Of a DNA stretch of 64,000 nucleotides, positions 1 to 64,000 are shown one piece after another. Under the pieces are notes generated by a model. It saw only the letters and a program-made list of their open reading frames with translations. It was not told where the DNA came from and searched no databases. Origin of the DNA: an uncultured bacterium (GTDB lineage: Bacteria > Chloroflexota > Anaerolineae > J036 > Brachytrichaceae); the NCBI GenBank assembly GCA_903873965.1, contig CAIQQO010000235.1:1-64000 (forward strand), read 5' to 3'. Made by a program: the position numbers and the translations under genes. The first letter of the stretch is position 1. Every line of letters begins with the position of its first letter.

Positions 1-588
1 GACCAGCCAGTGTACAACCTACTCACGATTGATCTGCGCGGTTGGGGTGATACGGCACCCACGATGTACCCGTACGAGATGCCGTGGTGGGGCAGCGTCG
101 ATCGTTACCTTGCCTATGGCACGGCAGCTCTGGGCGACCCAATCATGGGAATGCGTATCCATGATGCGTTGCGCGCACTGGCATGGTTGCGGACGCGCCC
201 GGAAGTGAACCCGGCGCAAATCGTGATCACGGGCGCAGGTCTGGGCAGCATTGTGGCATTGCATGTGGCTGCCATCGACCGCGGCAGGCTGGCCGGCGTC
301 GTCGGGTGGGGTGGGTTATCCTCGTTCCGGAGCTTGATAGCCGCGGAACGTTATCCGTGGCCTGCAGATGCCTTCCTGCCTAATGCGCTGCGCTACTATG
401 ACCTGCCCGAATTGGCGGCGACGGCGTCATGCCCGGTGAGGTTGCTTGGACTGCGCGACGGCACAGGAGCGCCCGCTGGTGATGATGAGGTGTCACGTTA
501 TCGCGCAGCAGCGCAAGTCGAGGTTACCCCGCAAGCAGATGACACCTTGATTGTCGCGAGCATCCATGCGCTATTAGCCGGTAAATGA
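1..588 (+). CDS. Alpha/beta-hydrolase (acetylxylan-esterase-like), C-terminal part
   Basis: The reading frame is open at the left edge, so the N-terminus lies outside the window. The visible part has alpha/beta-hydrolase features: a strand plus LRGWGDT near the start, then a predicted nucleophile elbow reading ITGAGLGS, followed by an aliphatic helix with AAIDR as in acetylxylan esterase-like proteins. The expected G-x-S-x-G elbow reads G-A-G-L-G, so the nucleophilic Ser is replaced by Gly. A late His (ASIHALL) could be the catalytic His. Either this is a non-catalytic member or it acts by another route. It is convergent with the LysM gene, with a perfect hairpin between them. Substrate unknown. 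Confidence 0.6.
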   Translation, partial: DQPVYNLLTIDLRGWGDTAPTMYPYEMPWWGSVDRYLAYGTAALGDPIMGMRIHDALRALAWLRTRPEVNPAQIVITGAGLGSIVALHVAAIDRGRLAGVVGWGGLSSFRSLIAAERYPWPADAFLPNALRYYDLPELAATASCPVRLLGLRDGTGAPAGDDEVSRYRAAAQVEVTPQADDTLIVASIHALLAGK

Positions 589-605
589 CGCCGTTTTCGA
601 TCACA

Positions 606-635
606 TCGCCGCTATATCCGCGGGTATAGCGGCGA
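606..635. terminator. Perfect 11-bp hairpin between convergent genes
   Basis: TCGCCGCTATA (606-616) and TATAGCGGCGA (625-635) are perfect inverted repeats with an 8-nt loop. No T-run follows. It lies between the hydrolase stop and the LysM gene stop, so it could end transcription from both sides. Confidence 0.5.
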
Positions 636-657
636 CGGCTGTACGGCGTTTGCTGGT

Positions 658-1122
658 TTATAACTCGGGAAGGATGAGAATCTGTCCTATATGCAGGACA
701 TAGGGTGCTTCCAGCGCATTGGCTTTGGCGATGGTGCGCCAGAACAATGGTGAGCCATATACCTTTGAGGCGATATCCCACACGCCTTCACCGGCCTTGA
801 CGGCATAGGTGTTGCTCAATGCCAGGCGTTGCGTGCTGATGCTGGCGACGCCTGGTACGCCGGCGGCGGTGGTTTCAGCCAGGTAACGCAGGCGCAGGCT
901 GGGAATGACGCCGACGAGGTCAATTGTCAGACCCCGTTGTTCGACTGTTATTGGAATGCCGACGAGTGCGGTGTTGCCCTTCAAAGCGTTTTTTACCCCA
1001 ATAACCAGATCGGGCACAGGAATGGCTGTTGGCGCGGGTGCTGCTGTCGGCGCCGGTTTTGTAGCTGGGGCTGTCGTGGGGATGATGGTTGGCACGATAT
1101 GAAATATCATAATGCCCGCCAT
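658..1122 (-). CDS. BON-LysM domain protein
   Basis: A 154-residue protein. After a Pro/Ala/Thr-rich N-terminal stretch comes a BON-like domain (about residues 38-100: VIGVKNAL, then a strand pattern ending GVASIST), then a C-terminal LysM domain (TYAVKAGEGVWDIASKVYG through GQILILPEL). BON-LysM proteins are usually envelope-associated; LysM binds peptidoglycan or other GlcNAc polymers. No convincing signal peptide or membrane helix is visible after the ATG, and a stop codon lies directly upstream, so export is not explained by this start. No clear Shine-Dalgarno sequence. It is convergent with the upstream hydrolase and divergent from auracyanin. Confidence 0.75.
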   Translation of the reverse strand: MAGIMIFHIVPTIIPTTAPATKPAPTAAPAPTAIPVPDLVIGVKNALKGNTALVGIPITVEQRGLTIDLVGVIPSLRLRYLAETTAAGVPGVASISTQRLALSNTYAVKAGEGVWDIASKVYGSPLFWRTIAKANALEAPYVLHIGQILILPEL

Positions 1123-1249
1123 TTACGGTGACTATGATGAGGGAGCTACTGGCTTCTGCTCCCATATTTCATCTCCGATCACGTTTTACGTTTCTGCCCC
1201 TTTTCACGTTAAAATTGACAAACATATCACGTTGAGGAGAATAGTAGGA

Positions 1250-1735
1250 ATGACAAAAATAACATCACGCAGAGAGTTTCTTAAACTAGGTGGATTGAGC
1301 CTGGTTGGTGTGGCCATCGCGGCCTGTGGCGGCGCCGCTCCGGCAGCCACAAGCGCGCCCGCCGCCAAGTCAGCCGTTACGCTGGAAATCGCTTCGAAGG
1401 GTGAGGAACTGCTGTACGACAAGGACACATTAACGGCACCCGCCGGTTCCAGCATCACGCTCAAGTTGAAGAACAACTCCAGCGCGCTGCAGCACAATTG
1501 GGTGTTGGTCAAGGCCGGTAAGAGCGATACGGTTGCAGCTGATGGTCTTGCCGCAGGCGAGGCCGCCAACTACGTTAAGGAAAAAGACGCCAACGTCATC
1601 GCGCACCTGGCGATAGTGAAGCCTGGTGAAACCGGCACGATCACCTTTGACGCGCCTGCGCCCGGTTCGTACCCGTACATCTGCACCTTCCCCGGCCATT
1701 ACGTGCTGATGAAAGGCACGCTGATTATCAAATAA
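1250..1735 (+). CDS. Auracyanin-like blue copper lipoprotein
   Basis: A 161-residue type-1 copper protein. The N-terminus has a twin-arginine motif (SRREFLKLGG) followed by a lipobox (AIAAC), so it should be Tat-exported and lipid-anchored. The cupredoxin domain shows all four usual ligands: His82 (QHNW), Cys145, His150 and Met154 in YICTFPGHYVLM. Auracyanins are electron carriers of Chloroflexota, proposed to link complex III-type enzymes to terminal acceptors. The ATG at 1250 is chosen because GAGGAG lies at 1234-1239 and because it places the Tat motif at the N-terminus; the frame is open further upstream. A consensus -35 TTGACA is at 1215-1220, with only a weak -10 (AGAATA, 1238-1243). 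Confidence 0.88.
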   Translation: MTKITSRREFLKLGGLSLVGVAIAACGGAAPAATSAPAAKSAVTLEIASKGEELLYDKDTLTAPAGSSITLKLKNNSSALQHNWVLVKAGKSDTVAADGLAAGEAANYVKEKDANVIAHLAIVKPGETGTITFDAPAPGSYPYICTFPGHYVLMKGTLIIK

Positions 1736-1758
1736 CGGGTCTGCACTGAACAGAAAGT

Positions 1759-1840
1759 CAGGGGTCAGAAGCCTGAATCACGAATTACTGGTTTCATGAA
1801 TATCCCCAAAAGTCACCGGCAATCCGACCTCTGACCTCTG
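1759..1840. terminator. Hairpin between convergent auracyanin and CLC genes
   Basis: CAGGGGTCAGA (1759-1769) pairs with TCTGACCTCTG (1830-1840), 11 bp with one G-U pair and a 60-nt loop. The TCAGAAG word recurs in hairpins at 38942 and 46459. A terminator role is inferred from the position between convergent genes. Confidence 0.35.
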
Positions 1841-1852
1841 TTCTCTAGCCTC

Positions 1853-3895
1853 TCAGTTTCCGCTTAGTTCGCGCAGGCTTTCTGCTGCGTCATCCTTGGC
1901 CACCAGAACCAGCACATCACCACCGCATACGAGCGTATCGCCGCGTGGCACGATGATGTCGCTGCCGCGTCGGATGCTGGCGATCACGCAGTCCCTCGGC
2001 CATATGGTCGCACTGACGCTCCTATCGGCGCATAATGCGCCTGGCTGGATCGTAATCTCTTGCACGCGAGCGCCGCTATACACTCCCAGTCGCACCTGCT
2101 CGCCACGCTGGCGCAGTTCGGCGCGGCGGGTGAGTGCCACGTCATAAGCGCGTACCATGTCGGCGCGCCGCAATACGCCGATCAGGCGATGCGTGTCTTC
2201 GCGCGCAACGACCGGCAACCGCCCAATGTCGCGTGTGCCCATTCTTCGCATGGCGGCGTCGATCGATTCATCCGGAAATGCCGTCAGCACTTCATGTGTA
2301 CACACGTCATCGACTGTCGCGCCGGGAGGCAGCTTTCTGTCTGCAATCCGCGAACGCTCGACATCCTGCAGTGTCAAAATCCCGCATAGCCGGTTGGCGG
2401 CGTCGACGATCGTTACGCCGTGATGCCGCGTACGAAAAAGCCAATCGGAGGCTTCGCTCAGCGGTTGCGTAGCGCGCAAGGTGGAAGGTGATCGTTCCAT
2501 CACCTCGTCCACCCGTATGTTAGTCAGCAATTCGACATCGCGCCCGCGCTCCAGTCGAACGCCTTTGCGCGCCAGCGCCCGTGTGTACACCGAATCACGC
2601 TGCAGCTTTTGTGCAATCACGACACTTACTGTGACGGCGAATGTGAGTGGCAATATGATGTGGTAATCGTTCGTCATCTCGAACAGGAGGAGGATTGCTG
2701 TCAGGGGCATGTGCAAGGCGCCTGCCAGCACAGCAGCCATGCCGACCATGGCAAAGGCCGCCGGCGTGATGCTGAGTTGCGGAAAAGCGGCGCTCACGAT
2801 CTGTCCGAAGGCATTACCAGCCATGGCGCCGATGAATAACGATGGCGCAAAGACGCCGCCTGGGAAGCCGGCGCCAATGCTGATGGGCGTGAGCAGCAGC
2901 TTGCCTACCAGCAAGGCAAGTACGAGACCAATGGCAAGCGTTTCGCCATTCAGCACGGCGCCGATGGTTTCGTAGCCGATGCCAAACAATTGCGGCAGCC
3001 AGATGCCCGCAATGCCGACGATCACTCCGCCGATGATGGGCTTGGTCCAGCGCGGGATGCTCATGCGGTGAAATAGCGTCCCAGCGCGATCAAGCAAAAG
3101 GATGTAGGCCGCTGCGATGGGCCCGGCGATCAGCCCAAGCAGCAGGTAAAAAGGCAGTTCCGGCAGGCCACCCACGGCATAGATAGGTACATGGAAGGCA
3201 GGCTGCGGGCCTGTGATGGCCTGCGTCAGCACCGCCGAGGTCACTGCAGCGAGTGTGACGGCGCCGAGAGATCCGGCGTTGAATTCGCCAAGAATGACTT
3301 CGATTGCAAAAAACACGCCTGCGATCGGTGCGTTGAATGCCGCGGCAATACCGGCTGCGGCGCCGGCGGCGACCAGCGTGCGCATGCGGTCATCCGATAG
3401 CCGCGCGATCTGGCCAACAAATGATCCAAGGTTGGCCCCTATCTGCACCAGGGGGTCTTCAGGCCCGACAGATGCGCCCGCGCCAATTGAAATAGCAGCG
3501 GCGATGGCTTTGGCAGGCATTTGGCGGTAAGGTAGCCGTCCCCCTGTCAGGGCTACAGCCTCCATGATGCCGGCGATGCCGTGGTGTCGCTCTTCGCTCA
3601 CGAAGCGCATCATGATGAGGCCGACGACAAGACCGCCGATCACGGGGATCAGGAATGCGGCCCACGGGCCAATGGCGCTGACGTACGGGGCGATCCACGT
3701 GTTCGCCCACGTAGCCTCTGTTTTCGCTAGGAAAGTGACACTGTAAATGACGCCGATCAGGAATTTGAAAAGCCACACGCCGAGAGCACTGGTCAGGCCG
3801 ACAGCAATGGCTGCGCCTGTCAGCAGGACGGATTCCGATGGTTGCAGGCGATCCAGCCCGCGGACGAATGGGTTTATGGCAGAAGACTTTCGCAT
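1853..3895 (-). CDS. CLC-family chloride channel/transporter with CBS pair and TrkA-C domain
   Basis: A 680-residue protein. The first ~440 residues form the CLC membrane domain: GASVGPEDPLVQIG carries the gating Glu in the GxExP loop, and AGFPGGVFAPS is the second filter motif. Two CBS motifs follow (around VDEVMERSPSTLRA and DDVCTHEVLTAFPD). The C-terminus is a TrkA-C/RCK-C domain (VSATIWPRDCVIASIRRG...VLVLVA). In ClcA antiporters the internal proton Glu follows another Glu (FIIEEM); here FAIEVIL has Val at that place, which suggests a channel rather than a proton-coupled exchanger (inference). The CBS and TrkA-C domains suggest gating by nucleotides or small ligands. Predicted leaderless: TATAAT is 10 nt before the ATG. 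Confidence 0.88.
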   Translation of the reverse strand: MRKSSAINPFVRGLDRLQPSESVLLTGAAIAVGLTSALGVWLFKFLIGVIYSVTFLAKTEATWANTWIAPYVSAIGPWAAFLIPVIGGLVVGLIMMRFVSEERHHGIAGIMEAVALTGGRLPYRQMPAKAIAAAISIGAGASVGPEDPLVQIGANLGSFVGQIARLSDDRMRTLVAAGAAAGIAAAFNAPIAGVFFAIEVILGEFNAGSLGAVTLAAVTSAVLTQAITGPQPAFHVPIYAVGGLPELPFYLLLGLIAGPIAAAYILLLDRAGTLFHRMSIPRWTKPIIGGVIVGIAGIWLPQLFGIGYETIGAVLNGETLAIGLVLALLVGKLLLTPISIGAGFPGGVFAPSLFIGAMAGNAFGQIVSAAFPQLSITPAAFAMVGMAAVLAGALHMPLTAILLLFEMTNDYHIILPLTFAVTVSVVIAQKLQRDSVYTRALARKGVRLERGRDVELLTNIRVDEVMERSPSTLRATQPLSEASDWLFRTRHHGVTIVDAANRLCGILTLQDVERSRIADRKLPPGATVDDVCTHEVLTAFPDESIDAAMRRMGTRDIGRLPVVAREDTHRLIGVLRRADMVRAYDVALTRRAELRQRGEQVRLGVYSGARVQEITIQPGALCADRSVSATIWPRDCVIASIRRGSDIIVPRGDTLVCGGDVLVLVAKDDAAESLRELSGN

Positions 3896-3905
3896 GTCGC
3901 GGCCT

Positions 3906-3911
3906 ATTATA
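3906..3911 (-). promoter_or_regulatory. -10 box of CLC gene, leaderless type
   Basis: TATAAT on the minus strand, 10 nt upstream of the ATG at 3895. No Shine-Dalgarno sequence lies between. Confidence 0.5.
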
Positions 3912-3957
3912 GGAGGGGGTGAAAAAATGACGATTCGCCAAATGGCTTCACTCGGCC

Positions 3958-3963
3958 TATACT
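3958..3963 (+). promoter_or_regulatory. -10 box of the 2-oxoacid:ferredoxin oxidoreductase operon
   Basis: TATACT, about 30 nt upstream of the first start codon and followed by the strong ribosome site AAGGAGG (3982-3988). The -35 region is weak. Confidence 0.45.
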
Positions 3964-3994
3964 ATTAGGTACCTTAGCAATAAGGAGGTTGCAT

Positions 3995-4243
3995 ATGGCA
4001 TTGAAAGGCCGCATCGTTATAGACACCGAAAGATGTAAGGGCTGTGAGCTTTGCGCAAGCGTGTGCCCTCATGTGGCGATCCACATGTCCGACACGTTCA
4101 ACGCGAAGGGTTATCGGCCTGCCCAGTGGGCGGACCTCAACAATGAATGCACTGGCTGCGCCTCGTGTGCTGTTCTGTGCCCCGAAGCAGCGATTCGGGT
4201 TTATCGTGAGGTACCGGCACGAGCAGTTACCACCACGACCTGA
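3995..4243 (+). CDS. 2-oxoacid:ferredoxin oxidoreductase, delta (2x[4Fe-4S] ferredoxin) subunit
   Basis: An 82-residue ferredoxin-like protein with two classic clusters, CKGCELCASVCP and CTGCASCAVLCP, each CxxCxxCxxxCP, so it should carry two [4Fe-4S] centres. It is the first gene of a delta-alpha-beta-gamma operon and passes electrons from the TPP-containing enzyme to ferredoxin. The ATG at 3995 is six bases after a perfect AAGGAGG. An in-frame TTG six bases earlier is rejected because it abuts the ribosome site. The next gene starts about 20 bases after this stop. Confidence 0.9.
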   Translation: MALKGRIVIDTERCKGCELCASVCPHVAIHMSDTFNAKGYRPAQWADLNNECTGCASCAVLCPEAAIRVYREVPARAVTTTT

Positions 4244-4264
4244 AGCGTGAAGGTTGAGGAACAT

Positions 4265-5395
4265 ATGGCTATAGAGTTATTGAAAGGAAATGAGGCGATT
4301 GCCGAGGCCGCTGTGCGCGCCGGGGTGGATGCCTATTTCGGTTATCCGATTACACCTCAGACCGAGCTGCTCGAATACATGGCAAAGCGCATGCCTGAAC
4401 TAGGGCGCGTCTTTTTGCAAGCTGAGAGCGAGTTGGGTGCAATCAACATGGTGTATGGCGCCGCGTGCGCCGGTAAACGCGCCATGACGTCTTCATCAAG
4501 CCCGGGGGTCAGTCTGATGCAGGAAGGATTGAGCTACATCGCTGCCGCCGAAGTTCCGGTGGTGCTGGTCGATGTCATGCGCGGTGGTCCCGGTTTGGGC
4601 AACATCGCGCCCAGCCAATCCGACTATTTTCAGATGGTGAAATCGGCTGGACACGGCGACTTCAAACCGATCGTGCTGGCGCCTGCCAGCGTGCAGGAAG
4701 CGGTCGACATCATGGACCTGGCGTTTGATCTGGCCGACAAATACCGCACGATTGTGACAGTCCTGCTCGATGGCACGATTGGTCAGATGATGGAGCCGGC
4801 CGAGTTGCCGCCCATGAAACCGCGCCGTACCGCCGCGCCGGGATGGGCGCTGACAGGCGCTGCCGATCGCTCGAAAAATATGATTCTGCCATTCCGTTTA
4901 CAGGTCGATGATCTGGAGGCCTATAACCTGCAGTTGCAGCAGAAGCTGGCATTGATTGCGCACAGCGAGGTGCGGTATCACGAGCAGATGGTGGACGATG
5001 CCGAGTTGATCGTAGTCGGCTTTGGCACCGCGGGACGCATTGCCCAGACTGCCGTCAGACTGGCGCGTCGGCAGGGCATTAAGGCCGGCCTGTTTCGCCC
5101 GATCACACTATGGCCGTTCCCAGAACGACGTTTGTCGCAACTGGCTGATGACGCGCGCGGTTTTCTGGTTGTGGAGATGAACGCGGGTCAGATGGTGGAA
5201 GATGTGCGGCTGGCGGTTGGCGGACAGGCGCCGGTTAAGTTCCTTGGCCGCATGGGCGGTTCTCTGCCCATGCCCGATGACATCCTGGCCGCCATTGTTA
5301 AGCTTGATCAAGCGTCAACTAGGGCGCAGCCCGACGCGCCATGCACGATCGAGGGACCGTCGATGCCTCTCAAGCACTTTGTGTCGGTCAACTAG
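4265..5395 (+). CDS. vorB: 2-oxoacid:ferredoxin oxidoreductase, alpha subunit (VorB type)
   Basis: A 376-residue protein. GYPITPQTE and the [12 protein letters not shown] segment mark the pyruvate:ferredoxin oxidoreductase domain [18 protein letters not shown] and RGGPGLGN follow. The GHGD...[10 protein letters not shown] segment is typical of VorB, the 2-ketoisovalerate enzyme. The C-terminal half is the domain II transketolase-like fold ([15 protein letters not shown]). The complex oxidatively decarboxylates a 2-oxoacid to an acyl-CoA and reduces ferredoxin; it can also run reductively. Branched-chain 2-oxoacids are the best guess, 2-oxoglutarate the alternative. The ATG at 4265 follows GAGGA at 4256-4260; a GTG at 4247 is also in frame. 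Confidence 0.88.
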
Positions 5396-5454
5396 GCTTT
5401 AGCCTGGCAACCGCGAACTTGTGCGAATCAAAGAAAGCGGTAAGGGTTTGAATC

Positions 5455-6237
<783 letters not shown>

Positions 6238-6240
6238 ATC

Positions 6241-6798
6241 ATGCAGTACGACGTTGTCTTTAGTGGCTTTGGCGGGCAGGGCGTGTTATACGCAGGTCAG
6301 TTGCTGGCGTACGCCGCGATGGATCATGGATTGCACGTCACCTGGATGCCTTCCTACGGACCCGAGATGCGCGGCGGCACGGCCAACTGTACGGTGATCG
6401 TCTCGGACGAGGATATCGGTTCACCACTGGTGACCCATCCCACCAACGTGATCGCGTTGAACAACCCGTCGGTCGACAAGTATGAGCCCCTGGTAGCGCA
6501 AGGTGGATTGTTGATCTACAACGCTTCACTCACATCGCGCACTCTCACGCGCCCGGATATTCGCGGCATCCCGATCCATGCCAGCGAAGCGGCGGCGGAG
6601 TTGGGCAACCTGCGCCTGCTCAACATGATCATGATGGGCGCGTTACTGCAGCTGGCCGACGCCATAGTGCCGATTGAAGTAGTTGAAATAGCGCTCGAAA
6701 GGCACATGGCAACCCGCCACGCTGAACTGCTCGCGTTGAACCGTTCAGCCTTGCGGCGCGGCATGGCACTCGCGAACTTCGCCGGCGCGGTAGCGTAA
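6241..6798 (+). CDS. 2-oxoacid:ferredoxin oxidoreductase, gamma subunit
   Basis: A 185-residue protein. [19 protein letters not shown] near the N-terminus and [14 protein letters not shown] are hallmarks of the gamma subunit (POR domain). It helps bind CoA and completes the catalytic core with the alpha and beta subunits. AAAGGAG lies about ten bases before the ATG, and the beta-subunit stop is three bases upstream, so the two are co-translated. It is the last gene of the operon; a direct and inverted repeat block follows. Confidence 0.9.
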
Positions 6799-6800
6799 AA

Positions 6801-6939
6801 CGTGAAACGTAATCGGAAGAGTCTGATCATGTTTTCGCCCAACCAGGCTAAAACACCGGACACCCGGACCGCTCTGATTACGTTTCACGCCCAACTTGGC
6901 TAAAGCACACGACACCCAGTCCGTTCTGATTACGTTTTA
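6801..6939 (+). repeat. Two 52-bp tandem repeats plus an inverted partial copy
   Basis: Units at 6836-6887 and 6888-6939 are exactly 52 bp each and match at 43 of 52 positions. Each ends in GATTACGTTT(C/T)A. CGTGAAACGTAATC at 6801-6814 is the perfect reverse complement of GATTACGTTTCACG at 6876-6889, so the block can also fold. It lies between the oxidoreductase operon and marR, and the last unit leads into the marR promoter. Related GTGAAACGTAAT words occur elsewhere in the window. Confidence 0.8.
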
Positions 6940-6949
6940 CGCTTTACGT

Positions 6950-6966
6950 TATAATTAGCTAGCTAA
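6950..6966 (+). promoter_or_regulatory. marR -10 box overlapped by a 12-bp palindromic operator
   Basis: TATAAT at 6950-6955 is followed, sharing one base, by the perfect palindrome TTAGCTAGCTAA at 6955-6966. The identical 12-mer recurs at 7454-7465 before the exporter. A site over the -10/start region fits MarR-type autorepression. No good -35 hexamer is visible. Confidence 0.7.
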
Positions 6967-6977
6967 CTAATATCGCA

Positions 6978-7433
6978 ATGAATACATCAAACATGCCTCA
7001 CACGCTGGATCACCTGCTGGCGCAAGTGTGCAGGTTGCATCATGCCCACTTTCATGAGTTGTTGAGCGGCACGGGTGTGTTCCGCGGTCAGCCGCCTGTG
7101 CTTGAGGCGCTGATGCTGAAGGATGGGCAGACGCATGGCGAATTGGCGGAACAGTTGCACGTTACCCCGGCCACGATGAGCCGCATGATCCGACGAATGG
7201 CGCATACGAAGCTCGTAGTAGCGCGGCGCGACCTTGACGACAAACGAGTATCACGGGTGTATTTGACCGAAGAAGGGCGCGCCATGCGCAACGTGTTGCA
7301 GCAGGCATTTGAGCGATCAGAGGCCGACGCCTTTGCCGATTTTACGATGGAAGAGCGCGTGCTGCTGCGCCGCTTCCTGCTGCAGATTCGCTCCAATCTC
7401 ATCCGCGTGGTGGGCGAGGACATTCTCCATTGA
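6978..7433 (+). CDS. MarR-family transcriptional regulator
   Basis: A 151-residue protein with the MarR winged-helix layout: an N-terminal helix, then the helix-turn-helix (GELAEQLHVTPATMSRMIRRM), then the wing with the conserved DxR-like turn (RRDLDDKRVSRVYLTEEG), and a C-terminal dimerization helix. MarR proteins are dimers that bind palindromes and release DNA on ligand binding. Identical palindromes overlap its own promoter and stand upstream of the adjacent ABC exporter, so it very likely represses both itself and the exporter. The inducer is not known. Confidence 0.92.
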   Translation: MNTSNMPHTLDHLLAQVCRLHHAHFHELLSGTGVFRGQPPVLEALMLKDGQTHGELAEQLHVTPATMSRMIRRMAHTKLVVARRDLDDKRVSRVYLTEEGRAMRNVLQQAFERSEADAFADFTMEERVLLRRFLLQIRSNLIRVVGEDILH

Positions 7434-7453
7434 GGTATTTTTACGTAATTTCA

Positions 7454-7465
7454 TTAGCTAGCTAA
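7454..7465 (+). promoter_or_regulatory. Second MarR operator, upstream of the ABC exporter
   Basis: TTAGCTAGCTAA, identical to 6955-6966. A shorter palindrome TTACGTAA lies at 7441-7448. The site is 53 bp before the first exporter gene, suggesting control of the exporter separately from marR read-through. Confidence 0.65.
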
Positions 7466-7518
7466 ACAATTTCTTTCATGATGAAAGGGAACCTGTGTTC
7501 GATCACAGAGAGGACTAA

Positions 7519-9291
7519 ATGCAGGCAATACGACAACTGGCTCAATTTCTCAAACCTTACCGACTGTGGGCCATCCTGGCGCCGCTGGCCATGCTGCTGG
7601 AAGTAGTGATGGATCTGACGCAACCGCAGATGATGCAGCGCATCATCGACAATGGTGTGGCGGCGCGTGATATGAACTACGTGCTGATATCGGCCGGGCT
7701 GATGATCATATTTGCACTTATCGGCGCCATCGGCGGGATTGGGTGCACCGTTTATACCTTCAAGGCGTCACTTGGTTTCAGCGCCGATTTGCGAGCGGCG
7801 TTGTTTCGCAAGGTGCAGACATTCTCGTTTCGCAACCTTGACCAATTTGACACCGGCCAATTGATCACGCGGATGACCAACGATGTCACGCAAATGCAGG
7901 AAGCGGTGGGGGCGCTGCTGCGCATCATGGTGCGCGCGCCACTGCTCATGATCGGCAGCCTGATCATGGCCATTCTCACAGCGGCGCAACTGGCCTTTAT
8001 CCCACTGCTGCTGATCCCTGTGGTGTTGCTGGGCGTGTGGTGGATTATCAGTCGCGCGTACCCGCTGTATGGCGAAGTACAGACGCGCCTCGACACGCTG
8101 AACACCGTAATGCAGGAAAACCTGGCGGGCGTGCGCGTGGTGAAGGCATTTGTGCGCGCGGGCAAGGAAATCGAACGGTTTGGCAAGGCGAATATGAGCC
8201 TGACGGACCAACTGATCAAAGTAGCGCGCGTCACGGCAGTCACCATGCCGATGATGATGAGCATCATGAACGTGGGGATTGCGGGCGTGCTGTGGTTTGG
8301 TGGCAACCAGGTGCAGACAGGCGGGATGCACCTGGGCCAGATCATCGCCTTTGTTAACTACCTGCAACAGACGCTCATGTCGCTGCTGATGGTCAGCATG
8401 CTGGTGCTGCAGGTATCGCGCGCAGCGGCATCGGCGCAACGCATCGAGAAAGTGATGGGCAGCGCGCCTGACGTGCAGGACAAACCGACAGCACAGACAG
8501 AAACAACGCCGCGGGGTCGGGTGGCATTTGAAAAGGTGACGTTCAGCTACGACGGGCACGCGGGTGATCCGGTGCTTAAGGAAATCAGCTTTGTAGCAGA
8601 GCCGGGGCAGACCGTGGCGCTGCTTGGCTCAACGGGCGCGGGCAAGTCCAGTCTGGTCAACCTGATCCCGCGCTTTTACGATGTGACAGGCGGGCGCGTC
8701 ACGATCGACGGCGTTGACGTGCGCGATATGGACCAGGTGGCCTTGCGCCGCCACATTGGCGTCGCGCTGCAAGAGACAGTGCTGTTCTCGGGCAGCATTC
8801 GCGACAACATTCGGTATGGACGGCCGGATGCGAGCGAAGAAGAGGTGATTGCGGCGGCGCAGGCGGCGCAGGCGCATGAATTCATCAACAGCATGCCCGA
8901 TGGCTACGAAACGCAATTGGGCCAGCGCGGCGTTAACCTGTCGGGAGGCCAGAAACAACGCGTGGCGATTGCGCGGGCGCTGCTGGTCAAGCCGACCATA
9001 CTGATACTGGATGACAGCACCAGCGCCATTGACGTGGAGACCGAAGCAGAAATACAAACGGCGCTGCGGCGGCGAGTGAACACGATGAACCCAATTTCTA
9101 ATGAACCCACCTGCACCACCTTCGTCATCGCCCAGCGCATCAGCACGGTGCTGAGCGCCGACAAAATACTGGTGATTGAAGACGGTCAGATCGCGGCGGA
9201 GGGACGGCACGCGGACTTGATGACTACCAGCCAGATCTATCGCGACATCTACGATTCGCAACTGGGCACAGGAGGGAAGGGGCATGGTTAG
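7519..9291 (+). CDS. ABC exporter half-transporter, degenerate-site subunit
   Basis: A 590-residue fusion of an N-terminal six-helix membrane domain (residues 1-~320) and a C-terminal ATPase. Walker A GSTGAGKS starts at residue 370, the signature LSGGQ at 474, and Walker B reads ILILDDSTSAID. The catalytic Glu after Walker B is Asp499. With the next gene, which keeps the Glu, this matches heterodimeric exporters of the TM287/288 and BmrCD type, in which one ATP site is degenerate. Likely role: export of drugs or lipids, induced through the neighbouring MarR. GAGAGG precedes the ATG. Its last 8 bases overlap the partner gene. Confidence 0.92.
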   Translation: MQAIRQLAQFLKPYRLWAILAPLAMLLEVVMDLTQPQMMQRIIDNGVAARDMNYVLISAGLMIIFALIGAIGGIGCTVYTFKASLGFSADLRAALFRKVQTFSFRNLDQFDTGQLITRMTNDVTQMQEAVGALLRIMVRAPLLMIGSLIMAILTAAQLAFIPLLLIPVVLLGVWWIISRAYPLYGEVQTRLDTLNTVMQENLAGVRVVKAFVRAGKEIERFGKANMSLTDQLIKVARVTAVTMPMMMSIMNVGIAGVLWFGGNQVQTGGMHLGQIIAFVNYLQQTLMSLLMVSMLVLQVSRAAASAQRIEKVMGSAPDVQDKPTAQTETTPRGRVAFEKVTFSYDGHAGDPVLKEISFVAEPGQTVALLGSTGAGKSSLVNLIPRFYDVTGGRVTIDGVDVRDMDQVALRRHIGVALQETVLFSGSIRDNIRYGRPDASEEEVIAAAQAAQAHEFINSMPDGYETQLGQRGVNLSGGQKQRVAIARALLVKPTILILDDSTSAIDVETEAEIQTALRRRVNTMNPISNEPTCTTFVIAQRISTVLSADKILVIEDGQIAAEGRHADLMTTSQIYRDIYDSQLGTGGKGHG

Positions 9292-11158
9292 ACAACCACA
9301 ACCAGCAGCGCCGGCGCGGCCTGCACCAGAGCGGATGCTGTTCGGACGGGGTGGATTTGGGCCGCCCGGCATGATGAAGCCAGAAAAGGCTAAGAACGCG
9401 CGCAGTACAGTGGGGCGATTGTGGGGCTACCTGCGCCGCCAAGCTGTGACGTTGGTGGGTGTTGTTGTGCTTGTGACCATCAACACGGCGCTGGGGGTGC
9501 TGGGCCCGTATATTATGGGGCAGGCGCTGGACACATACATCGGCAAGGGCGATATGGCCGGGCTGGCGTGGCTGTTGCAGATGCTGATCGGCATCTATCT
9601 GGTGGCATCGCTGACCACATGGTTGCAGGAGTACACCGTTGCGGGAATCGCGCAGCGCGTGGTGCGCGACATTCGCACGGACCTGTTTGGGCGACTGCAA
9701 ACACTGTCATTGCGCTACTTTGACCAGCACACGCATGGCGAAATCATGAGCCGACTGACGAATGATGTCGACAACATCAGCATGGTGCTTTCGTCGAGTG
9801 TGACGAACCTGATCAGCAGCGTGCTCAGTCTTGTGCTGGTGGCGACGATGATGTTCATCATCAACGTACGGCTCGCACTGGTCGCCATGATTATCACACC
9901 GTTGATTGCGGCGTCGACGCGGTGGCTGTCGACACGGACGCGGCAGGGCTTTCGGGATCAACAGGAAAACCTGGGCATATTGAACGGCCTGATTGAAGAA
10001 ACGATCACGGGCCAACGGGTGATCAAAGCATACGGGCGGGAAGCAGAAGCTACGCGCACATTTGACGAAGCGAACGCGAAGCTGCGCATAGCGTCAACAC
10101 GGGCGCAGACGTTTGCCGGGATCGGCGGGCCGATGATGAACATGATCAGCAACTTCGGGCGCATGATCGTGGTGTGCACGGGCGGGCTGCTGGCAGTACA
10201 AGGGATGGCAACCGTGGGCATGATCGCGGCCTTTATCAGCTACTCCGACCGCTTTGCGTGGCCGCTGAACCAACTTGGACAACTCTATAACAGCATTCAA
10301 TCGGCCCTGGCCGGCGCAGAGCGCGTTTTTGAGACGATGGACGAATCACCCGACCTGCCTGACCTGCCCGACGCGCTGCCGCTGGCGCGCATTGCGGGGG
10401 AAGTGGCATTCGAGGACGTGAGCTTTGGTTATGAAACAGGAGTACCGGTATTGAAGCACGTCAACCTGCGCGCGGCGCCAGGTCAGACCATCGCACTCGT
10501 CGGTCCGACCGGCGCCGGAAAGACGACCGTGATCAACCTGTTGACGCGATTCTATGACGTGGACGACGGCGCGATCAAGGTTGACGGCAACGACATCCGC
10601 ATGTACCCGAAAGATGACCTGCGCCGCAAACTGGGCATCGTTTTGCAGGACAACTTCCTGTTTGCCGACACGGTGATGGCTAACATCAGGTATGGGCGGC
10701 TGGATGCGACCGATGATGAAGCGAAAGGCGCGGCGCGGCTGGCCAATGCTGACCAGTACATCCACCGACTGCCGCAGGGCTACGACACGATCTTGACGGA
10801 GCGGGGCAGCAACCTGAGCCAAGGCCAGCGCCAGCTGCTCGCGATTGCACGCGCCATCCTGGCCGATCCCGACATCCTGATATTGGACGAGGCGACGAGT
10901 AACGTGGACACGCGTACCGAGAAACACGTGCAGGACGCGCTGCTGCGACTGATGCAGGGACGCACCAGCTTCGTCATCGCGCATCGCCTCAGTACGATCC
11001 GCGATGCCGACCAGGTGCTGGTGGTGAACGGCGGTGAGATCATCGAACGGGGCACGCATGAATCGCTATTGGCGCAGGGTGGTTTCTACAGCCGGCTATA
11101 CCACAGTCAATTTAAAGGGCAACTGGCGGGCGCGATGAGCGCAGAAGAAAACGCGTAG
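9284..11158 (+). CDS. ABC exporter half-transporter, catalytic-site subunit
   Basis: A 624-residue partner of the preceding protein. A Pro/Ala-rich N-terminal tail of about 40 residues precedes the six-helix membrane domain. The ATPase has Walker A GPTGAGKTT, a variant signature LSQGQ (511-515) and Walker B ILILDEATSNVD with the catalytic Glu536 present. The LSQGQ signature in this subunit and the Asp in its partner are the two marks of an asymmetric heterodimer. Its ATG lies inside the end of the upstream gene (8-base overlap), consistent with translational coupling and a 1:1 ratio. Confidence 0.92.
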   Translation: MVRQPQPAAPARPAPERMLFGRGGFGPPGMMKPEKAKNARSTVGRLWGYLRRQAVTLVGVVVLVTINTALGVLGPYIMGQALDTYIGKGDMAGLAWLLQMLIGIYLVASLTTWLQEYTVAGIAQRVVRDIRTDLFGRLQTLSLRYFDQHTHGEIMSRLTNDVDNISMVLSSSVTNLISSVLSLVLVATMMFIINVRLALVAMIITPLIAASTRWLSTRTRQGFRDQQENLGILNGLIEETITGQRVIKAYGREAEATRTFDEANAKLRIASTRAQTFAGIGGPMMNMISNFGRMIVVCTGGLLAVQGMATVGMIAAFISYSDRFAWPLNQLGQLYNSIQSALAGAERVFETMDESPDLPDLPDALPLARIAGEVAFEDVSFGYETGVPVLKHVNLRAAPGQTIALVGPTGAGKTTVINLLTRFYDVDDGAIKVDGNDIRMYPKDDLRRKLGIVLQDNFLFADTVMANIRYGRLDATDDEAKGAARLANADQYIHRLPQGYDTILTERGSNLSQGQRQLLAIARAILADPDILILDEATSNVDTRTEKHVQDALLRLMQGRTSFVIAHRLSTIRDADQVLVVNGGEIIERGTHESLLAQGGFYSRLYHSQFKGQLAGAMSAEENA

Positions 11159-11236
11159 TGGGCATATACTACGACGTGTCAGATTTCTCAAATTCCATAA
11201 ATTCGCCCAACGTCGGTAATCCGAGGAATCTGCCGA

Positions 11237-12163
11237 GTGAAGAACATGGCACAAAAAAGGATCCTGATAGTAGAAGACAACCCGGCAGATGCGCAATCCA
11301 TCGTCGATCTGCTGGCAACGGATAGCAACAATGACTATGCGGTACAGGTGACCGACCAACTGGACACGGCGCTCGACCTCCTGTCTAGCGAACACTTTGA
11401 CGTCGTACTCATTGACCTGACATTGCCCGATGTTGATGGGTTGGACGCGATACGAGAAATGAGCTTTGTGATGCCGCACCTGCCGATCATCGTACTCACC
11501 GACGTGGAAGACGACGCTGTGGCATTGCAGGCCGTGCAGATGGGGGCGCAGGATTACCTGGTGAAAGAGAAGGATGCCGGGTACGCGATTCGGCGGGCAT
11601 TGCGCTATGCGATTGAGCGTAAACGGCTGGAAGAACGGGTCTTCCAGATGTCGACGCGCGACATGCTGACCCAGATGCCCAACCGCTACCTGGTGATCGA
11701 CCGGCTGACGCACGCGATTGACCGCGCCGGCCGCGCGCCACAGGGCAACCATCGCGGCGCGATCGTCGCCGTACTGTTGCTCGATCTTGACAACTTCAAA
11801 CTGGTGAATGACACACTCGGCCATCCCACGGGCGACAAACTGCTGCTGGCTGCGGCGCAACGACTGAAAACCGGTGTGCGCAGAGCGGATACGATTGGCA
11901 GGATGGGCGGCGACGAATTCATCGTGATCCTTGAAGACCTGAGCGATTCGAGCGTGATCGACATTGCGGCCAACCGCATCTTGCGTGGCTTTGAAGCGCC
12001 GTTTGCGATTGACGACCATACTGTGACGATGACGGCGAGCATCGGCGTGAGCGTTTATCCTACGCATAGCGCCACCGCGCAGGAACTGCTGAAGGCAGCC
12101 GAGATAGCGATGTATGCGGCGAAGAAACATCGCAACTGTTACCGATATTACGAAGCGGTGTGA
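11237..12163 (+). CDS. Response regulator with GGDEF domain (diguanylate cyclase)
   Basis: A 308-residue protein. The receiver domain (1-~125) has the acidic pair (VEDN), the phosphoacceptor Asp in VVLIDLTLPD, the Thr in IVLTD and the Lys in YLVKEKD. The GGDEF domain (about 140-300) has an intact GRMGGDEF motif and an I-site RRAD exactly five residues before it, so it should be active and product-inhibited. It makes cyclic di-GMP when phosphorylated. No histidine kinase is adjacent. The GTG at 11237 is preferred because GAGGA lies nine bases upstream; an ATG at 11246 is possible. It is convergent with the next gene with three bases between them. Confidence 0.9.
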   Translation: MKNMAQKRILIVEDNPADAQSIVDLLATDSNNDYAVQVTDQLDTALDLLSSEHFDVVLIDLTLPDVDGLDAIREMSFVMPHLPIIVLTDVEDDAVALQAVQMGAQDYLVKEKDAGYAIRRALRYAIERKRLEERVFQMSTRDMLTQMPNRYLVIDRLTHAIDRAGRAPQGNHRGAIVAVLLLDLDNFKLVNDTLGHPTGDKLLLAAAQRLKTGVRRADTIGRMGGDEFIVILEDLSDSSVIDIAANRILRGFEAPFAIDDHTVTMTASIGVSVYPTHSATAQELLKAAEIAMYAAKKHRNCYRYYEAV

Positions 12164-12166
12164 CGG

Positions 12167-13051
12167 CTAGCCCTTCAACCCGCTGGCGACCATGCCCTGG
12201 ACAAAAAAGCGCTGTAATAGAAAATACACCAGTGCGGGCGGCCACGTGGCCAGCAACGTGCGCGCCATGATGGCAGGATAGTTCGACAGGCCGAAGGGCG
12301 AGAAATACTTCTGGACCGATATCTGCATCACCATTGTGATCGGAAACCACTCCGGGTGGCCGGCGACGGTCATGCTGGGCCACAGATAATCGTTCCACAC
12401 GCTCAGAAAAGTGACGATGGACAGGGCGACGAGTGGGGGCTTGAGCAATGGACCGTAAACGCGGAAAATGATGGTGAGAAAACCTGCGCCATCCATTTTG
12501 GCGGCATCTTCATATTCACCCGGCAACATATCAAACGACTGCTTCATTAAAAATATCGCAAAGGGTGATACCCAGCCATAGGCGAACAGGATGGCCCAAC
12601 TGCCGATGAAACCGGTTCCACCCTGCCCGAGGATGGTGTTGCCGCCGACCAGGGGGAAGCGCGCGATGAGCACGTATTGCGGCACGATCATGAGAATAGC
12701 GGGCATGAGCATGCCTGAGAGAAAGAAGAGAAACACCTTGCCCCGACCAGGGAAGCGCAGCTTGGACAGAATATAACCGCCGATTAAGCCGGTGAGGACA
12801 TTGATGACGAGATAGAACAAGACGCGTTGTAATGTGAACACGTACGACTGCCACATGCCGTACGCCATCGCCGATCGGTATAACTCGATGTTGAGCGTGT
12901 CGGGGATGGGGAAGATCACCGTCTCCAGAAAGCGTGGCGTGGTGGTAAACGACGCGAGTACCATGTAGAGGACGGGATAGACCATGATAAAACTGGACAG
13001 TGATAGGAAGATGTAAGTGAGTATCCGTCCGGTGCGTTGAGTCAATTTCAT
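12167..13051 (-). CDS. Carbohydrate ABC transporter permease (MalG type)
   Basis: A 294-residue inner-membrane permease with about six helices. The EAA loop that contacts the ATPase reads EYEDAAKMDGAGFLTI, followed by PLLKPPLVAL as in MalG-family proteins. Such permeases work with a MalF partner, an ATPase and a binding protein, none of which is in the window. It is therefore an orphan here, possibly the last survivor of an operon or partnered from elsewhere. Predicted leaderless: GATAAT is 9 nt before the ATG. Confidence 0.9.
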   Translation of the reverse strand: MKLTQRTGRILTYIFLSLSSFIMVYPVLYMVLASFTTTPRFLETVIFPIPDTLNIELYRSAMAYGMWQSYVFTLQRVLFYLVINVLTGLIGGYILSKLRFPGRGKVFLFFLSGMLMPAILMIVPQYVLIARFPLVGGNTILGQGGTGFIGSWAILFAYGWVSPFAIFLMKQSFDMLPGEYEDAAKMDGAGFLTIIFRVYGPLLKPPLVALSIVTFLSVWNDYLWPSMTVAGHPEWFPITMVMQISVQKYFSPFGLSNYPAIMARTLLATWPPALVYFLLQRFFVQGMVASGLKG

Positions 13052-13060
13052 GCAGGGTTC

Positions 13061-13066
13061 ATTATC
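13061..13066 (-). promoter_or_regulatory. -10 box of the MalG-type gene, leaderless type
   Basis: GATAAT on the minus strand, 9 nt upstream of the ATG at 13051, with no Shine-Dalgarno between. Confidence 0.45.
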
Positions 13067-13145
13067 CCCCTAACCGACAGCTGAATGGAAATCTCAATAG
13101 CGTTGTAATATCAAGTCATCAATCTGTATCAATCTGGAGGGGATC

Positions 13146-15638
13146 ATGGCAAATACAACTGAACCGCCGCTGTTGCCGGAACAGCGCGCTATCGTGGAAC
13201 ATATCAAAGGGAGCGTGCTGGTGTTGGCGCCGGTGGGCACGGGCAAGACCCGCATCCTGGCTGAGCGGGTGCTGAACGCGATTGCCGGCGGTATCCCGGC
13301 GGAGCGCATCCTGTGCGTTACTTTTACCAACCGCGCGGCGCAGGAGATGCGCGATCGCATGGTGCGCTACGACGCGGAAGCTGCGCGCAAGGTCACCGTA
13401 AAGACGTTTCACGCTTTGTGCTGCACCATGCTGCGCGCGGAATCACGGCGCATTGGCTTGCCCTCCGACTTCGTGATCTATGACGAGTATGACTCTATGG
13501 AACTCGTGCGCTCGATCTGGCGACTTGACGGCGATAACGATGACCAGGTTAATCGCAATGCCTTCAACGTGTTGAACGATATCGGTGCATGCAAAACTGG
13601 CGCACCACTTGATGTGCTACGGCTGGACGCCATTCCGCGCGAGGTGTTTGCGCGCCATCTTGAGCCGTTTACCACCAATGCCTTGCGTTACCAGGCCAGC
13701 CTGCAGCAGCGGCATGCGCTGGATTTCGCCGATCTGGTTTATTACGTGCGCGCGATGTTATATACGACTGACGACATCGCGCAACGCTGGCGAGAACGGT
13801 TCGACTTATTGCAGATCGACGAGGTGCAGGATACGCACATGGATGAGTACGAGGTTGTGCGTGTGCTGGCGGAACGCTCTGGCAACCTGGCCATGATCGG
13901 CGATGTTGACCAGACGATATATGAGTGGCGCGGCTCTGATCCGGATGCGGTGCTAGGCCGCTTTGCGCGAGAATTCAGCCCGCGCGACTACAAGCTGAAG
14001 TTCAATCACCGCGCGACGAAGATGCTGATCAACGCATCATCAACTTTTGCATCACACTTCACTAATCGGCGCGCACCGTGCGAACCGTCGCCTGACTGCG
14101 CACCTGGTGAGTCTGTGCTGTTGCATAGGGCGCCGAATGAACAGGCTGAAGGGCAATGGATTGCGGCGCAGATCAAGAAGCTGGCTGCGCAGAACGGGTC
14201 GGGATTTTTGTATAGTCGTGTGGCTGTGCTGGCTCGAACGCACAATCGCAACAGTATTATTTCCGATGCGCTGGAGCAACAGGGTGTGCCGGCAGTGACT
14301 GTCGAGCAATTCGAGTTTTTTCGCCGTCAGGAAATTCGCGATGCTATCGCCTACCTGCGCCTGATCATCAATCCATTTGATTCGAGTTCAGCGCGCCGCG
14401 TGGTAGAGCGGCCAACCCGCCGCATCGGGCAGCAGACCGTCGACGCGATTGTCAGCCAGGGCGAGGCGTGTGGATTGCGGCTGGCCGATTTCCTGTCTGC
14501 GCGCACGTTTCAGGGTGAGCCGTATCAGCGGTTACTCAATGTGTATGCCTCCGATCGCATCGTGGTGTTCGATACAGAAACGACGGGGATTGAACTGGAC
14601 GCTGAGATCATCGAGTTGGGCGCGGTATTACTCGTCAAAGGTAAGGTGGCAGCGGAGTTCCACGAATATATCCGCCCATCCGGACAGGTAGGCGCGTCGC
14701 AAGCGGTGCATGGGATCAGTGACGCATTCCTGGCGCTGAATGGTCGCTCTGCACGCGAGGTGTTAAGCCGGTTTCTGGCGTTTATCAGTGGGGCGATGGT
14801 GGTGGGGCATAACGTGGACTTCGATATTCGTCTGCTGCGCGCCAACGTGCATCAAGCTGGGCTGACGCTGAGCCAATTGGACTGGTACGACACGCTCGAC
14901 TTGGCACAGCGTTTTGTGGACACTGATGACAGGCGCCTGGTCGCACTCGCTAGTCACTTTCACCTGACGCCGCGCAAGGCACACGGGGCGTTGGATGATT
15001 CGCGCACCACGGTCGAGTTACTTGGCAAGCTGATTCCACTCGTGCAGGCGAAGTCACTCACGCGCGCGCAACTCGTCAACCAGCATGGCAGGAATTTCAG
15101 AGAAGTAGCAACCCAGTTCTCCGAATGGCACGCCGCGCTGCAAACGACGCGCCCGCCGGATCTCCTGAACCGGATATTGCAGGAGTCTGGACTGATCGAG
15201 TACTATCGCCGGGACGCTGAGAGTTCGCGGCGCATGCGCCACCTGGCACAACTGAGTAACCTGTTTGCGGAGCGTGACGAGGGAAGGAAACACCCCGATA
15301 CAGCGTTGCGCGAGATCACCGAATATGCGGCGCTGTCTAAAAATGTTGACCACTTATCGCGCAGCGACAACCGAGTTCCGATTATCACGATTCATCAGTC
15401 GAAAGGACTGGAGTTTGACACTGTCTTTATCGCGGGCCTCAGCGAGGGCGAGTTCCCCGATTTCAGGAGCACACAAGGGCGCAAACTTGAAGAAGAAAGG
15501 CGCTTATTCTATGTGGCCATGACGCGCGCGAGAGTACGGCTTGCGATCAGTTGGCATCTTTTCCATAGAGGCAGGTCTTGCTCTGAAAGCGTCTTTATCA
15601 ATCAAATTGGTACACAATATGCCAGACGGGACACATGA
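13146..15638 (+). CDS. UvrD/PcrA-like helicase with internal DnaQ-type exonuclease domain
   Basis: An 830-residue SF1A helicase. The Q motif is near Gln13, Walker A is GTGKT (31-35), motif II is DEVQD (225-229), and DVDQTIYEWRG is motif III. The C-terminal motifs TIHQSKGLEFD (His750) and LFYVAMTRAR close the motor. Between the halves, residues ~470-640 form a DEDDh 3'-5' exonuclease: DTETTG (476-481), HNVDFD (555-560) and HGALDD (613-618, HxAxxD). All catalytic acids are present, so both activities are expected in one chain. The exonuclease sits where PcrA has its 2B subdomain. Likely role: unwinding coupled to 3'-end trimming in repair. GGAGGGG precedes the ATG. Confidence 0.93.
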   Translation: MANTTEPPLLPEQRAIVEHIKGSVLVLAPVGTGKTRILAERVLNAIAGGIPAERILCVTFTNRAAQEMRDRMVRYDAEAARKVTVKTFHALCCTMLRAESRRIGLPSDFVIYDEYDSMELVRSIWRLDGDNDDQVNRNAFNVLNDIGACKTGAPLDVLRLDAIPREVFARHLEPFTTNALRYQASLQQRHALDFADLVYYVRAMLYTTDDIAQRWRERFDLLQIDEVQDTHMDEYEVVRVLAERSGNLAMIGDVDQTIYEWRGSDPDAVLGRFAREFSPRDYKLKFNHRATKMLINASSTFASHFTNRRAPCEPSPDCAPGESVLLHRAPNEQAEGQWIAAQIKKLAAQNGSGFLYSRVAVLARTHNRNSIISDALEQQGVPAVTVEQFEFFRRQEIRDAIAYLRLIINPFDSSSARRVVERPTRRIGQQTVDAIVSQGEACGLRLADFLSARTFQGEPYQRLLNVYASDRIVVFDTETTGIELDAEIIELGAVLLVKGKVAAEFHEYIRPSGQVGASQAVHGISDAFLALNGRSAREVLSRFLAFISGAMVVGHNVDFDIRLLRANVHQAGLTLSQLDWYDTLDLAQRFVDTDDRRLVALASHFHLTPRKAHGALDDSRTTVELLGKLIPLVQAKSLTRAQLVNQHGRNFREVATQFSEWHAALQTTRPPDLLNRILQESGLIEYYRRDAESSRRMRHLAQLSNLFAERDEGRKHPDTALREITEYAALSKNVDHLSRSDNRVPIITIHQSKGLEFDTVFIAGLSEGEFPDFRSTQGRKLEEERRLFYVAMTRARVRLAISWHLFHRGRSCSESVFINQIGTQYARRDT

Positions 15639-15653
15639 AACGCGAAACGTAAT
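15636..15653 (+). repeat. Dispersed GAAACG(C/T)GAAACGTAAT motif
   Basis: TGAAACGCGAAACGTAAT overlaps the helicase stop codon. It resembles the motif at 6801-6814. CTCACGTTTCACA near 15764 is an inverted related copy, so the 125-bp convergent gap is flanked by opposed copies. Confidence 0.5.
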
Positions 15654-15763
15654 GGAAATATTACTTGTGTCGATGCTTTAGATAGAAAATCATCATCAAT
15701 CAGAATAATATTGGGTTACCAGTTACAGGCCGTGTATGCAAAAACACGGCCAAAATACTCTGC

Positions 15764-16834
15764 TCACGTTTCACACCACGTGTTGAATTTTCGTTTTGCT
15801 GTATCCAGGTCGGATGCCCAGTCGATCATCGTGAAGCCGGTGCGAATCTGTTCGCGTTGGGTTTCAGTCAGGCCAGTTGTCCATTGCCAGATCATCACAC
15901 CCGCAGCCCTGCAAACTGCGTGCATCGTTACTGGATCATAAAATACGCCTTGATATGGATTCACCGCCGTCAGGTTGCGCATCTGAACCAGGCTGCGCCA
16001 CCAGGCTTTTCCGTCACCGCACCAGTGGACGCTGCCGCTGAATTCGTCCAGCAACCGCTGTGTATAGGGTTTACAGAATGTGTCATACATTTTGCCACTC
16101 ACCATGACGCCAGCATCTTCGCGAACGCAGACGCGACCTAGAGCGTTGGGTGTCGCATGGAACGGAATACCATCTATCGCTTGATGTGCCCGTGAGAAAG
16201 CGCTGATCGTTTCTGTGACAAGTCCTAGAAAAGCATGAACCAGGTTGGGTTCTTCAATCATGGCCAGGAAGATCTCACTTCCCCAGATCACCTCCCCCGC
16301 GTCAAGTGGTCCCTGCGTATCGGCCAGGTCAATACTCACCCATTTGCGCAGATTGGGGTAGGGTTGTAGTACATCACGGAAGAACGCAACGGTGTCCAGT
16401 ACGCGTCCGCCCAGTCCACTGCGCAGATTCGGCACACCATTCGATACATGCGCTCGGATGCGCTCAGTGTCGTGCAATGGCAATGCGGCCGGCAATACAC
16501 CATGATCAAAATGCCTGATCTCGCAACCGAATATCGATGGCAGAATACCTGTGCCGTAGTTGGCCCGAATCATCGGCAATCGATCGTCTTTGAGCAGGCA
16601 CGATGCATAAACAGGCGCCAGTTCTGACACCAGCATTTTCTCCATGTCCGCCTGTATCTCGTCCATGCTGTATTGCGGCCAGTCCGGCGCATCATAAAAA
16701 ACGATGAAAGGCAGGTGTGAAATGGGTTGATAACTCTGACAGTCGCGCCACAGAGCGCGCACCCGGTCGAGGTGTACAGGATCGATGAGCGTTTCCAGTC
16801 GGTCCAGGCAACGCTGCGTTTCAGATTGAAGCAT
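15764..16834 (-). CDS. Uroporphyrinogen decarboxylase/MetE-like fold protein
   Basis: A 356-residue protein that resembles the URO-D/methylcobamide methyltransferase superfamily in overall pattern. The decisive visible feature is an H-W-C motif (SVHWCGDG), the HxC half of the zinc site of MtaA/MtbA-type methyltransferases. True HemE active-site motifs are not recognisable and no heme genes are nearby. Many such proteins sit in carbohydrate or aromatic catabolic clusters with unknown substrates. GAAGAAGGA lies about 8-9 bases before the ATG, and TACAAT further upstream. It is divergent from the beta-helix gene. Confidence 0.65.
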   Translation of the reverse strand: MLQSETQRCLDRLETLIDPVHLDRVRALWRDCQSYQPISHLPFIVFYDAPDWPQYSMDEIQADMEKMLVSELAPVYASCLLKDDRLPMIRANYGTGILPSIFGCEIRHFDHGVLPAALPLHDTERIRAHVSNGVPNLRSGLGGRVLDTVAFFRDVLQPYPNLRKWVSIDLADTQGPLDAGEVIWGSEIFLAMIEEPNLVHAFLGLVTETISAFSRAHQAIDGIPFHATPNALGRVCVREDAGVMVSGKMYDTFCKPYTQRLLDEFSGSVHWCGDGKAWWRSLVQMRNLTAVNPYQGVFYDPVTMHAVCRAAGVMIWQWTTGLTETQREQIRTGFTMIDWASDLDTAKRKFNTWCET

Positions 16835-16963
16835 GTATTTTTCCTTCTTCCATGATTGTAGTGATGTTCCAGATTCTTATACAATTTGGATGGTCGTAGC
16901 CGGCTTGGATCATGATGATTGCAGATGATTATTTTCAGAGCCGTATCAACATGGAGAGTAGTC

Positions 16964-19012
16964 TTGAATAGCAGCACACAGTCTCAACAGGAACAATCTT
17001 TCTTCGTTGCGTCATCCGGGAATGACGGGTGGTCGGGCACACTGGCTGAGCCGAATGCCGAGGCGACAGATGGTCCATGCGTTTCGCTCGAAGGCGCGCG
17101 AGACAAGATACGTTTCTTGCGCACACGGCCGGGATGGGTTCCACAGCCTGTTACGATCTGGCTGTGTGCCGGCGATATACTGCTGACGCAGTCGTTCGCG
17201 CTCGATGCGCGAGATTCCGGCACGCAGGAGGCTCCTCTCATCATTCGTTCCTGTATTGGCGCGAAGGCACGCTTGCTGGGTGGCAGACAGGTAACCAATT
17301 TTCAGCCAGTCTCTTCACCCGCGATCCAGCAAAGGTTGGATGCTTCAGCACGCGCGCATGTGCTGGAAGCCGACCTGGCAGCCCTGGGCATCATGGATAT
17401 GGGCCGCTTCAGCGCGCGCGGGATGGGGCGTGCCACCATGACTGCTCATCTCGAACTTTTCTTCAACGATCAGCCCATGACCGTTGCGCGCTGGCCGAAC
17501 CAGGATACGGGCGATGGCTTCGTCAGGATTGCAGGCTGGCCTGAGGCGGGTCGGCAGGATGATGAGCATGGGCGCGACATCGGCAATCTACAGAACGGCT
17601 TTTATTATGAGGGCGACCGTCCTGCGCGCTGGGCGAATCTCGATAACGTCTGGCTACATGGTTACTGGGTGTGGGACTGGGCGAATTCGTACGAGCAGGT
17701 CGAGTCGATTGACACATCTGCGCACCTGATCACGACCAGGCCACCGCATGGCCGTTGGGGGTACCGTACCGGCAACCGCTTTTATTTTCTCAACGTGCTC
17801 GAAGAACTCGATTCGCCGGGTGAGTACTACGTGGATCGTCATACCGGCATGCTGTACTTTTGGCCGCCGGGTGATGTGACGGTATCCGAGGTGCTGGTCT
17901 CAATCCTTGAAGCGCCGTTGGTGGTGCTGCACAATGCTTCGCATGTGACGCTTCAAGATATCACGTTTGAGGCTGGACGCGGCATGGGTGTGCAGATTGA
18001 TGGTGGCGATCATGTGATGGTGTCTGGTTGCACACTTCGCCATCTGGGCAACCATGCCGTGGTGATTGAAGGTGGGCAGTCGCACGCCGTGCAGGGCTGC
18101 GATATCTACGGTACAGGCGATGGCGGTGTGTTTGTCACTGGCGGCGATCGCGCAACACTGAGGCCATGTGATCATGTTGTCGCAAATAACCATATTCACC
18201 ATCTCAGCCGCTGGTCACGCTGTTACACGCCGGCTATCAGCGGGACGGGCGTGGGTATTCACATGGCGCACAATCACATTCACGACCTGCCGCACAGTGC
18301 CATTATTTTCTGGGGCAACGAAATGTGCATCGAGTTCAATGATATCCATACCGTTATGCTGGAAACGGCTGACGCGGGCGCTATCTACACAGGGCGCGAC
18401 TACAGCGCGCGCGGTAACTTGATTCGTTACAACTACATCCATGACACGGGTGGTTATGACTGGGGCACCATGGGTGTGTATCTGGATGACTGCACCAGCG
18501 GTCAGACTATTTTCGGTAATGTGTTTGCGCGTGTGCAGCGGGCGGTGTTTATTGGTGGAGGGTGCGACAATACCGTCGACAACAACATTTTCATCGACTG
18601 CAAACCGGCAGTGTGGGTCGATGCGCGTGGGTTGGATCAACGTGAGGTGTGGCGCAACATGGTCAATCGGACCATGAAAGAGCGGTTGGAGGCCATGCAT
18701 CATCTGCAACCACCTTATAGCACCCAATATCCCGCTCTGGCTTCACTGGACGCTTATTTTGCCGCGAACGCAGGTGTGCCACCGGAAAATAACGTCATCG
18801 CTCGTAATATCTGCTCAGGCGGTCACTGGGTTGAATCCAGTTGGCATAAAGAGGCGGCGTCCTACTTCACCTTCATCGATAACTTCACGGATGGCGACCC
18901 ACTGTTTGTGGACGCACGCGCCAACGACTATCGCCTGCAACCCGATTCACCCGCTTACGCCACAGGTTTCAAGCCCATTCCTTTCGAAAACATAGGCCGG
19001 GTCAGTCTTTGA
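16964..19012 (+). CDS. Right-handed parallel beta-helix protein
   Basis: About 682 residues. The N-terminal domain has a FFVASSGNDGWSGT start typical of DUF1565-like/beta-helix proteins of carbohydrate clusters. From about residue 320 on, repeated short strands (VTLQDITFEAG, VMVSGCTLRHLG, HAVQGCDIYGTGDGG, NHIHHLS, NLIRYNYIHDTGG, TIFGNVF, NTVDNNIF) form a parallel beta-helix, the fold of polysaccharide lyases and GH28-like hydrolases. No signal peptide is evident. The start is uncertain: a TTG at 16964 has GGAGAG five bases before it, while an ATG at 16925 is also in frame. The substrate is unknown; a plant or algal polysaccharide is plausible. Confidence 0.82.
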   Translation: MNSSTQSQQEQSFFVASSGNDGWSGTLAEPNAEATDGPCVSLEGARDKIRFLRTRPGWVPQPVTIWLCAGDILLTQSFALDARDSGTQEAPLIIRSCIGAKARLLGGRQVTNFQPVSSPAIQQRLDASARAHVLEADLAALGIMDMGRFSARGMGRATMTAHLELFFNDQPMTVARWPNQDTGDGFVRIAGWPEAGRQDDEHGRDIGNLQNGFYYEGDRPARWANLDNVWLHGYWVWDWANSYEQVESIDTSAHLITTRPPHGRWGYRTGNRFYFLNVLEELDSPGEYYVDRHTGMLYFWPPGDVTVSEVLVSILEAPLVVLHNASHVTLQDITFEAGRGMGVQIDGGDHVMVSGCTLRHLGNHAVVIEGGQSHAVQGCDIYGTGDGGVFVTGGDRATLRPCDHVVANNHIHHLSRWSRCYTPAISGTGVGIHMAHNHIHDLPHSAIIFWGNEMCIEFNDIHTVMLETADAGAIYTGRDYSARGNLIRYNYIHDTGGYDWGTMGVYLDDCTSGQTIFGNVFARVQRAVFIGGGCDNTVDNNIFIDCKPAVWVDARGLDQREVWRNMVNRTMKERLEAMHHLQPPYSTQYPALASLDAYFAANAGVPPENNVIARNICSGGHWVESSWHKEAASYFTFIDNFTDGDPLFVDARANDYRLQPDSPAYATGFKPIPFENIGRVSL

Positions 19013-19019
19013 CCCGGCC
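18995..19019. terminator. Perfect 10-bp hairpin over the beta-helix gene stop
   Basis: GGCCGGGTCA (18995-19004) and TGACCCGGCC (19010-19019) with a 5-nt loop. It overlaps the TGA stop and separates two convergent genes. No T-run. Confidence 0.6.
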
Positions 19020-19036
19020 ACACGCAGCATTTAGTC

Positions 19037-20149
19037 CTAAATAATCTCCAGATAATCCTTTTCAGGCAGACTGGGAAATGGCGCCGTCGGCAGGGTCTGA
19101 TACCAGAACGCCACGCTTGCGATGTCATCCTGCAGCGCCAGATAGCGCCCCTGGCTGCGCCAGCCCAGCGCCTGGATCGTCACGCGCAAGTCGGCCTCAA
19201 AGCGAATAGGGTCCATAATGTGCCAGCGATACATCGAGAAGCGCGACTGCGACTTGTAGGTGCCGTCGGGGCGGATGACCTGATTCATGCCCATGAATGG
19301 CGTCGAGTAGGAGGTGTACTTGCCGTCGACATCCCAGTTGTACGCGCCGCCGAAATAATCCTCAGTGCCGGTACCGCAGATAGTTGGGAATTCATCGTCG
19401 CCATCGAGGTAGAACTTGATCTCGCCTTCGCCCCACCAGCCGGTGTTGTTCACGCCCCAGGCCAGCGCCGTGCCGACGTATTGGCCGAGCCCTTTGATGC
19501 CATCGAGGATGGTGTAGGGTGTCTTGTAGGGTAGAGGATTGATGCGCCGGAACTGCGCATGGAAGTAGCCGACGTCGTCAGGCACCTCTGTGAGGGTGTA
19601 GTTTACCTGATAGTAGTGCACCAATGTCTCCCAGTGCCGGTTCTCGATCGTGATGCGGCAGCGCTTGCGGAAGGGCATCGGCCAGAAACAGTTGTAACCG
19701 CGGTTGGGATTCACCGTCACGGCCAGTGAATTGATCTGCGCATACACGCCCCAGCCTGAGGCGAAGAAGTCGGCGGCAGGACACTCCACTGACGGTTGCT
19801 CCTGATCGTCCCAGTAGATGCGCACGATGTAGTAGCGCGCCTGCGGGCCACGCGCGGCGATGTCGCCCGAAAGCCACATCGACTGAATCGCGCCGGGGCC
19901 GGTGATGTCGGCGATGGTGTAGGTCTCACCGGGTTCGATGCGCACAAACGGCGCCACCTTCCAGCCCTGACCCAGATCGCGCGCGCAACTGGCAGCGCCG
20001 CCATCGGTGGACATGCCACCCTTGCCTTTCTCACCCGTTGGGTTTTCGGCTGAGATCGAGCGCGTTTTCGCATTGGCGAACTGCGCCAGATTGCCGAGAC
20101 CCATGCCAAGACCGTTAAAACCCATCATTCCTAAAGGATGCAAAGCCAT
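19037..20149 (-). CDS. DUF2961 protein (glycoside hydrolase family 172-like)
   Basis: A 370-residue protein with hallmarks of DUF2961: GPGAIQSMWL near residue 75, the WDDQEQPSVECPAADFF segment, NRGYNCFWPMPF, and EGEIKFYLDGDDEFPTICGTGTEDYF. Members of GH172 act on alpha-D-fructofuranosides or alpha-D-arabinofuranosides using two Glu; GEGEIKF and GTGTEDYF hold suitable Glu residues here. No signal peptide, so it is probably cytoplasmic and acts on imported oligosaccharides. GAGGT is six bases before the ATG. It lies upstream of, and on the opposite strand to, the beta-helix gene. Confidence 0.88.
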   Translation of the reverse strand: MALHPLGMMGFNGLGMGLGNLAQFANAKTRSISAENPTGEKGKGGMSTDGGAASCARDLGQGWKVAPFVRIEPGETYTIADITGPGAIQSMWLSGDIAARGPQARYYIVRIYWDDQEQPSVECPAADFFASGWGVYAQINSLAVTVNPNRGYNCFWPMPFRKRCRITIENRHWETLVHYYQVNYTLTEVPDDVGYFHAQFRRINPLPYKTPYTILDGIKGLGQYVGTALAWGVNNTGWWGEGEIKFYLDGDDEFPTICGTGTEDYFGGAYNWDVDGKYTSYSTPFMGMNQVIRPDGTYKSQSRFSMYRWHIMDPIRFEADLRVTIQALGWRSQGRYLALQDDIASVAFWYQTLPTAPFPSLPEKDYLEII

Positions 20150-20229
20150 GTGTTACCTCGTGTGAAGCGAGAAATTGGACGTAAAGCGTGGTGAATGGAA
20201 ATTGATGATTCCATCGGTACAAGTTGTTT

Positions 20230-21111
20230 TCATCGGATGAGTTTCGACATAGCCAGCGGCGTGTTGGATGTGAACATGTCAACCCCGGCGGCGCGAAGCC
20301 TTAAGGCGCTTGCGTCGGCTTTCCCGATGTCCATCGTCCATGCGTCGAGTTCTATACCGGCCGCATGCAGCGTGTCGGCCCAATTAAAGCCATCATCGAA
20401 TGACTGGGTCAGCAACTGATGCCGCACATAAAACGCCTTGACGCCTTGCACTTGCCCGATCAACGTTTGACACCGCTCGCGCAGGTAATCCGATGCGCGC
20501 CATATACGCGCCGAGGCCAGTGGATGATCGTCATAATAGCCATAGGCGCCGAGTGAACGTGGGAAAGTGTCGGGTTCGGGGGCGCGCACGTCGATGTACA
20601 GCTGAATATCAAAACCGAGCGCTAGTTTGGGATCAAGCCGATGCAAAGCGCGCAATTGCCAATCTGCAATGGAACTTACGATGACGCGGTCGCCCAATGG
20701 GGCGATCAATCGCAGCAGCCGGCGCAGTGGCTCATCATCGGCAAAGGGGTAGATGTTCTTGTAGTCGATCTGCAGGCGCGTCGGCGTAGCGAACTCGGCA
20801 AATGTCTTGACCACGTCACTAAGCAGTGCGACCGGGTGATCGGTGGTCACGCCATGGTGAACGATCTTTAGTCCGCGCGCGTGCGCGTACGAGCAGCCAG
20901 AGACCGGGCCGCTACCATCGGTTTCTGTTTGCAGCATCATGTCGTGAACGAGTAGATAGTCATCCTGCGCGAGGGCGACCACATCAATCTCGATGATATC
21001 GGCGCGAGCCTCAAGCGCAGCGCGCACGGCCGCAAGTGAATTTGGCGGCGCATCCGACGTATCGAGCGCCGCCATGTGATGCACAATCTGGAGCGACTTG
21101 AGTACTGGCAT
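20230..21111 (-). CDS. Glycerophosphodiester phosphodiesterase-like protein
   Basis: A 293-residue TIM-barrel GDPD-family protein. The region IVHHMAALD...PPNSLAAVRAAL corresponds to the usual HR-G-PENT start; ADIIEIDVVAL...LLVHD gives the E-x-D and HD metal/catalytic elements, and LQIDYKN supplies the Lys strand. The canonical HRG...PENT is altered to HHM...PPNS, so the first Arg and the Glu are lost and the substrate may not be a glycerophosphodiester. No signal peptide. Predicted leaderless: TAAACT is 6 nt before the ATG. Confidence 0.75.
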   Translation of the reverse strand: MPVLKSLQIVHHMAALDTSDAPPNSLAAVRAALEARADIIEIDVVALAQDDYLLVHDMMLQTETDGSGPVSGCSYAHARGLKIVHHGVTTDHPVALLSDVVKTFAEFATPTRLQIDYKNIYPFADDEPLRRLLRLIAPLGDRVIVSSIADWQLRALHRLDPKLALGFDIQLYIDVRAPEPDTFPRSLGAYGYYDDHPLASARIWRASDYLRERCQTLIGQVQGVKAFYVRHQLLTQSFDDGFNWADTLHAAGIELDAWTMDIGKADASALRLRAAGVDMFTSNTPLAMSKLIR

Positions 21112-21117
21112 AAAGAG

Positions 21118-21123
21118 AGTTTA
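21118..21123 (-). promoter_or_regulatory. -10 box of GDPD-like gene, leaderless type
   Basis: TAAACT on the minus strand, 6 nt upstream of the ATG at 21111; no Shine-Dalgarno. Confidence 0.45.
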
Positions 21124-21185
21124 GCACGATGGCGCTCGAATGTCGCGCCAGTGCGATGCCCGGTGGGATGTCATTCCTAAACGAT

Positions 21186-21210
21186 GCAAGGCCATCGTCA
21201 ATGGCCTTGC
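21186..21210 (-). terminator. Perfect 10-bp hairpin after the glycosidase-like gene
   Basis: GCAAGGCCAT (21186-21195) and ATGGCCTTGC (21201-21210) with a 5-nt loop, 13 bp beyond the stop of the minus-strand gene ending at 21223. No T-run on that strand. Confidence 0.55.
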
Positions 21211-21222
21211 GCAAGTCCTGAC

Positions 21223-22191
21223 TTACTCCATCGCTAGCATGAACCGCCCGTATCCGCCGGAGTAGGGATGGCTCTGATCGTGGCCTGTGTCATAACCGGC
21301 GTAATAGAACCACCACGCGTTGGGTGTATCGGCGGGAACTGCACCGGGCCCGACGTAAATAGACCTGCAGTCAAATTGCCCCGGCATACCCAATGCAATG
21401 GCGATCTCGTGGCTGACGCGCTCGAAGTGGATGCCATCGCTGCTGATCGCCATGTGTGGGCGGACAGTCTGGTCGCCGGTGTAGAAGCCGGAAGGAAACA
21501 TCACATACAGATCTTCGCGCAGCTTTGTCGCAGCTGAGTTGTAGAACTGCAGGTCGGCAGGGTCGTGCGCATCCGGCGCCAGAATGTGTACCGGGTCGGG
21601 GAAGTGCTCGAATGTTGTTGATTCAGTGTAACCGACAATGCGCGTGCCCTGAAACACGCCCGTTGTCCATTGACGCACATACAGTCGGTACACGCCTTTA
21701 TCGTGGAAGCACACAGTCTGTGAGTCGCTGTTTTTCTGCAGCAACGGCGTGGGCATGAGATGCCAGTGAATTCCATCGGAGGACGTCGCGCCATAGACGT
21801 ACCACCCGAAACCTGCAGGATCGATCACCTCGCCGCGCGTGAACACCATCTTGTAACGTTCAGTTGCGGCTGCGTCGTTATCGATGAAGACCGTCATCCC
21901 ATGCATCCCGCCAGTTTTACGACCATCTATCAAGATATTGTTGTTTGTGTCGCCGTGATAGGGCACGATGCCCAGGTTGGGTCGCTCCCAGTGCACGCCA
22001 TCGGGCGAGGTGGCGTAGCACATATAGACGTCGTTGTCGTCGACGTAATTGTGGTCATAGGCCGAGTACCACATGCGCCATTGACCATCGACGTGCAGCA
22101 CCGACGTGTAGTTGATGCTCATGTCTTCATATGGTCGCTCAGCCTTCATCAGCGGTTCAATTGTACGGTTGGAAATGATGAACTTCGACAT
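21223..22191 (-). CDS. Five-bladed beta-propeller glycosidase-like protein (GH32/43/130-like)
   Basis: A 322-residue protein with repeated propeller strands typical of the GH32/43/62/68/130 superfamily: SVLHVDGQWRMWYSAYD, ATSPDGVHWERP, ATSSDGIHWHLM, YRLYVRQWT, AISSDGIHFERV, AWWFYYAGYD. The repeated SxDGxHW turns at blade edges are characteristic. No signal peptide is visible. A catalytic pair cannot be assigned with confidence. It is divergent from a URO-D-like gene, and a 19-bp palindrome lies between their promoters. Predicted leaderless: TAACAT is 6 nt before the ATG. Confidence 0.75.
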   Translation of the reverse strand: MSKFIISNRTIEPLMKAERPYEDMSINYTSVLHVDGQWRMWYSAYDHNYVDDNDVYMCYATSPDGVHWERPNLGIVPYHGDTNNNILIDGRKTGGMHGMTVFIDNDAAATERYKMVFTRGEVIDPAGFGWYVYGATSSDGIHWHLMPTPLLQKNSDSQTVCFHDKGVYRLYVRQWTTGVFQGTRIVGYTESTTFEHFPDPVHILAPDAHDPADLQFYNSAATKLREDLYVMFPSGFYTGDQTVRPHMAISSDGIHFERVSHEIAIALGMPGQFDCRSIYVGPGAVPADTPNAWWFYYAGYDTGHDQSHPYSGGYGRFMLAME

Positions 22192-22197
22192 GTCTGA

Positions 22198-22203
22198 ATG
22201 TTA
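22198..22203 (-). promoter_or_regulatory. -10 box of glycosidase-like gene, leaderless type
   Basis: TAACAT on the minus strand, 6 nt upstream of the ATG at 22191. Confidence 0.4.
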
Positions 22204-22205
22204 AA

Positions 22206-22224
22206 ACAGATTCCGGGAATCTGT
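22206..22224. promoter_or_regulatory. 19-bp palindrome in a divergent promoter region (putative operator)
   Basis: ACAGATTC-cgg-GAATCTGT is a perfect 8-bp inverted repeat with a 3-bp centre. It lies just behind the minus-strand -10 (22198-22203) and in the -35 zone of the plus-strand -10 (22234-22239), so one bound dimer could control both genes. No regulator gene is adjacent. Confidence 0.6.
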
Positions 22225-22233
22225 CAGATTGTG

Positions 22234-22239
22234 TACACT
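22234..22239 (+). promoter_or_regulatory. -10 box of the URO-D-like gene
   Basis: TACACT, about 21 nt upstream of the ATG at 22260; its -35 zone overlaps the palindrome. Confidence 0.4.
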
Positions 22240-22259
22240 TGCCTAAACACGAAAGTAGG

Positions 22260-23405
22260 ATGATTGAAAACACCATGAAACTGACATCGAAAGAGCGCCT
22301 TGTGCGGCAGATACGAGGACAGGAAATCGACCGGATTCCCAGCATCGGCGGCTGGATGAACGGCGCGGCTAACCTCGCATCGCTCGGCGGAACCAGCCTT
22401 GAACGGTATCTGGCTGACCCGATGGCCGGCGTCGTTAAAGCTAACTTTGCGCTGGGCGTCGATGCCATGGTGCAGCCTGCCATACCGCAGACCGCAGACG
22501 AGATTCGTACCGGCCATGTCACCGAAAACGATTTTGCCGGTATCGAACCGGAGGCATTGCAGGAGCGCGCTGATTCTTTGCCAGATGCAGAAGCCGATGT
22601 GCTGGCGAGTTTCGACTACGTTGCCGAGGAACGTCGCTACCGCGATTATTTCGAGACCGCATTCGCCACCTGGCAGGGCATTGTCCCATTGCCGAACTTC
22701 TGGGAAATCGGCGGTCATTTTCCGTTGTATACCGAGTTTGGTTATACGGCCTTTTTGACGGCGTGCGCTCTATATCCCGACCATGTTGGCAAGATATGGT
22801 GGGTGAAGAGTTTGCACTCGCGCGAGCGTGCGAAGATTCTGGTGAAGTTATTCCGCGACTATGATCTTGTCCCTCTCATGTTCTGCGGCGAGGATTTGTG
22901 CAACAACCAGGGGCCGATGGCGTCGCCGGCTTTCCTGCGCAAGCACTATCTGCCGCATGTCAAGATGATCATCGAGCCACTGGTCGATGCCGGCGTGCGG
23001 TTGATACATCACTGCGATGGCGACGTGCGCCCGATGATCGACGACTTCCTCGCCATCGGGTTCAGCGGCTTTCAGGGCTTTCAGTATGAACTCGGCATCG
23101 ACATCACCGATCTGCGCAAGCGTCGCAGCGCCATGGGCGAAGAACCGCTGTTCTTCACTGGGCTAAGCGTGTCGCGCACGTTGCCGTTTGGCGCGCCGGC
23201 GGATATCACCGCCGAGATCGATTATTTTGTCGAGTGCACCGATGGCGGATGCGGCATGTTCCTATTTACGAGCAACGTGACTGGCGTCGAAGTCCCGCCT
23301 GATAACCTGCGCGCAGCATACAGCTATATCAAGACGGTGAAACCTTATCGGCAAACCAGCAACGATGCGTGCCTATGGCCGTGGCGTGTCGCGCACCCGG
23401 AATAA
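22260..23405 (+). CDS. Uroporphyrinogen decarboxylase/methylcobamide methyltransferase-fold protein
   Basis: About 381 residues. The start LTSKERLVRQIRGQEIDRIP is the common URO-D superfamily opening. LIHHCDGDVRPMIDD holds an HxC (H-H-C) like the zinc site of MtaA/MtbA corrinoid methyltransferases, and LGIDITDLRKR and GLSVSRTLPFG follow the family layout. Heme genes are absent nearby and the cluster looks saccharolytic, so HemE activity is unlikely. Methyl transfer from a methylated sugar or aromatic is a possible role (inference). Starts at 22260 or 22275 (MKLTSKER) cannot be told apart; neither has a strong ribosome site. Second URO-D-fold gene in 8 kb. Confidence 0.75.
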   Translation: MIENTMKLTSKERLVRQIRGQEIDRIPSIGGWMNGAANLASLGGTSLERYLADPMAGVVKANFALGVDAMVQPAIPQTADEIRTGHVTENDFAGIEPEALQERADSLPDAEADVLASFDYVAEERRYRDYFETAFATWQGIVPLPNFWEIGGHFPLYTEFGYTAFLTACALYPDHVGKIWWVKSLHSRERAKILVKLFRDYDLVPLMFCGEDLCNNQGPMASPAFLRKHYLPHVKMIIEPLVDAGVRLIHHCDGDVRPMIDDFLAIGFSGFQGFQYELGIDITDLRKRRSAMGEEPLFFTGLSVSRTLPFGAPADITAEIDYFVECTDGGCGMFLFTSNVTGVEVPPDNLRAAYSYIKTVKPYRQTSNDACLWPWRVAHPE

Positions 23406-23419
23406 TCCGAAGAGACGCC

Positions 23420-23695
23420 TTAAATCTCATCACGAAATACGTCTGGAATAGTGGTTGCGTCTCTGTATCCCATGACGTAAACGCGGCTGATTACGTGCTT
23501 CAGAAATTCGGCGGCTTCCGGATTGTCGTTGGCGCCGAATGCTGCACCGATTCCCGCTGCAATGATGCTGAGCTTGTCATTGGGTTCATGCGCAATCTCC
23601 AGTTCATCGTTGGAGATGGCATTGATGATATCGTTCCAGTATTCCTGGAGTTTTGCGTGATCGCTGATGATGGCCTTGAGTTCATCTTGAGTCAT
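23420..23695 (-). CDS. Hypothetical small protein
   Basis: A 91-residue mostly helical, acidic protein beginning MTQDELKAIISDHAKLQEYW; no family is recognised. A longer reading with extra N-terminal residues to 23770 is possible, but its extra part looks non-coding. It is convergent with the URO-D-like gene (14 bp gap) and follows the M19-like gene on the same strand by about 80 bp. The regular amphipathic pattern (NDIINAISNDELEIAHE) supports a real protein. No function can be inferred. Confidence 0.6.
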   Translation of the reverse strand: MTQDELKAIISDHAKLQEYWNDIINAISNDELEIAHEPNDKLSIIAAGIGAAFGANDNPEAAEFLKHVISRVYVMGYRDATTIPDVFRDEI

Positions 23696-23773
23696 AGCTG
23701 TCTCTGCCCATTTTGTTTCGCATCTAAAAGATACTGAGCCATTTCTTCGCTGCTTGGGGATGAAACACATTCA

Positions 23774-26110
23774 TTATTGGATCGTCCCCGACTGCTTCTC
23801 GCATTGTCCCCACATCTCGACATAGTCATAGGCCGAGCGGAACAGTGGTCCAAGGTCGTCGTACGATAGACCGCTGTTGATCATATCCTGCAGAAAGTCG
23901 GGCATGAGGCCGTAATGAGCAAAGCCGTCGATGTTAATGTCGAAGTCACGGCGCGGACCGGCTAGGCACCGTTGCAGTGGTGCGTTGTCGCCGTCCATCG
24001 TGTCCCACTTGTCCAGAATGTTCTTGATTTCGCCAACGAAGTCCATCATCTCCCAGTCGGCGCCTTCGCCAGGGCCTTCACCCGGTTCGACCATACCGAT
24101 GCGCGCCATATAGGCAACGCGCATCTCAGTTTCCCATCGGCGCACTTCGTCATCGGGGTAGCCGCCCGGTTCATCGGCGCATAGCAACCCGCGTGTCATG
24201 TCGTCGACGTTGTCCACTACCCACGGCCACTGATCGGCCTCGAGTGTCTTGCGGATGCTGCCATTGGGCGTGTCAAGGTCCGGATGTTTCATTGACCTTG
24301 GATCAAAACCGGCCTTGTATTGTGCTACAGCTTGCCATATCTGGCGCTCTCGATCGGTATACCCGCCCGGACCGCTCTCTAAAAAGCGGAACCAGCGATA
24401 GTCGCGGATAGGGCGGTCATAGGCCACGCCGTTGGCCTGTACATTGATCTCGGCGCGGCGTTGTGTCGCGCGATAATCATCGTCGCTTGCCCCATATGCG
24501 GCTAGTGTCCCGAATCGTGGCCCAGGTGAAGCCGCTGCGCCGTTAATATCGCTTCCCATCGCCACGCCGCGTCCCCCCATATGTTTTGTGACGTACAGGT
24601 AGGCCTGAGTCCAAGCAGTACTCGATCCAGCGCAGGGCCGCGGGACTTTATGGGCTAGTTCAGGCGCAGCGCGCGACAGCCCAGCCACGTCGCCTTGATT
24701 GAGAATGGGCGCCACCATGCCGCCGAGTTTTGCGATGCGCTCGATCTGATCGAGTCGTTTGCCCATCTCGTGCGCCACTTTGTGCACGTTGGCGGTGCCA
24801 AATGGTTCACTGCTCTCACCGTCAAACACCATGTCGGCTGTGAAAGCCAGGTCGCGGAACCATGAATGGGATGAGAGCACTGGATAGGTGTTGTGCTCTG
24901 CCAGATCGAGCGTCGCGTCGAGCGTCTTCTGCGACATGTGGTCAATATCGATCAACATGCCGTGTTTCATCATTTCTTCCAGCAACATGTAGCCATAAAC
25001 GCTCAACGAGCGTTGGTTGGCATGCCCGCCATGTTCATTACGTCCCTCATCGCTGGTGTCCTCGTGCAGCCCGGGGATGTGATCCACCAGGGTGCCGTGG
25101 TTCATATTACCGTACCGCACCAGCGGTTTGACTGTCTTGGAGGTCGCTTCACGCTGCACGGTATCAACGACATCATCGCCGTCTTTATCAAGCCGATACC
25201 GAATGCCCGTGTCCCACGCGTCTTCCACTTCGTAGCCCTGACCCGTCAGAAAGCGATTGGAAACTTCGAGGAACCGCATATAAATGGCTGTACCGCCAAA
25301 CGCATTATCAGAAAGATGAACAGGGGTGATTTGTCGCACACCCAGGCTGTATAACCACTCGATCTCGTTACGGATCAACTCGCGGGCCTGCTCGATGCTT
25401 CCCTGGCTGAGTTGTTGCAGGTCATCAGAACGGTGCCAGTTTCCGAGAGAATCCACTTCGACGCCAAGCACAATCGCCAGCCGGTTTCTAGCAATAATGG
25501 AGCGTGCCTCCTCGGGCGTATAGGCGATCTGCATCCAACCCTTACCGTGCCCGCCAGCTTTTTCATCAATCCATTCCACCATCTGCTTCATGGCGCTGAT
25601 CTGAATCTGAATCGCACTGCGATCATCGGTCTGGGTTTCGGGGTCGCTGTTGGCAGCCAGCAACTCGTTATTAACTGCCAATGTCGTGATCAGTCGCAGG
25701 CCGCCCTGGTAAGCGCGATAAAGCCAGTCGATGTAGACTTGCTGATGCACCAGCGTTGTAAAACGCGGCCAAATATCAAAATCGGGCCAGCCACCGCCAG
25801 CCGGGTGCCCAAATTCGGGATTGAGATCCATCAAACCGCCATGAATTGGTTCGCACGAGGCCAGCGCGTTCTCCATAGCTTCAGCGCTTGAATGATCGGG
25901 ATCATAAACTTTGCCCCAGAAGGCTCTACCGCCAAACGCAAAATTGGCCATGAGATGAGCATGCAGGTCAGCGAAACCCCACAACGGCGCTGTTGCATCA
26001 CCCATCCAGTAATTACCGCCCAGAGGAACGCGCGGCTCTACGGGTATCGTTTGTCCATCCATAGGTAATCCACTCACTTTTGACTTGATTTTGTCGAACC
26101 TCGACTTCAA
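23774..26110 (-). CDS. Membrane-dipeptidase (M19)-like amidohydrolase
   Basis: A 778-residue metallo-hydrolase of the amidohydrolase fold. Metal ligands typical of renal dipeptidases are visible: HxH in ADLHAHL (His50, His52), LIDIDHMSQ, a His in SSHSWF, and an Asp in MGSDING. Family M19 members are usually 320-450 residues; this one is nearly twice as long, with a large insertion around residues 60-330 and a ~200-residue C-terminal part. It may hydrolyse dipeptides, beta-lactam-like amides or another small amide. No signal peptide. The start is a TTG; an ATG at 26062 (MDGQTIPVEP) is an alternative. TATACT lies about 17 nt before the TTG. Confidence 0.7.
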   Translation of the reverse strand: MKSRFDKIKSKVSGLPMDGQTIPVEPRVPLGGNYWMGDATAPLWGFADLHAHLMANFAFGGRAFWGKVYDPDHSSAEAMENALASCEPIHGGLMDLNPEFGHPAGGGWPDFDIWPRFTTLVHQQVYIDWLYRAYQGGLRLITTLAVNNELLAANSDPETQTDDRSAIQIQISAMKQMVEWIDEKAGGHGKGWMQIAYTPEEARSIIARNRLAIVLGVEVDSLGNWHRSDDLQQLSQGSIEQARELIRNEIEWLYSLGVRQITPVHLSDNAFGGTAIYMRFLEVSNRFLTGQGYEVEDAWDTGIRYRLDKDGDDVVDTVQREATSKTVKPLVRYGNMNHGTLVDHIPGLHEDTSDEGRNEHGGHANQRSLSVYGYMLLEEMMKHGMLIDIDHMSQKTLDATLDLAEHNTYPVLSSHSWFRDLAFTADMVFDGESSEPFGTANVHKVAHEMGKRLDQIERIAKLGGMVAPILNQGDVAGLSRAAPELAHKVPRPCAGSSTAWTQAYLYVTKHMGGRGVAMGSDINGAAASPGPRFGTLAAYGASDDDYRATQRRAEINVQANGVAYDRPIRDYRWFRFLESGPGGYTDRERQIWQAVAQYKAGFDPRSMKHPDLDTPNGSIRKTLEADQWPWVVDNVDDMTRGLLCADEPGGYPDDEVRRWETEMRVAYMARIGMVEPGEGPGEGADWEMMDFVGEIKNILDKWDTMDGDNAPLQRCLAGPRRDFDINIDGFAHYGLMPDFLQDMINSGLSYDDLGPLFRSAYDYVEMWGQCEKQSGTIQ

Positions 26111-26205
26111 ACTTCACACTCAATTGCAGTATACCGTAGCATTTTAGGTGTTGTTAAAATGACAATATCGACAGAGTGTGGTTGAGACTTTTAAGGATGG
26201 CTTGT

Positions 26206-26211
26206 TATACT
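26206..26211 (+). promoter_or_regulatory. -10 box of small membrane protein gene, leaderless type
   Basis: TATACT, 10 nt upstream of the ATG at 26222; no Shine-Dalgarno. Confidence 0.45.
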
Positions 26212-26221
26212 GGCGGTGCTG

Positions 26222-26689
26222 ATGGAGACTTTTTATGCGACGCTCGCGCAGATTTGTTTCGCGCTTGTTGGTTTGTGGTGGGTCGTGGTGCAGTTCAAAT
26301 ACGATCAGCTGATGTCAACACCGGCAGGTCGGCTTGCCGCATATAGTGCTTCGATGCATTTTATCGCGCCGGGAGTGATCTCGTTGATCTCGATACTGGT
26401 GGCCGAAGATCTGGCTATATGGCGGCTTGGATCGGTACTTGGCAGCATACTGGGTATGGTGGCCGGGCTAGCTGCCTTGCGCGCTGCCATGCTGACGCGC
26501 ACTCAACGTATTATCGAAGTCGTGTTGATCATCCTGTTCGGGGTCATTATTGGCCTGTCGTTTATTTTCACACCGGTGTTTGGCGTTAAGCCCATCATGA
26601 TCGAATCCATCGTGAACGTCGGCGTCATCACACTGGGCGCCAACTACGCATGGTTGTTCTTTGTCGGTGCTCCCGCAAAGAAAGCCTGA
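26222..26689 (+). CDS. Small integral membrane protein of unknown function
   Basis: A 155-residue protein with four to five predicted membrane helices: ATLAQICFALVGLWWVVVQF, the segment around APGVISLISILVA, LGSVLGSILGMVAGLAAL, VVLIILFGVIIGLSFIFTP and VGVITLGANYAWLFFV. No soluble domain or known motif. It is monocistronic, divergent from the M19-like gene and convergent with the nitroreductase. The ATG at 26222 follows a -10 box by 10 nt. Confidence 0.7.
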   Translation: METFYATLAQICFALVGLWWVVVQFKYDQLMSTPAGRLAAYSASMHFIAPGVISLISILVAEDLAIWRLGSVLGSILGMVAGLAALRAAMLTRTQRIIEVVLIILFGVIIGLSFIFTPVFGVKPIMIESIVNVGVITLGANYAWLFFVGAPAKKA

Positions 26690-26796
26690 CTTCGACCAAG
26701 CGACGCTGCCGTAAGTCGGGGCGATGGCAAGACGACACATGAACCGGACAGGCGGATCAGTCGGGGCGTCAGCCCTGCCGAAGGGCGGTCTTGGTT

Positions 26797-27303
26797 TTAC
26801 TCGAAAGCCTGTCCATACTTCTCGCTGCTGGCAATCTCGCCGACCGGCTTGCGCTTCTTCATCCCTTTGCTTTTTTCTTCAGCGGGATATCCGAAAGGCA
26901 ACAAGGCCAGCAACTCCATCTCCTCAGGAATACCCAGGAGTGACTTAACCTCGTCCATGCCATTAAAGCCCACCCAATTCGATCCGACGCCTTCGGCCCA
27001 TGCGGTGAGGATCATCGATTGGATGGCTCGGCTGGCATCCGACACAGCGAAGTTGCTTTTCGTTATTGCCACTGCAATCGCCAGCGGCGCCTGCGATGTG
27101 TAGGGCCCGGAGCGCGCTAAGGCGCCCAGTTGGCGCAGCGTGGCAGGCTCTTGCACAACGATAAAATGCCATGGCTGACTGTTCATCGCGCTGCCGGTCA
27201 ATCGCCCCGCTTCAACGATGCGGATGATCACATCGTGTGGCACAGGCTTGCTTTGATAACCGCGCACAGCCAGCACGGATTTAACAGCTTCAAATACGTC
27301 CAT
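26797..27303 (-). CDS. Nitroreductase-family flavoprotein
   Basis: A 168-residue FMN-dependent oxidoreductase. The opening VFEAVKSVLAVRGYQSKPV corresponds to the usual RRSxRxF segment that binds FMN phosphate, with only one Arg kept. AGRLTGSAMNSQPWHFIVV and the C-terminal LLALLPFGYPAE are diagnostic. It likely reduces a nitro-, quinone- or related compound with NAD(P)H. AGAGG lies six to seven bases before the ATG at 27303. A longer reading to 27435 has no support in the extra segment. Downstream partner genes are not obvious. Confidence 0.85.
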   Translation of the reverse strand: MDVFEAVKSVLAVRGYQSKPVPHDVIIRIVEAGRLTGSAMNSQPWHFIVVQEPATLRQLGALARSGPYTSQAPLAIAVAITKSNFAVSDASRAIQSMILTAWAEGVGSNWVGFNGMDEVKSLLGIPEEMELLALLPFGYPAEEKSKGMKKRKPVGEIASSEKYGQAFE

Positions 27304-27382
27304 CTGCATACCTCTTGAATAGACAGTTCTACGGCTTGACGTCAACCCTGAATGACCCAAAGCCGTACCCGTCGCCAATGCT

Positions 27383-27850
27383 TTATTTTCCAAACAAGTT
27401 TGACTTATATTGCCGTAATTCCTGACCCAATTCACTCGCCACGCTGTAGTCGAACTGGTACAAAGGAATTAGATTGAGCGGCAGTTTGATCGGGAACACG
27501 AATTCAAACTCCTGCAGCACCGGACGCAGCAGATAGATGGCTTCAGTAGCGCCTGAGCCCGGCGGTGGCACACCGATGCGGCTGATGTTGCTCCATGGTG
27601 TGACGGCGCGAAAACCAAACTGGTAGAACTCCACACCCCGGGCTGAAGTCACGATGCGCGTGCGCGACATGACGAAAAGAAAAATACCGATGACCAGTGG
27701 AATGAATACCGCGAAAGGATCGGGGGCGATCGGCACCAGTATGCCCAGTATGTAAAAGGTCGAAGGCAACAGTGCGAGCGCCAGCACGATCAAAGCCATT
27801 GCTTGAAGCAGTGTACGGTTCTTCTGATAATGCACACGGCGGTTGTCCAT
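27383..27850 (-). CDS. Membrane protein with C-terminal PH-like domain
   Basis: A 155-residue protein. Two membrane helices (ALIVLALALLPSTFYILGIL and FAVFIPLVIGIFLFVM) are followed by a cytoplasmic strand-rich domain, TSARGVEFYQFGFRAVTPWSNISRIG, with the pattern of bacterial PH-like (YdbT/bPH2) domains. Such proteins are envelope-associated with no assigned reaction. Predicted leaderless: GATAAT is 6 nt before the ATG. The next minus-strand gene upstream (FAD oxidoreductase) ends 34 bp away. Confidence 0.6.
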   Translation of the reverse strand: MDNRRVHYQKNRTLLQAMALIVLALALLPSTFYILGILVPIAPDPFAVFIPLVIGIFLFVMSRTRIVTSARGVEFYQFGFRAVTPWSNISRIGVPPPGSGATEAIYLLRPVLQEFEFVFPIKLPLNLIPLYQFDYSVASELGQELRQYKSNLFGK

Positions 27851-27856
27851 GGCTCT

Positions 27857-27862
27857 ATTATC
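27857..27862 (-). promoter_or_regulatory. -10 box of PH-like membrane protein gene, leaderless type
   Basis: GATAAT on the minus strand, 6 nt upstream of the ATG at 27850. Confidence 0.45.
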
Positions 27863-27884
27863 GCTGTGTTGTGTATCTGCCTTG

Positions 27885-29231
27885 TTAAGTTAGCACAGCG
27901 CCCGCATTCAGCAGGCGTTGTTGCACGTCAGCAGGATTAACATCGTGAATCGCACAATGGCATTCGACCGCGCGCGCTGCCGTGATACCGGCTGCTTCTC
28001 CAATTGCCATGACAGATGGCGACACGCGGAACGAACTCATCGCCTCGGATGTCGCGCTGATGCTGCGCCCGGCCACGATCAAGTTGTCTGGCCCACTGCG
28101 TGGGATCATGCAGCGCCATGGTATGTCGTAGTGTGCGCCGCGCGGTAACCGTTTCATGATCGTCGTGATCTTGCCGGGTTCATGGATATCGATTGGGTAA
28201 CAGCATTGCGCAACGACGTCGTCGAACTGGCGTCCCGACAGCACGTCGTCTGCGGTGAGTGTGTACAGCCCGATGATCTGGCGCGTCTCGCGCACTCCGA
28301 TCTGGCGCGCCATCTGGACCAGTTCTACGTTGGCCAGCCCGGGAATGTACTTGCGGAAGAAGCGAATGCCCTCGGCAATCTGGCGGCGCCCCTCATCCTC
28401 GGCCATGGCCAGTTGCACCGGATCAGTTGGGTCGGCGATCGTCACGCGCCCGAAGTTGACCGTGGCATAGGTCGGTTTTCCCGGCACGCTCAGGATAGCT
28501 GAGATATGGTCGCGCGGGATGCTCAGGCTGCCGTCCTCGCGCGCCTGCTTCACCCACTCATCAACCACCGGGTGCCAGCCGGAGAAGTAATAGAACGTTT
28601 CGCCAGTGCCTTCATCGTAGCGCACAGATTCGGGCAATCCTGCCTGCGCTGCTCCTAAATCGATCGGGCCCAGCATGTAGCAAAACGTCAGTGGCATGAC
28701 GTTGTGTGTGCCTGCTGTGCCAAAGGTCGATGGAACACCAGCATTATGCGCAATAACGGCATCGCCAGTCGCATCCACCACAGTACGCGCGAGCACAGTT
28801 AACCCACCATCGATCATGAGTGTTGCCGGGCGTGCGCGTTCAAAGGTCACGTGCGTGATAGTCGTGTTAAGCATCACATCCACACCGGCTTCGCGGCACA
28901 TCGCGGTAACTTCTTCTATGAATACGTCGGGGTTGTATGGCTCGATGATCGGGTTAGTTGTCGCGAGTGGCTTATAGGTGTAGATAGCTTTGCGAGCGAT
29001 CAGCCTTTGACGCAACTCGCCCATGATCCCGCCGATGATGAAGCGTTTGCCATCAAAGTGTGCGGGGCAAAAGTTGTTGACAAGGGCTACCGTGCCCATA
29101 CCACCCAGCACCGGCCAGCGCTCGATCAAGGCCACACGGCTACCGGCGCGCGCCGCGGCTATCGCTGCGCCAATACCGCCTGGGCCACCGCCGGCGACGA
29201 CAACATCATAAAGGTTGGGTGGATTGCTCAT
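27885..29231 (-). CDS. FAD-dependent oxidoreductase (FAD_oxidored family)
   Basis: A 448-residue flavoprotein. The Rossmann FAD site is at the N-terminus: VVVAGGGPGGIGAAIAAARAG, followed about 20 residues later by the acidic Glu of ALIERWPVLGGMG. RTVVDATGDAVIAHNAG and the C-terminal DNLIVAGRSISATSEA...GEAAGITAA complete the FAD_oxidored (PF12831) pattern. Members of this family are common in saccharolytic Planctomycetes and Chloroflexota, mostly without known substrate. No signal peptide. The ATG at 29231 is preferred over a TTG nine bases earlier; TATTAT stands 11 nt before the ATG and no ribosome site is visible. Confidence 0.85.
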   Translation of the reverse strand: MSNPPNLYDVVVAGGGPGGIGAAIAAARAGSRVALIERWPVLGGMGTVALVNNFCPAHFDGKRFIIGGIMGELRQRLIARKAIYTYKPLATTNPIIEPYNPDVFIEEVTAMCREAGVDVMLNTTITHVTFERARPATLMIDGGLTVLARTVVDATGDAVIAHNAGVPSTFGTAGTHNVMPLTFCYMLGPIDLGAAQAGLPESVRYDEGTGETFYYFSGWHPVVDEWVKQAREDGSLSIPRDHISAILSVPGKPTYATVNFGRVTIADPTDPVQLAMAEDEGRRQIAEGIRFFRKYIPGLANVELVQMARQIGVRETRQIIGLYTLTADDVLSGRQFDDVVAQCCYPIDIHEPGKITTIMKRLPRGAHYDIPWRCMIPRSGPDNLIVAGRSISATSEAMSSFRVSPSVMAIGEAAGITAARAVECHCAIHDVNPADVQQRLLNAGAVLT

Positions 29232-29242
29232 TGAGGTCAATC

Positions 29243-29248
29243 ATAATA
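29243..29248 (-). promoter_or_regulatory. -10 box of FAD oxidoreductase gene, leaderless type
   Basis: TATTAT on the minus strand, 11 nt upstream of the ATG at 29231. Confidence 0.35.
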
Positions 29249-29354
29249 GCTTTTATGAAGGACGCGCACCGCGCATCCATCAGGCGGACGCTCCCACATT
29301 TCCGATTTTCCGTGTACACTCTCGGCATACAACGCTGGAACTTGTACTCATGAT

Positions 29355-30320
29355 ATGAACGAAACGAACGATATAAACGAAGTACGGACATTTGCAACCA
29401 CAGTGACAGCGAACATTGAGCAGGTCATTGTCGGCAAGCGCAACGTGATCGAGTTGCTCATGGTTGCGTTGTTGTGTCAGGGGCATGTGTTGATCGAAGA
29501 TGTGCCCGGCGTCGGCAAGACGATGCTGGCGCGCTCGCTGTCCATCAGTCTCGGGGGCATTTTCAAACGCCTGCAATGCACCCCCGACTTGCTGCCCAAC
29601 GATGTCACCGGCGTGTCGATCTACAACCAGCAGAATAGCGAGTTCGAGTTCCGTCCGGGACCGATCTTCGTCAACGTCCTGCTCGCTGACGAAATTAACC
29701 GTGCCACACCGCGCACGCAGTCGTCGCTGCTTGAGGCGATGTCGGAGCAGCAGGTGAGTGTCGATGGCGTCAGCCGCGCGCTGCCGAATCCGTTTCTCGT
29801 GCTGGCCACGCAGAACCCGATCGAATATGAAGGCACTTTTCCCTTGCCTGAAGCGCAACTCGACCGCTTCCTGATGCGGTTGGGTATGGGTTATCCCACG
29901 CCGTCTGAAGAGCGCCAGTTGATGACCAATCTGCAGCGCGAGCATCCCGTGTCGCATCTCAAGCCCGTGGCTGATGTCACGCAACTTCCGGCGTTGCAAC
30001 GCAAAGTGTGGGAGATTCACGTTGATGATTCGTTGCAGGATTACATCGTGCGATTGATCGGCGCGACACGTGGTCATCCCGATCTCGCACTTGGCGGCAG
30101 TCCGCGCGCCAGCCTCGCATTGTACAAAACGGCGCAGGCGCTGGCTGCACTGCGCGGGCGCGATCATGTCATACCCGATGACATCAAATATCTCGCGCCC
30201 TTCACATTGACGCACCGTTTGATCGTAAAACCCGAAGCTGAACTGCGCAATCGCACCTCACAAGCGGTGATTGCCGACCTGCTAAGTACGATCCCGCTCG
30301 ATATCGGCAAGCTGGCATAA
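29355..30320 (+). CDS. MoxR-family AAA+ ATPase
   Basis: A 321-residue MoxR ATPase. Walker A is GVGKT (EDVPGVGKTMLARSL), Walker B is VLLADEINR, and the RATPRTQSSLLEAM and ATQNPIEYEGTFPLPEAQLDRF segments are the MoxR hallmarks, including sensor residues. The C-terminal lid domain has GASPR-like GGSPRASLAL. MoxR proteins act as chaperones that mature or activate VWA- or DUF58-containing partners. No such partner is adjacent: the next gene is a molybdenum-hydroxylase subunit 70 bp on. CoxD, a MoxR protein, matures CO dehydrogenase, which gives a possible but unproven link. Confidence 0.92.
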   Translation: MNETNDINEVRTFATTVTANIEQVIVGKRNVIELLMVALLCQGHVLIEDVPGVGKTMLARSLSISLGGIFKRLQCTPDLLPNDVTGVSIYNQQNSEFEFRPGPIFVNVLLADEINRATPRTQSSLLEAMSEQQVSVDGVSRALPNPFLVLATQNPIEYEGTFPLPEAQLDRFLMRLGMGYPTPSEERQLMTNLQREHPVSHLKPVADVTQLPALQRKVWEIHVDDSLQDYIVRLIGATRGHPDLALGGSPRASLALYKTAQALAALRGRDHVIPDDIKYLAPFTLTHRLIVKPEAELRNRTSQAVIADLLSTIPLDIGKLA

Positions 30321-30375
30321 TGGCTTTGTGTCGTGTCTTCATACTCTGAAAGCCTGCCACGAGTATTTCACCGCC

Positions 30376-30381
30376 TATAAT
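30376..30381 (+). promoter_or_regulatory. -10 box of CoxM-CoxS gene, leaderless type
   Basis: TATAAT, 8 nt upstream of the ATG at 30390; no Shine-Dalgarno. Confidence 0.5.
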
Positions 30382-30389
30382 GGACGGTG

Positions 30390-31901
30390 ATGTGGAATGA
30401 ATACCATACGCCAGCCACGCTGGATGAAGCAGTGGCAATATTGTCTCGTGCAACGAGTGAGGATCGGAGCGCTGGCGCTCCCGTCGGCTCCTTCTCTCGC
30501 GCAGCGCGTATTATAGCGGGCGGCACTGACCTTGTTATAGAACTGGATCGTGGTGTGCGTCAGGTTGAAGCGCTGATCGATATCTCGCGTATTGCGGGGC
30601 TGGATGAAATCCGCCTTGATGATGCCGGCTGGATTCACCTTGGCCCGCTGGTGACGCACAATGATGTGGTGACTTCGGCGTTGTGCGTACAGCGCGCATT
30701 TCCGTTGGCGCGCGCATGCCGCGAGGTGGGTGCGCCACAGATACGTAACCGCGCCACCATTGCCGGCAACCTGATTACCGGTTCGCCGGCTAATGACACG
30801 ATCACGCCTTTGATGGCATTGGGTGCGCGCGTAAGGTTGCTCTCGGTGCGCGGTGAACGCGTTGTGCCGTTGGCCGACTTTTATACCGGCGTGCGCCGCA
30901 CTGTGATGGCGCGTGACGAAATGTTGACCGACATCGCTTTCCCGGCTCTTGATGATGCCACGCGCGGCACGTTTATCAAACTGGGCTTGCGCCGCGCACA
31001 GGCCATCAGCCTTGTCAACGTTGCGGTCGTTATCCACGACGAGTCTCTTAATACGGCGCAGCCCGGTGTACTACGGCTCTCGTCTGTCCAGATCACTCTC
31101 GGTGCAGTTGCCCCCACCATCGTTCACGCGCGTGAAGCTGAACTGGTGCTGACTGGTCAAGCATTGAATGCTGAGTGCATTGCTCAGGCGGCGGTGCTGG
31201 CCCAGTCTGCGGTCACTGCTACGACAATTGACGACGTGCGTGCATCGGCGGCTTATCGTGCCGACATGGTGGGCGTGTTGGTGGCGCGCGCCCTGACGCA
31301 ATTGATGGATGGCGAAGAGCGAGCCGATTGGAAAGACGAGCCTGTTACACTGGTGACGCCTGACGCCGCAACGCCCGCGCCATCGGTCGATGCAGGGTTG
31401 CCGATCCGGTTAACAGTGAATGGGCGCGTTTACGATATTCACAATCCCGAGGCGCATGAGAAGACGCTATTAAGGTTGCTGCGTGAAGACTGCGGATTGA
31501 CTGGCACCAAGGAAGGATGTGCCGAAGGAGAGTGTGGCGCTTGTACCGTCATCATGGATGGCAAGGCCGTCATGTCGTGCCTTGTGCCTGCGCCGCGGGC
31601 CCATGGATCGTCAGTCCTAACGATTGAAGGTCTAGCTCAGGACGGCCGGTTGCATCCGTTGCAGCAGGCGTTTATCGATGAAGGCGCGGTGCAGTGCGGC
31701 TATTGCACGCCCGGTTTCATCATGTCGGGCGCAGCGCTGCTCCTCGAAAATCCCCATCCGACTGAGGCGCAGATCAAGGAAAGCATCAGTGGCAATTTGT
31801 GCCGATGCACGGGGTACTACAAGATTCTGAGCGCCTTCCGCAAGGCTGCCGGAATCGAGACGACGATAACGAACAGGGAATTACATCCTTTAGGATCGTA
31901 A
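30390..31901 (+). CDS. Fused molybdenum-hydroxylase FAD and [2Fe-2S] subunits (CoxM-CoxS type)
   Basis: A 503-residue fusion. Residues ~1-290 are the FAD-binding medium subunit (AGGTDLVIEL, QIRNRATIAGNLITGSPAND, followed by the CO dehydrogenase flavoprotein C-terminal domain). Residues ~330-500 are the [2Fe-2S] small subunit, with CAEGECGACTVIMDG for the plant-type cluster and CGYCTPGFIMS...GNLCRCTGY for the second cluster. In xanthine dehydrogenases the Fe-S part precedes the FAD part; here the order is reversed. The molybdopterin subunit is missing from the window, so it must be encoded elsewhere. Substrate unknown. Only 23 bp separate it from era, so they may be co-transcribed. Confidence 0.9.
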   Translation: MWNEYHTPATLDEAVAILSRATSEDRSAGAPVGSFSRAARIIAGGTDLVIELDRGVRQVEALIDISRIAGLDEIRLDDAGWIHLGPLVTHNDVVTSALCVQRAFPLARACREVGAPQIRNRATIAGNLITGSPANDTITPLMALGARVRLLSVRGERVVPLADFYTGVRRTVMARDEMLTDIAFPALDDATRGTFIKLGLRRAQAISLVNVAVVIHDESLNTAQPGVLRLSSVQITLGAVAPTIVHAREAELVLTGQALNAECIAQAAVLAQSAVTATTIDDVRASAAYRADMVGVLVARALTQLMDGEERADWKDEPVTLVTPDAATPAPSVDAGLPIRLTVNGRVYDIHNPEAHEKTLLRLLREDCGLTGTKEGCAEGECGACTVIMDGKAVMSCLVPAPRAHGSSVLTIEGLAQDGRLHPLQQAFIDEGAVQCGYCTPGFIMSGAALLLENPHPTEAQIKESISGNLCRCTGYYKILSAFRKAAGIETTITNRELHPLGS

Positions 31902-31924
31902 CCGAAATCAGAAAGCAGAGTGTA

Positions 31925-32842
31925 ATGGATGAATTGAATTTTCCTCTCGGCCACCGCTCCGGCTATGTGGCCGTTGTGGGCAAGCCAAATGTAGGCAAGT
32001 CTACGTTAGTAAACGCGTTGGTTGGTCACAAGGTGGCGATTACATCGCCCAAACCTCAGACCACGCGCCGACGCATCATGGGCATTTTGACGCGCGACGA
32101 TGCGCAAGTGATCTTTCTCGATACGCCTGGTTTTCACGATCCCAAGACAGCATTGAATCAATACATGATGCGCGAAGTTGAAGGCGCATTGTCAGATTGT
32201 GACGCTATCTTGTTTGTTGTGGACATCACCACGCCGCCCGATGCAGCTGATGTTACAGTCGTGCAACGCATCAAAAACATGAACCGACCGATTGTGATTG
32301 CGCTTAACAAAGCCGACATTGTCGATCCAACGCGTGTGGGTGAGCATACCGCCATGTATCAGGCAATTCTGGACAGCGAGAATACGATGCTGACCTCGGG
32401 CGTGGCCATCCGTCAGGAGAACATGAACGAGATGTTGCAGATGTTGATCACGCAACTGCCGATCGGCCCGGAGTTCTATCCACCTGACCAGTACACTGAT
32501 CAGCCCGAGAAGATACTCAGCGCGGAGTTGATTCGTGAGCAGGCGCTGCATTTTCTCGAACAGGAAGTACCGCACGCGATCGCAGTGGCGGTCGATCAAT
32601 ATGCTTCCCGTCCGAACAATATGCTGTATATCTCGGCCACCATCTTTGTCGAACGTGAGTCGCAAAAGGGCATTCTGATCGGGAAAGGCGGGACGATGTT
32701 GAAGCGTATTGGCACGGAGTCGCGTCGTGAAATCGAGCGCGAACTGGGTTCGAAGGTGTTCCTTGAACTGTGGGTCAAGGTGCGGCCTGCGTGGCGGCGC
32801 GATGACGGCGCTGTGAGTGAGTTTCTAGGAATGACTGAATGA
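31925..32842 (+). CDS. era: GTPase Era
   Basis: A 305-residue GTPase for 16S rRNA/30S maturation. G1 is GKPNVGKS, the switch I region holds TTRRR, G3 is DTPGF, G4 is NKAD. The C-terminal KH domain that binds the 3' end of 16S rRNA shows LIGKGGTMLKRIG. Length is standard. The G5 segment, usually SA, reads TSGVA here. The ATG at 31925 gives the standard N-terminus; longer in-frame readings run into the upstream gene. Its stop overlaps the next start (ATGA). Confidence 0.95.
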   Translation: MDELNFPLGHRSGYVAVVGKPNVGKSTLVNALVGHKVAITSPKPQTTRRRIMGILTRDDAQVIFLDTPGFHDPKTALNQYMMREVEGALSDCDAILFVVDITTPPDAADVTVVQRIKNMNRPIVIALNKADIVDPTRVGEHTAMYQAILDSENTMLTSGVAIRQENMNEMLQMLITQLPIGPEFYPPDQYTDQPEKILSAELIREQALHFLEQEVPHAIAVAVDQYASRPNNMLYISATIFVERESQKGILIGKGGTMLKRIGTESRREIERELGSKVFLELWVKVRPAWRRDDGAVSEFLGMTE

Positions 32843-33264
32843 ACCGCCTGCATCTGCGTTACTTCGTGATTGCCTTTTTATCCACGGCTGTCGCTGCGAT
32901 GGCCGTGGGTGGTTTAATTGCGTCACTGTTGCCCGGACTGGCCGGCCCCGCCTATATTGCCGGCTGGTGGACGAATCTGACTGTTGCCGGGCTGGTGGCC
33001 CTCCTTGCAGGGCGCAAAGTGGCTTCAGTCTACGAAGAGCCGCGTATGGGACGCATCGCAGGCGGCGCAGCGGGTATTTGGGTGGGACTGGGTTCAGCCA
33101 TCGGCCAACTGGCCTATCACTTTTTTGCGAACGCCGTCTATATAGCCGATATCCGCATTGGGTTGACAGCTGTGTTTTCGGTGGTCAGTTTTATGGTGAG
33201 TATGATCTCAGCAACCATCGCCGGCCGCGAAACGGCGCACCCGCCGGAAGAGGAAGAGGCGTAG
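32839..33264 (+). CDS. Small membrane protein downstream of era
   Basis: A 141-residue protein with four predicted membrane helices (YFVIAFLSTAVAAMAVGGLIA, a segment at TNLTVAGLVALLAG, IAGGAAGIWVGLGSAIG, and LTAVFSVVSFMVSMISATIA) and an acidic tail (PEEEEA). No family is recognised with confidence. The start overlaps the era stop by four bases (ATGA), so translation is coupled to era. Function unknown. Confidence 0.8.
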   Translation: MNRLHLRYFVIAFLSTAVAAMAVGGLIASLLPGLAGPAYIAGWWTNLTVAGLVALLAGRKVASVYEEPRMGRIAGGAAGIWVGLGSAIGQLAYHFFANAVYIADIRIGLTAVFSVVSFMVSMISATIAGRETAHPPEEEEA

Positions 33265-33320
33265 GCGGGTAGAAATGAGAGGCGCTGGCACTCATCGGTT
33301 TGCGCCAGTGAGACAACGTT

Positions 33321-33695
33321 ATGAGTCCAACGAAAAGCGAAGTCGGTGTGTGGGGAGAGGATCTCGCGAGCCGCTACCTTGTTGATCACGGTTTTGTCAT
33401 CCGCGCGCGCAACTGGCGACATGGTCATGGTGAAATCGACATTGTCGCTGAACACGATGGCGTGATTGTTTTTGTCGAGGTGCGCACGCGCCGAAGCGAT
33501 ACTTATGGTGCGCCCGAAGAGTCTGTGCGTGCGGCAAAGCAGGCCAAATTGATAGAGACCGCGCAGGCTTTTCTTGACGTCAATGGTTTGAGCGATGTGC
33601 AATGGCAGATTGATTTCGTTGCTGTAGAACTCGATGCGCGCAATGCCGTACGGCGGATTGACCATATTCCCTGCGCCATATCGCAACCGTCATAA
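33321..33695 (+). CDS. YraN (UPF0102) family endonuclease-like protein
   Basis: A 124-residue protein with a restriction-endonuclease-like fold. GVWGEDLASRYLVDHG, the GEIDIVAEHDG motif (E and D of the nuclease core) and FVEVRTR (E-x-R in place of E-x-K) are characteristic of UPF0102. Molecular role not settled; a nuclease role in DNA processing is suspected. It is followed by the methyltransferase start overlapping by one base (TAATG). Confidence 0.93.
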   Translation: MSPTKSEVGVWGEDLASRYLVDHGFVIRARNWRHGHGEIDIVAEHDGVIVFVEVRTRRSDTYGAPEESVRAAKQAKLIETAQAFLDVNGLSDVQWQIDFVAVELDARNAVRRIDHIPCAISQPS

Positions 33696-34474
33696 TGGAT
33701 GCAAAGACGGGACGTGACGCGCGTCAGGCGACCCGCCATACCCAATTGAGTCCGCCCTTGCGCAAAGCCATGCAAACTCGTCTTGCCCGCTCGCTTGTTC
33801 CAGAACTGCTCGATCAACTCGATGGGGTTTCGTCCGATCTGCTGTGCGCTAACCTGCGTGACATCGTGCGCTATAACCGTCTACTTGGCGCGAATCGTTT
33901 GATGCTTCAGCTTGTCAAGAAGATCGTGCCGATGCCATACTGTGGGCTTGATGTCGGCGCCGGAATGGGTGACTTTGTTCATGATGCCTTGCTTGCCGGT
34001 GATTGCAGTTGGGTAGCTCTTGATGCCTCTGATGATGTATTGCGATGTCGGGATGCTGCAAGGCTTTCGGCACTCGAGGGATGCCGGGAGTCTTGCAGCA
34101 TTGCGGCCAGCGGATGTTCACTTCCCTTCTTCGATGCCGCATTTGATGTTGTGACCTGTTCACAAACGCTGCACCATCTTGAACCTGCCAAGGCAAGTGC
34201 TTTGTTGCGTGAGTGCGCCCGAGTTGCGCGACGTGGCGTGGTGGTGGTCGATCTCAATCGCAGTTTCATCACGCTCATTGGCGCGTGGATGCTGACGCGG
34301 CTGACCTCGCGCAATCGCATGACCCGCGCCGATGGCGTGCAGTCTGCGCGCCGCGCCTATACCCCGGATGAAGCGATTGACCTTGCGCGTGCAGCCGGTT
34401 GGCCAATCACGCCGAACACTGTGGAGTTGCATGGGCCGACGCGCTGGTCGCTGCAGTTAAGAAACGTGCCATAG
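33695..34474 (+). CDS. SAM-dependent methyltransferase
   Basis: A 259-residue class I methyltransferase. Motif I is GLDVGAGMGDFV, the adenosyl acid is in WVALDAS, and motif IV-like SLPFFDAAFDVVTCSQTLHHL follows. An N-terminal extension of about 85 residues (including VPELLDQLDGVSSDLL) resembles the helical lead of small-molecule or lipid methyltransferases. Substrate unknown. It is the last gene of the era run, starting inside the yraN stop, and is convergent with the MGDG-synthase-like gene; a lipid substrate is possible but unproven. Confidence 0.88.
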   Translation: MDAKTGRDARQATRHTQLSPPLRKAMQTRLARSLVPELLDQLDGVSSDLLCANLRDIVRYNRLLGANRLMLQLVKKIVPMPYCGLDVGAGMGDFVHDALLAGDCSWVALDASDDVLRCRDAARLSALEGCRESCSIAASGCSLPFFDAAFDVVTCSQTLHHLEPAKASALLRECARVARRGVVVVDLNRSFITLIGAWMLTRLTSRNRMTRADGVQSARRAYTPDEAIDLARAAGWPITPNTVELHGPTRWSLQLRNVP

Positions 34475-34572
34475 GTTCGAACGGGTTCCTGCCGCCTGAA
34501 CAATACTCAAGCCAATTGTTGAGCAAACGTCTCATAGGCTTGCAGAAACCACGGGTGAATGACAGCCAGTCT

Positions 34573-35694
34573 CTAGTTTCCCATTGCCGTTATCGCGCGC
34601 GCAATCTCGATCGCCGCATCCGGGCGCGCGAGCCTTAACGATGCCTGTCGCATGGCAGTCAGTGTTGCAGGATTAGCTAACAGTCGGTGCAACTCGCTGA
34701 GAACGATGGCGGGCGACGGGCACCACGCGCCAGCGCCATGTTTCACCACATAGGTGACATTGCCATCTTCCTGTCCCGGCACGGCATCGTTGATCAACAA
34801 CGGCAGTCCGGCGATGAAACCTTCGGCCACGGTCGCGGCGCCGGCCTTGGTGATCAGGATATCGGCAATGCCCATCAACTCGGGCACTGTGTTGACGAAT
34901 CCCAATGTTTTCAGGCGCACGCTCGTAACGGTGATCTGATCAAGCTCTTGTTTTACGGCAGCATTGCGTCCGCACACGACCAGCAGTTGCAGGTGCATAT
35001 CACTCTGTAGAATTGCGCGCGCTGTGGGGCCAAGCCGTCCCATGCCATCGCCGCCGCCGATCAATAGTGCGAGCGGTGTATCGTGCCTAAAACCAAGCAC
35101 GGTGCGCATCGCGGCACCACCCGAGCTGGTGCGGGTGTGCAGGTCTGGCGATACGGGTTGACCGGTGACTACAATACTATCCGCAGCCACGCGGTTGTCT
35201 GTTGCCTCGCGTTGAGCGTATTCGGTGGGTACTAGTGTGAGGTCAGCTTCTGGCGCGTAGTTGAAGGCATGGCCAGAGACAAGGTCAGTGGCGACGACCA
35301 CGAAAGGTGTTGAGTGGCGCAGCCGAGTCATGTAAAAAGGCAACACCTGCGAGTAGATGGGCGAACACGACACATAGATATCGGCGGGATGGTGTTCGAA
35401 AATCATCCGTGCCATTTTCTCACCGGACAACCGCAACAACGTGCGCACTATCCATGACCTGCGCCGGCTATTGGTGGCGTGAAAAGCCAATTGATGCAAC
35501 AAACGTGGCCCGTTTATGACCGCTGGGTAACTCTGTTCCATCCGGTTGTATGGGAAGGCCATGTGGGGAATGGCGTTGACCAATGTAACCTCATGCCTGC
35601 TGGGGCATAGGATGTCGAAACCACGGCTGATCGCTTCAGCGGCGCTGCGGTGACCACCGCCAGTGTCGGCGTATAAGAGGACGATGCGACTCAT
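34573..35694 (-). CDS. MGDG-synthase-like glycosyltransferase (GT28)
   Basis: A 373-residue glycosyltransferase. The N-terminal GT-B lobe has LLYADTGGGHRSAAEAI, the lipid-binding MGDG_synth signature, then HPADIYVSCSPIYSQVLP. The C-terminal lobe carries ITKAGAATVAEGFIAGLPLL and PGQEDGNV, the UDP-sugar site of GT28 enzymes. It transfers a hexose to diacylglycerol and is expected at the inner face of the membrane. Glycolipids of this kind are common in Chloroflexota. The start at 35694 is preferred; a GTG at 35736 would add 14 residues. Predicted leaderless. Confidence 0.85.
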   Translation of the reverse strand: MSRIVLLYADTGGGHRSAAEAISRGFDILCPSRHEVTLVNAIPHMAFPYNRMEQSYPAVINGPRLLHQLAFHATNSRRRSWIVRTLLRLSGEKMARMIFEHHPADIYVSCSPIYSQVLPFYMTRLRHSTPFVVVATDLVSGHAFNYAPEADLTLVPTEYAQREATDNRVAADSIVVTGQPVSPDLHTRTSSGGAAMRTVLGFRHDTPLALLIGGGDGMGRLGPTARAILQSDMHLQLLVVCGRNAAVKQELDQITVTSVRLKTLGFVNTVPELMGIADILITKAGAATVAEGFIAGLPLLINDAVPGQEDGNVTYVVKHGAGAWCPSPAIVLSELHRLLANPATLTAMRQASLRLARPDAAIEIARAITAMGN

Positions 35695-35701
35695 CGTGGT
35701 G

Positions 35702-35707
35702 ATTGTA
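35702..35707 (-). promoter_or_regulatory. -10 box of MGDG-synthase-like gene, leaderless type
   Basis: TACAAT on the minus strand, 7 nt upstream of the ATG at 35694; no Shine-Dalgarno. Confidence 0.45.
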
Positions 35708-35763
35708 GCCGTGGAAATGGTAGGTGTAAAATGCACTTGTCGGAAAATCCGATATGAGGAATA

Positions 35764-35913
35764 GTGGAAGCGGCTAAAGAGGCGCAGGTGTATGCATTAG
35801 CAACCCTGAATACGCGTCATTTCATCGATGATCCCCGCGTGGCGCAGTTAAGTGGTTTGCGGATTGGTACTCCGGATGACGTGCTGGCGTGGGTGAGCAT
35901 GACATTAGTGTAA
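35764..35913 (+). pseudogene. Possible remnant of a PIN-domain (VapC-like) toxin
   Basis: A 49-codon frame from a GTG reads EAQVYALATLNTRHFIDD and then GLRIGTPDDVLAW, which matches the C-terminal end of PIN-domain toxins (T-x-N-xx-HF, then a G-L-x-V/I-x-TP segment). The N-terminal three quarters with the first acidic residues are missing, and a stop codon lies in frame just upstream. No antitoxin is next to it. It lies in the 429-bp gap between the MGDG-synthase-like gene and mdh. Confidence 0.4.
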
Positions 35914-37056
<1,143 letters not shown>

Positions 37057-37092
37057 CAGAGCAATGACGAGAGTTTCACTGGGTATATATAC

Positions 37093-38874
37093 ATGCGGAC
37101 ACTGAAAACTTGCCTGGTAAGTGAGCCATTACCGCGACTGATAGCCATAGCAGACACATGGGACATTGGCACTGAAGCTGCGTCAGTCGATGAGTTGGCA
37201 GACTGGTTATCGAAACAAATGTTGGAGCCTGGCGCCGCTGCATCAGCACGCGAGGCTCTTCCGATAGGCGCTCGCAAGGCACTGGATGCGTTGATTACGT
37301 CATTTGGCCGGATACCAGCTGCTGCGTTTGAACGCCGTTTTGGTACGTTGCGCCCGATGGGGCCGGGAAGGCTGGAGCGAGAGCGCCCGTGGCTGTCACC
37401 GGCTAATCCAACCGAGGTGCTGTGGTACCGCGGGTTTATTTTCAGGGCTTTTGACAGGACGTCGGTTAATCCGGTCGAAGTTCTGTTTGTCCCTACGGAC
37501 CTGATCGCTACGTTGCCGCAGCCTGAAGGCGTGCAGGAGGCAATACCAGGCAACACAGGGTCAACGACAAACACAGCCGCGCCTCAATCCGTATCTACGG
37601 CGCCCTTAGGGGAGCAGCGGAGCAAAGGAGCAGAAGAGCAACCGAGCAGGGGAGTGGGCGATCACGGCGTAGTTGATGTTCTGCTGGATGACATCACCAC
37701 CATTCTGGCTTACATTCAGAACTACGAAGTGCGTGTGCGCTCTGACGGTGGTTGGAATGGCGAAGCGCGCCAGGCTATCGGTCCGATGCTGCGCGATAGC
37801 GATGGCGTTGATAGTGAAACACCGTCCGGTCGCTTCGGCTTTCTACTCAGCCTGATTGCGCGCCTGAACTGGTTGCGATTGAAGGACAAAGAGTTGCGCC
37901 TGGCGCCGCAGACTGTGGCGCAATGGTTGCAGAGTCCGCCATTGGCGCAGCGAATGACGCTGTTTGCTGCATGGCGCGCCGATGCGCGCTGGAATGATCT
38001 GGCGCACGTACAAGGGATTGCCTTTGAGATGTCGCATACCTGGTCCAACGATCCCGTGCGCGAACGCACTGCCATCCTTGAAATGCTGGTGCGCTGGATG
38101 GCAGTCTCTTCTGAGCCGTGGCAGGACGTGGAAGCTTTTGTGGAGTTCGCTCGCAAGAACAACCCCGATTTTGCTCGCCCTGATGGTCGTTATGATACCT
38201 GGCTTCTTCGTGATGTCCACACCAACGAGTATCTCAACGGTTTCTCAAACTGGAATCGGGTGGAAGGGGCGCTCATCCGCTTTATGCTGAACGGCCCACT
38301 GCGCTGGATGGGCATTGTCAATGTGCATGCTACGCGCATTGCTCTGACCGATGCCGCGCGCCAGCTCGCCGCCGGTCAAGTGCCGCCTCCGACGCCTGAG
38401 AACGCACCGCCTCGCAACGACGTGTTCCGGTTGGAACCAGATGGCGATGTGATTGTGCAGGCCAGCGCGCGTTTCGAGCGTTTCCAACTCGCGCGCGTTG
38501 CGAACTGGTCCGCCACGCGCAGTGAGGATTACGTCTATCGCCTCGTGCCTGAGTCGGTGACGGCGGCCATCAAGCAGACTATCCCTGCGCCGCGCATCCT
38601 GCAGTTCCTTGAACAGCACACCAACAAACCAATACCCCCCAATCTGATCAAAGCCGTGAAGCGCATTGAGCAACATGGCTCGGAAGCGCGTTTTGAGCAG
38701 GCGTATCTGCTGCGCACCAAGGACGCCGACACGATGGAATTGTTGCTGACGACGCATGCCGTGCGCAAGGCGATGATCGAGCGTATCTCGCCGACTTGTG
38801 CCCTGATGCGCCAACGTGAAGTCCGCGCCATCTCCTCTGCCATCATCCGCACCGGGCTGTTGATTGACCTGTAA
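37093..38874 (+). CDS. XPB/Ssl2 N-terminal-like (PF13625) protein without helicase motor
   Basis: A 593-residue protein. The C-terminal ~180 residues (FRLEPDGDVIVQASARFERF, then LARVANWSATRSEDYVYRL) match the Helicase_C_3/XPB N-terminal-like domain that in other bacteria is fused to, or paired with, an XPB-type helicase. No Walker A or DExx box is present anywhere in the chain. The middle has winged-helix-like segments. Between residues ~155 and 195 a low-complexity stretch rich in Gln, Ser and Gly (encoded by repeated GGAGCA words) looks like an inserted linker. It probably binds DNA. No ribosome site is clear; it follows mdh by 36 bp. Confidence 0.7.
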   Translation: MRTLKTCLVSEPLPRLIAIADTWDIGTEAASVDELADWLSKQMLEPGAAASAREALPIGARKALDALITSFGRIPAAAFERRFGTLRPMGPGRLERERPWLSPANPTEVLWYRGFIFRAFDRTSVNPVEVLFVPTDLIATLPQPEGVQEAIPGNTGSTTNTAAPQSVSTAPLGEQRSKGAEEQPSRGVGDHGVVDVLLDDITTILAYIQNYEVRVRSDGGWNGEARQAIGPMLRDSDGVDSETPSGRFGFLLSLIARLNWLRLKDKELRLAPQTVAQWLQSPPLAQRMTLFAAWRADARWNDLAHVQGIAFEMSHTWSNDPVRERTAILEMLVRWMAVSSEPWQDVEAFVEFARKNNPDFARPDGRYDTWLLRDVHTNEYLNGFSNWNRVEGALIRFMLNGPLRWMGIVNVHATRIALTDAARQLAAGQVPPPTPENAPPRNDVFRLEPDGDVIVQASARFERFQLARVANWSATRSEDYVYRLVPESVTAAIKQTIPAPRILQFLEQHTNKPIPPNLIKAVKRIEQHGSEARFEQAYLLRTKDADTMELLLTTHAVRKAMIERISPTCALMRQREVRAISSAIIRTGLLIDL

Positions 38875-38941
38875 CGTGAAGCGTGATGCGTAACTGCATC
38901 AGGTTGTAGCGTTTTGGTGGCATCAATAACCACATAAATCA

Positions 38942-38976
38942 AGATCAGAAGTCAGACCGCAGACGATTTCTGATCT
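38942..38976. terminator. Hairpin after the PF13625 gene
   Basis: AGATCAGAA (38942-38950) and TTCTGATCT (38968-38976), a perfect 9-bp stem with a 17-nt loop. The word AGATCAGAAGTCA recurs in the hairpin at 46459. AAGTCAGG (38985-38992) and CCTGACTT (39075-39082) form a second, wider inverted pair in the same 263-bp gap. Confidence 0.5.
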
Positions 38977-39137
38977 CATCTGTGAAGTCAGGTAGTCCAA
39001 GTGAACGGTGACCGCAGGCGCCCACCGTTCTTATCCGTGACATCCAATAACCCGTGTAACCCGTGATTAGGAAGCCTGACTTCTCCAACCCCTTTCTTCT
39101 TTGACGCTACAATTCTCTGAGGAGAGGGAGAAAGAAG

Positions 39138-41507
39138 ATGAGCCAACTTCGTTGGTTGAAGTTCGTGCTGGTGGCTGTCATGGTGGCTGCCGCGTGGCTG
39201 GGATTGTCCCCGCTCTTCAGATTGCCACCCGTGACGGCGCTGCCTCAGACGGTAGCAGCCACCGTAGTTATGGATCGGTTCTCAGCGGCGCGTGCCATGC
39301 GGGATGTGGCTGTGATTGCCCTTGAGCCGCATCCTTCCGGTTCTCTGTCTGCGTTGGCAGTGCGTGATCAGCTTGTGCAGATCATTGCCGGCCTCGGTTT
39401 GAATCCTGAATTGCAGGATACAGTGATTGATGGCTACGATGCCAGTGCCCATGTGTATACCCACGCGGTGGTGCACAATGTCATAGCGCGCCTGCCGGGC
39501 GCCAATCATACCCCTGGAGTGCTGGTTGTAGCACACTATGACTCAGCCCCGACGTCGCCAGGCGCGAGTGATTGCGGCGCTTGCGTCGGTGTGGCGCTCG
39601 AAACCCTCCGCGTCATCAAGGCAGGGATGCCCCTCGAACATGATGTGATCTTCCTGTTCAGCGACGGCGCCACACTGGGCGCGCAGGGCGACAGGGCGTT
39701 CGCGCAGCAACATCCATGGGTACGTGATATAAGCGTATCGGTGGTGCTGGGAGGGCAGGGTTCGGGCGGGCCAGCATTACTGTACACCACTTCCCGGGAC
39801 AGCACGCCATTCAGCTACTTAGTCCTACCTGGTCGGCTGGCATCGTCGCTGGTCAGCGATCTGGCGTGGCGCGTGTCAGGCTCTTCGGGATCAGATGGGC
39901 TGCCAAGCCGTGTGTTACCGCCCGGATTCGGTTTGACGACGATCGGCGAGCAGACGTCCTATCACACCATGCGCGATAGCTTTGCTACACTCGACCCGCG
40001 CGCCGTCCAGTCGCTGGGTGAAAACGCCGTGGCATTGGTGCGCCAATTGGCGAATCAGGACCGGGCAGATGCCGGCCCACAGGTGCAGCAAGTGGCTTTC
40101 ACGCTGGCGCCCGACGTGCTGGTGACCTATCCAAGCCTCGTGACGCTGGCGCCCATATTACTCACATTGACCGGACTACTGTTGCTGCTGATGTTCGGTC
40201 GGCGCGGGGTTGTCATTTCGATACGCGATACTTTGATCGGTATGCTGGTGTGGGGGCTGGCGCTGATGAGTATCACGGCCATCGTCACATTCGCGTGGTG
40301 GCTGATCCGTCTGACCAACCGCAACCTGCATGCGTACCTGTTGGGGATTACCTATCAGTCCAATGTCTATCTGATCGGCATGCTGGCGCTGGGCATGGCG
40401 GTATTTTGCTTCATCTATTGGTTGTTTCGGCGCGTGCAACTGTTCAACCACATGCTGGCCATCCTCTTCTGGTGGGAGATTGCTGCACTGCTGTCGCTCA
40501 TCCTTCTCCCGGGCATGAGTTATCTGTTTGCATGGCCGCCTATGTTGGGGCTGGCCGTGCTGGCATGGCTGATCTATAGCAAGAACCAGTCGCTTGTGGT
40601 ACATGTGGCCGTGCTGATCACGGCGCCCGCGCTGGCGATTCTCTTGTTCGCGCCGGCGATCTGGTTACTCACTGGGTTTGCCGGGCGTATCGAGACCAGC
40701 ACTGGCGCGCCGTTGCTGGCGCTGCCCGTCATCCCGGCGGTATGGGTGTTTGGCTTGTTGTTGCCACAGTTCAGCTTCATCACGGATCGTTCTCGCCGAC
40801 CGGTCATGGCTGTCGTCGGGCTGGTCGTCTTTGCTATCACAACGTTCTATGCTGGAACGCAGGTCGGTTTTGATGAGACTCACCCGCGCACGAATACGGT
40901 CATTTACCAATTGGAAGCGGATGCGCACGTGGCCAGTTGGATTACGGTCGATGATTCGCGCATGGGGCGCGGGACATCCGGGCAACGCGATGAGTGGACA
41001 CGTCAGTTCATTGCAGCGAACGGGCAGACGATTGCCTACAATCCGTGGCTGGTGTTCGCACCCGGCGACTGGCCTGCCACCCGCACGGGTGCGCCTGTTA
41101 TCGATCTGCCCCGTCCAGTGCTGACCATGACCGAGGCGCCTGCAGATTCTTCAGGACGCCACATGGATTTAACGATGAGCTGGCCTGCCGGCGCCTATGA
41201 CGGCCTGGTGACGATTACGGCTGGCGGGCCGATCCTTTCAGCGACGCTCAACGGCGCTGGTTTGATGTTACCGGCGCAACTGAACAACCGCCTGGTTGTT
41301 GCGCTGCTCAATCCACCGGGTGATGCCATTGATATTACCTTGACGACCACTGCCGGACCTGTCACGGCGCAGGCGCAGGTGCGGCGACTTGGACTACCCG
41401 TTATTCCTGACCAATCCGTCAGCCCACGCTTTGGCTGGATGATTGCTGCGCCGTTCGACAAGAGCGCGGATTCCTCCATCGTGATTGTCAAGCTGCAGTT
41501 GCCATAG
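39138..41507 (+). CDS. M28-family membrane protein with a degenerate peptidase domain
   Basis: A 789-residue protein. After an N-terminal signal-anchor helix come an M28 peptidase-like domain (~60-320), about eight membrane helices (~330-600) and a beta-rich C-terminal domain. The layout is that of ER-aminopeptidase-like M28 proteins. Of the metal/catalytic set, His133 (AHYDS), Asp145 (GASDCG) and His276 (YHTMRD) are kept. The two consecutive Glu after FSDG, the general base and a metal ligand, are Ala178-Thr179, and the later acidic ligand before GSGG is Gly. It is thus predicted to be inactive as a peptidase and may bind substrate or act as a scaffold. A GGAGAGGG-like site precedes the ATG. 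Confidence 0.82.
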   Translation: MSQLRWLKFVLVAVMVAAAWLGLSPLFRLPPVTALPQTVAATVVMDRFSAARAMRDVAVIALEPHPSGSLSALAVRDQLVQIIAGLGLNPELQDTVIDGYDASAHVYTHAVVHNVIARLPGANHTPGVLVVAHYDSAPTSPGASDCGACVGVALETLRVIKAGMPLEHDVIFLFSDGATLGAQGDRAFAQQHPWVRDISVSVVLGGQGSGGPALLYTTSRDSTPFSYLVLPGRLASSLVSDLAWRVSGSSGSDGLPSRVLPPGFGLTTIGEQTSYHTMRDSFATLDPRAVQSLGENAVALVRQLANQDRADAGPQVQQVAFTLAPDVLVTYPSLVTLAPILLTLTGLLLLLMFGRRGVVISIRDTLIGMLVWGLALMSITAIVTFAWWLIRLTNRNLHAYLLGITYQSNVYLIGMLALGMAVFCFIYWLFRRVQLFNHMLAILFWWEIAALLSLILLPGMSYLFAWPPMLGLAVLAWLIYSKNQSLVVHVAVLITAPALAILLFAPAIWLLTGFAGRIETSTGAPLLALPVIPAVWVFGLLLPQFSFITDRSRRPVMAVVGLVVFAITTFYAGTQVGFDETHPRTNTVIYQLEADAHVASWITVDDSRMGRGTSGQRDEWTRQFIAANGQTIAYNPWLVFAPGDWPATRTGAPVIDLPRPVLTMTEAPADSSGRHMDLTMSWPAGAYDGLVTITAGGPILSATLNGAGLMLPAQLNNRLVVALLNPPGDAIDITLTTTAGPVTAQAQVRRLGLPVIPDQSVSPRFGWMIAAPFDKSADSSIVIVKLQLP

Positions 41508-41584
41508 TCCCCGGTTTTTGTGTAACTTGTGCGTGCCTGTTGCATCTAACCCAGTGTCTGATTTTTACAACACAGGTGAAGAAC

Positions 41585-41989
41585 ATGGAAATGCTGATTG
41601 ACTTCCCAGGTGGCGCGCGTGTCGACGCCCACTTCAATGGCTTTACGGTGCCGACCGATCAACCCGCGCCTAGCGGCGATAATTCTGCTCCCAGCCCGTT
41701 CGAAACGTTTCTCTCATCCATCGGCACATGCGCCGGTATTTATGTCTTGGGATTCTGCAAGTCGCGCCAATTGCCGACCGCCGGAATCCGCATTCGGCAG
41801 ACGATGGAGAGTGATCCCGCCACCGGCATGGTGACCCGCTTGACACTGGATATCGAAGTCCCGCCAGATTTCCCGGAGAAATACTATTCTGCACTCGTCC
41901 GCGCTGCTGATCAGTGCAAGGTGAAGAAACACATCGAGCACCCGCCGGTTTTTGTGGTGAAAACGGTCGTTGCCCAGCCTCAGGTGTGA
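41585..41989 (+). CDS. OsmC-family protein
   Basis: A 134-residue OsmC/Ohr-fold protein with both redox Cys: Cys49 (SIGTCAGIYV) and Cys111 (ADQCKVKKH). PAPSGDNSAPSPFETFLSSIG is the usual lead-in to the first Cys. OsmC proteins reduce organic hydroperoxides through this Cys pair. The subtype resembles the YhfA-like branch. AGGTGAAGAAC lies directly before the ATG. An earlier in-frame TTG/ATG-like start is not supported. It stands alone, downstream of the M28-like gene. Confidence 0.9.
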   Translation: MEMLIDFPGGARVDAHFNGFTVPTDQPAPSGDNSAPSPFETFLSSIGTCAGIYVLGFCKSRQLPTAGIRIRQTMESDPATGMVTRLTLDIEVPPDFPEKYYSALVRAADQCKVKKHIEHPPVFVVKTVVAQPQV

Positions 41990-41993
41990 AGTA

Positions 41994-42060
41994 GGTGCAG
42001 AGGAGACTTAAATCCCCCAATCATCTCCTCTGCTTGCTGGCTCTTCCTTATCTCTGCACC
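41994..42060 (+). terminator. Two alternative hairpins after the OsmC gene
   Basis: GCAGAGGAGA (41997-42006) pairs perfectly with TCTCCTCTGC (42024-42033). GGTGCAGA (41994-42001) can instead pair with TCTGCACC (42053-42060). The two stems share bases and exclude one another. A terminator is the simplest reading. Confidence 0.5.
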
Positions 42061-42158
42061 TCCGACATACCCTCGCGGCGAATCAGGTGTATAAATAGCC
42101 GCAAACATGAAACAGTGCGCTATTTTGCTGTGCACAACCGGTCGCGAGTGATGAGAAC

Positions 42159-44861
42159 ATGACTCGAGTTCGATTGCGCCACATTCTCCCGGCTTGGCTT
42201 GTAGATTCAGGCCGCCAATATCGCTTGCAATCTCGCCTGATAGCGATTATTGGGATTGTCTGGCTGGCGATGATTGTCCTGACCGCAGGGGTATTCAAGA
42301 TCGTCATCTCGCAAATAGAAGCACAAACCTGGAACTCTCGCCAGTACGAAGCGGCTGAGAATGCGGCGGAAACGGTTACCAGTTACTACAACCGCGCCAT
42401 GGATTATCTTTGGTTTTCAGGCATGGTGGGTTCGAGTAGGCTGGACGCCGAAACTGATCTTATCAGCAGCACACTCACGCACGAATCGGCGTTGCTGGAG
42501 GTTCTCATACTTGATGGGCAGGGACATAAACTCTCTCATGCGGGTGTTACATCGATCCTGATCAACGCTGCTGTGCCTGTTTCCCAGACCGATTGGTTTA
42601 TCCAGGCGACTATTGGAAATCATTATCACAGCGCCATTCAATACACGCCAACGAAACAGCCCTACATGATCATTGCGCAACGCACCCAGAATGGCAATAT
42701 TGTGGCTGGCTGCTTTGATCTGAGCATTCTATGGCACATCATCGCCGATATCCGGTTCGGTCAAAATGGGCGCATCCACATCCTCGATCAACGTGGCAAC
42801 GTGATTTCTAGTAATACCGAGGGTAACGTATCGGTTCTTCTTAATATTGCAGATCGTCCGGAGTTTAGAGCGATCATGGCTGCGCCGGAACATAAATGGA
42901 ACGGCGAGTACACCGATTTCGAAGGCGACAGGGTTTCCAGCGCATCGGCCGACGTGCCATCAACAGACTGGATTATTGTAACGGAAATGCAGTTGGATGA
43001 CGTATATGCCACCAGCCGCCTGGCTGGCGCCGGCGTCATTATGGGTTTATTCATTCTCAGTGTTGTGGGCAACCTGCTGGTGCGACGGTTGCTCATGGTC
43101 TATGCGATTAATCCCATTGTGTCGCTGCGTGATAGTGCGATTCGGATTGGTAATGGCGATTTGGCGCATCGCAGCACGATCAAGAATGCGAATGAGATCG
43201 GCGCGGTGGCGCGGGCGTTTAACGAGATGACGCAGCGCCTCAGTGATCAGGTCGACATGATGGCGAAACGCAATGTCGAGATGCAGGCACTGGCAGCGAC
43301 GAACGCTGAGTTATACCAGCAGGCTCAGCAGGAACTGGTCGCGCGGGCACTGGTCGAGCATGAGTTGTTGCGTACACGTGACGAACTGGAAGACCGCATC
43401 AAAGAACGCACTATGGCCATCGCGTTGACGAATGAGCAAATGCAGGTGGAATTGCGCGAGCGCAGGCGCGCCGAGGAACGCTTGATTCATGACGCCCTGC
43501 ACGACTCGCTGACCGGTTTGCCCAACCGGGCGCTATTCTATGATAGGTTGAACCAGGCGCTCATCCATGCGAAAAGCGGTATTGGCGGGCGCGCCGTCGT
43601 GCTTTTTCTGGACATCGACCGATTCAAGATGATTAACGATAGTTTCGGCCATAACGTGGGTGATCTATTGCTAATCGAGGCCAGTGCGCGCATCGTGGCC
43701 AGCGTGCACGAGATTGATACTGTCGCGCGCATGAGCGGAGATGAATTCGGTATTCTACTCATTGGCGCGCCTGATATGGATGAGATCGTGACCTTGATTG
43801 AACGGCTGCAGGCGCAGTTCCGGGAGATCAGCATCGACACCGGGAGATCAGCATCGATCAACGATTCAGTCCCACACCTGCCCATTCTGACGGGGAGTAC
43901 AGCCACGAGCGAACACGTATTTTCTCTGACGGTCAGTGTGGGCGTTGTGCCTGTCACGGCTGCTTATGATCGGCCAGATGACATCATGCGTGACGCTGAT
44001 ACTGCCATGTACCGCGCCAAAGACAACGGCAAACAGCGTTTCGAGATCTTTGATGTGGCTATGCACAACAGCGTGTTCAGCCAGTTGAAGCTGGAAATGG
44101 AACTGCGGCACGCGATTGAAAACCACGAATTTGAGGTGCACTACCAGCCGATTGTGGAGCTAGCCGACGGGCGCGTGAGTGGCGTTGAGGCGCTCATGCG
44201 TTGGCGTCATCCCGAACGCGGGCTTCTCGGTCCCGACATGTTCATCCATGTTGCTGAAGAAAGCGGGCAGATTGTACAGATGGAGCAACAGGTATTGCGC
44301 ATGGCATGCGCGCAGACCGTTGCGTGGCGCACTGAGGGATTTGCCGATCTGACTGTTAACGTGAATTTCTCAGCCAGGCAGTTTCAGGAGCAAAAGGTCA
44401 TGGAACTGGTTCAGTCCGTGCTGGCCGAGTCAGGTCTGCCGCCAAGTGCGCTGAAACTGGAGTTGACGGAATCTGTAGCTATGAGCAACCTGGATTACAG
44501 CCAGAAAGTGCTGGCCGAATTAATCGGTTTTGGAATTGCGGCCATGCTTGATGACTTTGGCACCGGCTACTCATGGCTGGGATATCTGAAGCGACTGCCG
44601 TTCCGCGTGTTGAAGATAGACCGTTCGTTTATCAAGGACTTGCCGGGTGACAGTAACAGCGATGCGCTGGTGCGCGCCATTGTGGCGATGGCGCACAGTC
44701 TGCACATGCGCGTCGTGGCCGAAGGGGTGGAAACCCCGGAGCAGCTGGCGCGCATGGTCTACCATCGTCTCGACGCGGTGCAAGGCTTTCTAATCAGCAA
44801 GCCGGTCCCGGCTGAGTTGCTTCCTGCCGTGATCCGGCGTGCGCCGTTCCACCTACATTAA
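42159..44861 (+). CDS. Membrane sensor with Cache-like, HAMP, GGDEF and EAL domains
   Basis: A 900-residue protein. Two membrane helices (around residues 28-48 and 290-310) bracket an extracytoplasmic Cache-type sensor; a HAMP domain and a coiled coil follow. The GGDEF site reads ARMSGDEF, a usually active variant, but the I-site five residues before it is H-E-I-D instead of RxxD. The EAL domain is complete (GVEALMRWRHP, LDDFGTGYSWLGYL, LKIDRSF, VAEGVETPEQ), so it can hydrolyse cyclic di-GMP. A 20-bp tandem duplication (43820-43857) lies inside the GGDEF domain. No ribosome site is obvious. Confidence 0.9.
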   Translation: MTRVRLRHILPAWLVDSGRQYRLQSRLIAIIGIVWLAMIVLTAGVFKIVISQIEAQTWNSRQYEAAENAAETVTSYYNRAMDYLWFSGMVGSSRLDAETDLISSTLTHESALLEVLILDGQGHKLSHAGVTSILINAAVPVSQTDWFIQATIGNHYHSAIQYTPTKQPYMIIAQRTQNGNIVAGCFDLSILWHIIADIRFGQNGRIHILDQRGNVISSNTEGNVSVLLNIADRPEFRAIMAAPEHKWNGEYTDFEGDRVSSASADVPSTDWIIVTEMQLDDVYATSRLAGAGVIMGLFILSVVGNLLVRRLLMVYAINPIVSLRDSAIRIGNGDLAHRSTIKNANEIGAVARAFNEMTQRLSDQVDMMAKRNVEMQALAATNAELYQQAQQELVARALVEHELLRTRDELEDRIKERTMAIALTNEQMQVELRERRRAEERLIHDALHDSLTGLPNRALFYDRLNQALIHAKSGIGGRAVVLFLDIDRFKMINDSFGHNVGDLLLIEASARIVASVHEIDTVARMSGDEFGILLIGAPDMDEIVTLIERLQAQFREISIDTGRSASINDSVPHLPILTGSTATSEHVFSLTVSVGVVPVTAAYDRPDDIMRDADTAMYRAKDNGKQRFEIFDVAMHNSVFSQLKLEMELRHAIENHEFEVHYQPIVELADGRVSGVEALMRWRHPERGLLGPDMFIHVAEESGQIVQMEQQVLRMACAQTVAWRTEGFADLTVNVNFSARQFQEQKVMELVQSVLAESGLPPSALKLELTESVAMSNLDYSQKVLAELIGFGIAAMLDDFGTGYSWLGYLKRLPFRVLKIDRSFIKDLPGDSNSDALVRAIVAMAHSLHMRVVAEGVETPEQLARMVYHRLDAVQGFLISKPVPAELLPAVIRRAPFHLH
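43820..43857 (+). repeat. 20-bp tandem duplication inside a GGDEF domain
   Basis: CCGGGAGATCAGCATCGA at 43820-43837 and again at 43840-43857, period 20. Because 20 is not a multiple of three, the two copies are read in different frames (REISID then GRSASI); the gene stays open. Confidence 0.9.
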
Positions 44862-45419
44862 GGTGCGACAACAAGAGGGCCGAATGATCGATGTACGATG
44901 AAGTTGCCGCAGGTTTTGATGTCAGATTCACTGTATTCACCTGAAGTAGCGTAGGCTTCTTTCTGGTTGTGCAGGCCGTGGTAGGTCTGAAAGGCTGCGA
45001 AGTAGTCGCCCACGACATCTTTGTACGAGATCATCCATGCGCCATTGCTGTCGGTGGTCGTGCTGCCGACGAAGGTGCGTCCTTCGCCAAACCCCATCGG
45101 GTCGGCAGCAACACGATATAACTCCACCGTCGTTTGGAAAAACGAATTGAGGGTTGGCGATGCGACATCGCGCACGATGATGGCGCCCGATATGCGCACG
45201 ACTTCGGTGATGACCGGTATGGGCGGCGTCGGGATGTTCTGTTGCGTGTCGTCCGGGATAGCCACATCGATGCCCAGTATGTCGTTGTCGTAGGTGCTCA
45301 GGTGTGTCCATATGTTGTCGACAGCACCATTTTTGGCCCCAATGCCGGGCCAGCCCATTGCCCGTGATGGTCACATGATCAACAATACAAGATGCAATAT
45401 AGGATTTTATCAGCCTCAT
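44858..45419 (-). pseudogene. Decayed C-terminal part of a beta-helix surface protein
   Basis: The frame ending at 44858 reads NDILGIDVAIPDD, then an ISG...TVELYR...GFGEGRTFVGSTTTDSNGAW segment. This matches the end of secreted parallel beta-helix proteins (the N-G-LGID-L loop followed by a TVELF/GFGEG beta-sandwich). Upstream, another frame reads IVDHVTITGNG; removing one C near 45353 would join them as VTITGNGWPGIGAKNGAVDN. The rest of the helix is missing. A single-base frameshift plus N-terminal loss supports a pseudogene. It overlaps the GGDEF-EAL stop by four bases. Confidence 0.6.
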
Positions 45420-45529
45420 GGAACACCTCGAAGAATAGACGATATGTTATGCGGTTCTATCTTTTTTCAATCCTTTCTGAGCACCTATACCCGCTGAGTA
45501 CCCTTAGCCCAATTGGGGCAACTACAAGT

Positions 45530-45541
45530 GGAGTGCACTCC
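45530..45541. promoter_or_regulatory. 12-bp palindrome upstream of the lipoprotein promoter
   Basis: GGAGTGCACTCC, a perfect palindrome ending 8 bp before the -35 hexamer at 45550. The position suits an activator or repressor site. Confidence 0.4.
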
Positions 45542-45549
45542 TGTTGCGA

Positions 45550-45577
45550 TTGTCTGCCGACGTCATGCCTTTACAAT
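45550..45577 (+). promoter_or_regulatory. Promoter of the lipoprotein gene
   Basis: TTGTCT (45550-45555), 16-bp spacer, TACAAT (45572-45577). The leader would be about 45 nt and contains GAAGGA just before the ATG at 45629. Confidence 0.5.
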
Positions 45578-45628
45578 GAACGGTGTTAGACCCATCGTGT
45601 TGTTTGAATCGTCTCGAAGGATAATGTA

Positions 45629-46447
45629 ATGAGTAATAGAAAATTTGGCGCCGATCGTAGGTCTGAGACCGTTGCCTTGAGTATTTTGGTGATTGCATTG
45701 GCAGGTTGTACCGGTGTGTCAGCCACCGTAGGTGCGGATGCGACCACGCGTGTCGCCTCACCGCCAGCTACGAGCGGTGTCACGGCGGCGCCTGCCGCCA
45801 CACATTCTGTGGCAGCTACGGCAGTGGCAGCTGTGGCAACAGCCACGACAAAGGCTCAGGCGTCAGCGCCGACTGCTGAACCGGCGCCTGTGACAGGTTC
45901 TGCGCGGGATGCTGTCATAGCAGCCATGCGCAAGCAACTGACCGTCGGACCATATCGTTCGAAGTCAGTGATTACATCGGACAAGACCAATATGGATATC
46001 GTGGGTGAAGTGATCCCGCCTGATCGTATGCATGTCACCAGCACCACTGCAGGTGGCCGGGTCAGTGAACAGATTTACATTGGCAACCGGGGATGGAGTC
46101 GTATTGGCACAGGTGCATGGACAGCGGCTAATTCAGCCGTCATCTCAATGACCATGTCGCAGATCAGTGGTGCTTCACTTGCCGAAATGGAGTCCATCGT
46201 CACTGATGTAAAGACTGCCGGCGCGGACACGGTCGAAGGGGCTAAGACACTGGTCTACACCTATATCGCCGATATGAGCAAGGCGGCCACACCCATGGCC
46301 TTTCAGTCCACTGTAAGGGTTTGGATCAATGAGACCACCGGCTTGATCGTAAAAATAGAAACCAACGGTACGGTCGCTGGCGTCACGAGCAAGACCGTTC
46401 AGACCGTCGTTTATGATCCAACCATCAATATCGAACCACCGAAGTAG
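45629..46447 (+). CDS. Lipoprotein, LppX/LprG-like fold possible
   Basis: A 272-residue protein. A Sec signal with lipobox (VIALAGC) is followed by a ~65-residue Ala/Thr/Pro-rich linker, then a domain starting AVIAAMRKQLTVGPYRSKSV. The alternating strands MDIVGEVIPPDRMHVTST, RVSEQIYIGNRGWSRIG and STVRVWINETTGLIVKIET follow the half-barrel pattern of LolA/LppX/LprG-type proteins, which carry lipids or lipoproteins. The assignment rests on pattern only. Its 3' end meets the enolase-superfamily gene with a 13-bp hairpin in between. Confidence 0.65.
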   Translation: MSNRKFGADRRSETVALSILVIALAGCTGVSATVGADATTRVASPPATSGVTAAPAATHSVAATAVAAVATATTKAQASAPTAEPAPVTGSARDAVIAAMRKQLTVGPYRSKSVITSDKTNMDIVGEVIPPDRMHVTSTTAGGRVSEQIYIGNRGWSRIGTGAWTAANSAVISMTMSQISGASLAEMESIVTDVKTAGADTVEGAKTLVYTYIADMSKAATPMAFQSTVRVWINETTGLIVKIETNGTVAGVTSKTVQTVVYDPTINIEPPK

Positions 46448-46458
46448 CAGGAAGCAAT

Positions 46459-46499
46459 GAGAGATCAGAAGTCACCTGCAGGCTGGCTTCTGATCTCTC
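46459..46499. terminator. Perfect 13-bp hairpin between convergent genes
   Basis: GAGAGATCAGAAG (46459-46471) and CTTCTGATCTCTC (46487-46499) with a 15-nt loop. It separates the lipoprotein and enolase-superfamily genes and shares its core word with the hairpin at 38942. Confidence 0.65.
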
Positions 46500-46504
46500 C
46501 AATC

Positions 46505-47635
46505 TCAATACCGTCCCACCACCATCGACTCATACTTCTTCTCATCCCACACCGCGCCCCAGCCGGGGCCATCGGGCGGGGCAAGGTGGCCGTCTTCGAT
46601 GACGGAGCCATTGAGCATGCCCCATGTTTCGCCTTGTGTGCGGTTGCCGTCTGCAGCCATGTAGAAGTATTCGTAGTAGTCGGTGTTGTCGATGCAGCAG
46701 CCCAGATGCGCGTGCAGCAACCCGAAAAGACCGCCCTGTCCATTCATCTCTATGTTGGCGTTGTACAGTTCGGCAAAGTGCGCCATTTTCAGCACCTGGG
46801 TGGTGCCGTTGCGGGCGTTGGCGCGCAACCGATCTGTCGCACCCTGGATTAGCCACTGCGCCGAAATGCCGATGTCATGCATCAGCATCTCATTGGCCAT
46901 GACGGGCATGCTGAGTTCGCGGCATAGTTGCTGGTACAGGTTCATCTTCTGCTCGTGGAAGGGTTCCTCCAGCCAAACAAAGCCCAGTTCCTCCATGACA
47001 TGTCCAACTTCGATGGCCTCGCGCAGATCATACGAGCATACCGGATCGGTAATCAGCGCATAATCCGGCCCCACCTCGCGGCGTACCATGTGGAAGATCG
47101 GAATGTCGGCCTTGCCTCCCTTGTAGGAATGGAATTTGTAGGCATTGACGCCGAAAGTGTGTCCGACTTCGATGTGGCGCAGGTACTCGGCCGGCGTGGC
47201 GTCGCCGCTGGTGAGGTACACCGGGAAGCGCTCGCGCACGCGGCCGATCAGCGCATACACCGGCAAATTAGCTTTCTTTCCCGCGATGTCCCACAGGCAG
47301 TTATCGAAGTCGCCGAACCAGCCGGGCGGTTGATACACCCAGCGCGTACCTTTGAGCAGCTTCTGGAATAAATGCTCGCGATGGAGCGGGTCGGCGCCTG
47401 CTACTTGCGCGCGCAGCAATTCGACCTGCGCCGGCGACATCGATGTGGTGCAGCGCCCACTGATGCCCTCGTCAGTATGCACCTCAAGAAAGGCTTGCGT
47501 TGCTTTGACAGCCGTCGCGCTCCACTGGTGCGTATATTGAATACGCAACAGATTGGGAACCTGCACGATGGTTGTCCGGCCGACCGTCTGTGCCGGATTT
47601 TCGAGGACAACCAATGTCACGTTGGTGATCTTCAT
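46505..47635 (-). CDS. Mandelate racemase/muconate lactonizing enzyme family protein
   Basis: A 376-residue enolase-superfamily enzyme. The C-terminal barrel holds the metal ligands Asp (LITDPVCSYD), Glu (WLEEPFHE) and Glu (VMANEML). The second strand has a K-x-H (AYKFHSY) in place of the more common K-x-K. A capping domain with a TRWVYQPPGW loop would set substrate choice. Likely an acid-sugar dehydratase or related enzyme; the substrate cannot be named. AGAGGT is five bases before the ATG and TACAAT lies about 30 bp further upstream. Three 17-bp repeats stand directly behind that promoter. Confidence 0.85.
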   Translation of the reverse strand: MKITNVTLVVLENPAQTVGRTTIVQVPNLLRIQYTHQWSATAVKATQAFLEVHTDEGISGRCTTSMSPAQVELLRAQVAGADPLHREHLFQKLLKGTRWVYQPPGWFGDFDNCLWDIAGKKANLPVYALIGRVRERFPVYLTSGDATPAEYLRHIEVGHTFGVNAYKFHSYKGGKADIPIFHMVRREVGPDYALITDPVCSYDLREAIEVGHVMEELGFVWLEEPFHEQKMNLYQQLCRELSMPVMANEMLMHDIGISAQWLIQGATDRLRANARNGTTQVLKMAHFAELYNANIEMNGQGGLFGLLHAHLGCCIDNTDYYEYFYMAADGNRTQGETWGMLNGSVIEDGHLAPPDGPGWGAVWDEKKYESMVVGRY

Positions 47636-47664
47636 CGAATACCTCTGAAATGTGGAATAGGTTG

Positions 47665-47670
47665 ATTGTA
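47665..47670 (-). promoter_or_regulatory. -10 box of the enolase-superfamily gene
   Basis: TACAAT on the minus strand, 29 bp upstream of the ATG. The -35 zone falls in the first of the 17-bp repeats. Confidence 0.45.
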
Positions 47671-47680
47671 CGCATGTTGG

Positions 47681-47731
47681 TTGAGAATACTCAACGGCTG
47701 AGAGTACTCAACGACTGAGAGCACTCAGTGG
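47681..47731. repeat. Three tandem 17-bp near-palindromic repeats (putative operator array)
   Basis: Units at 47681-47697, 47698-47714 and 47715-47731, each (T/C)TGAGNNNNCTCA followed by three bases. Each unit is itself an inverted repeat TGAG-N4-CTCA. They fill the gap between the enolase-superfamily gene and ygiD, next to the former's promoter. Regular spacing suggests cooperative binding by a dimeric regulator. Confidence 0.75.
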
Positions 47732-47828
47732 CATGTAGTGTCGTTTGCGCTCTCTGGGAACCTCACGATAAAAATGCTGTCATGCGCTGTCGGTGACTTG
47801 TAAGGATGCCCTGGGTGATAATGACAGT

Positions 47829-48671
47829 ATGGACTTGAAAGACTTGAATCGTTTGACTGAAAATCTGGAGCACACCGAGAAAATGCCCGTGCTTTTCGTC
47901 GGCCACGGCAGCCCGATGAATGCGCTGGAAGACAATCAGTTCTCACGTGCATGGCGCGAGATCGGCAAGACGCTGACGCGCCCAAAGGCAATTCTGTGTA
48001 TCTCGGCGCATTGGGAAACCAAAGGCACCCAGATCACTGTCAACCAGCAACCCCCGACCATTCACGATTTTGGTGGTTTCCCGCGCGCGCTGTTCGAGAC
48101 ACAATATCCCGCGCCAGGCAGTCAGTGGCTGGCGCAGGCGACTAAAGAGACGCTCAAGAAAACCACGGTTGCATTCAGCGACGACTGGGGACTCGATCAT
48201 GGGTGCTGGAGCATCCTGAAGCCAATGTTTCCTGCTGCAGATATCCCGGTAGTTCAACTCAGCCTTGATTACGCCAAGTCGGCGCAGGACCATTACGCGC
48301 TGGCTCAGGAACTAGCGCCCTTGCGCGAGAAGGGTGTGTTGATCGTTGGCAGTGGTAATCTGGTGCACAACCTGCGCCGTGTTGTTATCCCCAGCGGCGC
48401 TATGAGCGATTTTAACCAGCCGTTCGGGCTTGACTGGGCCATTGAAGCCAATGAGCTTTTCAAGAAACTGATTATCGAGAATAACCACAAATCGCTCATC
48501 AACTACAAGGCACTGGGTTCTGCGGTGCAATTAGCCATACCCACGCCAGAACACTACCTGCCGGCGCTGTATGTGCTGGCTTTAAAAGAAGAGAGCGAAA
48601 CCCTGACTTTTTTCAACGATGTGCCACTTGCCGGTTCACTCACCATGACGTCACTCACGATTGCCGGCTGA
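47829..48671 (+). CDS. ygiD: YgiD-type extradiol dioxygenase (4,5-DOPA dioxygenase family)
   Basis: A 280-residue protein of the class III extradiol dioxygenase family. VLFVGHGSPMNAL near the N-terminus, CISAHWETKG and DWGLDHGCWSIL carry the metal His residues, and LIVGSGNLVHNLR is a family hallmark. In E. coli YgiD opens catechol-type rings such as L-DOPA. The ATG at 47829 is chosen; the core begins at MPVLFVGHGSP, so a shorter form is possible. No strong ribosome site. It is divergent from the enolase-superfamily gene, with the 17-bp repeats in between. Confidence 0.92.
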   Translation: MDLKDLNRLTENLEHTEKMPVLFVGHGSPMNALEDNQFSRAWREIGKTLTRPKAILCISAHWETKGTQITVNQQPPTIHDFGGFPRALFETQYPAPGSQWLAQATKETLKKTTVAFSDDWGLDHGCWSILKPMFPAADIPVVQLSLDYAKSAQDHYALAQELAPLREKGVLIVGSGNLVHNLRRVVIPSGAMSDFNQPFGLDWAIEANELFKKLIIENNHKSLINYKALGSAVQLAIPTPEHYLPALYVLALKEESETLTFFNDVPLAGSLTMTSLTIAG

Positions 48672-48689
48672 ATGCCGTTCCAATCTCTC

Positions 48690-49745
48690 CTACGTCACGT
48701 AAATCGGATTTGAGAATATCCAGCCGCGGTTGAGCAGACGGAATGGGCGATAGACCTCGATGCGATATACACCGGTATCGGTGGTGATGTGTTTAAGCGT
48801 GCGGCCGTGTTTCGACTTGATGACTTTGCCGTTGCGCAGTAGTCTAATGCTACCACTCGCTGGACATTCGACAGCTAAGTGCACCACGCCGCGCCGGTGG
48901 AGTGTGTCGCCCATTATGACCTGCTCCGCGCCGCTGCTACCGCTGAATGTGAAACCGCGTGCTGCATGACTCAGATCATAGGCCACGAACGCATGACCTG
49001 CGGCCAGTGCGCCATATACCATGTCCTTGTCCTGCTCTGGATTCCTCGTCAAAACGTCCGGGATCAACACGTGCGTGTTGATACAGCGAAACGCGTGCTC
49101 ATATGAAAAGACAGCAAGCTTGCGACTTCCATGCTCTGTGCCTAGCCCATGCGCGTCGGCGTTGCCGATGGCGACTATGCATTTACCGGATGCCGTTAAC
49201 TCGTCCCACTTGCGTAGCGTGGCGCGAAAGGGGCTGTGTATCACAAGCGAAGGAAATAGTTTCGCAAGCCCGCGTATGACTGGATCACGCAGTCTGGCCG
49301 TGGTTTCGGTCTGGTGATTCCATATCTCCATGCCGGTGATATTCTGCAGGTTCCACTGCGTCCAGCTCAAAGCCTGCTTGTCGCTGAAGCTACCCGGTTC
49401 ATGGTGAAACGGGTGTGCGATAAAGGCTAGCCCGCCGTGCTGGCGTACTTCGTCCAGCATGTGTTGAGGATGGTGCGCTAAGGAGGCCATCTCGACAGGA
49501 CAGTTGTAGATCAGACAATGGTTGGCGTCAGATGGCAGGCGGCGATTGTGGACTTCTTCGCCGGTCAACACCAGCACGCCATGGTGATAACCTTCCATGC
49601 CAAACGGCCGCACATTGTGGTCAGTCCCAATCACTACATCCACGCTGTGTCCTGAACGTGTGGCTTCTTCGGCAACCTGTTCATGTAATTGCGCGCCATC
49701 GGAGTATGGTGTATGAAACTGACCATTGACGATAATTTCAACCAT
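48690..49745 (-). CDS. PHP-domain metallohydrolase (CehA/McbA-like)
   Basis: A 351-residue protein. The PHP metal motifs are visible: GQFHTPYSDG, VVIGTDHN, a Glu in VLTGEEVH, FIAHPFHHE, and IGNADAHGLG. The C-terminal ~100 residues form a beta-sandwich (GSIRLLRNGKVIKSK). CehA/McbA-type PHP proteins hydrolyse phosphoesters or carbamates; substrate unknown. The ATG at 49745 is chosen because longer readings run into the divergent polX promoter. TAAACT is 8 nt before it, so a leaderless mRNA is expected. Confidence 0.85.
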   Translation of the reverse strand: MVEIIVNGQFHTPYSDGAQLHEQVAEEATRSGHSVDVVIGTDHNVRPFGMEGYHHGVLVLTGEEVHNRRLPSDANHCLIYNCPVEMASLAHHPQHMLDEVRQHGGLAFIAHPFHHEPGSFSDKQALSWTQWNLQNITGMEIWNHQTETTARLRDPVIRGLAKLFPSLVIHSPFRATLRKWDELTASGKCIVAIGNADAHGLGTEHGSRKLAVFSYEHAFRCINTHVLIPDVLTRNPEQDKDMVYGALAAGHAFVAYDLSHAARGFTFSGSSGAEQVIMGDTLHRRGVVHLAVECPASGSIRLLRNGKVIKSKHGRTLKHITTDTGVYRIEVYRPFRLLNRGWIFSNPIYVT

Positions 49746-49753
49746 CAATAGCA

Positions 49754-49759
49754 AGTTTA
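49754..49759 (-). promoter_or_regulatory. -10 box of PHP-domain gene, leaderless type
   Basis: TAAACT on the minus strand, 8 nt upstream of the ATG at 49745. Confidence 0.4.
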
Positions 49760-49781
49760 CCGTACTCCGGTTTCCCCCTGA

Positions 49782-49787
49782 TACAAT
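49782..49787 (+). promoter_or_regulatory. -10 box of polX, leaderless type
   Basis: TACAAT, 7 nt upstream of the ATG at 49795. Only 49 bp separate the start codons of polX and the divergent PHP gene. Confidence 0.45.
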
Positions 49788-49794
49788 TCCAGCC

Positions 49795-51555
49795 ATGGCA
49801 CTTTCTAACCAACAGTTGGCCACCATTTTTAACGACATTGCAGACAGGCTGGAAATTCAGGGCGATGTGGAAGGGACCTCGGGTGTGTTTAAAACGCGTT
49901 CATATCGTACCATTGCGGAGAACCTGCAGGCGTTGCAGCGACCTGTGGCCGATATTTGGCAGGAAGGAAAGTTGAATGAAGTGCCCGGCGTGGGCAAAGC
50001 CATCCACGACAAGATTGACGAGTTGCTGCGCACCGGCAAGCTTGATTTCTATGAACGCCTGCGCGCCGAAGTGCCCGATGGCGTTGTCGACATGCTGCAG
50101 GTGTCGGGGCTGGGGCCAAAGCGTATCAAAGAAATCTGGAGCAAGCTGGGTGTGATGAGTTTGTCTGAGCTAGAAGCTGCCGGCCGGGCAGGTCGGTTGC
50201 GCCATCTGCCCAAGATGGGCGAGAAGACGGAGCAGAAAATCCTGGCGGGCATTGAATCGCTCAAACGGCGCGCCACGGGTCGGATGCGCGCCGGTGATGT
50301 GTTGCCGATCGCCTCGCAGATGCGTGAATTGTTGCGCGCGGTTCCGGGTGTGCTCAAGGTGGAGTATGCTGGTTCGCTGCGGCGCGGGCGCGAAACCATC
50401 GGCGACCTCGATTTTGTGGCTGCCACCACTGACCCCGCTGCGGTAATGCACGTTTTTCGTTCGCAACCAGACATTGAGGAGGTCCTTGGCGCTGGCGAGA
50501 CCAAGAGCAGTGTGCGGCTTTCCAATGGGTTGCAGGTGGATCTGCGCGCCATCGACCCGTCCGTGTGGGGCGCGGCCATGCAGTACTTTACCGGTAGTCA
50601 GGCGCACAACATCCGCGTGCGCGAAATCGCCCAGAGACAGAAGCTCTCGCTTAATGAGTATGGGTTGGCTACCGAAGACGGCGCACGCCTCAGCTTTGAT
50701 ACCGAAGAAGCGCTCTATGCCCGACTGGGCATGGCATGGATACCGCCTGAAATGCGCGAAGATCGCGGCGAGATCGAAGTTGCGCAGTCTGGTGGGATGC
50801 CACGCTTGATTACGCGGCAGGACCTGCGCGGCGATCTGCAGATGCATTCGACATGGAGCGATGGCGCTGCTGACGTCATGACGATGGCGCGCGGCGCCAT
50901 GACGATGGGGTATGCGTATATCCTGATCACGGATCATTCGCAGAGCCTGGGCATTGCCAATGGCCTCACCCCGGAGCGAGTGCGCGCTCAGCGCAAAGAA
51001 ATCGATGCCGTGAACCGGCAACTCTTAGATGAGGGATTGTCCTTCCGCGTGCTGCAGGGAGTTGAGGTCGAGGTCAAGTCAGATGGCACCATCGATTTGC
51101 CTGATGATGTATTGAGCGAACTCGATCTGGTGCAGGCTTCAGTGCACACTTCGCTCTCACAGCCGCGTGAACGCATCACCGAGCGCGTGCTGAACGCCAT
51201 ACGCAATCCACACATCGACATTCTCGGCCACCCCTCCGGCCGATTGATCAACGAGCGCGAGGGTGGCGACTATGACTGGGAAGTGCTTTTTCGCGCTGCG
51301 GCCCAACACGATGTTGCGCTGGAGATCAACGCTGACCCGGCACGGCTGGATTTGAACGAGACGCATGCGCGCCGCGCGGTTGAACTGGGCTGCAAACTCA
51401 CCATCAGCACTGATGCCCATCACCCGAGTGGATTGCAGCAGATCATTTTCGGCTTGAGTGTGGCGCGCCGTGCATGGATTGATCCTGACGTTGTGATCAA
51501 CACGTGGCCGCTGGAAAAGTTGCGGGCGTGGGCGGCGCACCGAGGTGTAGAGTGA
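49795..51555 (+). CDS. polX: DNA polymerase/3'-5' exonuclease PolX
   Basis: A 586-residue family X polymerase. An N-terminal 8-kDa-like domain and helix-hairpin-helix motifs (EVPGVGKAIHDKI, VSGLGPKRIKEIW, HLPKMGEKTEQKIL) precede the nucleotidyltransferase core with GSLRRGRETIGDLDFV, the D-x-D pair being catalytic. The C-terminal PHP domain (LQMHSTWSDG, LITDHSQS, DILGHPSG, STDAHHPS) supplies Mn-dependent 3'-5' exonuclease activity. It fills short gaps in base-excision repair. Length is standard. Start supported by the -10 box seven bases before the ATG and lack of a ribosome site. Confidence 0.95.
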   Translation: MALSNQQLATIFNDIADRLEIQGDVEGTSGVFKTRSYRTIAENLQALQRPVADIWQEGKLNEVPGVGKAIHDKIDELLRTGKLDFYERLRAEVPDGVVDMLQVSGLGPKRIKEIWSKLGVMSLSELEAAGRAGRLRHLPKMGEKTEQKILAGIESLKRRATGRMRAGDVLPIASQMRELLRAVPGVLKVEYAGSLRRGRETIGDLDFVAATTDPAAVMHVFRSQPDIEEVLGAGETKSSVRLSNGLQVDLRAIDPSVWGAAMQYFTGSQAHNIRVREIAQRQKLSLNEYGLATEDGARLSFDTEEALYARLGMAWIPPEMREDRGEIEVAQSGGMPRLITRQDLRGDLQMHSTWSDGAADVMTMARGAMTMGYAYILITDHSQSLGIANGLTPERVRAQRKEIDAVNRQLLDEGLSFRVLQGVEVEVKSDGTIDLPDDVLSELDLVQASVHTSLSQPRERITERVLNAIRNPHIDILGHPSGRLINEREGGDYDWEVLFRAAAQHDVALEINADPARLDLNETHARRAVELGCKLTISTDAHHPSGLQQIIFGLSVARRAWIDPDVVINTWPLEKLRAWAAHRGVE

Positions 51556-51568
51556 GGTGAAGAGGTAT

Positions 51569-51605
51569 GGAGGAGCACGGTAGAGGCTGGCTTCTTGTGC
51601 TCTCC
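51569..51605 (+). terminator. Hairpin after polX
   Basis: GGAGGAGCAC (51569-51578) and GTGCTCTCC (51597-51605) pair with one bulged G. It is followed at 51612-51617 by the -10 box of the next gene. Confidence 0.45.
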
Positions 51606-51611
51606 TGCGTC

Positions 51612-51617
51612 TATAAT
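51612..51617 (+). promoter_or_regulatory. -10 box of the PAS-GGDEF gene
   Basis: TATAAT about 43 nt upstream of the ATG at 51661. No clear -35. Confidence 0.45.
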
Positions 51618-51660
51618 CGGCACCGAAGGTTGCAGGCATAGTAACTGTACACGTACCAAT

Positions 51661-54117
51661 ATGGGCGTATTCGATCAGTTAATTTCGATTTATTCTTTTA
51701 GCTATTACAGTGGTCTACTGCTGACAGTTGCGTTATTTGGCATAGTTGCCGCAGCAACTGCCTGGCAGCGCCGACGCGTGCCTGGCGCCCGTTATCTTGC
51801 CCTGATGGAACTGGCTGGCGCCATCTGGGCGTCTGCTATTATCTTTGAAACGGCAGCAACCACAGCTCAGCTAAAGTTCATCTGGATGGTGCTTGCATAC
51901 CCTGGCATGTCCACTGTGCCGGTCTTTTTTCTCTTGTTCGTGCTGGAATTCACCCGGCGCGGACACGTTCTCTCGCCAACTGTCATTTTCTTGTTGTTTG
52001 CGGTGCCCATTGTACTGGTGGTGGCTGCCGTGACCAACGAGTGGCATCATCTTTTATGGCAATCCATCACTGTGAATCCAACAACGCACCAAGGCGTCTA
52101 TGTCTATGGCCCGTTGCTGATCATCCTCCTGCTATTAGTGTATGCCACGGTTTCAACAGGACTCTTTATCCTGTTTCGTTCGCGTGATGACGCCCTTAAT
52201 AGAGCAGGCCCTTTAACACTCCCGGAGTCTGTTTTGCGTGATGCGAAGCGTCCGGAAGTGTCAACAGGAGGCGAACGCACGCAGCGCGCGTCGTCACGAC
52301 AGGTTTGGCTGCTGATAGCACTCACTTTTGTCACGCTGCTGTCGGTCACGCTCTATGTTGCCGGTGTCAATCCAGTTCCTGGCGAGGATTGGAGCCCGAT
52401 GGGATTCGGCATATCGGGAGTGTGCCTGGTCTGGGCGATGCTTAGCGGGCGCATCTTTAACCTGTTACCCGTCGCGCGCGCCCAGCTTGTCGACAGCATG
52501 TCCGATGGCATTATCGTGACCGACCTGAACGACGAGATCGTGGATGTTAATCCGGCCGCCACGCATTTGCTGAACGTAGCGCGCCATACGGTCATCGGCA
52601 TGCCCGTGGACGAGATGATGGCTCGATGGCCGGGGCTGGACAAGCGCGCGGGCGGGTTGTTGACGGTGCAAACCACATCCGCACAAGGGGCGGTGGAGAA
52701 CAGCTACATCGATGTCAGTATAGCGCCGGTGCTTGACCGACGGCGTCACCAGATTGGACACATGCTGGTGCTGCGCGATATCACTGCACGGCGCAAGACA
52801 GAACACGATTTGCATCGCGAACACGAGTTCACGCGCGTGTTGCTGGATAACCTTGTGGATGGCGTGATCGGATGCGACGCCGAAGGTATGCTGGTGCTGT
52901 TTAACCATACCGCCCGTGAGTGGTTTGGTCAGGATGTTTCCCGCATCAGCCCAGAGCGCTGGCGCGCTGCAGGGGAGGAGCCGCTGGTCGTCCCATCGCC
53001 CAGTCAGGACACCTTGTATGCTGAAGATGGCGTCACGCCCCTCACCATCGTGCAGGAGCCTCTGTATCGCGCCTTTCATGGTGAGCGGTTTTCCGAGGTG
53101 GGCATGTCCATACATACCCACGATCAGCCGACACGTTATGTAAAGGCATCAGGCGGCCCGTTTTATGATGTCAGTGGCACCAGGCTGGGCGCGGTGGTGA
53201 CGATGGAGGATGTCACTGCCACCAAGCGCGCCACCGAAGCCCTGTTGTACGAACAGTATCTCATGCGCGTGCTGCTCGATAACGTTCCTGACATAATCTA
53301 TTTCAAAGATACGGCGTCGCGTTTTATCCGAGTGAATAAGGCGGTTGCTGCACGATTCGGGCTATCCGATTCTGCGGAGGCTATTGGCAAGACGCTATTT
53401 GATTTAGTGATGCCCAACACGGCGCAACGCGCGCAGGATGATGAAGAACAGGTGATGCGTACAGGCGAGAGCATCATCGCCAAAGAAGAAACCTTGGAGC
53501 GTGAGGGCCAGCCTGTTGCATGGGTGTCGACAACCAAGATGCCCTTAAGGGATCAGGGCGGCAATATCATTGGCACTGTAGGCATTTCGCACGATATTAC
53601 TGAGCGTAAGTGGGTTGAAGATAATCTGCGCTATGTCAGCGTTCATGATGCGCTGACCGGTTTGTATAACCGCGCCTACTTCGACCAGACTTGCCGCACG
53701 CTGACGCAGGAAACCGACTTTCCGCTGAGCACGGTCATTATCGATATTGATGGCATGAAGGCGGTGAATGATACTTATGGTCATGCTGCAGGCGATGAAT
53801 TACTGCGTCGGGCAGCGGTCGTATTGCGCAGTGCATTTCGCGGTGATGATATAGTCGCGCGTATCGGGGGTGACGAGTTTGCTGTGCTGCTACCGCACAC
53901 TGATAGTGAGTCGGCGACGGCGGTTGTGGAACGCTTGAAGCACAAGCTGATGGAACACAATGCCTTGTATGCCGGCGCTGTGCTCAACCTTTCGACCGGT
54001 GTAGCTACTGCCCACGTGCCTGAAGACTTGACGGCGACGCTCTTCTCTGCCGATGAGAAAATGTATCGCAACAAGACGCGGCGGCGGAATAAGGCCCAGG
54101 GCGTGGCCGGAAGATAG
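51661..54117 (+). CDS. 7TM-PAS-PAS-GGDEF diguanylate cyclase
   Basis: About 818 residues. Seven to eight membrane helices in the first ~260 residues resemble the N-terminal 7TM sensor of histidine kinases. Three PAS-like blocks follow (SMSDGIIVTDLNDEIVDVNP; LVDGVIGCDAEGMLVLFN; DNVPDIIYFKDTASRFIRVN). The GGDEF domain has ARIGGDEFAVLL with an R-G-D-D I-site five residues earlier, so it should make cyclic di-GMP under feedback control. No EAL domain. The ATG at 51661 starts the first membrane segment region; a longer in-frame start lacks support. The next gene follows by 17 bp, suggesting co-transcription. Confidence 0.9.
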   Translation: MGVFDQLISIYSFSYYSGLLLTVALFGIVAAATAWQRRRVPGARYLALMELAGAIWASAIIFETAATTAQLKFIWMVLAYPGMSTVPVFFLLFVLEFTRRGHVLSPTVIFLLFAVPIVLVVAAVTNEWHHLLWQSITVNPTTHQGVYVYGPLLIILLLLVYATVSTGLFILFRSRDDALNRAGPLTLPESVLRDAKRPEVSTGGERTQRASSRQVWLLIALTFVTLLSVTLYVAGVNPVPGEDWSPMGFGISGVCLVWAMLSGRIFNLLPVARAQLVDSMSDGIIVTDLNDEIVDVNPAATHLLNVARHTVIGMPVDEMMARWPGLDKRAGGLLTVQTTSAQGAVENSYIDVSIAPVLDRRRHQIGHMLVLRDITARRKTEHDLHREHEFTRVLLDNLVDGVIGCDAEGMLVLFNHTAREWFGQDVSRISPERWRAAGEEPLVVPSPSQDTLYAEDGVTPLTIVQEPLYRAFHGERFSEVGMSIHTHDQPTRYVKASGGPFYDVSGTRLGAVVTMEDVTATKRATEALLYEQYLMRVLLDNVPDIIYFKDTASRFIRVNKAVAARFGLSDSAEAIGKTLFDLVMPNTAQRAQDDEEQVMRTGESIIAKEETLEREGQPVAWVSTTKMPLRDQGGNIIGTVGISHDITERKWVEDNLRYVSVHDALTGLYNRAYFDQTCRTLTQETDFPLSTVIIDIDGMKAVNDTYGHAAGDELLRRAAVVLRSAFRGDDIVARIGGDEFAVLLPHTDSESATAVVERLKHKLMEHNALYAGAVLNLSTGVATAHVPEDLTATLFSADEKMYRNKTRRRNKAQGVAGR

Positions 54118-54134
54118 GTGGAGGAGATTGGAGA

Positions 54135-55733
54135 ATGGAGCAAAAACGTGGTGGTGCGCACATCCTGCTACGCGCATTGATCGTTCTGTTGAGCGTTATC
54201 ACCGTATTTGGTGCTGCGGTAGCGATTGCTGTTGTACTGTTTGAGCAAAAATACGCCACGTTGATCTATCCTGGCATCACTATCGGCAGCTTCAATGTGG
54301 GTGATATGACGCCTGCTGAGGCTGAGGTCAGTGTGCAGGCGCACTACGATCGTATGCTGGGTGTGATCAACTATGGCAACAGTACGAAGTGGTTTGCCAC
54401 ATGGCCTGCTCTAGGCATTCGGGTTAATGCACGCGAGGCTGTGCAACAGGCATTTAACATCGGGCGGCAAGGCAATCCTCAGCAGCGACTGGCTGCATGG
54501 CGATCCCGCGCCACCATCATCGTCACATTTTCCTACGATGCCGCGATGGCACGCAAGACATTGGAACAACATCGCGTTGATGTGGCCGTGGCACCGCAAA
54601 GCGCGCGTGTTGTGCTGGCCGATGGCGCAGCCATAGTGCAGCAGGGCGTGCCTGGACTGGATCTCGACCCGGAAGCTACGTTGAGCGATAGCTATGCTCG
54701 GTTGCTGCGTGAAGAACCGGTCACAGTGCAGACGCAAGCCGTGGCGCCAATCGACAACGGCGCGCGCGAGGCGGCGAATCAGTTGAACCTGTGGCTGCAA
54801 CACCCGCTGACGCTGACGATGTGGTGGGACAGCCATTGGATCACGCGCTCCATCGCGCCAGTTGAGCGCATGAGTTGGGTCTCGGTGGGCGCCAAAGCAA
54901 CCCGGAATTCCGTTGGTGATGAGCGACTGTTGCCCGTGCTTCACGCGCAAGGCATTCACGACACGCTGGAACAGGTCAATGCCGACATCAACCCCGCTGC
55001 CGCCATGCGGGTAGATGAGGTAACGGCCATGGTACTCGACGCGATCGCGAAATCTGAACCGACGGTGTGGTTCGTGGTGCCGCATGGCGATGTTCGCTAC
55101 ACGATCAAGCGCGGCGACACCTTCGATAGCATTGGCGATGCCTTTGGCATGCCGACGGCGCTGACTATCAGCGCCAATCCGGACTTGTGGGCGCAAGGTG
55201 GTTTTGTCGCTGGGCAGCAGATTACGATCCCGGCGCAAAGCGTGATGATGCCTGTGCCGATCACGCCAGACAATCAGCAGCGTATCGAAGTGGACTTGAC
55301 ACATCAGCGTCTGACGGCATTCGATCGTGGGGCAGCTGTGCTGTCAACGTCGATATCATCGGGGATACCCAAGTGGCGCACACTCATCGGCGTTTTTCAG
55401 GTGCAGGAGAAAGTGGATGACGCAGTTAATAAACTGGCGCACATTACCATGCCCAATTGGTTGAGCATTTACGACATTGGCGAACCGGGCAACAGCCTGA
55501 CCAACGGTATTCATGCGTTGCCGGAACTGGGCGGCGGGCGTCGGTTATGGGCGGGCTATCTTGGGCATCCGGTATCGTTTGGATGTGTCGTGATGGACAT
55601 CAAAGAGGCGGCGTGGTTGTACCAGTGGGTGAAACTTGGCACGCCAGTGCTGATCTATGGTCAGACGCCGCCGACCGAGTTGAACTACGATGACTTGATT
55701 GAAGCCAGAGATAAGACCGAGCAGAAGCCATGA
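54135..55733 (+). CDS. LysM and YkuD L,D-transpeptidase-like protein
   Basis: A 532-residue envelope protein. One N-terminal membrane anchor is followed by a PG-binding/VanW-like region (GDMTPAEAEVSVQAHYDRML), a LysM domain (YTIKRGDTFDSIGDAFGMP to GQQITIPAQ) and a YkuD domain. The catalytic Cys484 is in PVSFGCVVMD; the usual motif is SHGC, so the His before Gly-Cys is Phe482. The earlier conserved His is present (NGIHALP, His460). Activity may be reduced or altered. YkuD enzymes cross-link peptidoglycan at 3-3 positions. GGAGATTGGAGA lies before the ATG. It ends 8 bp from the convergent selB. Confidence 0.85.
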   Translation: MEQKRGGAHILLRALIVLLSVITVFGAAVAIAVVLFEQKYATLIYPGITIGSFNVGDMTPAEAEVSVQAHYDRMLGVINYGNSTKWFATWPALGIRVNAREAVQQAFNIGRQGNPQQRLAAWRSRATIIVTFSYDAAMARKTLEQHRVDVAVAPQSARVVLADGAAIVQQGVPGLDLDPEATLSDSYARLLREEPVTVQTQAVAPIDNGAREAANQLNLWLQHPLTLTMWWDSHWITRSIAPVERMSWVSVGAKATRNSVGDERLLPVLHAQGIHDTLEQVNADINPAAAMRVDEVTAMVLDAIAKSEPTVWFVVPHGDVRYTIKRGDTFDSIGDAFGMPTALTISANPDLWAQGGFVAGQQITIPAQSVMMPVPITPDNQQRIEVDLTHQRLTAFDRGAAVLSTSISSGIPKWRTLIGVFQVQEKVDDAVNKLAHITMPNWLSIYDIGEPGNSLTNGIHALPELGGGRRLWAGYLGHPVSFGCVVMDIKEAAWLYQWVKLGTPVLIYGQTPPTELNYDDLIEARDKTEQKP

Positions 55734-55741
55734 CGCCATCG

Positions 55742-57661
55742 TCATTTTAATATGCGCGCGTCGCCGACCCGCTTAGTCACGCCGATCTCGTCGAGGTGTT
55801 CGAGCAGCCCCAGCGCATATTTGCGCGAGGTGCCAAAGGCGTCGCGCAGCTGGGCTGCCGTAACAGTGCCGTCTTTTTTGATGATCTCGCGCACCTGTGA
55901 CACAGCGTCGGTATACGTAGCAGTGAGAAAAACCACATCCGGCTTTACCTGTACCAGCTTGTGTAATCGCAGCAGCGCTTCATACACCGCATCACCCACC
56001 GCGGCGCGACACTCTTTCACGGATGGCGTGTTGTAAGGGCGAGCGCCAAAGTCGGCCAGCAGCTGATCCACGGCTGCTTGCTGGGTAGGATTGAAACGGA
56101 TTGTGTGGATAGAAGTGCGCACGGTTTCGCCATCATCGACCAGGCGTACGGGTGTATTTACGTTCGCAAAGTGAAGGAGTGCGTTGAACACGCGCGGTGT
56201 TAGCCCCAGTTGGCTGCGCAGCGACTCGCGCTGCATGCCCGGCGCGAGCGGTTGTGCTTCGTGGAACGTCCCGGTGATCTGCACAGCCTTATCCAGCCTT
56301 GCCTGCCATGTAACGTGCATGGCGATCACCTCATCGATTTGTGCGATCACTTCCTGCGCGCTCAGATCTGCCAGTGCCGCGTCGGCTTCGGCGTCGTCAA
56401 GACCGGATTGGCGGGTGCATTCGGCGCGGGTGGTGAAACCGAGTTGTAGCAGCACTTTTTCAATGCGCTGTTTTGGTGTGCCGCGCTGCATCGCCTCCAG
56501 CCGCGCCAGCACGGTGGCGTCGGCGGCGCCCGCATGACGGCGGTAGAGATACGGAGGATGCACATCGACGATGACGCCGCCGCCGAGGGTGATGGACGGA
56601 GAGGGCAGACGCACGATAAAGCGATCGCCATTGGCTACCGCGATGGCGCCAGTGAGTTCTAGTTGTGCCCAGCTCGACGCGCCGGCGGCCAACTCATTGC
56701 TGGTCAACAAGCGCACGCGTGCGATACGTTCGGTCGTGCCGCAGAATATCTTCACTTCGGTGTTGTGTCTCAGCGCGGTGCGCTGGTAAGGTGCGCCGAG
56801 TACTTCCAGTTGCACATCCAACAGTTCAGTAGACCGGAGTGTCTGTCCTCCTGCTGGTACGATAACACTGCCGCGCGCAGCTTGCTCCACCGTGATGCCG
56901 CTCAGGTTCATCGCTACACGACTTCCGGGGGCAGCCGTGTCGATTTTCTGGCGGTGGGTTTGTAGTCCGCGAATGCGTGCAGCAACACCCTCAGGCATAA
57001 CTTCAACTTCATCGCCGACCGAGAAAGAGCCGTTAATTAAGGTGCCCGTGACGACCGTGCCGAATCCCGGCATCGAGAAGACGCGGTCGATCGGCAGGCG
57101 TGGGCGTGCTAGATCGCGCCTGTCCAGTGCGCCGCTTTCGCGCAGCTGGCGCGTCTCGGCTAGAGCGTTGTGCAATGTGGCGACCAGTTGATCCAGCCCT
57201 TGTCCATGGCGGGCGCTTACTGGCACGATGGGCGCGCCGGCCAGCGATGTCCCTGCCAGAAGCGCCTCGATGTCGGCGCTGACCAGCTCTGGCCATTCCG
57301 GGCTGGGCGACAGATCGAGCTTGGTAAGGGCAACGACGGCGCGCGGGACGCGTAGTAGCGTGAGGATGGCGAGATGCTCGCGTGTTTGAGGCATCGGGCC
57401 CTCATCTGCCGCAATGACGAGTAGCGCCAGATCAATGCCTCCAACGCCGGCAAGCATATTTTCGATGAAGTCGATATGACCGGGCACGTCAACAATGCCC
57501 ACCGACTGGCCATCGGGCAGCGTCATCCATGCGAAGCCGAGGTCGATCGTCATCTCGCGCGCCTGTTCTTCGCGTAGTCGGTCTGGGTTGATGCCAGTCA
57601 GCGCGCGAACGAGTGTGGACTTGCCATGGTCGACGTGACCGGCTGTGGCTATGACAAACAT
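55742..57661 (-). CDS. selB: Selenocysteine-specific elongation factor SelB
   Basis: A 639-residue translation factor. The G domain has G1 GHVDHGKST, G3 DVPGH and G4 TKLD in place of NKxD. Domains II and III follow (FSMPGFGTVVTGTLI), and the C-terminal ~270 residues contain the tandem winged helices that bind the SECIS element (TPKQRIEKVLLQLG to EHLDEIGVTKRVG). It delivers Sec-tRNA to UGA codons. No selA, selD, selC or clear selenoprotein is in the window. AGGTG stands six bases before the ATG at 57661; two earlier in-frame starts are less likely. Confidence 0.93.
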   Translation of the reverse strand: MFVIATAGHVDHGKSTLVRALTGINPDRLREEQAREMTIDLGFAWMTLPDGQSVGIVDVPGHIDFIENMLAGVGGIDLALLVIAADEGPMPQTREHLAILTLLRVPRAVVALTKLDLSPSPEWPELVSADIEALLAGTSLAGAPIVPVSARHGQGLDQLVATLHNALAETRQLRESGALDRRDLARPRLPIDRVFSMPGFGTVVTGTLINGSFSVGDEVEVMPEGVAARIRGLQTHRQKIDTAAPGSRVAMNLSGITVEQAARGSVIVPAGGQTLRSTELLDVQLEVLGAPYQRTALRHNTEVKIFCGTTERIARVRLLTSNELAAGASSWAQLELTGAIAVANGDRFIVRLPSPSITLGGGVIVDVHPPYLYRRHAGAADATVLARLEAMQRGTPKQRIEKVLLQLGFTTRAECTRQSGLDDAEADAALADLSAQEVIAQIDEVIAMHVTWQARLDKAVQITGTFHEAQPLAPGMQRESLRSQLGLTPRVFNALLHFANVNTPVRLVDDGETVRTSIHTIRFNPTQQAAVDQLLADFGARPYNTPSVKECRAAVGDAVYEALLRLHKLVQVKPDVVFLTATYTDAVSQVREIIKKDGTVTAAQLRDAFGTSRKYALGLLEHLDEIGVTKRVGDARILK

Positions 57662-57699
57662 TGACATCACCTACTCACGTTTCGCGCATCTCGCAAATG

Positions 57700-58995
57700 T
57701 CATTGGACAAGGTCTTCGTCAATGCCGGCTATGTCGTCCATATCGCTGCCACCGGCCTTGATCAAACCAGCTTCAGTGCTTTTCTTGCGGCGCTGACGGC
57801 GCGATAGCTTGGTTTCGGAAGGCATATTGATGCGGGCGCGGTCGATCAACTGGCCGCTCTGCGACAGCCATTCACGTCCTGCCATGGCATATGCCTTGGC
57901 GAAGGACTCCAGGATTTCGTACAACGGCGTTACCTGTGGCAGGTAGGTGGGCAGTTCCTCTTCGATCGAACTGATGCGTGGTTCGTAATCCGCAATGCGC
58001 CTGTCGCGTTCGAACCACTTCTCTTCCTGCGAAACCGCGAAACCCTTCCAGTCTTTTTCCATGGTGTCACGGAACTCATCGGCCTGTCGTCTGCCGCGCG
58101 CTTCAGCATCGCGCTGGATTTCCACTACCTCGTTCAAACGGACATCCATGCGTGCCTGGATTTCGGGCAGCTCTGCCACTGCGCGGCGCACTTCTTCGCG
58201 CATTTGGATAAATCCGGTCGTCTGACTTTGTAGATCAGTCAGTCGTTCTTTGATGCGTTCCACGATCTCGCCGTACTCGGAGAACTGGCGCTCACGCCGG
58301 ATATCGGCAATGCGCTGGCTCTCGATCACCTGGTTTTGCGCTTCGAGCAGGCGGGCGGCTTCTTCGATTTCGGTCTGCTTGCGCCGCACAGCTTCGTCTA
58401 GCATCAATAACTGCGGAGGGAACTGGTCAATCCGTTTGCGCAGGTCGGGTATTTCCTGCTCCAGCGACACGATGCGCTTGTTGTCCTGACGGCGCTGTTC
58501 TTCGAGGTAGGCGATGGCAGCACCCGGTTCGCCCTGATGACGCTGCAGATCGATCACCTGCGCTTGCAGGCGGTTGATCATCTCGTTTAACCGTGCTTCT
58601 TCCTGGCGACGCTGATCAATCTCCTCCGCATAGCGCGCGTATGGTTTAACTTCCTTTTTTGTCTCGTTGAGCTGGCGTACCAGCGCTTCGATTTCGATCT
58701 GGCGGACGCGCGACGATTCACGCTCGTTCTTGGACCGCTGATCCTCAACGCGTTCGATGACGAGGGAGAATTCTGCGCGCATCTGCTCGACCGAAGTTGT
58801 CCAGCCCATTGATTTCTGCACTTGCAGGCGCAGTTCTGCGAGCTGTGTTTCGATGGCCTGGTTATAGCGCGTGCGGGATTCAATCTCGCGTGTCAGTGAT
58901 TCGACGCGTTCCTGCAACTGCAGGATCATGGCGCGGTCTTTACGCCGTTCTTCGTCGACGTATTGAACAATTTGGTTAAGTTGGTTGATATCCAT
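57700..58995 (-). CDS. Long coiled-coil protein of unknown function
   Basis: A 431-residue acidic/basic alternating protein, almost entirely heptad-rich from residue 1 to about 330 (DEERRKDRAMILQLQERV, EARLNEMINRLQAQVIDLQ). A short non-coil region (ELPTYLPQVTPLYEILES) and a basic tail (SETKLSRRQRRKKS) follow. No signal peptide or membrane helix. It may be a structural or scaffold protein; no family is recognised. It lies upstream of selB on the same strand with a 38-bp gap, and is divergent from guaA. The tail could bind nucleic acid (inference). Confidence 0.8.
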   Translation of the reverse strand: MDINQLNQIVQYVDEERRKDRAMILQLQERVESLTREIESRTRYNQAIETQLAELRLQVQKSMGWTTSVEQMRAEFSLVIERVEDQRSKNERESSRVRQIEIEALVRQLNETKKEVKPYARYAEEIDQRRQEEARLNEMINRLQAQVIDLQRHQGEPGAAIAYLEEQRRQDNKRIVSLEQEIPDLRKRIDQFPPQLLMLDEAVRRKQTEIEEAARLLEAQNQVIESQRIADIRRERQFSEYGEIVERIKERLTDLQSQTTGFIQMREEVRRAVAELPEIQARMDVRLNEVVEIQRDAEARGRRQADEFRDTMEKDWKGFAVSQEEKWFERDRRIADYEPRISSIEEELPTYLPQVTPLYEILESFAKAYAMAGREWLSQSGQLIDRARINMPSETKLSRRQRRKKSTEAGLIKAGGSDMDDIAGIDEDLVQ

Positions 58996-59089
58996 TCGTT
59001 AATTGTCTGGCGCGGGCACACCCAAGGTGACCTGCGCGCCGCGTGTCCTTTACGCACTACTTGCGTGCGATAGCTGATTATCCTCCCTT

Positions 59090-59095
59090 TATAAT
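59090..59095 (+). promoter_or_regulatory. -10 box of guaA, leaderless type
   Basis: TATAAT, 6 nt upstream of the ATG at 59102; no Shine-Dalgarno. The clearest case of this class in the window. Confidence 0.6.
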
Positions 59096-59101
59096 CGATT
59101 T

Positions 59102-60673
59102 ATGCACACCCACCCCGATCGCATTGCGATCCTCGATTTCGGATCACAGTATTCTCAACTTATCGCGCGCCGCGTGCGCGAGGCTAATGTTTATTGCGAG
59201 TTGTTCCCATGGGACGCGCCGCCTGAAAAAGTGCAGGCGTTGCAACCCACTGGCATCATTCTGTCGGGCGGTCCGAACAGCGTGTACGACCCAGGCGCAC
59301 CGTCGCTGGGCGATTACGTGTTGCAGGTTGGCGCGCCCGTCCTAGGTATATGTTATGGCATGCAGTTGTTGGCGCGCGCGTGCGGCGGTGTCGTCGCGCC
59401 CTCGTCACATCGTGAGTATGGACAAACGAGCATCGAAATTCAGCCTTCACGTCTATGGGCTGCTAATGTGCCGCAAGCGTTGTCCGTGTGGATGTCGCAC
59501 GGTGACCGCGTCGATCAAGTCCCTGCGGGCTTTCACACTATTGCGCACAGCGCCAATACGCCGATTGCAGGCATGGCTGATGAGGCGCGCGGCATCTATG
59601 CCATACAGTTCCATCCCGAAGTGAACCACACGCAACATGGACGCGACATCATTGACCAGTTCCTGCATCAGGTATGCGGGTGCGGATCATCATGGACGTC
59701 GGCTGGCATCATCGACGAAAGCATCGCCCGCATTCGGGCGCAGGTAGGCACCCGTCCGGTTATCTGCGGGCTGTCTGGCGGCGTGGATTCTTCGGTCACT
59801 GCTGCTCTGGTGCATCGCGCCGTGGGCGACCAGTTGACGTGCGTCTTTGTCGACACCGGTCTGCTGCGCAAGGGCGAGGGCGAGCAGGTGATTGAAACCT
59901 TTCAGCGCGAGCAGGGCATTCGGTTGGTGGCGGTCGATGCGAGCGAAGATTTCCTTGAAGTATTGCAGGGCGTTACCGACCCGGAGGAAAAACGCAAGCG
60001 CATTGGCGAGAAATTCGTTAGGATCTTCGAAGCGCAGATTGCGGGACTGGGCATCCAGCCGGCGGTGACGAACTCAAAAACGGTTCTGCTGGCGCAGGGC
60101 ACGCTATACCCCGATGTGATCGAATCGCGCGGGCCGGAACGGCAGGCGGCTGCTAAAATCAAGACGCACCATAACGTTGGTGGATTGCCCAAAGACATGC
60201 AGTTTGAACTGCTCGAACCGTTGCGTTTTCTGTTCAAGGACGAAGCGCGTGCCGTAGGTAGTGCGCTTGGTCTGCCCGATTCGATCGTGTGGCGCCAGCC
60301 TTTTCCAGGGCCAGGGTTGGCTGTGCGCATCCTGGGCGATGTCACGTGGGAACGGTTGGAGCGCCTGCGCGCGGCCGATGCTGTCCTGCAGGAAGAGTTG
60401 CGCCGCGCTGATCTGATGCGCGCAACGTCGCAGTCATTTGCCGTGCTCTTGCCTGTGCGTGCAGTGGGTGTTATGGGAGATGGCCGCACGTATAGCGAGG
60501 TCATCGCTATACGCGCCGTCACGACTGACGATTTTATGACCGCCGACTGGGCGCGTATCCCGTATGAGGTGCTGGCTCGTATCAGCAGTCGCATCGTTAA
60601 CGAAGTGCACGGCATCAACCGTGTCACTTATGACATCACGACCAAACCGCCTGCAACAATTGAATGGGAATAG
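59102..60673 (+). CDS. guaA: GMP synthase (glutamine-hydrolysing)
   Basis: A 523-residue enzyme converting XMP to GMP. The N-terminal glutamine amidotransferase has [11 protein letters not shown], the nucleophilic Cys in [10 protein letters not shown], and [10 protein letters not shown] for the His-Glu pair. The ATP-pyrophosphatase has the P-loop LSGGVDSSV. The C-terminal dimerization domain ends in PPATIEWE, the usual terminus. Length is standard. It is monocistronic with a predicted leaderless start. Confidence 0.97.
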
Positions 60674-60761
60674 TCGTAGGTTTTCATAGGACTTCTTGCG
60701 GATGACAACGTCGGCAGGAAGGCTCACAATGTAGTGATAGTCGTATTTACGATAGGAGGTC

Positions 60762-61799
60762 ATGATGGATTTTGGTTCAATTATCAGTCGAGCGATCAAG
60801 ATCACGTGGAACTACAAGGTATTGTGGATCCTGGGTTTTTTGACGGCGTTGGGAGCCGGCGGCGGTAGCGGCGGGGGGGCTAACTTCCCGTCGGGTCAGT
60901 CACTGGGTAATGGGTCTTCGCGCGGCGGCAGCGGCGTGCCGACGTGGATGCAGAACATCATGCGTAACCCCGAACCTTTGCTGGTTGGCGCTGCGGCGTT
61001 GATCTGCATTCTTTTCATCATTGCTCTAGTTTTTGCCATCATCGGCATCATAGCGCGTGGTGGGCTGATTGCTGGCGTTCAACAGATTGAGATGGAAGGC
61101 ACAACCAGCCTCGGCGGAGCATGGAAGGCAGGCGCCAGGCGTTTCTGGCCCATGCTGGGGCTGCATCTGCTGTTGGGAATCCCGGTGGTGATTCTGATTG
61201 TGGTGATTGTTGTGGTCTTTGCGGCCACATTTGGTGGGACGATCGTGGCGGCCATTTCGGCAGGTGGAGGTGATTTCAGCAATAGTGACAGGAGTGCATT
61301 GATGGGCATGCTGGCCGGCGGATTTTCTGTCATCTGTTGCATGATGTGCGTAGCTCTAGTGTATGGATTGGTGACTTCGGCAGTGACGACGTTGGGCGAG
61401 CGCGCCATCATTCTGGAGAACGCTGGGGTTTTCGCGAGTGTTGGTCGGGCATGGCGTTTGCTGCGCGCCAACCTCGGCAATATGATTGTGCTGGCGTTGC
61501 TAATGGGTGCCATCGCGTTTGTTTTCGGTATTGTGAGCAGCACCATCGGTATAGCCCTAATCCTGCCGACAATGTTGCCCATGGTCTTTTCATTCAGCAA
61601 CGGTACAGTACCCGCCATCGGGGTCATCGTTCTTTCAGTGGGCGCCATCTTTGTCGCCATCATTGTTGGCGCGATCGTCAATGCGGTGTTTATTACATTC
61701 AACTCGACGGCGTGGACGCTGGCGTATCGCCAATTCAGCGGCATAGTGCCCGCCATTGTGGCGACAACACCGAGCACGCCATCATTGCCTGTAGCGTGA
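60762..61799 (+). CDS. Multi-pass membrane protein of unknown function
   Basis: A 345-residue protein. An amphipathic start (DFGSIISRAIKITWNYKVLWILGF) is followed by a Gly/Ser-rich loop (~residues 30-60) and about six membrane segments. The pattern resembles bacterial DUF4013/GDPD-membrane-domain-like proteins: RGGLIAGVQQIEMEG and SVGRAWRLLRANLGN are the cytoplasmic amphipathic repeats. Function unknown. AGGAGGTC directly precedes the ATG pair. A perfect 11-bp inverted repeat lies just after the stop. Confidence 0.8.
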   Translation: MMDFGSIISRAIKITWNYKVLWILGFLTALGAGGGSGGGANFPSGQSLGNGSSRGGSGVPTWMQNIMRNPEPLLVGAAALICILFIIALVFAIIGIIARGGLIAGVQQIEMEGTTSLGGAWKAGARRFWPMLGLHLLLGIPVVILIVVIVVVFAATFGGTIVAAISAGGGDFSNSDRSALMGMLAGGFSVICCMMCVALVYGLVTSAVTTLGERAIILENAGVFASVGRAWRLLRANLGNMIVLALLMGAIAFVFGIVSSTIGIALILPTMLPMVFSFSNGTVPAIGVIVLSVGAIFVAIIVGAIVNAVFITFNSTAWTLAYRQFSGIVPAIVATTPSTPSLPVA

Positions 61800-61804
61800 C
61801 GCCG

Positions 61805-61853
61805 TTGCCTTCGCAAGGATGAAGTTGTGTGAGATTGAACCCTGCGAAGGCAA
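61805..61853 (+). terminator. Inverted repeat after the membrane protein gene
   Basis: TTGCCTTCGCA (61805-61815) and TGCGAAGGCAA (61843-61853), a perfect 11-bp stem with a 27-nt loop. No T-run. Confidence 0.5.
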
Positions 61854-61935
61854 TAGCTGTTAGGGTAAGTACTAGCGCGCCTGCGTCTTTTGCAAAGAGA
61901 TTGTGCACAGGGGTTTTATTTTCGCCTGGATGTGC

Positions 61936-61941
61936 TAGAAT
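61936..61941 (+). promoter_or_regulatory. -10 box of the tRNA-Pro gene
   Basis: TAGAAT, 11 nt before the mature 5' end of the tRNA. The -35 is weak. Confidence 0.4.
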
Positions 61942-61952
61942 AAAACCTACGT

Positions 61953-62026
61953 CGGGGTGTAGCGCAGCCCGGTAGCGCACTTGCATGGGGTGCAAGGGGT
62001 CCAGAGTTCAAATCTCTGCACCCCGA
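61953..62026 (+). tRNA. tRNA-Pro (anticodon GGG)
   Basis: A complete cloverleaf of 74 nt: acceptor CGGGGTG with CACCCCG, D-stem GCGC/GCGC, anticodon stem CTTGC/GCAAG with loop ATGGGGT (GGG), T-stem CAGAG/CTCTG with loop TTCAAAT, and discriminator A. No CCA is encoded. It reads CCC and CCU codons. A strong rho-independent terminator follows. Confidence 0.96.
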
Positions 62027-62031
62027 CTTAC

Positions 62032-62073
62032 AAGAACGAGCAGATGCAGAAATGCATTTGCTCGTTCTTTTTT
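62032..62073 (+). terminator. Rho-independent terminator of tRNA-Pro
   Basis: AAGAACGAGCAGATGCA (62032-62048) pairs with TGCATTTGCTCGTTCTT (62053-62069) with one G-U pair, a 4-nt loop and a T-run to 62073. Confidence 0.93.
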
Positions 62074-62337
62074 AATGCGATTCATACCAATGGAAGAAAA
62101 GGTGTGAGTCGAAATGGTGGAAAAGGGTTGGACTCTCCGTGCATGAAGGTTCGTGCGCCGACTACGAACCCTCATGCATACAGGAGAGGAGTAAGGAGGA
62201 GAAGTCCCATTGGACTGGTTCCACTATAACCGTCCGAGCACCTGTTAACATGACGCCATCTCTACGATGCAGATGACAATAAACCCATGTGCAACCTGAC
62301 GCTTACCCTACGATCTGTTTGACAGGATAATTTTCCT
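62074..62337 (+). other. Gap between tRNA-Pro and the Lgt-like gene, with structured element
   Basis: 264 bp without a credible gene. The middle holds a long hairpin (62133-62188). The end holds the probable ribosome site AGGA (62324-62327) before the ATG at 62338. No tRNA, repeat array or known riboswitch is recognised. Confidence 0.5.
62133..62188 (+). ncRNA. Unidentified long hairpin, possible structured RNA
   Basis: An inner stem TGCATGAAGGTTCGT (62140-62154) / ACGAACCCTCATGCA (62164-62178) has 14 of 15 Watson-Crick pairs and a 9-nt loop. It is capped below by an outer CTCTCC (62133-62138) / GGAGAG (62183-62188) with a small asymmetric bulge. A purine-rich GTAAGGAGGAGAAG tract follows. 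No known RNA family fits. It could be a small RNA, an lgt-like leader element or a remnant of a mobile element. Confidence 0.4.
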
Positions 62338-63174
62338 ATGCCGACGCAGATTTATATATTTTCCGTGGGCATCAATACCTATACGCTGTGTATCGGTCTG
62401 GCCTTGCTTGCAGGCATGGTTGTTGCTCTGTGGCCTTTGCGTGCGTCTCATGAGCGCAGATCGCAGGCGCTGACAGGCTGGTTGGTGATCGCAGGAATGA
62501 CGATGGCTGCTGGACGTGCAGGCTATGTGTTGCTGCATCTTGACTACTTCAGTGAGCATGTGCAGGAAGTGATCTCTGCCGCGAGTCCGGGAATATGGGA
62601 ACATGCAGCGATCGTTGGCGCAGTTGTAGGATGGTGGATCGTCAGGCGTGTGTCGCGCCCGGTATCGGGAATGGCGCTGGTCGTGTCGGCTGGCTTAATC
62701 GGCATCGGAGCGTCGCTCGGATGTATACCACATGGCTGTGCGTACGGTCGCGAGGTATTCTGGACCGAGGGATGGACATGGGCGTTGCGCGCCGACTGGC
62801 CTGATGCCTACACCGTGAATAATCCGCGCTTACCGACGCAGGTTTTCATGATCATCTGGCTGCTGAGTATGATACTGGTGATCGCGGTGCGAAAGATGAG
62901 GGCGATGATGAGACAGGGCATGTCGACGCGCAATGGGACAACCTATGCGTCGTCGCTTGCATCGTATGACGGCGTTGTCTTTGAAGCGACCTTGATTATT
63001 GCATGGGTGGTGCTTTTTGCCGTTGGTGATTTTGCCATCCAATTTGTGCGCGCCGACGTGCAGCCAACGATCAATGGCTGGCGTTGGTCCCAATGCGCCG
63101 ATATGGTGTTGCTTGTGGCAAGTATACTTTCTCTGATTGTGGTTAAAATACGCCTGTCTACAGTGCGACGTTAG
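62338..63174 (+). CDS. Lgt-like integral membrane protein
   Basis: A 278-residue protein with seven or so membrane helices. The pattern follows prolipoprotein diacylglyceryl transferase: GRAGYVLLHLDYF, a loop with IVGAVVGWWIVRR, then GASLGCIPHGCAYGRE, LPTQVF and a C-terminal GWRWSQCADMVLLVA. The Lgt core usually has GRxxN/AGCCYG; here the Arg before the cysteine-rich loop is Cys, so catalysis is doubtful. It could be a divergent Lgt or a paralogue with another role. Several lipoproteins (auracyanin and the protein at 45629) need an Lgt, but a standard copy may lie elsewhere. Confidence 0.6.
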   Translation: MPTQIYIFSVGINTYTLCIGLALLAGMVVALWPLRASHERRSQALTGWLVIAGMTMAAGRAGYVLLHLDYFSEHVQEVISAASPGIWEHAAIVGAVVGWWIVRRVSRPVSGMALVVSAGLIGIGASLGCIPHGCAYGREVFWTEGWTWALRADWPDAYTVNNPRLPTQVFMIIWLLSMILVIAVRKMRAMMRQGMSTRNGTTYASSLASYDGVVFEATLIIAWVVLFAVGDFAIQFVRADVQPTINGWRWSQCADMVLLVASILSLIVVKIRLSTVRR

Positions 63175-63206
63175 TTATGTTTGAGTTCAGGAAGCGATAA
63201 GAATCC

Positions 63207-64000
63207 GTGCGCAGAACTCGTGAACTTCTTTTTCAAATCGATACGCGTAAGCTGGAGTTGCTTCAGACACCGATCAACCAACTTGACCTCAAGATGAAAG
63301 GCACCATCTTCGAAGAGGCGATACCTGCTGTGCAGGCTGACCTTGCTCGTGTGGGGATCAAGAAGCTTGAGCCGGTGTTCTATATCTCCACCGGGTACGG
63401 CTGCATAGCGGGTTCGCCGATCATCGCCTTCGGGTTTTACGACTGCGATCCGCTGCTGAAGGATCTTAACGAAGAGTTCCGCGGCTGGCGCTATTCAGAC
63501 GCCGAGGTGCTCAACCTGCTGCGGCACGAGGTCGGGCACGCGTTCTGCTACGCCTACAAGCTGTATCGCACGCCTGAGTTTCGCCAGTTGTTCGAAGTGC
63601 AAGGCAATTTCTTCAACACCTATCCTGAAGGTGAAAAATACGCCTTTAATCCATGGAGCCGAAACTATGTCAATCCGTCAGGTGATCACTATGCACAGAA
63701 GCACCCGGACGAGGACTTTGCGGAAACGTTTTGTGTGTGGCTGACGCCGCGCTCGGGTTGGCGTCGTAAGTACAAGAACCGACCGATTGTGTTGCAGAAG
63801 ATTGAATATGTAGCGAGCGTCGTTGAAAAGTTCAGCAAAGAAACTCCGCTGATTGAAACGAACATGGCGTGGATGTATGAACGCGTCGAAGACATCCGTA
63901 TGACGGTGGCGCAGTTTATGCACGCGAAACCCAGTCGTTACTACCATCGTGCCTCAGGCTATATTGATCCGGACCTTAAGGCCATGTTTCGCGCGGAGCC
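63207..64000 (+). CDS. Putative zinc metallopeptidase (Peptidase_Mx-like), 5' part
   Basis: The frame runs from a GTG at 63207 off the right edge (264 codons visible). The HExxH motif is at residues 107-111 (LLRHEVGHAF), and a third zinc ligand is likely Glu173 in DEDFAETFCVWL, about 62 residues later. This spacing and the surrounding text match the putative zinc-binding metallopeptidase family PF15887. An in-frame stop nine bases upstream fixes the GTG as the first possible start; AGGAAG lies about 12 bases before it. No signal peptide, so it is probably cytoplasmic. Substrate unknown. Confidence 0.85.
   Translation, partial: MRRTRELLFQIDTRKLELLQTPINQLDLKMKGTIFEEAIPAVQADLARVGIKKLEPVFYISTGYGCIAGSPIIAFGFYDCDPLLKDLNEEFRGWRYSDAEVLNLLRHEVGHAFCYAYKLYRTPEFRQLFEVQGNFFNTYPEGEKYAFNPWSRNYVNPSGDHYAQKHPDEDFAETFCVWLTPRSGWRRKYKNRPIVLQKIEYVASVVEKFSKETPLIETNMAWMYERVEDIRMTVAQFMHAKPSRYYHRASGYIDPDLKAMFRAE

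Follow-up and report, generated by a model that had tools for sequence, protein, structure and literature searches.

A DEDDh exonuclease nested in subdomain 2B of a UvrD-like helicase: an orphan member of the catalogued RTasHel family

What is a 3'-to-5' exonuclease doing inside a UvrD-like helicase, and with what does such a protein work? The forward-strand open reading frame at 13146..15638 of the window (the whole 64,000-nucleotide stretch of DNA that was analysed) starts with ATG, has no internal stop and encodes an 830-residue SF1A helicase of the PADLOC RTasHel family, with a DEDDh exonuclease lying within subdomain 2B; all features given below for this gene are on the same strand. The UvrD/REP N-terminal half, comprising 1A and 1B (residues 11-270, positions 13176..13955; Pfam PF00580, 207 bits), contains the Walker A motif (residues 28-35, 13227-13250) with Lys34 and Thr35 and the DEVQD box (residues 225-229, 13818-13832), both conserved in relatives, and Gln256 and Arg289 are likewise present. 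UvrD_C gives a single match to residues 282-804 (318 bits) that is broken by the exonuclease insert. The first part of 2B (residues ~385-470, 14298..14555) is followed by the DnaQ-like exonuclease (residues ~471-635, 14556..15050), by the second part of 2B (residues 636-742, 15051..15371) and by the C-terminal half of 2A, which matches UvrD_C and UvrD_C_2 and carries helicase motifs V and VI with their residues (residues 744-803, 15375..15554). Motor motifs I to VI and subdomains 1A, 1B, 2A and 2B thus all occur, as in SF1A helicases. The RNase_T family matches residues 473-626 over its full profile (1-164; 81 bits, E 2e-22), and within this fold the DxE, D and HxAxxD residues of the DEDDh enzymes are found in ExoI (DTETTG, Asp476 and Glu478; 14571-14579), ExoII (HNVDFD, Asp560; 14808-14825) and ExoIII (HGALDD, His613 and Asp618; 14982-14999). 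The architecture is real, and a chance match is excluded. A chimeric or frame-shifted assembly artefact is ruled out because the same domain order recurs in a relative from the same genus, present as two contig pieces that are 48% and 45% identical to the window protein, and in relatives from several phyla.

Are both active sites intact? A preliminary description of this DNA held that a complete exonuclease lies inside a complete SF1A motor and that every catalytic residue of both enzymes is there. The Pfam matches and motifs agree with the first statement, and the second is borne out by the relatives, since the residues are kept in every covering member of a 25-sequence alignment (A3). Exonuclease residues Asp476, Glu478, His613 and Asp618 are identical in 25 of 25 sequences and Asp560 in 24, the remaining one (L110) having a gap. 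Among the motor residues, Gly754, Glu756 and Arg794 are identical in all 25, Asp225, Glu226, Gln256 and Arg289 in 24 with one gap, and Lys34 and Thr35 in 23 with two gaps. The alignment was drawn from loci spanning the exonuclease to motif VI; it omits L096, L102, L109 and L112, which are G+C-rich and of uncertain start or frame, as well as L113, which is split over three frames, and it retains the truncated L091 and L094 together with L110. In a second alignment (A4), the five DEDDh residues are invariant across nine rows of a longer form of the protein. Two single copies deserve separate mention. The 719-residue copy of an Akkermansia metagenome-assembled genome (L110:6582-8741) has ExoI and ExoIII and lacks the ExoII stretch in the alignment; judged from its sequence, it is possibly nuclease-dead or damaged. 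The copy of Clostridium sartagoforme AAU1 (L113:6520-9121) is broken into three reading frames, and that of the related strain NM50 (L107) is intact.

How does the exonuclease sit with respect to 2B? The preliminary description put it at the place of this subdomain, which is half right: it does lie in the 2B region, but 2B is retained and the exonuclease is nested within it. PcrA (1pjr) aligns with the window protein in two stretches, PcrA residues 14-435 with query residues 11-440 and PcrA residues 466-618 with query residues 656-802. The gap between PcrA residues 435 and 466 faces query residues 441-655; therefore the insert lies inside 2B, where a section of ~215 residues holding the exonuclease stands in for ~30 residues of PcrA. 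This alignment and the predicted structure rule out that 2B was replaced by the exonuclease. The first part of 2B also contains, just before the exonuclease, a GIG-like helix-hairpin-helix stretch (residues ~424-436), which in UvrD touches duplex DNA.

An AlphaFold2 model computed from 25 aligned sequences (mean pLDDT 89.4, pTM 0.85) keeps the exonuclease in 2B and not outside the motor, the outcome by which the preliminary description had proposed that its account be judged. Against the model, Foldseek ranks UvrD and PcrA structures highest, for the most part in complex with DNA. In VIA-align comparisons, which cover Foldseek's top chains only, the model superimposes on Deinococcus radiodurans UvrD (4c30_I) with Z 40.9 and an rmsd of 2.8 A over 610 of 638 residues, and model residues ~468-635 superimpose on the DnaQ domain 8h18 (Z 23.0, 2.1 A, 167 residues) and on the Staphylococcus aureus DinG exonuclease 9ii8 (Z 23.2, 1.8 A, 168 residues); the exonuclease scores Z 23.2 against PolC (9qpc). 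Among solved structures, the exonuclease itself is closest to PolC and DnaQ. These matches to UvrD and to DnaQ-type folds indicate that motor, 2B and exonuclease are each complete.

To which family does the protein belong? The PADLOC model RTasHel (PADLOC-DB PDLC03802, reverse-transcriptase-associated helicase, class DRT) matches query residues 10-825 to profile positions 7-673 of 675 with 680 bits in one stretch of 816 residues; its best members, L092 and L089, reach 1123 and 1088 bits. Ordinary UvrDs match this profile up to position ~383 and resume at ~528-551, whereas in the same-genus relative the half that bears the exonuclease runs through positions 341-674 in one stretch, so the profile includes the exonuclease. 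It follows from the full-length match that the architecture first seen in the window is that of a catalogued family; with this model in PADLOC-DB, at least 28 loci and a longer form in 31 of 396 genomes of the window's class, it extends well beyond this gene. The model probably derives from the work of Mestre et al. 2022 on reverse transcriptases (RTs) of the UG/Abi groups. A search of open-licence papers found none naming the family, its inserted exonuclease or the exchange of partners described below, and none reporting a prior biochemical characterization, which the preliminary description had named as grounds for setting its proposal aside. The window gene is thus a new, orphan member of the RTasHel family, already catalogued in a public model library.

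Comparison with better-known systems delimits this family further. The window protein shares all motor motifs and the four subdomains with UvrD, PcrA and Rep, but differs from them in the exchange of ~30 residues of 2B for the exonuclease section, and it falls far below the NCBIfam equivalog cut-offs (pcrA 384 vs 911, uvrD 328 vs 1144 and rep 330 vs 951 bits). In AddAB, RecBCD and AdnAB an SF1A motor and a nuclease likewise share one polypeptide. The AddA and RecB nuclease is a C-terminal PDDEXK domain behind the motor, in enzymes that are heterodimers or trimers, whereas the nuclease of the window protein is a 3'-5' exonuclease of the DEDDh type lodged in 2B, and no C-terminal PDDEXK domain was seen; the corresponding cut-offs are also missed (recB 156 vs 696, addA 151 vs 708 bits). 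The suggestion in the preliminary description of a one-protein analogue of AddAB- or RecBCD-like processing is speculative. Gabija GajB, a UvrD-like helicase of an anti-phage system, lacks such an insert and acts together with GajA, a nuclease of the OLD type; that GajB pairs with a separate nuclease is stated in PMC10781630. The best GajB model gives at most 296 bits in two stretches split by the insert, and no OLD-type gene adjoins the window gene, which is therefore not a GajB. S. aureus ExoDinG similarly fuses a DEDDh exonuclease, of the same fold (Z 23), to a DNA helicase; its helicase, however, is an SF2 5'-3' enzyme and its exonuclease is N-terminal, as PMC11981726 states for exonuclease-fused DinG. 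The dinG_rel model matches window residues 472-627 only and the motor is SF1A, so the protein is not an ExoDinG. Finally, a DEDDh exonuclease that interrupts another domain is already on record for PolC-type DNA polymerase III (PMC3985635), although there the host enzyme is a polymerase.

How widely is the architecture distributed? The window's form, here called short, occurs in two of 396 genomes of its class, both in the window's genus (two of five genomes there); the remaining 34 matches at the same threshold are ordinary UvrDs that match only the first half of the profile, and the window genome also carries an ordinary UvrD. The long form of ~980-1100 residues, whose count of 31 of 396 includes several contig-cut pieces and one genome (G185) matching only the first half, is enlarged in 2B by ~170 residues that precede the exonuclease (for example, L062:661-3810 and eight more rows of A4). 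This extra section, which may resemble a DHH-type motif, matches no Pfam family at E 0.1 in three of three proteins. A scan of genome contigs yielded at least 80 loci, of which at least 28 span the exonuclease to motif VI; among the loci listed, record titles name Cyanobacteria, Bacillota, Verrucomicrobia, Ignavibacteria, Acidobacteria, Deltaproteobacteria and Bacteroidota. In a plasmid collection, tblastn found a relative in Acetoanaerobium noterae (98% covered, 32% identical) and others in Chryseobacterium, Phocaeicola and Prevotella; those with a listed gene bear the annotation '3'-5' exonuclease' or 'ATP-dependent helicase'. Close relatives are scattered among the cyanobacteria, where a sample of the phylum has them in 11 of 386 genomes. 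A phage origin is weakly countered: none of 161 matching phage records covers at least 80% of the query, and viral contigs, searched with poorly chosen patterns, gave one locus. Around the window gene, the repeats found in a search for mobile-element borders are all short and of low identity, and G+C does not change sharply.

In a tree of 627 helicase-core columns, a split with ultrafast support of 100 divides all 36 exonuclease-bearing proteins, which come from several phyla, from the 15 canonical PcrA proteins, the nine long-form proteins form a clade (support 100), and the window protein with four cyanobacterial proteins is set apart from the rest (support 100). Beyond the exclusions made for the alignment, the tree omits L091, L094, L110 and the same-genus relative. 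The sequences suggest one old insertion followed by spread across phyla, a reading limited, as is the root, by a canonical set drawn from one class only.

Does the window copy have a partner? Both neighbours are metabolic, lie on the opposite strand and have no PADLOC hit: upstream and divergent is an ABC-transporter permease (12167..13051, minus strand; BPD_transp_1, Pfam 46 bits), and downstream and convergent is a uroporphyrinogen-decarboxylase-like gene (15764..16834, minus strand; Pfam 26 bits). An adjacent partner gene is thereby ruled out. No RT was found on the window contig. The window genome, ~75% complete, yielded no UG14 or UG35 RT; the candidates for a partner elsewhere in it are weak generic RT matches of at most ~40 bits, whereas true UG14 and UG35 members score 696-1372 bits. 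The window copy is an orphan without a local partner. Because neither contig nor genome has such an RT, we count the protein as RTasHel by its sequence without assigning it to a DRT system.

The relatives present a different picture. An RT adjoins the gene in six of the 11 cyanobacterial relatives (G396, G399, G686, G805, G488 and G791), typed by PADLOC as UG14 or UG35 in two and by similarity as UG35 in four, where our tally of RT counts and genome sizes predicts ~0.12 of 11 to have an RT within 4 kb by chance. In Moorena (L092) the UG35 RT overlaps the end of the helicase-exonuclease gene, and in Nostoc mirabile (L089:5778-10642) a compact operon places KilA-N 13 bp before this gene and a UG14 RT 42 bp after it. 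In addition to the six, L090 has a UG35 RT 12 bp upstream. The C-terminal part of this KilA-N protein matches PADLOC BstA. Together with the PADLOC name and its class DRT, these adjacencies could mean that the protein is a dedicated partner of UG-type RTs, one that opens hybrids of cDNA and RNA and shortens either strand from its 3' end, while copies lacking an RT would be relics or act with an RT in trans. We consider this unlikely. The 24 loci compared outside the cyanobacteria show no RT within the fetched flanks by comparison of coordinates, neither RT type turned up in the ~75% complete window genome, and intact, conserved copies stand alone or beside a restriction-modification pair: the other five cyanobacterial relatives comprise two solo copies (G752 and G704), one cut by the contig start (G579) and two (G496 and G551) whose immediate upstream neighbours are a HindVP-type nuclease (521 and 517 bits) and a C5 methylase.

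More is learned here than from any other observation by looking at one chromosomal slot compared in three cyanobacterial genomes. In L182:6536-14340 the slot holds a UG35 RT and the helicase-exonuclease, whereas in L184:4119-10226 and L186:4048-10004 it holds a HindVP nuclease, a C5 methylase and the helicase-exonuclease. The flanks of L182 are shared with L184 and L186 (a 212-residue gene product 95% and 94% identical and a 98-residue one 92% and 93% identical, respectively), a 237-residue product is common to L182 and L184 as well (95% identical), and the helicase-exonuclease of L182 shares 86% and 85% identity with those of L184 and L186, respectively. The helicase-exonuclease is kept and only the partner differs. 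Other neighbours, each type in one or two loci, are RhuM (L068), RhuM with DUF1016 (YhcG) (L100), DUF1016/YhcG (L118), a 1612-residue TmtA-like Sacsin ATPase/SF1 protein directly upstream on a Chryseobacterium plasmid (L067:145-7574) and, on a Prevotella plasmid (L069:1-12493), a same-strand cluster with PP2C, FGE-sulfatase-like and FtsK genes. In most non-cyanobacterial loci examined, the neighbours are metabolic or unrelated.

Because RT adjacency is far above chance and partners are exchanged at one locus, we propose that the protein is an accessory helicase-nuclease that processes 3' ends and is common to exchangeable defence modules, the window copy being an orphan; we give this reading a probability of about 45%. 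The relatives' neighbourhoods suggest defence modules rather than only the resection of breaks. Against it speak the solo copies, including the window's, the metabolic neighbours and the stable long form. The same facts would fit a chromosomal DNA-repair enzyme that acts on crosslinks or on 3' ends that are damaged or blocked, in the manner of S. aureus DinG, with the defence neighbours of relatives incidental. The long form is retained by 18 genomes of one family within the window's class, for which at least 20 genomes are listed, and so has the appearance of a stable chromosomal gene; the window gene forms a single cistron amid metabolic genes; S. aureus DinG, a DEDDh exonuclease with an SF2 helicase, is reported to need both activities for crosslink repair; and the fold of its exonuclease ranks with the nearest ones found. 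Such a repair role is the main rival and only somewhat less likely than the defence reading, since the short form is sporadic in both the window's class and the cyanobacteria, and since the frequency of RT neighbours and the exchange of partners fit modular defence better.

How might an accessory role in defence modules be carried out? The SF1A motor is predicted to be an ATP-driven 3'-to-5' translocase or helicase, and the exonuclease carried on 2B is predicted to be a working 3'-to-5' enzyme. We propose that the protein would unwind or track along DNA and trim or degrade the 3' ends that the 2B arm presents, and that the exchangeable partners, UG14 and UG35 RTs, the restriction-modification pair and possibly KilA-N, RhuM and DUF1016 proteins, would make or mark the ends to be processed. 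The window copy may act alone or with something encoded elsewhere in its genome. In UvrD-type motors, 2B is directed at the duplex in front, whereas the strand being tracked has its 3' end at the rear, so degradation coupled directly to unwinding, as the preliminary description had envisaged, is not an obvious mechanism. UvrD-type helicases need rotation of 2B for activation, according to PMC10781630, so an insert in 2B could regulate the motor. On this basis the inserted domain could be merely a structural brake or DNA clamp on 2B, its nuclease activity being unimportant, a suggestion that we regard as very improbable given that all five DEDDh residues are kept in every covering member of the 25 and in the nine long-form rows. 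More broadly, and tentatively, we propose that the helicase-exonuclease with its 2B arm is a shared, interchangeable effector or processing tool from one ancient insertion, which many phyla have plugged into unrelated defence modules and in which movement of 2B gates the exonuclease.

If the proposal of a shared accessory enzyme is correct, RT-based immunity, restriction-modification and perhaps KilA-N and RhuM systems would be linked through one helicase-nuclease, and the UG14 and UG35 systems would gain a testable downstream processing enzyme. Furthermore, the protein is a natural construct for asking whether an SF1A motor can, by rotation of its 2B, turn a nuclease on and off.
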